A program made the translations under genes and the position numbers. From an uncultured Pseudomonadota bacterium (GTDB lineage Bacteria > Pseudomonadota > Gammaproteobacteria > Ga0077536), in NCBI GenBank assembly GCA_902551695.1, contig CACDEI010000009.1, positions 1-40,922 on the forward strand: a stretch of 40,922 nucleotides of DNA, given 5' to 3'. The notes under the pieces are model-generated. The model did no database searches and was not told the DNA's origin. It saw nothing but the letters and a program-made list of their open reading frames with translations. Shown here piece after piece: positions 1 through 40,922 of this stretch (positions within the stretch are counted from its first letter, which is position 1; each line of letters starts with the position of its first letter).

Positions 1-38
1 ATTACATAAAAAGGGAACTATAAAGCTAAGCGTACGCT

Positions 39-848
39 TCAAGAGATTTGTAGAGGCCTCGACACAGAGGCCTCACACTCCATCAGGAACTTACCATATT
101 CACATTTCTCGTCGTGCTTTGGGCAACTTCTGCGAGAATCAAGTAATTTGCGAATCGCCATCAAAGTGGGTTCAATCCAACTACAATCCACAGAGTAATC
201 TAACAGAGAAACCTTGAAGTCCATTAGCGCCGCACCTTCTCTAAGGAATGGTGCTGAGGTAAATCTATCGGCATCACAATACAGAAAGTAGCCGGTATTA
301 CTTACTTCTAAACCCTGCCTCCTCAGAACCCAAACATACAGGTCCATTTGGCGCTTGTAGGCGTTTTTCCACCAACCACTTAGGGAAACAGATTTTCCTT
401 TTGTTTTAGTAGAGGTACTCTTGTAATCAACAACATGAAGCTCTTTTGTTTCTTTGTTAAACCAAACATCATCTAGTCCACCACCAATTTTTAAATTACT
501 GGCCTCGTGAACCGTATTGAGTCTACCTTCTGCACCAAAATGCAAACTTTGAGTCCAAAGGTTAAAGTTTTCGTGGTTATATGGAATGAGATGACCTTTT
601 CCAAGTCTATTCAAAAACGGATGTGATATACCTTTTTCTCGGCATTCATCAAAATCTTTTTTCAAAAGCACGTCAGTGGCTTCATTGATATTGAAGCCTG
701 GAATAGAGGGAAAATGAACTCCTTCGACTTGCTGCAGATAGAAACATGCCTCGCACTTAACGAAGTTTTCTATTCGGCTTCTACTAAGCTCGTAGGGAGC
801 TGGATGGGCGGGATTATATTTTCCGCGGTGGCGCTTGGGAAGCTTCAT
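39..848 (-). CDS. PD-(D/E)XK (RecB/Cas4-like) nuclease family protein
   Basis: 269 aa ORF; GGLDDVWFN...LHVVDYKS (D...DxK core), RQMDLY (QxxxY motif), N-terminal KCEAC and C-terminal CPKHDEKC...C cysteines as in Fe-S RecB-type nucleases. Confidence 0.7.
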   Translation of the reverse strand: MKLPKRHRGKYNPAHPAPYELSRSRIENFVKCEACFYLQQVEGVHFPSIPGFNINEATDVLLKKDFDECREKGISHPFLNRLGKGHLIPYNHENFNLWTQSLHFGAEGRLNTVHEASNLKIGGGLDDVWFNKETKELHVVDYKSTSTKTKGKSVSLSGWWKNAYKRQMDLYVWVLRRQGLEVSNTGYFLYCDADRFTSAPFLREGAALMDFKVSLLDYSVDCSWIEPTLMAIRKLLDSRRSCPKHDEKCEYGKFLMECEASVSRPLQIS

Positions 849-1147
849 ATGACAACTTCAAAACCCTCAAACTGTGGGTGGTCTAGATAAAGGCCTTTTC
901 GGCTTGATGCACCTGAATGGGCCTTTCGGAAGGATTCTGATCGCGTCCAATTTTCAAAACTTGTCTGATCATCCCAAGTAGAATGAGACGAATATAAAGT
1001 GTGTTCGTCGGCACTTGCTCCTTTCAAAAGATGAAAACCCAGAAACCCTGGTACTTCACCCAAGAAGCTATCTCTAGTCTTCCAAACCTCTTCAAACTCT
1101 GCTTCGTTACCGGATTTAACCTTAAATCTATTCATTGCAATAAACAT
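845..1147 (-). CDS. antibiotic biosynthesis monooxygenase / IsdG-like heme-degrading monooxygenase family protein
   Basis: 100 aa ORF with ABM-like pattern MNRFKVKSGNEAEFEEVWKTRDSFLGEVPGFLGFHLLKG; overlaps the downstream nuclease ORF by 4 nt. Confidence 0.75.
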   Translation of the reverse strand: MFIAMNRFKVKSGNEAEFEEVWKTRDSFLGEVPGFLGFHLLKGASADEHTLYSSHSTWDDQTSFENWTRSESFRKAHSGASSRKGLYLDHPQFEGFEVVI

Positions 1148-1178
1148 TTGTTCTCTTCTTTTTTAGCTAACTTGTTAA

Positions 1179-2483
1179 TTATTGACCTTCAGATAATGTG
1201 GAGACACTAAACACGCGTTTTACCTGGCGAGGAGTGGTTACAGGAAATTCGGTCGGTGTAAGCTTACTGCATATGGTGGCTGTATTCGCTAACTGGTCTA
1301 TCATAGCCATCCCAATAAAACCTGCAACTTTACTATTATGAGACCTATCGCCATCGAAGTTTTTATGTACAGTCTGCATGGTTTTCCACAATTCATTCTC
1401 CCTATTATAAATTAACGCCCAAGAAACATTAAAAGTTTCTTTGTCTATAAACATCACTCTCATTTTTACAGGGTTGCCATCCCACACAGGACTTGCCTTG
1501 ACTACATACACATCCCTTAATTGATAAAAATCATCGGGCAACCTACTATGAGGACCGTAGAATGCGACGTTAGTGGTTTGTCTAGAGTTAGTAGTGGCCA
1601 GAACCTTTTTCTCCCCCAAATATTCCCAATCGTAATCCAAAACGCGTCCAGAAAAACCTTCAATATCATCAAAGGTACCATTGGAACCCATAAAAGCATC
1701 TGAACGCTCCTTTGCTGAGAAACGTCTCACTCGCCTTTCTGTAGGTAAATATGTATTGACTAAATCTTCTTCATGAGGATCAATCATTCGCTCGACTACA
1801 AACTTAGTCCCCTTCACATTAAAGGGACTTAGAAACTCCATATACTCTTTGTATAATCTAGTGTCGCTATCTTTTACGTCCATCTTATAGTCTTTATCTG
1901 GAAGCATAGCCAGCTTATTAAGGTAGACCCTTTTCCAAGTCATAGTCAGCACCCTATCGATACTGCCTCCCCCCAGCAGATTTTTCTCAAGGGCCAAGGG
2001 TGAAGGCCCACTTTGAGGACCAACATATGCAAAAAACATTTCTTTTATTCTGATGCCGTAATGCTGCCACCGATGAATATTATTCCACGCAATCATATAA
2101 CCTGCGATTTTAGGATTTGCATCTACAATTTGTTGATGGGTGAAAGGTTGACCAGCCCGATAGTTAAATAGACTCCCATCATCCCCTATAGATGCGGTTC
2201 CAAGATACTTTTTGCTAGCATTTAAAAAATCTATATGAGGTTTTTTTTCTGAATAGGCCTGCATCTCAAGCTTAAGCTCGGGAAAGTCAAACTCGTGCAG
2301 AACTCCCGGAGGCAACCAAGGGACCAGAGTCTTTAGATCGCTCTGGCTTATCATAGAACCAGGAGTCGGGGGATCCAAAAGAATTTCGGAATTTAGCCAA
2401 GAATCGACCTCTTCAAAGCTGGCTGAGTGGGCAGTATCTATAAGTGCTAAGCTCCATACCAGCCAAAAAAATCCAATTTTCAC
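1179..2483 (-). CDS. DUF1329 domain-containing protein (outer-membrane-associated family)
   Basis: 434 aa with signal peptide (MKIGFFWLVWSLALIDTAHSA) and DUF1329-like motifs (FAYVGPQSGPSPLALEKNLLGGG, RRVRRFSAKERSDAFMGSN). Confidence 0.7.
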   Translation of the reverse strand: MKIGFFWLVWSLALIDTAHSASFEEVDSWLNSEILLDPPTPGSMISQSDLKTLVPWLPPGVLHEFDFPELKLEMQAYSEKKPHIDFLNASKKYLGTASIGDDGSLFNYRAGQPFTHQQIVDANPKIAGYMIAWNNIHRWQHYGIRIKEMFFAYVGPQSGPSPLALEKNLLGGGSIDRVLTMTWKRVYLNKLAMLPDKDYKMDVKDSDTRLYKEYMEFLSPFNVKGTKFVVERMIDPHEEDLVNTYLPTERRVRRFSAKERSDAFMGSNGTFDDIEGFSGRVLDYDWEYLGEKKVLATTNSRQTTNVAFYGPHSRLPDDFYQLRDVYVVKASPVWDGNPVKMRVMFIDKETFNVSWALIYNRENELWKTMQTVHKNFDGDRSHNSKVAGFIGMAMIDQLANTATICSKLTPTEFPVTTPRQVKRVFSVSTLSEGQ

Positions 2484-2559
2484 TTCAATCCTCCATACGT
2501 ACTTCTATTAACTAGCAAAGACAATCCTTTTTTCAACAGTTAGTGGGCAACTTTATAAT

Positions 2560-3471
2560 TCACGCCCCTAACACCAAGACGAGAACTCCTAGCATTATCA
2601 AGACAATGCCACAAAATTCCCTCACCGAAGTCTTCTCCTTAAATAATAAGAGAGAAAATAGAAAAGTAAAGACCAGTTCTATTTGACCTAGGGCTCTTAC
2701 CTCAGCAGCGTTGTGCAAGGTAAAAGCAGTAAACCAACAAATGGAAGCCAATATCCCTGCCACCCCAACTGACAGAGAACCGACCCAGTAGTTTCTAATA
2801 TGGCCAAATGTGCCTGATTCCTTTAAAAAAATCCAAACTCCCATCACAAATGTCTGAAACGCTAACGCCACTAGCAGGGTGAACGCAGCAGCGACGAAAA
2901 TGGGCCCTGCATACTCCAACGATAAAGCTGCGCCCCGATAAAAAACCACCGAAGCGCCAAGGGTCGCACCGCTCGACAAACCTACCAACGTAGATCGACC
3001 ATTTGCCTCCCTAAGAAACCTCTTTAAAGTAATAGTTTGATCACTTAAGGTTAAAAGTAGCACTCCCAATAAGGTTAGACTAATCGCCAAAAGTGCTGGA
3101 CTACTCAAAGGCTCACCAAGTATCAAATACGCTAACAACGCAACTTGAACTATCTCTGTTTTAGAGTACACAGTCCCCACAGCAAAATTTCTACTTCCAA
3201 ACAATGAAATAAGAAAAACTGTAAACAAGATTTGAGCCACCCCGCCAGCAAAACAATAAATAAAAAATTTCTGATTTGCGCTAGGCAAAGTGTAATTGGT
3301 TGCGATATCTATGACTAATAGATAAAGAATCGCAAAGGGAAAAGCAAAAAGAAAACGTGTATAAGATGCCCCTAGAATCGACAAATTTGATGTACTTCTC
3401 TTTTGCAATGCCGAGCGTAAATTTTGGAAAAACGCTCCTAGAATAGTGATGACAATCCACGGCTCTACCAT
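2560..3471 (-). CDS. EamA/DMT-family transporter
   Basis: 303 aa, about 10 TM segments, EamA-like duplicated repeats (LGEPLSS... / LLFKEKTSVREFCGIVLIMLGVLVLVLG). Confidence 0.75.
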   Translation of the reverse strand: MVEPWIVITILGAFFQNLRSALQKRSTSNLSILGASYTRFLFAFPFAILYLLVIDIATNYTLPSANQKFFIYCFAGGVAQILFTVFLISLFGSRNFAVGTVYSKTEIVQVALLAYLILGEPLSSPALLAISLTLLGVLLLTLSDQTITLKRFLREANGRSTLVGLSSGATLGASVVFYRGAALSLEYAGPIFVAAAFTLLVALAFQTFVMGVWIFLKESGTFGHIRNYWVGSLSVGVAGILASICWFTAFTLHNAAEVRALGQIELVFTFLFSLLLFKEKTSVREFCGIVLIMLGVLVLVLGA

Positions 3472-3528
3472 TTTACAAAACCAATATGAAGCCGAACCGT
3501 GTATCCTTGTTACATGCCTTCACGGCCC

Positions 3529-3990
3529 TTAATTAGGCTCGAAACCCAAAGGCTCCATTCCCTCTATCATGCTATTGAGGGGCGTCATATATTCCACTTC
3601 TATTCTCCTATCTTTAAAAAGCCACTCATCCGCATTTTTTGTCACCTCGTCAAAATAAGTACCTAGGACTTGGTAAGCAACGCCATCTTCAATCCCTACA
3701 AAATATGCAGTGAGATAAGTGACTGCACTTCCAGAGCGTCCACTCACTGAAATTTCACTAGAACTTATGATGTGCTTAAGGTTCCTCACTTTGCTCGACA
3801 TTTTCTCATGATAGAAGGCATACCAACGTTCCACTTCAACCCGACCTTTGCACTCATACTTTCCATCATAGTAAGGACGAAGTATTCCATCTTCCATGAA
3901 AAGCTCCGCGACTTCACGCGCGGTTCCTCGATCGACTTTATGACAGTAAGAGCTTAAAAGGTTTTGAATCGCGCTGATATCTTGAGTCAT
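3529..3990 (-). CDS. SnoaL-like / nuclear transport factor 2 family protein
   Basis: 153 aa; IQNLLSSYCHKVDRGTAREVAELFMEDGILRPY pattern typical of SnoaL-like folds. Confidence 0.7.
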   Translation of the reverse strand: MTQDISAIQNLLSSYCHKVDRGTAREVAELFMEDGILRPYYDGKYECKGRVEVERWYAFYHEKMSSKVRNLKHIISSSEISVSGRSGSAVTYLTAYFVGIEDGVAYQVLGTYFDEVTKNADEWLFKDRRIEVEYMTPLNSMIEGMEPLGFEPN

Positions 3991-4179
3991 GTTAATCCCC
4001 CTCTTCTATGTTATATTTAGTGTCTCTTTTCGTTTCCCATGGTACCTGGTTTGATATTGACCCATAGCGTTTCAATGTAGCAATTCCTTGTCAACCGAGT
4101 GGAGTGAATTCGCCCATTTTAATCTAATTACCATCAAGGCAGTAGTTATCAAGGTACTCTCGCAATCATTCAAAGAAAT

Positions 4180-5427
4180 TTACTGTGTCTGCTGAAGACT
4201 TATATTTTTTCTATATACATAAAAAGACGGTACCAACGCAGATAAGAATGACATTATTAGAATCGCAAATAACATTTTCCCCACACTTTGAGACAAGATA
4301 TTTTTACCAACACTTATTCCATATTCAATTAACAAATAGTCTTGAAAAAAGAATATTAAAATAAAAACAAATCCCAAGCCAAGAAATATTCCTACCAATG
4401 CAATCAACAAAGCCTCTACCTCTATTAAAAAAAATAAAACCGAAGGGGAAGCGCCCACTATCCTCAACAATTTCATTTCCCGCGTCCGATCTCTAATCGA
4501 AGAAAAAAGCATCGCACTCATCCCGACACAAGCCGATGTAAACACAAAAATAGACACTAAAAAAAAGCTATTTTCGATTAGAGCAGTGAAACCCCATAAT
4601 TCAGAGAGCGCCACACCTGGAAGTATTGCTGTTAAAGGCTCCTCATGATAATTTTTTACCTCATTTTGGAACTTAAACGTCGAGAGTCGGTTTTTCAACT
4701 TCAACATAAATGCAGTGATCTGCTCAACCTTAACTTGGCCCAATTTTTCCTGGTTTGGAAGACTATCGGTTGCACTTGTCGATTTGTTTGGCCAGTCACT
4801 GTGTATTGCTTCCATCCCCGCAAGACTTATATAAACAGTTCGATCAACAGGCGTAGCGGTTGGCTCTAGCACTCCCACCACAGTAAAAGGATATTTATCA
4901 TGCAAAGCGAAACTAACTTCGCTCATTCCATGAGCTAGAACAATTGTGTCGCCAATACCATAACCCTCTCGTGACGCCACTTCAAAACCCAAAACGACTT
5001 CAAAGGCCTCAGTAAAAACCGCACCTTCATAAAAAGCTAAGTGGTTATTTTTCCCATAACTAAAATGATCAAAATAATTAGGCACAGTTCCTACAACACC
5101 ATGTCCTTTGTGAGAATCACCTAAAGAGATGGGTACTGCCCAGTCGACCCTCGGATCAGCGGCAAAATTTTTGAATGATTTCCAACTTATATTATTTGTG
5201 GGCGCACCTATTCGAAAAACAGAGTAGAGCAGCAGATTTACATTACTTGTACGGGCTCCCACAATTAAATCGACTCCAGACACGGTACTAGAGAAATTTT
5301 GCTTCACCTCTTGACGAATATGCTCGACACCCAGAAGAATTGCTATGCTAATAGCCATAGCAACTACAGATAATGAAACCGCACCTTTCCTATCTATCAA
5401 GCTGTTAATTGCCAGTTTGAGAAACAT
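4180..5427 (-). CDS. FtsX/MacB-type ABC transporter permease (zinc-locus associated)
   Basis: 415 aa, N-terminal TM, periplasmic domain, three C-terminal TMs; 5 nt from the ATPase gene; next to Zur-linked genes. Confidence 0.8.
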   Translation of the reverse strand: MFLKLAINSLIDRKGAVSLSVVAMAISIAILLGVEHIRQEVKQNFSSTVSGVDLIVGARTSNVNLLLYSVFRIGAPTNNISWKSFKNFAADPRVDWAVPISLGDSHKGHGVVGTVPNYFDHFSYGKNNHLAFYEGAVFTEAFEVVLGFEVASREGYGIGDTIVLAHGMSEVSFALHDKYPFTVVGVLEPTATPVDRTVYISLAGMEAIHSDWPNKSTSATDSLPNQEKLGQVKVEQITAFMLKLKNRLSTFKFQNEVKNYHEEPLTAILPGVALSELWGFTALIENSFFLVSIFVFTSACVGMSAMLFSSIRDRTREMKLLRIVGASPSVLFFLIEVEALLIALVGIFLGLGFVFILIFFFQDYLLIEYGISVGKNILSQSVGKMLFAILIMSFLSALVPSFYVYRKNISLQQTQ

Positions 5428-5432
5428 TCATA

Positions 5433-6098
5433 CTACCTTAAATTTATCGAATTAAACTCTTCAACTCGGTCAAAATAGGTTGACGACGCAGTATCGTGGC
5501 TAACCATCACTAGGGTAATCTCATTGACCATCACTAATTCCATCATCATAGACATGAATGATTTTTTGTTTTTTTCATCCAATGAAGAAGTAGGTTCATC
5601 TGCGATGAGAAGCTTAGGCTTATTTATAAGCGCTCTGGCGATCGCCACACGCTGCTGCTGCCCCATACTGAGTGATCTAGCTTGTATATCATGGTGTTCA
5701 TGAGAAACACCAAGATCTAACAAAGCCTGTTTGGCTTTCTCTACCCAATCTCTATCTGACGCTTTCCCTGAAAAATAGTCTCCTAGGCGGATGTTATCAA
5801 CAGCGCTTAGATAAGGTATTAAATTAAAGGTCTGAAACACATGGCCCACATAATTCGCTCGAAATGCATCCCTTTCCCTAGCAGACATCTCGTCGAGCCG
5901 ATAGTTAAACACTATCACTTTCCCTTCATTAATACTCGACAGTCCGCTTAAAAGATTCAAAAAAGTGGTCTTACCGCATCCGGAAGGCCCATGAATAAAA
6001 ACCCTTTCTCCCTTAGACACAGACCAACCAGGTATATCCAGGATTATTCTGTCTTCCTGGACAGGGTATTTAAAAATAACATTGGAAATCTCTATCAC
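5433..6098 (-). CDS. ABC transporter ATP-binding protein (LolD/MacB type)
   Basis: 221 aa; Walker A GPSGCGKTT, signature SLSMGQQQR, Walker B LLIADEPTSSLD. Confidence 0.9.
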   Translation of the reverse strand: MIEISNVIFKYPVQEDRIILDIPGWSVSKGERVFIHGPSGCGKTTFLNLLSGLSSINEGKVIVFNYRLDEMSARERDAFRANYVGHVFQTFNLIPYLSAVDNIRLGDYFSGKASDRDWVEKAKQALLDLGVSHEHHDIQARSLSMGQQQRVAIARALINKPKLLIADEPTSSLDEKNKKSFMSMMMELVMVNEITLVMVSHDTASSTYFDRVEEFNSINLR

Positions 6099-6158
6099 TT
6101 TAACTTGACCGGCGGTAAATTTGTTAGGAATCTTAAATTTGCCATATAATTTAGCACT

Positions 6159-6815
6159 ATGGGGCTAGTTCGCATAATAAAAATAGTTGATCGTAACTTG
6201 AAAAACACATTATTTTTCAGCTTTATGAGCTTTTTTACGGTATTTACACTGGCTCAAGCAAAAACGTCAGAAGGTATCGCAGACCAATCAGTTGACGTAA
6301 CAAAGGCAGAAGTCACTAGCCAAAAATATAAAACGGTAGAATGGATTGATCTTCTTCCTAAAGATGACTTAGAGGCCCTTTTGAACCCCCCTGAATATAT
6401 TACTAACATCGAGGAAAACTCAACTGAAGATGTCATAAGCAATCAACTCCGGGGTGATACGTCGAATGCAAGAGCTGATAGATATCAGCAAGCCTTAAAT
6501 TCCTCACGCATCGTTTCTAAAATGGATGGGAGCGCTATTCGGATTCCTGGCTTCATTGTTCCATTAGAGTTTGATGACATGCAAACGATAACTCAGTTTT
6601 TTCTAGTCCCCTGGTTTGGCGCTTGCATTCACCTTCCGCCCCCTCCGCCGAATCAAATCATCTTAACCAATTACCCGAAGGGCCTTAAATTAGAGTCTTT
6701 GTACGAACCATTTTGGATATCGGGTGTACTCAAGACTTCCCTAGTAGAAAATGAGCTGGCATCGGCAGCTTACGTTTTAGAAATGAGCGCATACGAACCA
6801 TATACAGAGGAATAA
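6159..6815 (+). CDS. DUF3299 domain-containing exported protein (zrgD-like)
   Basis: 218 aa; WIDLLPKDDLEALLNPPEYI, IPGFIVPLEFDD, FFLVPWFGACIHLPPPPPNQII motifs of DUF3299; signal peptide-like N terminus. Confidence 0.8.
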   Translation: MGLVRIIKIVDRNLKNTLFFSFMSFFTVFTLAQAKTSEGIADQSVDVTKAEVTSQKYKTVEWIDLLPKDDLEALLNPPEYITNIEENSTEDVISNQLRGDTSNARADRYQQALNSSRIVSKMDGSAIRIPGFIVPLEFDDMQTITQFFLVPWFGACIHLPPPPPNQIILTNYPKGLKLESLYEPFWISGVLKTSLVENELASAAYVLEMSAYEPYTEE

Positions 6816-6912
6816 CTCGCCATATCAGCCTTTTCAGTACGCAGGAGTAATCCCTTATCTCATCAGATGTGATTTAACGACTTGTATCGCCTGGACAACA
6901 AAACAGCCCAAA

Positions 6913-7314
6913 TCAACGACATTCATTCTTAAGGCAAAGTCGATAATTAAACCAATGGCCTGTTGCCAAAAAGATAGCACCCAAGAGCGTAAGGGATTTT
7001 TCATTAATTAACATAAAATTTAGAGCATCCAGCAAGTCCTCTAAAAGCAAGGCTGAGATTAGTAAAGATAAACCTACAAAGCCCAGAATCAATAACTGAT
7101 ACCGCTTATGTTTTTTGCATCCCAACGATAACCCATAAACACTTATGGGAAGAACTGCTACGACCATCCAAAAATGGAACCTTTCGTCATCTAGATTTAA
7201 CGCCGCTAAAGTGGGCGCTAAAGAAATAATGATCGGCAGTATCAGGCAATGAAATGCACACACTACAGATAAGGTAATAGAGAACTTATCAGCGCCTATT
7301 TGGTAGCTTTTCAT
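6913..7314 (-). CDS. MerC-domain membrane protein
   Basis: 133 aa, four TMs, SVVCAFHCLILPIIISLAP metal-binding Cys motif; overlaps zur by 4 nt. Confidence 0.75.
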   Translation of the reverse strand: MKSYQIGADKFSITLSVVCAFHCLILPIIISLAPTLAALNLDDERFHFWMVVAVLPISVYGLSLGCKKHKRYQLLILGFVGLSLLISALLLEDLLDALNFMLINEKSLTLLGAIFLATGHWFNYRLCLKNECR

Positions 7315-7787
7315 CTTTTATCCACACTCTCTTTATTTAGTTGTTCCTTACTACATGAACCACATAAACATTTAACTTCGATATGCGGACTCATTAGACT
7401 AAAGCCCGCCGCCTCAACACTAGCCTCTAATGCGGAAATTGTGGAGGGGGAAACATTTACTTCTTCAACTTTGCTACATCCACCGCAAATGAGAAACTGT
7501 GAGGTAACATGCCCATGCTCGCAAGCAATATGAGAACAGGCGACATACTTATTTGTAAGATTTAATTTATGTACCAATCGTTGACTTTCAAGGTAATCTA
7601 ATATTCTATAAATGGACATTGCAGAAATATTTTTTTTAGCCTTCTTGTTACAATCATCAATCAGCTCATACGCCGATAAAGCTTTCTCAGATTGCAACAG
7701 TTCACCTAGGACTTGCTTCCGCCTTTCTGTTAAACGGATGCCGTGCTTATCACAATACTGCTCAACTTGATACATATCGAATTTCAT
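7311..7787 (-). CDS. zur: Fur-family transcriptional regulator, probably Zur
   Basis: 158 aa; RLTERRKQVLGELLQSEKALSAYELID winged helix; ICGGCSKVEE and CLCGSCSKE cysteine motifs; embedded in a DUF2796/MerC/DUF3299 zinc locus. Confidence 0.8.
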   Translation of the reverse strand: MKFDMYQVEQYCDKHGIRLTERRKQVLGELLQSEKALSAYELIDDCNKKAKKNISAMSIYRILDYLESQRLVHKLNLTNKYVACSHIACEHGHVTSQFLICGGCSKVEEVNVSPSTISALEASVEAAGFSLMSPHIEVKCLCGSCSKEQLNKESVDKR

Positions 7788-7808
7788 CTTTTCTGAGAAT
7801 TCCTCAAA

Positions 7809-8354
7809 TTAAAATATTATTTTACGTTTAGCAGTGTTTAGGATCGTTCCCCCTTGTGCGCCATCTTTGATCCATCTCGCATTGATTTGAGATACTCCGG
7901 AAAAATGATCTTTCAAATTCACGCTGAGGGAAGTCACCTCTTTAACACATCTATACCTGTACAATATTTCAAATTCACTATGGACATTTTTATCGTGCTC
8001 ATGTTGATGCCCATCGTGAGACGGTTCGCTTCTGTTTTTTTCTGTTGGCCCGGATTGAATCATTGAGGTCTCAAGATGCCCACAAGAATCATTATGGAAA
8101 GAAAACATTTCTTCATGTTGCGATAGCTTTAAATTGGCTTTCTCTACTGCCAATCTCTCCTTCGCATTTGAAACAAGGTGCTCGAATCCGACAATATTAA
8201 CAGCTGGCGAGATAAGCGTTATCTCAAGTATGGAGTTTTCTTTCACTATATTTAAATCAACATCTCCGTGTATATGGGGTTCTTCCGAAACCGCATTAGC
8301 GAAGATGGAACAAAGAAAAATTATAAGCAAATTTATGAGGTAATTTCTTTTCAT
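7809..8354 (-). CDS. zrgA: DUF2796 (ZrgA-like) His-rich exported zinc-binding protein
   Basis: 181 aa with signal peptide; HIHGDVDLNIV start motif and His-rich linker HDGHQHEHDKNVH. Confidence 0.75.
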   Translation of the reverse strand: MKRNYLINLLIIFLCSIFANAVSEEPHIHGDVDLNIVKENSILEITLISPAVNIVGFEHLVSNAKERLAVEKANLKLSQHEEMFSFHNDSCGHLETSMIQSGPTEKNRSEPSHDGHQHEHDKNVHSEFEILYRYRCVKEVTSLSVNLKDHFSGVSQINARWIKDGAQGGTILNTAKRKIIF

Positions 8355-8384
8355 CAGCTATTAACTAAGGCCCTTAGAAACACT

Positions 8385-8406
8385 AAGTTATGTTATAACA
8401 TAACTT
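8385..8406. promoter_or_regulatory. putative Zur operator (22-bp perfect palindrome)
   Basis: AAGTTATGTTATAACATAACTT is identical to its reverse complement; core resembles the enterobacterial Zur box ATGTTATANTATAACAT; about 31 bp upstream of zrgA. Confidence 0.75.
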
Positions 8407-8464
8407 TTTGCTTTCCTGAATAGTTAGCGCTCTCGCTACAATCTGGTAGCAAGCTCTATATTGA

Positions 8465-8537
8465 TGCCGGAGAGAGGAATTGAACCCCCGACCTTCTCAT
8501 TACGAGTGAGCTGCTCTACCGACTGAGCTACTCCGGC
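8465..8537 (-). tRNA. tRNA-Thr (anticodon CGT)
   Basis: Reverse strand GCCGGAGTAGCTCAGTCGGTAGAGCAGCTCACTCGTAATGAGAAGGTCGGGGGTTCAATTCCTCTCTCCGGC folds as a cloverleaf; loop CTCGTAA-type with CGT anticodon; CCA not encoded. Confidence 0.93.
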
Positions 8538-8593
8538 CTGGAACAAAAGTCAGGTTTCAGAATACTAGAATTAGCTGTCCTGATAGGTAGAGG

Positions 8594-9001
8594 CTATCTC
8601 TTAACTTTATTTTTTATTTTCACTATTAACTCAAGACTCTCCAATTCCGTTCCCTCAGGTAGTAGAGGTAACTTTTCTTTTACAACTTGGCTCTCATAAT
8701 CTATGTCAATAAGCTCACCTGAATCAATATTGTATAAATGACTATGCTTTTTCGCATTAGAATCATAAAAAGTGCGCGAACTATCTATAGATATCGCCTT
8801 TATCAGACCACGTTCAACAAAAAGTGATAAACTATTGTAAACAGTAGCTTTAGAGACAGGGTTACCCATATCTCTGAGCCGCTTCAACACGGCATCTGCT
8901 GATAGATGCTGGTGGCGCTCCAACAGCACGCTAGCAACTAGCATGCGCTGAAGGGTTGGCTGAATATTTTTTTCTAAGAGTGTTTCTTCTAAACTTTTGA
9001 T
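8594..9001 (-). CDS. Fur-family transcriptional regulator (start probably non-AUG, ATC at 8999-9001)
   Basis: ORF track gives 8594..8944, but reading frame continues upstream as IKSLEETLLEKNIQPTLQR, completing the Fur winged-helix N terminus; GAGGTGA SD at 9008-9014. Confidence 0.65.
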   Translation of the reverse strand: MKSLEETLLEKNIQPTLQRMLVASVLLERHQHLSADAVLKRLRDMGNPVSKATVYNSLSLFVERGLIKAISIDSSRTFYDSNAKKHSHLYNIDSGELIDIDYESQVVKEKLPLLPEGTELESLELIVKIKNKVKR

Positions 9002-9067
9002 TATCTATCACCTCAACATCGTTATCTAAAATTCAATTTACTTATGATAACGGTTCAAAAAATTATC

Positions 9068-10036
9068 CTAGAACGAAATAATTTCATCCTCTTTACTCGA
9101 AACTAACTCTCTAGGCAAACTAAAAACTACTTGCTCCTTTATTCCAGGAACCTCCAAGACCTCTAAACCCCCACTCTCAGTAAGTTTTTTTACCACTCTC
9201 TCCACCAAAATCTCCGGGGCAGACGCACCCGCTGTTACCCCTACACTTGTTTTACCTACGAGCCATTCATCTTTTATTTCCTGTGCGCTATCTATTAGGA
9301 AAGCAGGAATACCTTGCTTCTCTGCAATTTCTTTTAGGCGAGTCGAATTTGAACTAGTCTGAGACCCAACCACAAGAATTAAGTCACATTGAGGAAGGAG
9401 ATTCTTTACGGCATCTTGGCGGTTTTGTGTAGCGTAGCAGATGTCTTCCTTTTTTGGACCTACTATCTTGGGGAACCTTTCCCTAAGGGCGTCGATCACG
9501 ACCGCCGTATCGTCCATCGAAAGTGTAGTTTGAGTTACAAAAGCCAGAAAGCTAGGGTCTTTCACTGTTAGCGCAGTGACATCATCAACTGACTCTACTA
9601 GGTACATTCCGCCTCTCCCATCCTCTAGCCGCCGATATTGGCCAAGGGTACCCTCTACTTCGGGATGCCCGGCATGACCAATCAAAATACACTCCCTGCC
9701 CTCCTCCTGGTACCTTCCCACTTCCATATGCACCTTCGTAACTAGAGGACAAATCGCATCAAAAACTCTTAGCTTACGTCTTGCTGCTTCTTCTCTGACT
9801 GCTTTCGCAACGCCGTGAGCACTGAAAATCACTGTGGCATCATCTGGCACTTCATGAAGCTCATCCACAAAAATAGCACCTTTGTCCCTTAAACCGTCCA
9901 CCACGTATTTGTTATGCACGACCTCATGCCTAACATAAACTGGGGCACCAAATAGTTCTAGAGCCCTTTCGACTATGCCTATTGCCCTATCTACACCGGC
10001 GCAGAAGCCTCTTGGATTTGCTAAATGTATTTGCAT
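9068..10036 (-). CDS. ispH: 4-hydroxy-3-methylbut-2-enyl diphosphate reductase
   Basis: 322 aa; [54 protein letters not shown] motifs. Confidence 0.98.
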
Positions 10037-10121
10037 ATTTTTTCTAGTAAATGGATTTAAGATACTAAATTATAATCCTAAATGAAGTTTTCGGCCAGAA
10101 TCTGTTAAAACCTGATGCTCA

Positions 10122-10607
10122 TCAGTCAGGCTTGGAAGAAAATGACTTTAAGATTAAAAGAAGCACCCCCAAACTAATCACCAAATCCGCAACATTAAAA
10201 GTAGGCCAAGACCATCTCTCATAATATAGACTTATAAAATCTACCACAAACCCAAACCGAACCCTATCAATTCCATTGCCTATAGCACCAGCCAGAACCA
10301 ACACCAAGGGTAGAAGCGTGTAAAATGATTCATCCCTTTGTAGCCAAATCCACAAAACTAAACCAATTGCAGCTAGCAGAGAAACGCCCACTAAAAAACC
10401 CACTTGCCAACCAGACTGATTACTTAATATTCCAAAAGCCGCACCGGGATTGTGTAGCAAAGCCATTCTAATTCCGGGAAAGATATCAACTGCCTCCCCG
10501 TAGATTAGATTTTTTTCCGCATACTGCTTGGTAATCTGATCAATAAACACTATGGAAGCTGTAAAAAAAAAGCAAAAAGCTAGCTTTGAACCATTTTCAG
10601 CCATCAT
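10122..10607 (-). CDS. lspA: lipoprotein signal peptidase
   Basis: 161 aa; DQITKQYAEKNL, LLHNPGAAFG, GAIGNGIDRVRFGFVVDFI, FNVADLVISLG motifs. Confidence 0.97.
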   Translation of the reverse strand: MMAENGSKLAFCFFFTASIVFIDQITKQYAEKNLIYGEAVDIFPGIRMALLHNPGAAFGILSNQSGWQVGFLVGVSLLAAIGLVLWIWLQRDESFYTLLPLVLVLAGAIGNGIDRVRFGFVVDFISLYYERWSWPTFNVADLVISLGVLLLILKSFSSKPD

Positions 10608-11526
10608 TTAAAATCCCTTTAGCAACCACACAGTCTTTCTTAACTTGTTCCGCCATCTCATCGAATGTAGTAAAGTTAATGTCATCCCTAATCCGCTCTA
10701 CGAACTCCACACGAATGTATTTGTTGTAACAATCGTCCTCAAAGTCAAACAAGTGGACCTCTAAAACGAAGCGAGGGTCCTCGATCACAGGTCGGTTACC
10801 AATATAAGCAACCGCATTCAGCTTCTTGTTCCCTAGCCCGGATACCTTGGCAGCTAAAATACCCTTCAGAGGCGTTCTAAACCTGTCTAAATTAATATTC
10901 GCAGTGGGGAAGCCCCATTCCCTTCCTCTTTGGTGCCCGCGACTAACCCGACCCTCAATAAAGTAAGTGTGGCCCAGAATTTTTTCTGCATTGGAGATGC
11001 TGCCTCTCTCTAAATGATTTCTAATCAAGGTACTTGATACTCTTTCGCCCTCCACCAAGAAGGGAGCGGCTCGCTCGAGAACGAAATTTTTTCTTTCAGA
11101 AAAGCTCAACAATAATTTATAGTCACCCTCGCGTTTTTTACCAAATCTGAAATCATCTCCCACGACAAGCGCCTTGATACCTAACTTTTTCAACAAAATG
11201 TCTTCCACGAATTCAGAGGCAGAATAGGCCGCCAAATGTTCATTAAATTTTAACACCAGCACCCGACTAACCCCGTAAAAATCCAATAAACGAATTTTTT
11301 CACGCACTCTAGTTAATCTGTTAGGCAAATCATCTTTCAAAAAAAATTCAGCCGGTTGGGGCTCAAAAAGGATCACTGTTGTAGGCAGGTCAAATTTTTC
11401 AGAGAGAAGGTTTAAACGATTTATTAGATCCTGATGACCTAAGTGAACTCCGTCAAAATTCCCTATGGTTGCTACACAACCGAAATCCTCAGGCCGAATA
11501 TTTTTATGATCACGAATTAATCTCAT
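10597..11526 (-). CDS. ribF: bifunctional riboflavin kinase/FAD synthetase
   Basis: 309 aa; GNFDGVHLGHQDLI, VVGDDFRFGKKREG, SSTLIR, GFPTANI motifs. Confidence 0.97.
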   Translation of the reverse strand: MRLIRDHKNIRPEDFGCVATIGNFDGVHLGHQDLINRLNLLSEKFDLPTTVILFEPQPAEFFLKDDLPNRLTRVREKIRLLDFYGVSRVLVLKFNEHLAAYSASEFVEDILLKKLGIKALVVGDDFRFGKKREGDYKLLLSFSERKNFVLERAAPFLVEGERVSSTLIRNHLERGSISNAEKILGHTYFIEGRVSRGHQRGREWGFPTANINLDRFRTPLKGILAAKVSGLGNKKLNAVAYIGNRPVIEDPRFVLEVHLFDFEDDCYNKYIRVEFVERIRDDINFTTFDEMAEQVKKDCVVAKGILNDG

Positions 11527-11573
11527 CTACTTTATATTCTCTTTAACACTACATAAAAATAACTTCATATCAT

Positions 11574-13118
11574 TTATTGCATCAGTATTTCTTTCTTTTT
11601 CAAACCCGATAGCAACAAAGTCCCGAAGTAAACAACCATTGCTATTAAAACGGCTAAAGTTAATCCTGTCACCCTATCTAACACAGGCAAGTAGAGCCAT
11701 GCCTGTGAAGGCTTTGTAAATAGACTGACAACTATCACCATTAACCCGGTAGCAAGAAAAACGCGAAGTAAAAACAACCGACCGCCAAAGCCGCCTACAA
11801 TTAAATCTTTTTTCTTTAACCCTACCCACAACAATGTCGCGTTCAACCAAGCCGATAAGCTAGTAGCTATAGCGAGTCCCACATGATCCAGGTAACTAAC
11901 CAAGACTAAATTCAACACTATATTGGTCAACAATGCTATTATCCCTATTTTAACGGGAGTTACCGTATCCTGTCTGGCAAAATAGCCCGGCGCCAGCACC
12001 TTTATGCAGATAAAAGCTGGCAATCCAATAGCATAAGCTGCCAAGCTTTGAGTGCTCTGCATAATGTCAAACTGACCCATTTCTCCATAGGCGAATAATG
12101 TAGTTAAAATAGGCGCCGCTAGGATTACCGTGCCAGCAGCGGCGGGCACCCCTATAAGCCAAACCCATCTCATCGACCAGCCGATAGTTTTTCTAAAGGC
12201 CAAGCTATCTTTCTCTGAGGCCTGCTTTGAGAGAGTCGGCAGTATCGCGGTGGCCATCGCAATCCCAAAGATGCCCAAAGGAAACTCTATGATTCTGTCT
12301 GAGTAATATAACCAGCTAATGCTTCCCGTAATTAGAAACGATGCTATTACCATGTCTACTATCAAATTTATTTGAGCTACAGATACCCCGAAGATGGCGG
12401 GGACCATCAACTTAAAAATCTGTCGCACCCCCGAATGATCAGCGCGAAATCTCACTTTCCACTCTATTTTTAATCCTCTAAAAGCCAGATATTGCATAAC
12501 AAGTTGGCAGCCTCCTCCTACTAATACTCCTATAGCTAGTCCAACAATGGGCTCGTCTAAGCGTGGCGAGAGGCAAATAGCGCATAATATAAGGCTTACA
12601 TTGAGCAAGGCAGGAGTAAGAGCAGGAACCGCAAACCTCCTATACACGTTTAAAGCTCCGCCTAGGAGGGCTGTCAGTGAGATAAATAATAAATAGGGGA
12701 AGGTTATCCTTAGAAGAAGCACAGAGAGTTCGAACTTCTCACCGCCATTTACAAAACCTGGAGCGAAAATCAAGATAAATATGGGCGCAGAGAGAATACC
12801 CACTAAAACAATAGCAAAGAGAGCTACCGACATTAAACCGAAAACAGAGCCTATCAAAGCTCCCGGTTCCCGGGGATTTATTTGTTGTTTATGCTCTGTA
12901 AGTACCGGTATAAAGGCTTGAGAGAACGCCCCCTCAGCAAATAATCTTCGAAAGAAATTCGGGATCTTAAAGGCTACAAAAAAAGCATCTGAAGCAATAC
13001 CGGCTCCGAATAATCGGGCAATTAAAACGTCGCGCACCAGGCCTAAAACTCGCGAGATTAAAGTCATAGCGCCGACCAATGTAGTCGTGCGTAACAAAAA
13101 TTTGTATACGGATGTCAT
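11574..13118 (-). CDS. murJ: lipid II flippase MurJ
   Basis: 514 aa; TLISRVLGLVRDVLIARLFGAG, SDAFFVAFKIPNFFRRLFAEGAFSQAFIPVL. Confidence 0.97.
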   Translation of the reverse strand: MTSVYKFLLRTTTLVGAMTLISRVLGLVRDVLIARLFGAGIASDAFFVAFKIPNFFRRLFAEGAFSQAFIPVLTEHKQQINPREPGALIGSVFGLMSVALFAIVLVGILSAPIFILIFAPGFVNGGEKFELSVLLLRITFPYLLFISLTALLGGALNVYRRFAVPALTPALLNVSLILCAICLSPRLDEPIVGLAIGVLVGGGCQLVMQYLAFRGLKIEWKVRFRADHSGVRQIFKLMVPAIFGVSVAQINLIVDMVIASFLITGSISWLYYSDRIIEFPLGIFGIAMATAILPTLSKQASEKDSLAFRKTIGWSMRWVWLIGVPAAAGTVILAAPILTTLFAYGEMGQFDIMQSTQSLAAYAIGLPAFICIKVLAPGYFARQDTVTPVKIGIIALLTNIVLNLVLVSYLDHVGLAIATSLSAWLNATLLWVGLKKKDLIVGGFGGRLFLLRVFLATGLMVIVVSLFTKPSQAWLYLPVLDRVTGLTLAVLIAMVVYFGTLLLSGLKKKEILMQ

Positions 13119-13194
13119 GTAATTGTTATTGATAAATCAATGGCTGTTGTGGATAAAACACCAAAGGCGCATCCTATTTATTTAAAAAATGCTG

Positions 13195-13223
13195 TTGACA
13201 ATTCTAGTTCAACATCGCATATT
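13195..13223 (+). promoter_or_regulatory. putative sigma70 promoter for rpsT
   Basis: TTGACA (13195-13200), 17-nt spacer, CATATT (13218-13223); upstream of the TTG start at 13257. Confidence 0.6.
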
Positions 13224-13256
13224 TACGCCCCTATTATAACTCATGGAGCACGAAAA

Positions 13257-13520
13257 TTGGCTAATTCTCCCCAGGCTCGAAAAAGAGCTAGACAATCCGA
13301 AAAAAGACGCCAGCAGAATGCGGGCAATCGGTCATTATATAGAACAAGAATTAAGCAGGTTCTCAGCTTTATTGAGTCTGGTGATAAGGAAAACGCCGAA
13401 AAGGCATACAGTACGGCAGTATCTGTGGTAGACAGGATGACTAACAAGAAAATTATCCACAAAAACAAGGCCGCTCGCCACAAGTCAAGGCTTCTCAAAC
13501 ATATAAGGGGTATGGCATAG
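13257..13520 (+). CDS. rpsT: 30S ribosomal protein S20 (TTG start)
   Basis: Homologous region begins LANSPQARKRARQSEKRR; TTG at 13257-13259 with GGAG about 8 nt upstream; longer ORF 13140..13520 includes the promoter and is an over-extension. Confidence 0.93.
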   Translation: MANSPQARKRARQSEKRRQQNAGNRSLYRTRIKQVLSFIESGDKENAEKAYSTAVSVVDRMTNKKIIHKNKAARHKSRLLKHIRGMA

Positions 13521-13539
13521 AGAGACAAAACCTTACCAG

Positions 13540-15713
<2,174 letters not shown>

Positions 15714-15752
15714 CTAACCAAAAACAACCATGAGATATCTCAAAAACCAGAA

Positions 15753-15774
15753 ACCCCGCTGTTCAAAACGGGGC
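15753..15774 (-). terminator. putative terminator/attenuator hairpin between rpmA and obgE
   Basis: CCCCG (15754-15758) ... CGGGG (15769-15773) with 10-nt loop; T-rich but interrupted tail on the minus strand. Confidence 0.4.
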
Positions 15775-15795
15775 CTAAGAAAATTTCCAACCTTT

Positions 15796-16056
15796 TTACG
15801 TTAGGTCTGTAACGCTCACAAACCGTCTGTTCCGAGAACCCTTTCTCTCGAACTTAACGTTGCCATCGACTAAGGCAAAAAGTGTATGATCTCTTCCGCA
15901 ACCGACATTTGGTCCAGCGTGAAAATGGGTTCCTCTCTGTCTGACTAATATGTTCCCAGCCTTCACCGCCTCTCCTCCAAAACGTTTCACACCGAGACGT
16001 TTAGACTCTGAATCACGCCCATTTCTAGTACTGCCTCCCGCTTTCTTGTGTGCCAT
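15796..16056 (-). CDS. rpmA: 50S ribosomal protein L27
   Basis: 86 aa; [28 protein letters not shown]. Confidence 0.98.
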
Positions 16057-16060
16057 ACTT

Positions 16061-16375
16061 TTAATTACTCCTAACGTTCAAGATTTCTATTCTAGTCAAG
16101 CTTTGTCGATGACCAGCCCTTCTCTTATAGTGCTTCCTTCGCTTAAACTTCATTATTTCAATCTTTTTGCCTCGAAATTGCTCAATTACCTTCGCATCGA
16201 CCGCCGCCCCCTCTACGAGAGGATCTCCCAAAGATATTTCACCATCATCTAGAACCATCAATACTTCATCAAAGCACACCGAAGAACCAACTTCTAACCC
16301 AATTTTTTCGACGTTAAGCTTGTCACCTACAGCTGCTTTATACTGCTTACCTCCGGTCTTGAAAATAGCTTGCAT
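16061..16375 (-). CDS. rplU: 50S ribosomal protein L21
   Basis: Homology begins [20 protein letters not shown] at 16375; the longer 135-aa ORF has a non-homologous N-terminal extension. Confidence 0.96.
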
Positions 16376-16610
16376 AGTATAGTCACTCGCTCTTAATTCT
16401 TTTTGTTTAATCGTTGCTAATAGGTCGCTTAGAGCGTAACCTTTCACCTGTAATTTAGCCAAAACCAAGTGGAAAGACAGATTTCGACCGATAGGCGCGG
16501 TATTCTACAGCAAATCTGCTCAAACAGACAACAAAAAGTTATTTGGTTGCCCATTTTTTAAATCCATGGCTGCAGTAACGAACTACAGCTAAAACCCAGA
16601 ATATTTCGAA

Positions 16611-17600
16611 ATGGTTAGCATAATAGATTCTTCTAAAAGCAAAGAACTAAAAAGCGATGTCGTGGAAGACCTGAAACAGGTAGATGACATCATTAAGAGT
16701 AATTTTGATTCCAAAATCAATCTCGTGAATGAGCTTAGCTTGCACATTTTTGAGGGCGGAGGAAAAAGAATCCGCCCTCTGATTCTACTGACCTCTGCCC
16801 GCGCAACTGGATACGCCGGGGCAAATCATATTTCACTGGCAGCCGTTCTAGAATTAATCCACACCGCTACATTACTTCATGATGATGTAGTAGATGAATC
16901 GCAACTAAGGCGCGGTAGAAAAACTGCGAACGCAATTTGGGGAAATCAGGCTAGTGTGCTTGTCGGCGACTATCTATACTCAAAGGCATTTCAAATAATG
17001 GTCGAACTTGGTAATAACAGGGTTTTACAGATTTTAGCTGAGGCAACGAACACCCTTGCCGAAGGAGAAATTATGCAATTACTTAACAAAAACAACCCCC
17101 AAGTAACTGAGGAAAGATATCTAGCTACCATTCATAACAAAACCGGCAAACTCCTTGAGTCTGCAGCCCTCCTAGGAGCAGTCACAGGAGATAGCGATAA
17201 AAAATCGGAAATAGCCCTTGCGAAATTTGGCAAGCATCTGGGAACATCGTTTCAACTCATCGATGATGCTCTGGACTATATGTCAGACGTAAGTAGGTTA
17301 GGTAAAAATATCGGAGATGACTTGGCTGAGGGTAAGCCCACACTTCCATTATTATATGCAATGTGGAACGGAAGTGAGAAAGAGAGCACGCTTATAGAAA
17401 ATGCAATACTTAACGGAGGTCTTGGTAATTTAGATGAGATCATCAAAACTATAGAAAATACCGGAGGGCTTTCCTATACTTTCTCCCTAGCAGAAAAGGA
17501 AGCGAAAAAGGCGCTAGCCGCCTTAGCCCATCTCCCCTCCTCTGTGTATAAAGATGATCTAGAGCGCCTAGTAATCTTCACGGTCACCAGGTCTTGGTAA
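16611..17600 (+). CDS. ispB: octaprenyl/polyprenyl diphosphate synthase
   Basis: 329 aa; GGGKRIRPLILL, LLHDDVVDES, FQLIDDALDY motifs; divergent from rplU as in many gammaproteobacteria. Confidence 0.95.
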   Translation: MVSIIDSSKSKELKSDVVEDLKQVDDIIKSNFDSKINLVNELSLHIFEGGGKRIRPLILLTSARATGYAGANHISLAAVLELIHTATLLHDDVVDESQLRRGRKTANAIWGNQASVLVGDYLYSKAFQIMVELGNNRVLQILAEATNTLAEGEIMQLLNKNNPQVTEERYLATIHNKTGKLLESAALLGAVTGDSDKKSEIALAKFGKHLGTSFQLIDDALDYMSDVSRLGKNIGDDLAEGKPTLPLLYAMWNGSEKESTLIENAILNGGLGNLDEIIKTIENTGGLSYTFSLAEKEAKKALAALAHLPSSVYKDDLERLVIFTVTRSW

Positions 17601-17603
17601 TGT

Positions 17604-17680
17604 CGGGGTGTAGCTCAGCTTGGTAGAGCACTGTCTTCGGGAGGCAGGGGTCGTAGGTTCAAATCCTGTCACCCCGACCA
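17604..17680 (+). tRNA. tRNA-Pro (anticodon CGG)
   Basis: CGGGGTGTAGCTCAGCTTGGTAGAGCACTGTCTTCGGGAGGCAGGGGTCGTAGGTTCAAATCCTGTCACCCCGACCA; TTCGGGA anticodon loop, encoded CCA. Confidence 0.95.
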
Positions 17681-17846
17681 ATTTTTAGAATGTTTTGGTT
17701 AGCAAATGACAAACTCATTTAAAAATAAAGTATCGACTTGAAGCAACTTCTATCCACCTACATTTGCCCCTATAGCAGACCACTAGTTAGAATTAGACTA
17801 TAATTTTAATTATTAAACCAAATCAAGATTAGTAAGGAGATTTACC

Positions 17847-18881
17847 TTGAGCTCTAAGAAAAAAAAATTTTGGGGCCTTCTGCCCTCCTCACTTCCAGCT
17901 AACGCGATAGGTGAACTTGCCAAGCAACAGGAAAGTCTAGGATTGGAAGGGACATTTGCAGTACAAGTCTATGGCCCCCCTTTTGCCCCTCTTGCAGCGG
18001 CTGCAGGCCCCACCTCCTCCCTCAAACTAGCCACTGGAATTGCAATAGCCCTCACAAGGAGTCCTTTTGAAACCGCCATGGCCACTATAGAGCTTGATCA
18101 TATGACTGAAGGACGATTCATATTAGGCTTGGGAGCCAGTGTAAAATCATGGACTAATGGCTTTTTTGGTATGCCTTATTCTAAACCGGTTTCGCAATTA
18201 AGAGAGGCAGTTGAAGTAATTCGAAAAGTTACGATGCATGCTCACAAAGGCTCGCTGGAAAATCACATTGGAACTTATTACAAATTGGATTTTTCTGAGC
18301 TGCAACCTACTGTTCCACCATTAAGAGAAAATATTCCGATATGGATCTCTGCCCTTAGAGGGCCGATGACTCGATTAGGAGCAGAAATTGGAGATGGCAT
18401 AATCGGGCATCCGATCTGGACAATCGACTGGCTTCGAACGCATATAAGGGATGAAATCGTCAAGGGGTTAAACAAGAGTGGACGACAAAGGTCTGAGATA
18501 GAAATCAATTGTTGGTTTTGGACAACACCGAACTCGAACAGAAAAGAATCGGTTGAGGATGCGAGAGCAGTTGTGGCCTTCTATGCTGGTATAGAACAGT
18601 ACGAACCATTTTTTGAAGCCCATGGGTTCGGAGAAATTTGCAAACAATTACAAGAAAGAGTTAAAAACGGCTCTTACTTAGAGGCCGCCCATCTCATACC
18701 GGACGATATGGCTTCAACTTTTGTTCTAACTGGAACCCCTGATGAGGTAAAAAAACGTTTAGACCCTGCCTGGGAAATAGCGGACTCCGTGACCCTAGTG
18801 CCTCCTGCGCTGTCCTTGCCACCAGAAAAAACCTTGGCTTATACCCAAACAATAGGGGAAACATTTTACAGCGACACTTAA
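17847..18881 (+). CDS. LLM-class (luciferase-like) flavin-dependent oxidoreductase, TTG start
   Basis: 344 aa; LATGIAIALTRSPFETAMATIELDHMTEGRFILGLGAS; TTG preceded by AAGGAG. Confidence 0.85.
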   Translation: MSSKKKKFWGLLPSSLPANAIGELAKQQESLGLEGTFAVQVYGPPFAPLAAAAGPTSSLKLATGIAIALTRSPFETAMATIELDHMTEGRFILGLGASVKSWTNGFFGMPYSKPVSQLREAVEVIRKVTMHAHKGSLENHIGTYYKLDFSELQPTVPPLRENIPIWISALRGPMTRLGAEIGDGIIGHPIWTIDWLRTHIRDEIVKGLNKSGRQRSEIEINCWFWTTPNSNRKESVEDARAVVAFYAGIEQYEPFFEAHGFGEICKQLQERVKNGSYLEAAHLIPDDMASTFVLTGTPDEVKKRLDPAWEIADSVTLVPPALSLPPEKTLAYTQTIGETFYSDT

Positions 18882-19057
18882 GCTTCAGAGGTCTAGTGGT
18901 TTTTTCGAATGAATAAAAAATCGAACTCGACCTAAAGCTTAATCATACAAACTAATGCGCTCTCAGGGATTTTAGTTGAATTTTTATTTCAGTTGGGCCA
19001 CCCTGTTTTTCTTTACCATTAGTGCAACAGATAGACAAAAGCCTGCAGGAGGAAGTC

Positions 19058-19846
19058 ATGGAATTCAAAGAAGTAATTGGCAGAAGAAGAAGTATTCGGT
19101 TCTTCGACCCCGACAGACCAGTTGAGCGCGAAAAAATTCAGGTGATGCTAGAGGCGGCACGACTATCCTCCTGCGCTGTAAATGCCCATTGGCTAAAAGC
19201 GATAGTTGTTCAGAGAGATTATCTCTCTGACGAAATGTTAGAGAAGCTGAAGACCCCAGTTTTTAACATTCAACTTGATCTAGCGCCAGTACATATCTAT
19301 TTGTTCGCCGACATGAGCGTAGTCAATAAAAACGAAGGGGCACGCTTAAAAGAATTAGTAGACGTGAATGCCCTACCCCCAACACATGGATGGAGCCATC
19401 AATTTGTCGATGAGCTGGTTTATCCTCAAATTTTAAAACCGCTAACGGAGAATCCAGCGTATGCTGCGGTGGCAGCTGCAGATGCGGGACTGGCGGCTGG
19501 CCAAATGCTATTGGCAGGGGTTGACGAGGGTTTAGGTGTGGGGCTCAATACCCCAAACCCTGAGCATATTCACGAAGTTTTAGGAGTACCTGAGGAATGG
19601 ATGATGATATGGGTACTTCTAGCAGGCTATCCAGCCGAATCTTGGGATGCCGGTGGACAAAGACCAAGGCCTCCGTTCGAAGAACAGTTTTTTGAAGGGG
19701 AATATGGTGTCCCGTTCGAAAGAAGCGAGAAAGTAGTGGATAGCTTGAAAAAAGATAAAATGATTCAAAAGGAAGCAGTACCCGATGATCCTGAGCGAAA
19801 AGCGGAAATAAGGGCTTTAGCGGAACGTTTCGGATTACCGCTGTGA
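19058..19846 (+). CDS. nitroreductase-family protein
   Basis: MEFKEVIGRRRSIRFFDPDRPVEREKIQVMLEAARLSSCAVN; SD AGGAGGA upstream of ATG 19058; ORF track start 19022 (GTG) judged too early. Confidence 0.85.
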   Translation: MEFKEVIGRRRSIRFFDPDRPVEREKIQVMLEAARLSSCAVNAHWLKAIVVQRDYLSDEMLEKLKTPVFNIQLDLAPVHIYLFADMSVVNKNEGARLKELVDVNALPPTHGWSHQFVDELVYPQILKPLTENPAYAAVAAADAGLAAGQMLLAGVDEGLGVGLNTPNPEHIHEVLGVPEEWMMIWVLLAGYPAESWDAGGQRPRPPFEEQFFEGEYGVPFERSEKVVDSLKKDKMIQKEAVPDDPERKAEIRALAERFGLPL

Positions 19847-20220
19847 GCTCGTCTTTTTCGCTTAAAATCATCACTGAATACGAAACTGTCAATACTTGGC
19901 TGGCGGGTCTAGAAAAGCATTGGGGAGGAGACCCGATTAATGACGACCCGTCGCGTCTGCCGACTTTAGAGGAATTCTGTGTCACTAATGCAGTCGATCC
20001 CGATACAATAATCAAGGAGTGTAAGCGGACAAACAAGGCAGGCGACCCTAGAATAAGCGTCAAGGGACGCAAAAAGTACTCTGACCTGATTGATCTATTT
20101 CAAGGAAACTCTGAGGGCACTAAAATCGAAAAAGCGAAGAGGGGCAATATCGTCAGAAGCTTTTTAATACATAACGCCATCTTACTCTCGCCAGGGGCAG
20201 TGAAGGGTGACGAAAAATAG
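19843..20220 (+). CDS. small protein of unknown function (weak resemblance to recombinase core-binding domain)
   Basis: 125 aa GTG-start ORF overlapping the nitroreductase stop (GTGA). Confidence 0.55.
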   Translation: MSSSFSLKIITEYETVNTWLAGLEKHWGGDPINDDPSRLPTLEEFCVTNAVDPDTIIKECKRTNKAGDPRISVKGRKKYSDLIDLFQGNSEGTKIEKAKRGNIVRSFLIHNAILLSPGAVKGDEK

Positions 20221-20251
20221 CAGCATAAGCGCGAGTATTTTGATCCGCGGT

Positions 20252-20554
20252 TTAAAAAAATGGGAGATAAGTGCTAAACCACGACGTTAGGGTGGGCAAC
20301 AGATAGATGTAAGCTAACCACGTTATAAAAAGGAACGTTAAACCTAACAGCAGGATAGTCAAAAAGAAATCTGTCACCAGAGCTCGTATTAGCTGAGCTG
20401 TTTTTCTTCTTCCGAAAACACAGTAAATGCCGATGAGAGAAAACGGAAATGTAGCGTAAAAAAGCAATGTAAGACAGGTGAATCTTATAAAGCCCATTTC
20501 ATCAAAAGGATTTTCTCCCTCAGCTGCATCCTTTTTATTAAAGAGCCAACCCAT
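20252..20554 (-). CDS. small membrane protein of unknown function
   Basis: 100 aa, two hydrophobic segments; 2 nt from the upstream LLM gene on the same strand. Confidence 0.55.
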   Translation of the reverse strand: MGWLFNKKDAAEGENPFDEMGFIRFTCLTLLFYATFPFSLIGIYCVFGRRKTAQLIRALVTDFFLTILLLGLTFLFITWLAYIYLLPTLTSWFSTYLPFF

Positions 20555-20556
20555 TT

Positions 20557-21408
20557 TTAAGTTGATGGAAAGTCTTCAAACTTTGACAATCTTTTTGCCA
20601 CCTCACTTAACTTTTCTAGATGCTGAACAGATTTTAATCCTCCACCCAACGTTCTCATACAAAGATGTGTAAGATTTCTACTACGCCACCCTTCAACTCT
20701 CTCCTGCCATTCTCGTTCTCTCGGCCCTACTACCGCGACACCTGCCTCCGTTCCTATTTCTTCTGGATTCCTATTCACCTTTTCTGCTTCGCTAGAGATA
20801 GAAGCCTTTAAAGAACCAAAATGTTCTGGATCAGCCAAGACAAACCATCCGTTCGATATTTGAGCAATTCTCTTAATAACTGATGGAGCAGGAGAAGACT
20901 GCGCCCCTATCCACATAGGAATTGGTCTCTGTATAGGAAGAGGATTAATTCCTACGTCACTTATTTCATGCCATCTACCCTTAAAATTCACCTTGCCCTG
21001 CTGCCATAATTGATTTAAAAGTGACATTTGTTCATCACAAATTAAGCCTCTTTGTTGGAAATTCGCATTAGAGAACCGATACTCGTCTTTACTCGATCCC
21101 ACTCCTATACCCAATCTGAGCCTTCCTCCTGAGAGGATATCTAATCCAGTCGATTGACGTGCAAACTCAACCGTTTTACGAAGTGGTAAAATTATTACAG
21201 ACGGAACCAACTCGATCTTAGAAGTAAATCCCGCCAAATAAGATAGTAGGGTAAGCGGCTCGTGCAAATGTTTATTATTCGGCCTAATTACTTGGTCAGG
21301 AATTCTAAGGTGATTAAAACCAAGCTCTTCGGCCATAATCGCAAATTGCTTGATAGAATCTAGATCATTTTCTAGCTCCCTAATTGGTAGGGAAACTCCT
21401 ATTTTCAT
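20557..21408 (-). CDS. LLM-class flavin/F420-dependent oxidoreductase
   Basis: 283 aa; MKIGVSLPIRELENDLDSIKQFAIMAEELGFNHLRIPDQVI, LSGGRLRLGIGVGSSKDEY. Confidence 0.85.
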   Translation of the reverse strand: MKIGVSLPIRELENDLDSIKQFAIMAEELGFNHLRIPDQVIRPNNKHLHEPLTLLSYLAGFTSKIELVPSVIILPLRKTVEFARQSTGLDILSGGRLRLGIGVGSSKDEYRFSNANFQQRGLICDEQMSLLNQLWQQGKVNFKGRWHEISDVGINPLPIQRPIPMWIGAQSSPAPSVIKRIAQISNGWFVLADPEHFGSLKASISSEAEKVNRNPEEIGTEAGVAVVGPREREWQERVEGWRSRNLTHLCMRTLGGGLKSVQHLEKLSEVAKRLSKFEDFPST

Positions 21409-21524
21409 AGCCTAACTCCTCCTTAGTGAATACCTTAGTGTTTATCTGCTATTCTAAAAGTGCGGGCATAAAAACGCCAAGCACTATCATAACCAGCTAT
21501 ATCTTTAAGTGTTGAGGTAAGAAA

Positions 21525-21549
21525 TTTTCTACAATGCTTTTGTAGAAAA
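21525..21549. repeat. 25-nt hairpin with perfect 10-bp stem
   Basis: TTTTCTACAA-TGCTT-TTGTAGAAAA in the intergenic region downstream of the HIT gene. Confidence 0.7.
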
Positions 21550-21625
21550 AACTCATATTAATACCTGAAACGAGCACTTCAAAACTGTTACAGATCCATT
21601 TTCTGAGAGACTAGATAAATCACAG

Positions 21626-22087
21626 TCAACTAGATGAGCTTTGTTTATTATTAAAGTGAACGCTGTCTTTCAAAGGTATCACGTGCCTTACTCCACCCTT
21701 AGGATAGTCGGTATCTCCTTTTCTACGTGGGATTAAATGTATGTGGCAATGCCAAACAGATTGACCGGCAGTTATTCCACAGTTAGCCCCCACATTAAAA
21801 CCTTCAATCGAGGAATCTGCTTCGAGAAGAACTTGTCTCTGGTTAACTAGCAATCTATTAATACACAGTAGTTCCTTTTCATCCAACTCGAAAAAATCTA
21901 GCACATGACGCTTCGGTATAACTAAGGAATGCCCCGCAGTAACCGGGTACAGATCCCTGATACACAGGGCTAATTCATTCTCCTCAACTATTCTTTCTAC
22001 TCCAGCGATTTCCAATTCACAAAACGGACAATCATAAATGCCCCGTGATACACCAGGTAAATCTAAGTTTCTCATACGTCTTTTCAT
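21626..22087 (-). CDS. HIT-family protein (possible nucleotide hydrolase)
   Basis: 153 aa; CPFCE and WHCHIHLIPRRKGD (HxHxH-type triad). Confidence 0.88.
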   Translation of the reverse strand: MKRRMRNLDLPGVSRGIYDCPFCELEIAGVERIVEENELALCIRDLYPVTAGHSLVIPKRHVLDFFELDEKELLCINRLLVNQRQVLLEADSSIEGFNVGANCGITAGQSVWHCHIHLIPRRKGDTDYPKGGVRHVIPLKDSVHFNNKQSSSS

Positions 22088-22111
22088 ATTTAAGCCGTTA
22101 ATTTTAAGGCT

Positions 22112-22534
22112 TTACCTCAAATCTCCTATAATGTGACAAAACACAGTGCGCTCTTGCACCGAGTCCCTATGTTCAAAAACATATAGACCTTGCCAGACCC
22201 CCAGAAGTAATTCAAAATTTTGGACTGAAATAGCTAAATTCGTATTTGTTAACGCCGTTCTAATATGAGCGGGCATATCGTCATCACCCTCACTCTTGTG
22301 GGTATATTGAGACCCATGAGGAACGAGGTCACAAAAGAAGTTTTGAATATCTACGGTCACGGCCGGATCGGCGTTCTCTTGAATCAAAAGAGAAGCGCTT
22401 GTATGTAAAATGCTCAGATTGACTAAACCATTCCTCAGTGAAGCTAAAGAGCATCGTTCTTTAACCTCTGAAGTAAATTCGTATAAACCTTGACGCCCAG
22501 TCTTTATAAATATTTCGGAAAAATCTTGTACCAT
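22112..22534 (-). CDS. YjbQ/UPF0047 family protein
   Basis: 140 aa; GLVNLSILHTSASLLIQENADPAV, AHIRTALTNTNLAI, WQGLYVFEHRD motifs. Confidence 0.9.
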   Translation of the reverse strand: MVQDFSEIFIKTGRQGLYEFTSEVKERCSLASLRNGLVNLSILHTSASLLIQENADPAVTVDIQNFFCDLVPHGSQYTHKSEGDDDMPAHIRTALTNTNLAISVQNFELLLGVWQGLYVFEHRDSVQERTVFCHIIGDLR

Positions 22535-22707
22535 TTTAATATCTCACTTACGCTTTCTATGCTTGAAACAAAGGTGTCCTTCACAACGCCGACATACCAC
22601 TCTATGGAACCAAAGGTTCATCATATAGTAAGATAAAGGCCTCGAGGCTACTAAATAATTTCTGCACGATAGAATAAGCTCGGGCTTAAACAGGAGATAT
22701 TTCTGAA

Positions 22708-23817
22708 ATGAAAACCAAGGCCGCTGTCGCTTTTGAAAGCAAAAAACCACTCGAGGTTGTGGACATTGATTTGGAAGGACCTAAAGAAGGAGAGGTGCTA
22801 GTTGAAATTAAAGCCACGGGTATCTGCCATACAGACGAATTCACTTTGTCTGGCGCCGATCCTGAAGGCATCTTTCCCGCAGTTCTGGGTCATGAGGGTG
22901 CAGGAATAGTTGTTGATGTTGGGTCTAACGTGAAGAGCGTGAAGGAAGGCGATCACGTAATTCCGTTATATACGCCCGAATGCCAGACATGCAAATTTTG
23001 TCTCAACCCAAAAACAAATTTATGCCAAGCCATAAGAGTGACACAGGGTCGAGGCCTTATGCCAGACGGTTCCTCCCGATTTTCATATAAGGGAAAACAG
23101 ATCTTTCATTATATGGGAACTTCCACATTCTCGAACTACACCGTACTACCTGAAATTGCATTAGCCAAAATCAATAAGGCAGCAGCTTTCGACACCGCTT
23201 GCTATGTAGGATGCGGAGTGACGACGGGGATAGGAGCAGTTATTTTTACTGCTAAAGCTGAAACAGGATGTAGAGCGGTGGTATTCGGTCTAGGGGGGAT
23301 CGGTTTGAACGTCATCCAAGGTCTCAGAATGATCGGTGCTGAACAAATTGTTGGGGTTGATCTCAACAACGACAAGAAAGCCTGGGGTGAGAAGTTCGGA
23401 ATGACCGACTTCGTAAATCCGACCGAAATAGCGGGAGATTTAACAGAACATATCATCCAAATAACAGATGGGGGAGCAGACTATAGCTTCGAGTGTGTCG
23501 GCAAGCCGTCTTTAATGAGATCAGCGCTGGAATGCGCCCATAAAGGCTGGGGGGAGAGCATCATAATAGGGGTTGCTGGCGCAGGAGAAGAGATTTCTAC
23601 GAGGCCATTTCAACTAGTAACAGGAAGAACTTGGAAGGGCACTGCTTTCGGAGGAGCAAGAGGTCGCACCGATGTACCAAGAATTATCGAATGGTATTTA
23701 AAGAAACAAATTGAGATAGACCCGCTCATAACGCACAAGTTTGCTCTGGAAGATATCAATAAAGCTTTCGATCTAATGCGCGAAGGACAATCTATTCGCT
23801 CTGTGGTGGTTTTCTAA
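22708..23817 (+). CDS. frmA: S-(hydroxymethyl)glutathione dehydrogenase / class III alcohol dehydrogenase
   Basis: 369 aa; GICHTDEFTLSGADPEGIFPAVLGHEGAGIV, CYVGCGVTTGIGAV, WKGTAFGGARGRTDVP. Confidence 0.97.
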   Translation: MKTKAAVAFESKKPLEVVDIDLEGPKEGEVLVEIKATGICHTDEFTLSGADPEGIFPAVLGHEGAGIVVDVGSNVKSVKEGDHVIPLYTPECQTCKFCLNPKTNLCQAIRVTQGRGLMPDGSSRFSYKGKQIFHYMGTSTFSNYTVLPEIALAKINKAAAFDTACYVGCGVTTGIGAVIFTAKAETGCRAVVFGLGGIGLNVIQGLRMIGAEQIVGVDLNNDKKAWGEKFGMTDFVNPTEIAGDLTEHIIQITDGGADYSFECVGKPSLMRSALECAHKGWGESIIIGVAGAGEEISTRPFQLVTGRTWKGTAFGGARGRTDVPRIIEWYLKKQIEIDPLITHKFALEDINKAFDLMREGQSIRSVVVF

Positions 23818-24650
23818 TGGAAATAATCGACTCGTTTCTTTCATTTGAGGGCGTACAAAAAATCATCCGTCACAACTCTGATGCTCTATCTTGTGAGATG
23901 ACCTTTGCAATATATGAACCAGAATCGGGAGGAATTAAAAATCCGCCTGTGCTTTGGTACTTATCCGGCTTAACCTGTAGCCATGCAAATGTCATGGAAA
24001 AAGGAGAGTACAGACGTGTTGCTTCAGAGCTGGGAATGATAATTGTGTGCCCTGATACTAGCCCTAGGGGGAACGATATACCAGATGAGGAAGACAACTG
24101 GCAGTTTGGTACAGGTGCGGGGTTTTATTTAGACGCGGTAAGTCCTCCCTACGACAATAACTACAATATGTATACATACATAACCAAAGAGTTACCCACC
24201 CTTCTGAGAGAAAAGTGCTCAATTGAAAGTAACGCCCATGGAATATTTGGTCATTCCATGGGTGGACATGGTGCAATTACGATTGCTTTAAAAAATCCAG
24301 ATTCCTATAAAAGCTGCTCTGCGCTCGCTCCAATTTCTCAACCTAGCACTGCGTCTTGGTCAAAATCAGCTTTCGAAAAATATTTAGGAAAGGACCCAAA
24401 GTTGTGGCGCGACTACGATGCTACTTGCTTATTAGAGGATGGATATCGTTACCCTGAAATTTTGGTAGACCAGGGGCTAAGTGACCCTTTTCTTGAAGAC
24501 GGACTAAGACCAGAGCTACTGAGAGTCGCCTGCGAAAACGCTGGGGTAAATCTTGAACTGAGACTCAGAGAAGGATACGACCACTCTTATTACTTCATTT
24601 CTACTTTTATGGAATCACACCTCAGATGGCATCACAAACGTCTATGTTAA
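23817..24650 (+). CDS. fghA: S-formylglutathione hydrolase
   Basis: 277 aa; WYLSGLTCSHANVMEKGEYRR, GHSMGGHGAI, DHSYYFISTFMESHLRWH; TAATG junction with frmA. Confidence 0.96.
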   Translation: MEIIDSFLSFEGVQKIIRHNSDALSCEMTFAIYEPESGGIKNPPVLWYLSGLTCSHANVMEKGEYRRVASELGMIIVCPDTSPRGNDIPDEEDNWQFGTGAGFYLDAVSPPYDNNYNMYTYITKELPTLLREKCSIESNAHGIFGHSMGGHGAITIALKNPDSYKSCSALAPISQPSTASWSKSAFEKYLGKDPKLWRDYDATCLLEDGYRYPEILVDQGLSDPFLEDGLRPELLRVACENAGVNLELRLREGYDHSYYFISTFMESHLRWHHKRLC

Positions 24651-24661
24651 ATTAGTTTTTA

Positions 24662-26218
24662 CTACTTGAAGAAGTTTCCTAAGTGTCGCTCCGACGGAGG
24701 TTCGGTAAAGTTAGATACAAGAAAAACAGTGGTAATAGAAAGGATAATTCCCAGAGCGATACATGCAAAAGGATTTACTGCCTGAGCCACTAGCCATAAA
24801 ACGACAATACCGCCCTCACCTTCTCCAAAGATCATTTCTATAACCGCTAATTTAAAAAACAGAAAAGAAATTCCACCCATAAACAAGCCAGCTATGGCTC
24901 CTAACCTTGTAGTGCCTTTCCAGAAAATACCCACGAATAGGGGACCGCTTATTGCCGCTAGCATACCCCCAATCCCCGCGGCCATAAATAAAGCAACGTT
25001 TGATTTCTGAGCCACCCAAGCCAAGTAAATACTTACCACAACAATTAATACTGTACTCAAGCGACTGATAAGCAAAGCCACTTCATCAACGTTTTTACTA
25101 CTGGCATCAAAACCGAATCTAGGAGCAATACTTCTCCGATAGATATCATTAGCAAAAATCTGAGATGTGGAAACAAGCAAACCATCAGCCGTCGACATTA
25201 TCGCCGCAAGCACTCCGGCACCTACTAACGCTGCTAGCCAAGCTGGCATAGTATAAATAAATAGCTCAGGTATAGCGTAATTCGCACTCGACCCTTCTGC
25301 CAGCAAAGCGTCCCCTAACAATGCTCTCGCAAGTATTCCTCCGAACGCAATACAGGGCAATACCATTCCGAACAAAAAAGAGAGGAGTATAAAAGTCGTT
25401 TGGTCTTTATCGTTTTTTAGAGCCCAAAGCTTATTCCCAACATGTGGTAAAAGTCCGAGCGGGATGTGTGCCAGGAAGATAGCGAAAACATCCCACTTTG
25501 AATCAAGCACTGGATGCGTCGCACTTAAAGGTTTAACTAAGCCTGGATCTTGGGCTGATAAATTCCCTACCATTCCAGTAAACCCACCAGGAACATCGAA
25601 TCCAATCCAAAACATCAAGGCCACCGCTGCGGCCAAAACCAACATCAACGCTCCTTGAAAGCCGTCGGTCAGTATATCGGAGTGCGCTCCCCCAATCCCG
25701 ATATAAAACATAATAATAACGCCAGCTATTGCCAAAGCTTGAAAAACACTAACCCCCATCATTTTGTTAAAAACCACTGCCCCAGAAAGTAGTTGGCCCG
25801 CCAGGTAAAAAAGCAGAAGTATGGAAAGAAGAGAAACAAGGATTCTTAAAACCTCGGACTCGTATCTATCCCCAAGGTACTCTGGTATGGAGCGGTTGCC
25901 GAACGCATCTCCAGCTCGTCTGATTGCTTTCATGCATAACAAAACCCCCACATACACACCGATAGGATATGAAAACGCGTACCAAAGCGCAGAAAAACCG
26001 GTTTTATAGGCTAAAGCTGGAATTCCTATGAAAGTCCCTCCACTTGCAGCGGTGGCAGTAAGAGCAAACGCCAAGAAAATCGGTCCATAACTCCGGCGAG
26101 CAGTCGCAAAATCATCGCTATTTGAAACACGTCGCATCCCAATAGCACCAAGGACTACCATCATGCAGATATACAATGCAAGAAAGAACCAGCCCCAGAT
26201 TCGCAGCTCGTCATCCAA
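24662..26218 (-). CDS. sodium:solute symporter family protein
   Basis: 518 aa, about 13 TMs; SSF motifs (DDFATARRSYGPIFLAFALTATAASGGTFIGIPALAY). Confidence 0.88.
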   Translation of the reverse strand: MDDELRIWGWFFLALYICMMVVLGAIGMRRVSNSDDFATARRSYGPIFLAFALTATAASGGTFIGIPALAYKTGFSALWYAFSYPIGVYVGVLLCMKAIRRAGDAFGNRSIPEYLGDRYESEVLRILVSLLSILLLFYLAGQLLSGAVVFNKMMGVSVFQALAIAGVIIMFYIGIGGAHSDILTDGFQGALMLVLAAAVALMFWIGFDVPGGFTGMVGNLSAQDPGLVKPLSATHPVLDSKWDVFAIFLAHIPLGLLPHVGNKLWALKNDKDQTTFILLSFLFGMVLPCIAFGGILARALLGDALLAEGSSANYAIPELFIYTMPAWLAALVGAGVLAAIMSTADGLLVSTSQIFANDIYRRSIAPRFGFDASSKNVDEVALLISRLSTVLIVVVSIYLAWVAQKSNVALFMAAGIGGMLAAISGPLFVGIFWKGTTRLGAIAGLFMGGISFLFFKLAVIEMIFGEGEGGIVVLWLVAQAVNPFACIALGIILSITTVFLVSNFTEPPSERHLGNFFK

Positions 26219-26251
26219 TACAATTCACCCCCTCGATTATCAAGCCTAACC

Positions 26252-26719
26252 TCAACGGTTGTTTTTAAATTCAGTCAGCCAAAGGTCTCCCCACCAATTT
26301 GCATTTGCTTCGTAGTTTTTTTCCTTTAATTGACCTGAATCACTCAAAAAATGAAAACATTCGTGGGCCAGAGTGTGCACAGCACACTCTTCGAGATCTT
26401 CAAAGTAAAATTTTTTTTCTACCGATTTCCATGAAATATTTGCCGTATCGAAATACTCTCTCCCCCAATGAGCAAACGAAAACGGCGGACACATCATCAC
26501 ATTTACGCTTGCCCTAATCCTATAGCCAGAGTCTAGCTTACTGTTTTTAGTCGCCCCTTTGTAGGGGAACTTGCATTCCCCGTGTAGTAAAGTATTTTTT
26601 TTCAAGGGGAGCAATTTGATCCATTCAACACTCTTGGTATCAAATTCAGCCAATTTCTCGGTAATAAATAACATCACATGAGGCATCCCAACTTTATCAA
26701 TAACCCTCAAGTTGTACAT
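26252..26719 (-). CDS. uncharacterised protein with zincin-type HExxH motif
   Basis: 155 aa; HTLAHECFHFLSD contains HExxH. Confidence 0.55.
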   Translation of the reverse strand: MYNLRVIDKVGMPHVMLFITEKLAEFDTKSVEWIKLLPLKKNTLLHGECKFPYKGATKNSKLDSGYRIRASVNVMMCPPFSFAHWGREYFDTANISWKSVEKKFYFEDLEECAVHTLAHECFHFLSDSGQLKEKNYEANANWWGDLWLTEFKNNR

Positions 26720-26731
26720 GACTATACCCCT

Positions 26732-27553
26732 TTACTCGCAAGCAGACCCATCACCATTCGCATAGAAAAGTTGTTCGCCGTTTATGGCAAAAGAATTTAT
26801 TTGTGCCCTACCCGCCTCACTTAGTAACCAATTACAAAATATAATAGCATTTTGCCTCTTTGAGGGCTCCTGATTTTTAGGAGTAGCAACTACTACCCCA
26901 TATTGGTTATGCAATATATCCGCTCCTTCTACAATGATTTCAAAATCTGACTTGTTCTTGAAAGAAATCCAAGTGCCCCTATCTGTTAATGTAAAAGCGC
27001 CCATCCCGATCGCTATGTTTAATGTAGCGCCCATCCCTGTACCAGTCTCCCGGTACCAACGACCACTCGCTGCTACAACATCCACGTCAGCTCTAGTCCA
27101 AAGTTCCAGCTCTTTTTTATGCGTGCCGCTATCATCACCCCTTGAGACAAAAATCCTTTCTTTTTCCGCGATGTTTCTAAAAAAGTCTACTGGATTCCGA
27201 TTTTTCGATTTGTCGCCCAGCGCCTCTGGTGGCCCGACAATCACGAAATCATTGAACATTAAATCACGACGGTTTAGACCAAAGCCAGACCTCACGAACC
27301 GCTCTTCGGCTTCCCTAGCATGGGTAATCAAAATATCACCATCGCCGTTGCGAGCATTACGTAATGCTTGTCCGGTTCCAACCGCCACCACTCGTACTTT
27401 GATCCCAGACTCTGCAGTAAATGCCGGCAACAGAAAATCATAAAGGCCCGAATTTTCAGTTGATGTAGTGGATTGCAAAGTAATGAATTGATTTGAATCA
27501 CTCGTCACGCCGAATGGGATGATTGAGAGAATCATTAACGCATATTTTACCAA
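26732..27553 (-). CDS. tupA: tungstate ABC transporter substrate-binding protein
   Basis: 273 aa; TTSTENSGLYDFLLPAFTAESGIKVRVVAVGTGQALRNARNGDGDILITHA, pattern of TupA. Confidence 0.9.
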   Translation of the reverse strand: MVKYALMILSIIPFGVTSDSNQFITLQSTTSTENSGLYDFLLPAFTAESGIKVRVVAVGTGQALRNARNGDGDILITHAREAEERFVRSGFGLNRRDLMFNDFVIVGPPEALGDKSKNRNPVDFFRNIAEKERIFVSRGDDSGTHKKELELWTRADVDVVAASGRWYRETGTGMGATLNIAIGMGAFTLTDRGTWISFKNKSDFEIIVEGADILHNQYGVVVATPKNQEPSKRQNAIIFCNWLLSEAGRAQINSFAINGEQLFYANGDGSACE

Positions 27554-27570
27554 TATTAGAGCTCCTTCTT

Positions 27571-28335
27571 TTATCCGTAGTCGACAGCACCCTCTAAGAA
27601 GGTTTGAGCGATTTTTGTTTTAGGTTTTCGAAAAAAGTCACTGGCCCTTTGGTGTTCAATCACGCGACCAGCATGAATGAAGATTACCTCTGCAGCCAGG
27701 CGCTGCGCCTGTTCAACACTGTGAGTGACCCAAATAATTTTTCGACCTAGATCGCTCTCCTTCTTAATAACATCTTCTACAACTTGAACTGAAACCGGAT
27801 CGAGACTAGAAGTCGGTTCATCAAGGTAAATTACCCTAGGATCAAGTGCAAGCGCCCTGGCGAGAGAAACCCGCTGTTGCTCTCCAATTGAAACACTTCT
27901 CGCCGGCCGGTCAACGAGATCTGAAATTTGGCATTGACTAATTAGCTCTTCAAAACGCAAATTTAAAGCTGAGCGATCCTGTGCCGGAATAAAACCATAT
28001 CTAACATTTTCACCGACACTACGTCGCAGCATTACAGGTTTTTGAAGCACTAATGTCTGAGAATTTTTAATTTGCTCACTTTGAAGGGAGAATCCTCCGT
28101 AAGTCAACTCCCCAAAGTCTGGCTGAATCAGACCAGTCAGTACCCTCAACAAAGCTGACTTTCCAGCACCATTAAAACCTAACACAACCGTAATTCCTTC
28201 TCGATTGCTAATTTCTACCGATAGTTTATCCAGGATTTTAACTCTATTACGAGTTAGCTTAATCCCTTTGGCTCTAATTGGTAAAACCATATCAACTCTC
28301 TTCATTTTTTCCTCGAAATACTCGTTTTCAATCAA
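27571..28335 (-). CDS. tupC: tungstate ABC transporter ATP-binding protein
   Basis: 254 aa; LGFNGAGKSALLRVLTGL, SVSIGEQQRVSLARALALDPRVIYLDEPTSSLD. Confidence 0.88.
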   Translation of the reverse strand: MIENEYFEEKMKRVDMVLPIRAKGIKLTRNRVKILDKLSVEISNREGITVVLGFNGAGKSALLRVLTGLIQPDFGELTYGGFSLQSEQIKNSQTLVLQKPVMLRRSVGENVRYGFIPAQDRSALNLRFEELISQCQISDLVDRPARSVSIGEQQRVSLARALALDPRVIYLDEPTSSLDPVSVQVVEDVIKKESDLGRKIIWVTHSVEQAQRLAAEVIFIHAGRVIEHQRASDFFRKPKTKIAQTFLEGAVDYG

Positions 28336-29048
28336 GTGTCTCCGTCTAACGCCTCTGACAAACGTCTTAGATAAAACAACGCTCCATTAATAATTATTGA
28401 AACTGACACCAATATTATACCAAGCGCAAGCGCTAAATTAAGATCGCCTCTCGAGGTTTCCAGAGCAATCGAAGTAGTCATTACTCTTGTCACATGATTA
28501 ATGTTTCCTCCGACAATCATTACTGCTCCAACCTCTCCCACTGCCCTACCCAAGCCAGCAACGACGGCGGTAAAAAGTCTGAACCTACCCTCCCAAATTA
28601 AAGTTATTGCTATGCTTTGATTCTTTCTCCCCAAGACTCTGAGCTGATCCTTGTATTCTTCAAAATACCCACTGAGAATCTCTTGTGATAAGGAGGCAAC
28701 TACGGGTAGAATTATGACGAACTGGGCAAGAATCATCGCAGACGGACTGTACAGTATATTCAAACAGTTTAACGGGCCATTTTTTGATAAGAGCATGTAA
28801 AGGAGTAGACCGACAACGACCGGAGGTAATCCCATGAGGCCATTAATCAATATTATTAGGGGCGTGCGCCCGTAGAAACGCAAAATCGAAAGAGCAACTC
28901 CGAGCAAGATACCGATGATTGATGCACAAAGGGTGGCTATAAGACTGACCTTCATTGATAGAGCAACTATTTCGATAAGTTGAGAGTCACCCATTAGAAT
29001 TAGGTTAAAAGCTATGATAAAAGATTCTTTAAAACTGTCCATAATCAA
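28332..29048 (-). CDS. tupB: tungstate ABC transporter permease
   Basis: 238 aa; MGLPPVVVGLLLYMLLSKNGPL, GLGRAVGEVGAVMIVGGNI; overlaps tupC by 4 nt. Confidence 0.9.
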   Translation of the reverse strand: MIMDSFKESFIIAFNLILMGDSQLIEIVALSMKVSLIATLCASIIGILLGVALSILRFYGRTPLIILINGLMGLPPVVVGLLLYMLLSKNGPLNCLNILYSPSAMILAQFVIILPVVASLSQEILSGYFEEYKDQLRVLGRKNQSIAITLIWEGRFRLFTAVVAGLGRAVGEVGAVMIVGGNINHVTRVMTTSIALETSRGDLNLALALGIILVSVSIIINGALFYLRRLSEALDGDT

Positions 29049-29125
29049 TTCACCAGACGCACTCGTTATTTGAGATTAATCGTCGCATTAACATCCCTCA
29101 AAATTATAGCATTGAACGAACTAAG

Positions 29126-30187
29126 ATGAGCCGCCTTTCAGTAAGCCAAAGCGATATTGATTTCCAAAATAAGATCCTCGCTGAGGTTTCAAGGACTTTT
29201 GCACTTACTATCCCTAAATTGCCTGACAATTTGGTAGTAGCTGTTTCTAACGCTTACTTGCTCTGTAGAATCGCCGACACCATCGAAGATGATCCCGATC
29301 TATCCTTCTCTGAGAAAAAACGCTATTCGGATTGGTTCGCTCAAATCTTAAGAGAAAGATCCTCCGCAACTGAGTTTTCTACAGAGTTATTGGCCAAACT
29401 TGGAGCCCAGACCAGTCAAGCAGAACGATCATTAATCAAGGAAACTTCTAAGGTTTTAAGAGTTACCCATTCTTTATCGATCTCACAAAGGGAGGCGATG
29501 CTAGAATGCGTTGATACGATGATCGAGGGTATGGTCCTTTACCAAAATAAGGAAACTTTAAATGGCCTTGAGAATCAATCCGCCATGGATTTATATTGTT
29601 ATTATGTTGCCGGCATTGTTGGAGTTATGTTAACAAAAATATTTTTAGATTACGGAACAGACTGGGGCTCTACGCAAAAAGTAACAATGGAGAAATTGTC
29701 AGTATCTTTTGGACAAGGACTTCAAATGACCAATATATTGAAAGACATATGGACTGACAGGAAACGGGGCGCTTGTTGGATACCTCGGGACTTATTTGAA
29801 AAGGAAAACATCGCTCTAGCTAAAATCAAGAACGGAAGAGCCCTTGGCTTTCAAAGGTGCTTAGAGACTTTGATTGGGACTGCTCTTGCTCACTTGGGGA
29901 ACGCTTTAGATTACACCCTCTGTATTCCAAAAAGGGAATCGGGGATACGCCTTTTTTGTTTATGGGCTCTTTTTATGGCCGTACTGACATTGAAAAAAAT
30001 TCATAAAGACCCACAATACCTGGATGGTGAAACCGTGAAAATATCCCGTTCAACCGTGAAATTTGTCATGACCACAACTACACTACTCTCAAAAACCAAT
30101 TTTGGTCTTCGCGTGCTTTTCTATTTATTATCCTTACAAATGCCTAGGCCCAAAAAGCTTGTAACGGCAATATCTTCAAAAAAGTGA
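29126..30187 (+). CDS. squalene/phytoene synthase family protein (farnesyl-diphosphate farnesyltransferase-like)
   Basis: 353 aa; SRTFALTIPKLP, CRIADTIEDD, QMTNILKDIWTDRKRGACWIPRDLF. Confidence 0.88.
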   Translation: MSRLSVSQSDIDFQNKILAEVSRTFALTIPKLPDNLVVAVSNAYLLCRIADTIEDDPDLSFSEKKRYSDWFAQILRERSSATEFSTELLAKLGAQTSQAERSLIKETSKVLRVTHSLSISQREAMLECVDTMIEGMVLYQNKETLNGLENQSAMDLYCYYVAGIVGVMLTKIFLDYGTDWGSTQKVTMEKLSVSFGQGLQMTNILKDIWTDRKRGACWIPRDLFEKENIALAKIKNGRALGFQRCLETLIGTALAHLGNALDYTLCIPKRESGIRLFCLWALFMAVLTLKKIHKDPQYLDGETVKISRSTVKFVMTTTTLLSKTNFGLRVLFYLLSLQMPRPKKLVTAISSKK

Positions 30188-30228
30188 ATTGAAAGATAAC
30201 GAGCTTTAACAAATCGGAAGATAAACAA

Positions 30229-30903
30229 TTGCTAATCGGCTTTTTGACACCACTGGAGGCAGAATATAAAACTTTTGAAAGACACAAAGGTAATTTGCGC
30301 ACGGGAGATGAATATACTGTTCAAAAATGCGGGGTAGGCGAAGAGGCAAAATACGCGGCCGAAAACCTGATAAAAGAAGGCGCAGACCTACTGGTAGGAT
30401 GGGGCGTGGGAGGCAGCATGACCCGGCAGTTAAACACCGGGGATCTATTAATATCTTCCTCATTTAAAGACCAGAGGGGGGGCTTTTTTGAATTCCAAAC
30501 GGACTTCGCTGAATTGCTCAATACAGCCTTATCAAAACTTCAGCCCAAAAGGGTCGCGATTTTAACGGTTGAAAAAATGGTCTTAAATCAGAGAGACAAA
30601 GCGAAGCTTATTGAAAAACACCTAACACCAGCTGTCGACATGGAGTCTGTAATAATTGCCCAAACTGCGAAGAAAGCATTCATACCCTATATTTGCGTGC
30701 GAACAATATGCGATGAATTCGAAGCGAAATTGCCAGATTTTTTGGATCAAAGTTTGAAGAACAATGGTGAACCAAACATACCCGCAGTGTTTAGAAACGT
30801 AATACTCAACCCTTCTCAAGCCCTGCCACTTTTTAAATTAGGTTGGGACTTTCGTAGGGCACTTCGAACCTTAAAGCAAGCTGCTAGCTTGCTCATTGTC
30901 TAA
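30229..30903 (+). CDS. hpnG: HpnG-like nucleoside phosphorylase (hopanoid-associated), TTG start
   Basis: 224 aa; GFLTPLEAEYKTFERH, GVGEEAKYAAENLIKEGADLLVGWGVGGSMTRQLNTGDLL, PAVDMESVIIAQTAKKAFIPYICVRTICDEFEAKLPDFL. Confidence 0.75.
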   Translation: MLIGFLTPLEAEYKTFERHKGNLRTGDEYTVQKCGVGEEAKYAAENLIKEGADLLVGWGVGGSMTRQLNTGDLLISSSFKDQRGGFFEFQTDFAELLNTALSKLQPKRVAILTVEKMVLNQRDKAKLIEKHLTPAVDMESVIIAQTAKKAFIPYICVRTICDEFEAKLPDFLDQSLKNNGEPNIPAVFRNVILNPSQALPLFKLGWDFRRALRTLKQAASLLIV

Positions 30904-30924
30904 TTTTAAAAAATAGAACCCAAG

Positions 30925-33486
30925 ATGCTAAAACAGATAACAGGAACAGTGGAGAGATACAAATTAACTGTAATCGCTTTCTGGGTTACTCTGGGGACGT
31001 TTAGCGCGTTGTATACGATAGATAACCTCAAAATAAATACTGATACACAGAACTTACTTTCCGAAAAACTAGATTGGCGCATTGAATCTGACAAGCTCAA
31101 ATCCGCCTTCCCCCAATTGTCAGACAATCTTGCAATCATTATAGAAAGCCAAGTCCCAGAATCAGCTCAGACACTATCTGAACGCCTTGTGTATGAAATT
31201 GCCAATGCTCCAGAGCATTTTTCCTTCGTATCGCATTTTCAAAGTAATGAGTTTTTTCGAAAGAACTATTTTTTGTATTTAGACGAAAACGACTTGAAAG
31301 ATCAGGTTGATAAATTAAGTGAATCTCAGGCTTTTTTAGGACTTTTAGCAGAAAGCCCAAACTATGAAACTTTTTTAGACGTACTGCTTAAATCTTTACC
31401 AGAAACGAGGTCTGACCAAAGCGTCTTTCTAAACCAATTCTATAGCTCTACCAGCAAGACTATACGCGCTAACCTTGAAGGCGAGACACTTCCTTTTTCT
31501 TGGCAAAATTTAGTAGAAAAAAAACCGGAAGAGATTACGCGAATTATAATTTTAACCAAGCCTATTCTTGATTTCGAAGAGATACTACCTGCAAAAAACG
31601 CAATCTCTCATCTAGATAAAATACTAGAAGGCATTGTCAAGAAAAATACGCAAACAGTTAACGTCTACGTAACTGGGAGTGCCGCACTGAGTCATGATGA
31701 ATTAATCAGTGTAACCAAAGGAGCAAGCACTGTGGCTTTTGCTGCCGCAGTCCTTGTAACAATTATTTTGTATTTAGGATTACGATCAGGATATTTAATT
31801 ATCGCTAGCCTATCAAGCCTCCTTATAGGATTAGCCTGCACTGCTGGGTTCGCCTCTATTGCTATTGGTACTTTAAACATGATTTCAATAGCATTTGCTG
31901 TTCTCTATGTTGGGTTAGCAATCGACTTCGCTATCCATTTATGCCTACGCTATCAAGAACATTGTGGTACTTTGGTAAAAAAATCAGCCGTCGAATTGAC
32001 AATGCTAGATCTCGGTCGGAGCATCACCCTTTGCGCCTTTACTACATCTGTAGGTTTTTTAGCCTTCATACCAACAGATTATAAAGGAGTAGCAGAACTT
32101 GGATTAATATCGGGTGTCGGTATGCTTATAAGTCTTGTCATAAGCCTAACATTGCTCCCAGCTATCTTGCTCTTACTGCCCAAACCCCGGACTAGCTCGC
32201 AAAAGAAGTGGAAAGTCCTCCAGCTCGTTGATTCGGGAAAGTTTGATAAAAAGATATTATTTCTCTTTGGCGTTTTAGTCATATTTGCCATGGGACAAGC
32301 ACGTAATATTAGTTTTGACAATGACCCAATCAATCTCAACGATCAAAGCGCTTCGTCTGTTAAGGCGTTGAAACGCTTATCCATGGATAACGAAAACCCT
32401 TTAGCCCACCTAACCGTCACCCGCGAATCCATCGAGGAAATAGAAAAAATTCAACGCTCATTATCAGACAACCCCAATGTCGAAAAGACCATCTCGATAT
32501 TATCCTTAGTACCCCAAGACCAAGAAACGAAATTAGTTTTAATAGAAGAACTTGATTTTATTTTGGGTGGAGGCCTAGAAGTTGGACCGATAGAAACTTC
32601 CTCTCCCAACCAAGTTTTAGAAAAGGTAAATTCTATAATAGATAAAATACAAATTAATGAAGCTGCATTTGACGAATCGACAATACAGCTAAAAAACACT
32701 CTCTTGCAACTCAAAACTGCGATCAACAATATGGAAAAGGGGGAATCTCATACCTTGATTAAAAACATCGAGAAAGATACGTTTATTCATTTTCCAAGAC
32801 TCACTACGCTGCTTTCCTCCGCTCTAGAAGCGGAGCCCTTTAATATGGAAGACCTACCCTCCGAAATAAAGAATTTCTGGAGTAGCAATGGGCTCTTTCG
32901 CTTAGATATTCACCCGTCAAAGTTGTCTAACCACAAAACTGATACACGAAGATTTGTAGAATCTGTAAAATCAGAAGTGAAGTCGGGAATTACGGGAGTC
33001 CCAATCATAAACCTTGAAGCAAGCAACTCAGTTCTCTCCGCTTTTCTCCAAGCTTTACTAACTGCTATAGTCATAATTTTTCTTGTGGTCTTTGCTGTTA
33101 GTAGAAAAATATCAGCGTCGCTTCTAATTGTTTCTCCTGTCTGCTTTTCTTGTTTATTTGCTGCCTGCTTATTGACCCTCTTCGATATACCAGTGAATTT
33201 CGCAAATATAATCGCACTGCCCTTACTTTTAGGTTTAGGAATAGACAGTTCCATACATATATACCACCGCTTTTCATATACTCGCACACATTTCGAATTT
33301 CTAAAGTCCAGTACCGCTCGAGCCGTTGTTTTTAGTTCACTCACAACTGCAGCAAGCTTTGGCAGTCTAGCTGTCTCACCACACGACGGAACTGCTAGCT
33401 TGGGATTACTTCTCTCAATAGGTCTAATTTGTATTTTGGTAAGCGCTTTAGTCCTTTCTCCAGCTTTAATGAGAAGATGCACATGA
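30925..33486 (+). CDS. hpnN: HpnN-like MMPL/RND-family transporter (hopanoid-associated)
   Basis: 853 aa with two 6-TM MMPL modules; GLAIDFAIHLCLRYQE and GLGIDSSIHIYHRFSY repeats; adjacent hpnG- and hpnA-like genes. Confidence 0.82.
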   Translation: MLKQITGTVERYKLTVIAFWVTLGTFSALYTIDNLKINTDTQNLLSEKLDWRIESDKLKSAFPQLSDNLAIIIESQVPESAQTLSERLVYEIANAPEHFSFVSHFQSNEFFRKNYFLYLDENDLKDQVDKLSESQAFLGLLAESPNYETFLDVLLKSLPETRSDQSVFLNQFYSSTSKTIRANLEGETLPFSWQNLVEKKPEEITRIIILTKPILDFEEILPAKNAISHLDKILEGIVKKNTQTVNVYVTGSAALSHDELISVTKGASTVAFAAAVLVTIILYLGLRSGYLIIASLSSLLIGLACTAGFASIAIGTLNMISIAFAVLYVGLAIDFAIHLCLRYQEHCGTLVKKSAVELTMLDLGRSITLCAFTTSVGFLAFIPTDYKGVAELGLISGVGMLISLVISLTLLPAILLLLPKPRTSSQKKWKVLQLVDSGKFDKKILFLFGVLVIFAMGQARNISFDNDPINLNDQSASSVKALKRLSMDNENPLAHLTVTRESIEEIEKIQRSLSDNPNVEKTISILSLVPQDQETKLVLIEELDFILGGGLEVGPIETSSPNQVLEKVNSIIDKIQINEAAFDESTIQLKNTLLQLKTAINNMEKGESHTLIKNIEKDTFIHFPRLTTLLSSALEAEPFNMEDLPSEIKNFWSSNGLFRLDIHPSKLSNHKTDTRRFVESVKSEVKSGITGVPIINLEASNSVLSAFLQALLTAIVIIFLVVFAVSRKISASLLIVSPVCFSCLFAACLLTLFDIPVNFANIIALPLLLGLGIDSSIHIYHRFSYTRTHFEFLKSSTARAVVFSSLTTAASFGSLAVSPHDGTASLGLLLSIGLICILVSALVLSPALMRRCT

Positions 33487-34103
33487 TAAATCCGCCTAAA
33501 AACCAAACACCATGGGACGCAAGAATTGCACGCTGGATGCTCTACCCGGTATCTAAAAACCGATTCCTGCACCCAAACCTTTTTACAACATTTAGATTAT
33601 TAACTGGTAGTTACGGCGCGGCTCTCTTTATGTTAGGGGCTCACATGTCAGCTTCGCTTCTTTTCGTGCTCTCGAATTTCTTAGATCACTTTGACGGAGA
33701 GCTAGCCCGCATGACAAATCGTAGTAGCAGATTTGGTCATTTCTTCGACCTTTTTTCAGATTTTGTTGTGACCACCGGCACTTTTTTCTGTATCGGATTA
33801 GGCTTCTATCTCCAAACAGAGCAAAACACATACATCTTTATGGGGGCCATAACCGGCATATCGATAATGGCTATTTTTCACATGCGACACTTGATAGAAG
33901 AAAGTGAAGGGAAGGCTGGAACAGCCCAACCAAACGCCTTCGGCTTCGAAGCCGAAGATATACTATATCTTTTACCGCTAGTTGTGGCTTTCGAATGTCT
34001 GGAAAAATTCATGATACTGGCATCCGTTGGCGCACCAATAGCAACATTTGTTGTATTAAAACAATTGGTAAACGTCAGAAAAAAGAAAGGAACGGCGTCA
34101 TGA
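33483..34103 (+). CDS. CDP-alcohol phosphatidyltransferase family protein
   Basis: Start ATG 33483 overlaps the hpnN stop (ATGA); full CDP-AP motif DGELARMTNRSSRFGHFFDLFSD (DGxxAR-x8-GxxxDxxxD). Confidence 0.9.
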   Translation: MINPPKNQTPWDARIARWMLYPVSKNRFLHPNLFTTFRLLTGSYGAALFMLGAHMSASLLFVLSNFLDHFDGELARMTNRSSRFGHFFDLFSDFVVTTGTFFCIGLGFYLQTEQNTYIFMGAITGISIMAIFHMRHLIEESEGKAGTAQPNAFGFEAEDILYLLPLVVAFECLEKFMILASVGAPIATFVVLKQLVNVRKKKGTAS

Positions 34104-35089
34104 CCTTTTTAGTCACTGGGGCAACAGGTTTCGTTGGGAGCTCTTTGATCCGAGCATTATTGCATAAAGGAAAAGACGTGCGAGTCCTTATTAGGAAAGA
34201 CTCAGATAGGACAAACTTAAAGGGTATGAATGTCGAAATCCTAGTTGGCGATCTTACCGAAATTTCCTCACTTCGAGAGGCTTGCAAAGCAACCGAAGGA
34301 TTATTCCATGTGGCTGCCGATTACAGAATATGGGTCAAAAAACCTAGCGTCCTTTACCAGAATAATGTGCAGGGAACTCTAAATTTGATGCGATGCGCCC
34401 TAGAGGCAGGAATAAGCAGAATAGTGTACACCAGCAGCGTTGCGACTCTAGGAAATTCAAACTCAGGACTAGCAGCGAACGAGACCACTCCAGTTCGTTA
34501 TAAAGATATGATAGGACATTACAAACGTTCAAAATTTTTGGCAGAACGTGTAGTAGAAAACATGATCCGAAGCCAGAGCCTACCAGCGGTAATTGTTAAC
34601 CCTTCAACACCGATCGGCCCGAGAGACCTAAAACCAACTCCCACAGGAAGAATTTTACGGGACGCTGCAGCGGGAAGAATTCCAGCCTATGTAAACACAG
34701 GCCTAAATCTAGTGCATGTAGATGATGTTGCAAGAGGACACATTCTCGCATTTGAGAAAGGCAAAATAGGTCGTAAATACATATTGGGAGGAGATGACTT
34801 TTCATTATTAGAAATTCTTTCAATTGTTGCTAATTGGGCGAATAAAAAGCCTCCAAGCATAGCGTTACCGAGAAAGTTAATATTCCCTGTTGCCTGGTTT
34901 TGCCAATGTTGGGCCTCTCTGACTAATGGGCCCGAACCTCAAATTACAATCGACGGCTTACGCATGGCTGGAAAAAATATGTTTTTTGATTCAGGCAGAG
35001 CTGCGACTGAACTCGGTTACAAGTGGCGACGAGCAGAAAGCGGAATAGTGGATGCTCTTGAGTTTTTCAAGCAAAACAAACTACTTTAG
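34100..35089 (+). CDS. hpnA: HpnA-like NAD-dependent epimerase/dehydratase (hopanoid-associated)
   Basis: MTFLVTGATGFVGSSLIRALL, DLTEISSLREACKATEGLFHVAADYRIW, YKRSKFLAE; ATGA overlap with the upstream CDP-AP gene; ORF-track start 33995 is too early. Confidence 0.85.
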   Translation: MTFLVTGATGFVGSSLIRALLHKGKDVRVLIRKDSDRTNLKGMNVEILVGDLTEISSLREACKATEGLFHVAADYRIWVKKPSVLYQNNVQGTLNLMRCALEAGISRIVYTSSVATLGNSNSGLAANETTPVRYKDMIGHYKRSKFLAERVVENMIRSQSLPAVIVNPSTPIGPRDLKPTPTGRILRDAAAGRIPAYVNTGLNLVHVDDVARGHILAFEKGKIGRKYILGGDDFSLLEILSIVANWANKKPPSIALPRKLIFPVAWFCQCWASLTNGPEPQITIDGLRMAGKNMFFDSGRAATELGYKWRRAESGIVDALEFFKQNKLL

Positions 35090-35150
35090 AAACTTCAATC
35101 AAACTATCAGCAAAATTTTCCAATACGAAAAACATTCTCTTGGATCGTCT

Positions 35151-36134
35151 TTATTTAGGCCTTACGCTAAAAAGAGGAAGAATCGCGAGGCTTAAAGAAA
35201 TCCAAAGAATGTCTCTAGCTCGCCTCACTAAAGCAGCTGCAACCCCAAGGGACGCGATACCGGTGAGCATTCCAGCCCCAACAAAAAAAGCGCCCTCTTG
35301 AGTTCCTATCCCAGCCGGAATAAAAAATGTAAGAGTTCTAACGAGCTGGACAAAACATTCAAGCATCCAAGCTTCTTGCAAGGACAGCGGATACCCCAAA
35401 AAATAAAAAATAAGATATATTTCTACTACACCCATAAGCCAGTTAGCAGAAGCAAAAAAGACAGAATAGAACAACCGACTTTTTTCCACAGAATAAAACT
35501 TTTCAAATTGTTGATCGATCCTTTCGGAAACAATAAGTAATTGATCAAAATATTTTTTCTTAAATTTTCGAGCAAGCCTGTAAGTGAACACACTTAGTAA
35601 TTTCAACTTCTGGATCAAAAAAAACACAAAGGTGAAGGAAACTATTATAGAAAAACCCAATGCAGCATTTTGCTTGACTTCATAAGATAAGCTTGGGTGA
35701 TTGAACGAGAAGACCATTCCCAAGGCTACAAACAGCACCAAAGTAAACATACTGGTGGTTTTAGATACTATTAACGCTACGCTTGAGTCAGTCAAAGGCA
35801 CCTGCCAATTAGCTTTCAAGAGCCAGGCTTTAAGTGGCTCTCCGCCTAAGGATGCTGCAGGCGTTATATTGTTGTAAGCTTCGCCCACCATCCTTACGCC
35901 ATAACATCTAATAAACCAGGCGTAACTGAGTGGAACCTTATTTATGGTAAACTGCCAACTCAGAGAATCTGCCGCAAAATAAATACTATAGACAAACATT
36001 ACGACTAAAGCTCCATCTACGCCGATATTTTTTATCTGCTCAAAAAGTACTTGTAAATTTGTCTTTGCCAGAATCACACCAAAAAGGGCACCCCCCGATA
36101 CAAGGAATACAATTTTTAGTTGCTTACTAAACAT
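35151..36134 (-). CDS. LPG-synthase TM domain / UPF0104 family membrane protein (HpnL-like)
   Basis: 327 aa; NNITPAASLGGEPLKAWLLK, FFIPAGIGTQEGAFFVGAGMLTGI, ARDILWISLSLAILPL motifs. Confidence 0.8.
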   Translation of the reverse strand: MFSKQLKIVFLVSGGALFGVILAKTNLQVLFEQIKNIGVDGALVVMFVYSIYFAADSLSWQFTINKVPLSYAWFIRCYGVRMVGEAYNNITPAASLGGEPLKAWLLKANWQVPLTDSSVALIVSKTTSMFTLVLFVALGMVFSFNHPSLSYEVKQNAALGFSIIVSFTFVFFLIQKLKLLSVFTYRLARKFKKKYFDQLLIVSERIDQQFEKFYSVEKSRLFYSVFFASANWLMGVVEIYLIFYFLGYPLSLQEAWMLECFVQLVRTLTFFIPAGIGTQEGAFFVGAGMLTGIASLGVAAALVRRARDILWISLSLAILPLFSVRPK

Positions 36135-36165
36135 TGTTGACCGAATACTTTCTTTTCGTCCAAAA

Positions 36166-36187
36166 TTGAGAGCCCTTATTCTCTCAA
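36166..36187. repeat. inverted repeat in divergent intergenic region
   Basis: TTGAGAG-CCCTTATT-CTCTCAA, perfect 7-bp arms. Confidence 0.6.
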
Positions 36188-36303
36188 CTAATGTCGATTA
36201 CTGCTATCTTTTTTGTGTATCATATTGGGTATGTCCAAAGAACCGGCACGGATACTGAGATGTTTCCCAACACTTTCATAAACTAAATCTAGAATTTTTA
36301 ATA

Positions 36304-37038
36304 ATGATAAATACTCATGACGACTTTAATTCCTTTGTGATTGACGTTACCGAGGGGCAATTAGAAGCCTACAAATCCTCGTTCCAAAAAAATGATGAGT
36401 TCATCCTCATTCCAGAATTCATATCGAGAGGGATATTGACTAGGATGCTGCTAGATTCGGAAAAATCAAAAGAGGACGCTCATAGAAGTTTTATTCCAAA
36501 GCACAAGAAGGGAGGAAGTGTCCCACGACCGATCTTAAAAAAGAAATCTCCTATTTTGTCATCGCTATACGAATCAAGAGAAATCTTGTATTTTTTTAAC
36601 CAATTAACTGGGCAAGACCTAAACTTGTGCCCCGACCACGATCTTCATGCGTGCGCACTTTATTTGTATACCGAAGAGGGTGACCACATAGACTATCATT
36701 TTGACACCTCATATTATAAGGGGGCGAGATATACAGCTTTGTTGGGGATTTTGAATAGGTCTGAGTGCCTGCTAGAATACGAGCTTTTTCATAAGCAGGA
36801 GGGTCAAGACATCGTGAAAGATGCATCTCCTGTAGAACCGGGTACTTTAGTTTTTTTTAACGGGGACAAAGTTCGTCATAGAGTGACACCAGCTGGCGTT
36901 GGAGACGAGCGTATTGTGCTGACCCTCGAATACGTGACTGATTCGGAAATGTCGCTCGTAACAAAATTTGTATCGAACATGAAAGACGCGATAGCCTATT
37001 TCGGTTTCCGCAGTGTTTTTGGGACAAAGGACGTTTAG
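36304..37038 (+). CDS. Fe(II)/2-oxoglutarate-dependent oxygenase-like protein
   Basis: 244 aa; HFD (HxD) in YHFDTSYYKGARYTALLGIL, distal H in VRHRVTPAG and R in ERIVLTLEY. Confidence 0.72.
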   Translation: MINTHDDFNSFVIDVTEGQLEAYKSSFQKNDEFILIPEFISRGILTRMLLDSEKSKEDAHRSFIPKHKKGGSVPRPILKKKSPILSSLYESREILYFFNQLTGQDLNLCPDHDLHACALYLYTEEGDHIDYHFDTSYYKGARYTALLGILNRSECLLEYELFHKQEGQDIVKDASPVEPGTLVFFNGDKVRHRVTPAGVGDERIVLTLEYVTDSEMSLVTKFVSNMKDAIAYFGFRSVFGTKDV

Positions 37039-37041
37039 AGC

Positions 37042-37779
37042 ATGCAGGCAATAATATTAGCGGCTGGAATCGGTAAGAGAATATCTTCCTCTCACAATAC
37101 CCCTAAAATTCTACTCGAATTTGACGAGAAAACCCTCTTAGAAAGACATATATCCAATCTTCACCAATTGGGTGCTGGAAGAATCATAATTTGCGCCGGT
37201 TACCAGCAAGAGCTGATCCACAGCGAACTAAAAAAAATAGGTTCCTCCGATGTCGAGATAGTTTCGAATCAAGAATTCCATCTGGGCTCAACTATAAGCT
37301 TGTTAAAAACTCAGCCAGTTGTAAGTAAAAACGAAGACACACTAATTATGGATGCAGACGTGCTGTATCACCCAGAGATTATAAATAAACTAGCAAGCAG
37401 CCAACACAAAAATTGCTTACTGATTGATAGAGAATTCGACGAAGGAGTCGAACCAGTAAAAGTTTGCATAAGAAATCAAAAAATCGTCGAATTCAGAAAA
37501 AAAATATCTCCAAAAGTCGATTATGATATTATAGGAGAGTCAGTAGGATTTTTTAAATTTTCCGCAAATGGTCTGAAATCTATTTTCCAGAAGTGTGAAA
37601 GTTTTGTTGCCGACGGCAAAGAACACGAACCTCATGAAGAGGTAATTCGAGAGTGCATAATTCACGACAGTATAAAAATTGAGGTTGAAGATATTTCGGG
37701 ACTTCCATGGATCGAAATTGATTTTCCAGAAGATATAGTAAGGGCAACGGAAACTGTTTTACCTCAACTACTTATCTAA
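37042..37779 (+). CDS. NTP transferase family protein (LicC/PntC-like nucleotidyltransferase)
   Basis: 245 aa; MQAIILAAGIGKRISSSHNTPKILLEFDEKTLLER, DADVLYHPE, IDFPEDIVRA. Confidence 0.82.
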   Translation: MQAIILAAGIGKRISSSHNTPKILLEFDEKTLLERHISNLHQLGAGRIIICAGYQQELIHSELKKIGSSDVEIVSNQEFHLGSTISLLKTQPVVSKNEDTLIMDADVLYHPEIINKLASSQHKNCLLIDREFDEGVEPVKVCIRNQKIVEFRKKISPKVDYDIIGESVGFFKFSANGLKSIFQKCESFVADGKEHEPHEEVIRECIIHDSIKIEVEDISGLPWIEIDFPEDIVRATETVLPQLLI

Positions 37780-37790
37780 AACTCTAGAAA

Positions 37791-39407
37791 ATGACCAAAA
37801 AAACAAAATTACTTCGGAACTTGCTAAATAAAACTTCTCTGGAGTTTCTCCTAGAGGCCCACAACGGTATAAGCGCAAAAATTGCAGAGGAGGCTGGTTT
37901 TGAAGGCATTTGGGCTAGTGGATTAGCTCTCTCAGCGCAATACGGGGTGAGAGATAATAATGAGGCAAGCTGGACTCAAATTGTAGACATGGTTGAATTC
38001 ATGGCTGACGCCACGACAATTCCGATTCTGTTGGACGGAGATACTGGTTACGGAAATTTCAACAACATGCGAAGGCTTGTGAAAAAGTTAGAGCAAAGAG
38101 GTATTGCCGGAGTATGTATTGAAGACAAATTATTTCCGAAAACCAATAGCTTTATAAAAGGCGAAAAACAAGCCCTTGCCGATGTAGCTGAATTCTCAGG
38201 CAAGATCGCTGCTGGTAAAGACTCTCAACTGGATGAGGATTTTTGCATCATAGCTAGAGTAGAGGCTTTTATAGCTGGTTGGGACATGAAAGAGGCTTTA
38301 TATCGTGCCGAATCCTATAGAAAGGCAGGTGCAGATGGTGTCCTCATCCACAGTTCACTTCCTAACCCCTCCCAGATCCTTGAATTCGCCCAAGAGTGGG
38401 CCAACAGAAGCCCCTTGGTTATTGTTCCCACAAAATACTACAGCACTCCTGTTGAAGCCTACCGAAAAGCAGAGATTAGTATGGTGATTTGGGCTAACCA
38501 TATGCTGAGGGGTTCTGTACATTACATGCAGCAAATAGCATCTACAATCAAAACCAAAAAAGCGGTCACCGACATAGAAGACGACATTGCAACGGTAAAC
38601 GAAGTTTTTAGACTTCAGGGCGCAGATGAGCTTGCCGCCGCTGAAAAACGATATTTTAATGAGACTGCCCAAGAAACTAGAGCGATAGTACTTGCTGCAT
38701 CCAGAGGCGATAAATTCGCTGAGCTGACTGAAAACAGACCTAAGGCCATGCTACCGATAAACGGCAAACCATTGCTCTCCCGCCTAACAGACAGATTCAG
38801 AAAGGCCAACGTCAAGAAGATTTTTGTTGTAAGCGGCTACAAGTCTCAAAGCATTAACGTTCCTAATATAAATCTAGTCGAAAATTTAGATTTCGAGAGT
38901 AACCGAGAATTGGCGTCACTCAACTTAGCCCAGACTCATTTCAACGAAGATATGATTATACTGTATGGCGATTTATTGTTCAGGGGTTACGTTTTGAAGG
39001 GGCTCTTAGAATCAAAGCGAGAATTGACCGTGGTAGTGGATTCATCAAAGAGATCGAAGGAACAAGAGGGCGATAACGATTTCGCCTTTTGTTCTGTTGA
39101 AGATAATAGAGAACTTTGGGGTCAAGATGTACTTCTGGAGCGCATTGATACTAAACCAGAACATAAGGGACGAGACTGTTCCGGTCGCTGGGTAGGCATG
39201 GTTCGTGTACATGGAACCGGTCGAGATTGGATTGAAACAGCTATTGACGAATTAAAAAGCCTTTCAACTTTTGATAATCTTGATTTGGGGCATCTTCTCA
39301 ACAAAATTATCGACAATGGTCACCCAATAAGAGTTATCTATATTCATGGACATTGGCTCAATGTAAATTCCTTGGGTGACTTAGAACATGCCAGATCTTT
39401 TATGTAA
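37791..39407 (+). CDS. pepM: bifunctional phosphoenolpyruvate mutase / nucleotidyltransferase
   Basis: 538 aa; PEP mutase signature [10 protein letters not shown] (EDKxxxxxNS), [17 protein letters not shown]-terminal NTase [32 protein letters not shown]. Confidence 0.93.
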
Positions 39408-39421
39408 AGGAGTAATAAAAT

Positions 39422-40561
39422 ATGATCTTGGCGTCTGATTTCGTAGATACAGCTTGCAATGCAAATTATAAATTTTATGCTGGGGTCCCTTGCTCTTTCC
39501 TAACGCCCTTTATTAATTATGTGATAGCTAATAAAAACACCACTTACGTGAGCGCAGCAAACGAGGGAGATGCTGTGGCGATGGCAGCCGGAGCTTCGCT
39601 GGGCGGTATTCGTAGCATTGCCATGATGCAAAATTCCGGACTTGGGAATGCGATAAGCCCCCTGACATCACTCACTCACACTTTCAATCTACCAATTCTC
39701 CTGATTTGCACTCTGCGAGGCGAACCTGGCCTAAATGATGAACCTCAGCATGAATTGATGGGCGAGATCACATGTGATTTATTGGAAAAAATTAAAATCC
39801 CTTGGGAAATTTTCCCAACTAATAAGAATGACATACCTAGCGTATTGGACCGAGCTGAATCCTATTTCAAAAACAACTCAAGACCCTATGCTTTGGTCAT
39901 GAAGAAAGGAAGCTGTCAAAGCGACAAAATAAGGCTACCAACGCCAATTACCGGGCTGAAGAAAACAACTGAAATCAAAGGATCTGAACCCTCTGAACGG
40001 CCAACCCGGTTAGATATTTTGAAAGCAATAACTGAAAAAAGCAAACAAGCCAATGCAGTCATTCTAGCGAGCACCGGTTACGCGGGAAGAGAATTATATA
40101 AGATAAAAGACGATAACAACCACTTCTATATGGTTGGCTCCATGGGGTGTATATCATCATTTGGACTAGGCTTAGCCTTAGTAAAGCCTGACCTCAAGGT
40201 AATATTGATAGATGGAGATGGTGCTGCTTTAATGCGATTAGGAAACCTCACGACAATTGGTGCTTACTCTCCCCCTAATATTATCCACTTTCTACTAGAC
40301 AACGAGATACATGAATCCACAGGGGGTCAACATACGGTCTCTCAATCGATCGACTTCGCTCAAATCGCCGCGGCATGCGGCTACCAAAATGTAACTCGAC
40401 TAAGCGACGTGGAATTTTTGGATGAGGCAGTATTTGAAGACAAGCAGAAAGGGCCTAAATTCTATCATTGTAAAACACGGGGAGAGAAAGATAGCTCTCT
40501 TCCCAGACCAACAATCTCACCCAAAGACGTAGCCAAACGTTTAAAGGAGTACATCGCTTAA
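39422..40561 (+). CDS. ppd: phosphonopyruvate decarboxylase
   Basis: 379 aa; FYAGVPCSFLTPFINYV, AANEGDAVAMAAGASLGG, LIDGDGAALMRLGNLTTIGAYSPPNIIHFLLDNEIHESTGGQ (ThDP-binding). Confidence 0.95.
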   Translation: MILASDFVDTACNANYKFYAGVPCSFLTPFINYVIANKNTTYVSAANEGDAVAMAAGASLGGIRSIAMMQNSGLGNAISPLTSLTHTFNLPILLICTLRGEPGLNDEPQHELMGEITCDLLEKIKIPWEIFPTNKNDIPSVLDRAESYFKNNSRPYALVMKKGSCQSDKIRLPTPITGLKKTTEIKGSEPSERPTRLDILKAITEKSKQANAVILASTGYAGRELYKIKDDNNHFYMVGSMGCISSFGLGLALVKPDLKVILIDGDGAALMRLGNLTTIGAYSPPNIIHFLLDNEIHESTGGQHTVSQSIDFAQIAAACGYQNVTRLSDVEFLDEAVFEDKQKGPKFYHCKTRGEKDSSLPRPTISPKDVAKRLKEYIA

Positions 40562-40562
40562 T

Positions 40563-40922
40563 ATGATTTTACTAAATCCTGGACCGGTAACATTAAGCAA
40601 TCGCGTGCGTAATGCGCTCTCCGGACCAGACCTATGTCATAGAGAGGAAGAATTTGGCCTATTGCAACAAAGCATCCGTGACAAATTACTTAGAGTCTAT
40701 AACCTAAGTAACGAAAATTGGGCACCAGTTTTACTTACCGGTTCGGGAACTGCAGCTGTTGAAGCAATGCTGATAAGCTGTATTCCTGCAGAGGGTAAAA
40801 CTCTTGTAATAGAGAATGGGGTGTACGGCGAGAGAATATCGGAGATGCTAAAATCCTATGCCATTCGCTATGATAGACATACAAACGAATGGGGAGCAAA
40901 CATAGACATCAACTCGTTAAGA
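40563..40922 (+). CDS. phnW: 2-aminoethylphosphonate-pyruvate transaminase, truncated by window end
   Basis: Manual translation MILLNPGPVTLSNRVRNALSGPDLCHREEEFGLLQQSIRDKLLRVYNLSNENWAPVLLTGSGTAAVEAMLISCIPAEGKTLVIENGVYGERISEML...; 120 open codons to the edge. Confidence 0.93.
   Translation, partial: MILLNPGPVTLSNRVRNALSGPDLCHREEEFGLLQQSIRDKLLRVYNLSNENWAPVLLTGSGTAAVEAMLISCIPAEGKTLVIENGVYGERISEMLKSYAIRYDRHTNEWGANIDINSLR

Follow-up and report, generated by a model that had tools for sequence, protein, structure and literature searches.

A putative phosphonate-lipid module with two dissimilar nucleotidyltransferases in bacterial hopanoid operons

Phosphonate genes downstream of a hopanoid gene cluster

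The stretch of DNA analyzed here (hereinafter, the window) is a 40,922 nt contig (CACDEI010000009.1) of an uncultured gammaproteobacterium that contains genes for a squalene synthase family protein, HpnG, HpnN, a CDP-alcohol phosphatidyltransferase (CDPOHPT), HpnA, and HpnL, followed downstream by a block of phosphonate genes (Table 1). Hopanoids are sterol-like lipids of bacteria; among the genes of their cluster, HpnN and HpnA score above the respective profile cut-offs, and HpnG and HpnL below. The phosphonate block includes a gene for a standalone nucleotidyltransferase (NTase; hereinafter, NT1), with the open reading frame (ORF) starting with MQAIILAAGIGKRISSSHNTPKILLEF, and an ORF of 538 aa (37791-39407, plus strand) in which a second NTase-like domain (NT2) is appended to the C-terminus of PEP mutase (PepM). 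A sequence-only reading of this locus described a standalone NTase located 11 nt ahead of a PepM-NTase fusion with an LAASRG loop; the ORFs confirm this arrangement, with the spacer at 37780-37790, and the fusion is borne out also by the PF12804 and TIGR02320 matches. The PepM portion contains the PEP mutase motif EDKXXXXXNS and exceeds the TIGR02320 cut-off. The gene order is common to many genera and hence is not a chance arrangement.

Table 1. Genes and domains of the locus, in window coordinates
Feature	Coordinates	Strand	Evidence
Squalene/phytoene synthase family protein	29126..30187	+	PF00494 E=1e-49
HpnG-like hopanoid-associated phosphorylase/nucleosidase	30229..30903	+	TIGR03468 129 bits, below cut-off 187
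HpnN hopanoid transporter (RND/MMPL)	30925..33486	+	TIGR03480 754 bits, above cut-off
CDP-alcohol phosphatidyltransferase (CDPOHPT), candidate AEP phosphonotransferase	33483..34103 (start at 33483 likely)	+	PF01066 E=3e-16
HpnA, hopanoid-associated sugar epimerase	34100..35089 (start at 34100 likely)	+	TIGR03466 452 bits, above cut-off
HpnL-like membrane protein (LPG_synthase_TM, flippase-like)	35151..36134	-	PF03706 E=4e-31; TIGR03476 HpnL 154 bits, below cut-off 195.7
2OG-Fe(II) oxygenase (HalD/2OG-FeII_Oxy_3-like), hydroxylase-type	36304..37038	+	H132-x-D134...H192...R203
NT1, standalone PntC-type cytidylyltransferase (predicted)	37042..37779	+	PF12804 E=5e-15; 245 aa
PEP mutase (PepM/AepX) domain	37791..38660	+	TIGR02320 379 bits, cut-off 319.6; PDB best 1m1b E=5e-117
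NT2, NTase-like domain C-terminal on PepM, S-R-G loop	38661..39407	+	PF12804 E=2e-12
Phosphonopyruvate decarboxylase (Ppd/AepY)	39422..40561	+	TIGR03297 423 bits, cut-off 312.5
2-Aminoethylphosphonate transaminase (AEPT), truncated by contig end	40563..40922	+	open ORF

A complete copy of the AEPT gene is present in the near-identical locus L002 (12749-13819), where the module is followed by dxs, HpnH, glycosyltransferase, MlaC, and MlaA genes (names read from translations). The dxs gene, encoding the enzyme of the first isoprenoid step, is on the opposite strand (L002, 13799-15673); many families retain it in this position, with the phosphonate genes on one side and hpnH on the other.

The window CDPOHPT contains the CDP-alcohol phosphatidyltransferase motif DX2DGX2AR...GX3DX3D in the form DHFDGELAR...GHFFDLFSD, with these residues conserved in 30 aligned sequences. 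We considered CDPOHPT as a universal feature of such loci and rejected this, given that it is not found near the module in all families: none was seen in the stretch read around the module in families f119, f96, and f63, and in G046, the sole PF01066 match is weak and lies some 14 kb from the module. Three clusters (L138, L140, and L157) contain two CDPOHPT genes each, one in the hpnN/hpnA interval and the other just upstream of the oxygenase/NT1 genes. In Nitrospira, the CDPOHPT encoded next to NT1 (L160, 9258-10802; L162, 7306-8943; L166, 9654-11081) has a long N-terminal region that resembles a degenerate NTase, whereas the Pfam match covers only the C-terminal transferase; this layout and the long N-terminal extension are similar to those of IPCT-DIPPS (4JD0, 2XME, 4MND), where the NTase likewise has a CDP-alcohol phosphotransferase partner.

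The Pfam match of the window oxygenase is to HalD, but the identification of this protein as a halogenase was rejected because the HxD...H triad is conserved, which makes hydroxylation more likely than halogenation. An oxygenase of a different family, PhyH (also 2OG-Fe(II)-dependent), is encoded in the hopanoid-phosphonate operon of family f12 (L153, 15567-16328) and directly upstream of PepM in another gammaproteobacterium (L040, 9122-9907), and is possibly an AEP 1-hydroxylase analogous to the window oxygenase.

Active sites of the two nucleotidyltransferases

NTase fusions make up about 60% of Ppm proteins, and fusions to PF12804 domains a third of all Ppm; in three oral anaerobes, a ppm-fused NTase is accompanied by another NTase encoded 1-2 genes away (Rice et al. 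2019, PMC6697681). The enzymes that have been shown to make CMP-AEP, Ari1348 and Tde1415, are not fused to Ppm, and the reason for the frequent PepM-NTase fusion was left open in that study. Alanine mutants of R15, K25, and K153 of Tde-PntC have less than 10% activity, and E104 and E196 contact the AEP amine (PMC6697681).

When the PDB was searched with a profile of 12 NT1 proteins, Tde-PntC (6pd1) ranked first, with a full-length match (E=1e-18), followed by inositol-1-phosphate cytidylyltransferase (1e-13) and LicC (1e-12). The AlphaFold2 model of NT1 (pLDDT 91) also has Tde-PntC as the top Foldseek match (6pd2, E=7e-19, TMq 0.87), that is, NT1 adopts the MobA-like/LicC-like fold (PF12804) characteristic of PntC. 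In the maximum likelihood (ML) tree, NT1 groups, with support of 92/79, with two Tde-like PntCs and Tde-PntC itself. All 28 NT1 proteins that we tabulated, from Gammaproteobacteria and Nitrospira, have invariant counterparts of R15, K25, D106, K153, E196, E220, and D222, with the catalytic R15, K25, and K153 corresponding to R13, K22, and K153 of NT1. As for the contacts with the AEP amine, E196 is retained as E199 (28/28), and the E104 position is occupied by D (28/28), as in LicC. The signature GXG(T/S)RX4-8PK takes the form GIGKRISSSHNTPK in NT1, where GXG, R, and PK are all in place, with a spacing of 7, and K replaces T/S. By profile, fold, and residue retention (28/28), NT1 is a full-length PntC-type protein that most likely activates a phosphonate as a CMP ester.

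NT1 shares with PntC (N-terminal domain of Tde1415, 6PD1/6PD2; Ari1348) not only the fold and the residues listed above but also the PepM, Ppd, and AEPT neighbors and the combination of a fused and a separate NTase. The differences from Tde-PntC include the low identity (~22%), the absence of fusion with AEPT, and the D at the E104 position, which, given the likeness to LicC, leaves room for a substrate other than plain AEP. Moreover, NT1 belongs to a distinct clade that is linked to the genes for the CDP-alcohol phosphotransferase and HpnL, and to hopanoid genes.

Alternatively, NT1 might be a phosphocholine, inositol-1-phosphate, or sugar-1-phosphate cytidylyltransferase that supplies an ordinary head group and is only incidentally encoded next to PepM. 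The CTP:inositol-1-phosphate cytidylyltransferases (4jd0, 2xme) are indeed the second-best relatives of NT1; in addition, NT1 has the LicC-like D104, and its orthologs are named 'phosphocholine cytidylyltransferase family protein' in RefSeq. Nevertheless, by both profile and fold, PntC is the best-scoring relative, including in comparison with the phosphocholine cytidylyltransferase LicC (1JYK/1JYL), and no lic genes were recognized beside NT1. Furthermore, GESVG and the H/Y-E pair of NT1 match GELVG and Y-E of PntC, in contrast to the inositol enzymes, which differ from NT1 also by lacking its PntC-type residues and phosphonate gene context. In Gammaproteobacteria, Burkholderiaceae, and Roseomonas, the NT1 gene is located beside ppm, ppd, and AEPT, and in Nitrospira, it is accompanied by Ppd and AEPT, with PepM not adjacent. 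Sequence and context thus do not favor the phosphocholine or sugar-1-phosphate identity, and we consider such a role of NT1 to be improbable.

The fused domain presents a different picture. The S/T/A-[R/Q]-G sequence in place of G-X-G is found in nearly all the PepM-fused NTase domains that we compared, including about 50 from Nitrospira, so that LAASRG is a family signature rather than a degenerate oddity of the window, a possibility that we discarded. NT2 retains the K25 and D106 equivalents along with an Arg in the loop. However, in the 23 sequences tabulated, the R15 position is occupied by E, G, A, D, or K; the K153 position is variable, with Lys not being the rule; and the E104 and E196 positions are occupied, respectively, by Y/F and L/M/I/V. 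Thus, NT2 has neither the combination of the signature Arg and K153 nor that of E104 and E196 that mark PntC. At the D222 position, most NT2 have Asn, and four lineages have lost D220, the second of the acidic metal ligands (N in the window's genus, in genus g3, and in G130; G in Burkholderiaceae). The N-terminal half of NT2 is most similar in sequence to LicC, but the signature Arg is missing. An active-site comparison of the kind that the sequence-only reading had proposed thus gives a split result: NT1 keeps the PntC set except for D104, and NT2 has lost nearly all of it.

The loss of the PntC site notwithstanding, NT2 shows no signs of decay. The AlphaFold2 model (pLDDT 89) has an NTase-like fold (Foldseek match to Tde-PntC 6pd2, TMq 0.80), and the dN/dS ratio between the window and L002 is 0.075 for NT2, matching the low value of PepM, compared to 0.14 for NT1, which led us to reject the notion of a decaying relic; in genus g3, the NT2 ratio is 0.16. 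The NT2 domains of Gammaproteobacteria and Nitrospirota form a single clade on a branch of 2.4 substitutions (support 100/99), and the ML tree rejects recent duplication as the origin of NT1 and NT2. Judged by its sequence, NT2 is a conserved, functional domain of PepM in which the PntC active site is gone.

The presence of two NTases had been taken to suggest two substrates. Under this scenario, NT1 and NT2 would both be active cytidylyltransferases, acting on AEP and 1-hydroxy-AEP, or on a phosphonate and a lipid-side phosphoalcohol. The colocalization of the oxygenase with the two NTases fits such a division, as does the conservation of NT2 under purifying selection with the K25 and D106 equivalents and the loop Arg retained; likewise, L040 encodes PepM-NT2 without NT1, so that NT2 might be a working NTase in that genome. 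Against it, nearly all the PntC residues for catalysis and AEP binding, as well as the second acidic ligand in the four lineages, are gone from NT2, which accordingly cannot be a second PntC; the combination of PepM-NT2 with a separate PntC is found also where there is no oxygenase; and the NTases shown to be active are the separate ones (Rice et al. 2019, PMC6697681). The expectation of two phosphonate substrates is thus not borne out, and we regard two active cytidylyltransferases as unlikely; a lipid-side role of NT2 is conceivable. Compared with activation of a second phosphonate, it is more likely that NT2 binds a nucleotide or product and tunes or structures PepM, or that it catalyzes a non-canonical transfer.

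Pairing, distribution, and hopanoid linkage

In the gammaproteobacterial PepM-NT2 loci with intact flanks, a PntC-type NTase is encoded next to PepM-NT2 or a few genes away, with the exception of L040, where PepM-NT2, Ppd, and AEPT are present but neither NT1 nor squalene-hopene cyclase (SHC) was found; L058 is another exception to the pairing. In families f90 and f182, which have no hopanoid genes, a Tde-like PntC is encoded after AEPT instead. An NT1 ortholog (E 1e-60 to 1e-68) unlinked to PepM-NT2 is present in 16 of the 17 Nitrospirota genomes that encode PepM-NT2, and all 10 Nitrospira loci read share the operon Ppd-Ppd-AEPT-NT1-CDPOHPT-HpnL. In one locus (L098, G013), Ppd is directly 3' of NT1, with no PepM in between, and a PepM-NT2-like ORF is on another contig.

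The module, consisting of NT1, PepM-NT2, Ppd, AEPT, CDPOHPT, HpnL, and often, the oxygenase, is associated with the hopanoid operon in at least 8 gammaproteobacterial families, lying within the hpn operon or adjoining it in f1, f12, f29, f63, f86, f120, f133, and f162; in many families, it is embedded between hpnA/hpnL and dxs/hpnH, and in several, the SHC gene is in the same stretch. It is present also in Burkholderiaceae and Roseomonas and, split in two pieces, in Nitrospira. On plasmid pBRH01 of Mycetohabitans rhizoxinica HKI 454, CDPOHPT, the 2OG-Fe(II) oxygenase, an HpnL-like protein, NT1, aepX, aepY, AEPT, and dxs are encoded consecutively, and PepM-NT2 adjoins NT1 in Burkholderia and Cupriavidus records. 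A Roseomonas marmotae plasmid carries hpnH, ispH, CDPOHPT, AEPT, HpnL-like, aepY, aepX, NT1, polyprenyl synthetase, and MMPL transporter genes. A record labeled as a Klebsiella pneumoniae MAG (L057, CAMCBY010000084.1) contains the module at 64% identity, with the same gene layout as L096 of the gammaproteobacterial G020, and is probably mislabeled or mis-binned.

Among 369 genomes of the class Gammaproteobacteria, SHC is present in 20 of the 24 with PepM-NT2, compared to 33 of the 345 others (p=3e-15), and in none of the 6 with other PepM types. These co-occurrence counts were controlled for phylogeny up to the family level: by family, the numbers are 10/12 vs 22/170 (p=4e-7), with the family total being approximate. 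In a phylum-wide sample that left out the window's own genome, all 6 genomes with a strong NT1 encode SHC, compared to 42/392 (p=2e-6). Of the 18 PepM-NT2 genomes reached via loci, 17 encode SHC. In the window's own assembly, which is 72% complete, SHC was not found. The lipid connection of the locus is strongly supported by this genome context.

The context also bears on the acceptor. The CDP-alcohol phosphotransferases of the known AEP and choline pathways use diacylglycerol as the acceptor. The phosphonate might be transferred to diacylglycerol, yielding an AEP analog of phosphatidylethanolamine, or to a glycan, with the hopanoid linkage reflecting shared envelope remodeling. Indeed, Burkholderiaceae have the module away from the hpn core operon, and in Nitrospira it is far from SHC, so that an ordinary lipid could serve as the acceptor. 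In contrast, three sets of genomes show a strong co-occurrence with SHC, many families have the module embedded between hpnA/hpnL and dxs/hpnH, and a Roseomonas plasmid unites hpnH, the MMPL transporter, and the module; all this speaks against diacylglycerol or glycan, which we consider less likely than not as the acceptor. A hopanoid acceptor is favored by the genome context.

A hopanoid-PEP mutase connection has been noticed before: in a 2021 survey of Acetobacteraceae, a Roseomonas hopene cyclase was linked to PEP mutase in a hybrid cluster, as observed here, and a terpene-phosphonate product was guessed (PMC8776678). The link was reported for a few Acetobacteraceae, and the passages on it do not address the NTase logic, a role of the phosphotransferase, or the wider distribution. 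In the literature searched, which left most subscription journals outside its scope, we found neither another report of a hopanoid-phosphonate link nor a characterized compound of the phosphonohopanoid type.

A putative route to phosphonate lipids

We propose, with a probability of about 0.6, that the locus is a phosphonate-lipid module within the hopanoid operon in which labor is divided between two ancient, different NTase families. What the comparison shows is homology, which residues are kept or lost, how the genes are linked, and what co-occurs; we infer all the chemical steps, including the NT1 substrate, and the functions are predicted from sequence, structure models, and gene context. 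Going by the known enzymology of these families, PepM would convert PEP to phosphonopyruvate, Ppd would convert the latter to phosphonoacetaldehyde, and the transaminase would produce AEP. The oxygenase perhaps hydroxylates AEP in some lineages, its target being either AEP or the hopanoid. NT1 would then form CMP-AEP from AEP and CTP, and CDPOHPT would transfer the phosphonate from the CMP ester to a lipid hydroxyl, with release of CMP; flipping or export of the product would fall to HpnL and HpnN. A hopanoid polyol or diacylglycerol would be the acceptor, which is the least certain step. Overall, an AEP-type phosphonate is predicted to reach a lipid, possibly a hopanoid, via CMP-AEP. More tentatively, at somewhat less than even odds, there could be a widespread class of hopanoids with AEP-type head groups, made by NT1 and CDPOHPT and exported by HpnL/HpnN, with NT2 acting as a regulatory or structural pseudo-NTase.

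The combination of a PepM-fused NTase with a separate PntC is already known (Rice et al. 2019, PMC6697681). What is new, as it emerges from genome comparison, is that the two NTases differ in their active sites, that they are paired almost constantly in two phyla, and that the linkage to hopanoid genes is wide. With NT2 lacking the PntC site and a separate PntC retained, the purpose of the PepM-NTase fusion becomes testable, and carriers of the module are available in culture, for example, M. rhizoxinica. From the strong hopanoid linkage, Gammaproteobacteria, Burkholderiaceae, Roseomonas, and Nitrospira are predicted to have a membrane lipid modified with a phosphonate. Such a lipid, if it exists, would bear on the phosphorus redox cycle, on hopanoid biomarkers, and on the functions of hpnA, hpnB, and hpnL, which were described as not established in 2025 (PMC12583986); AEP-hopanoids, in particular, would provide a biochemical role for HpnL.
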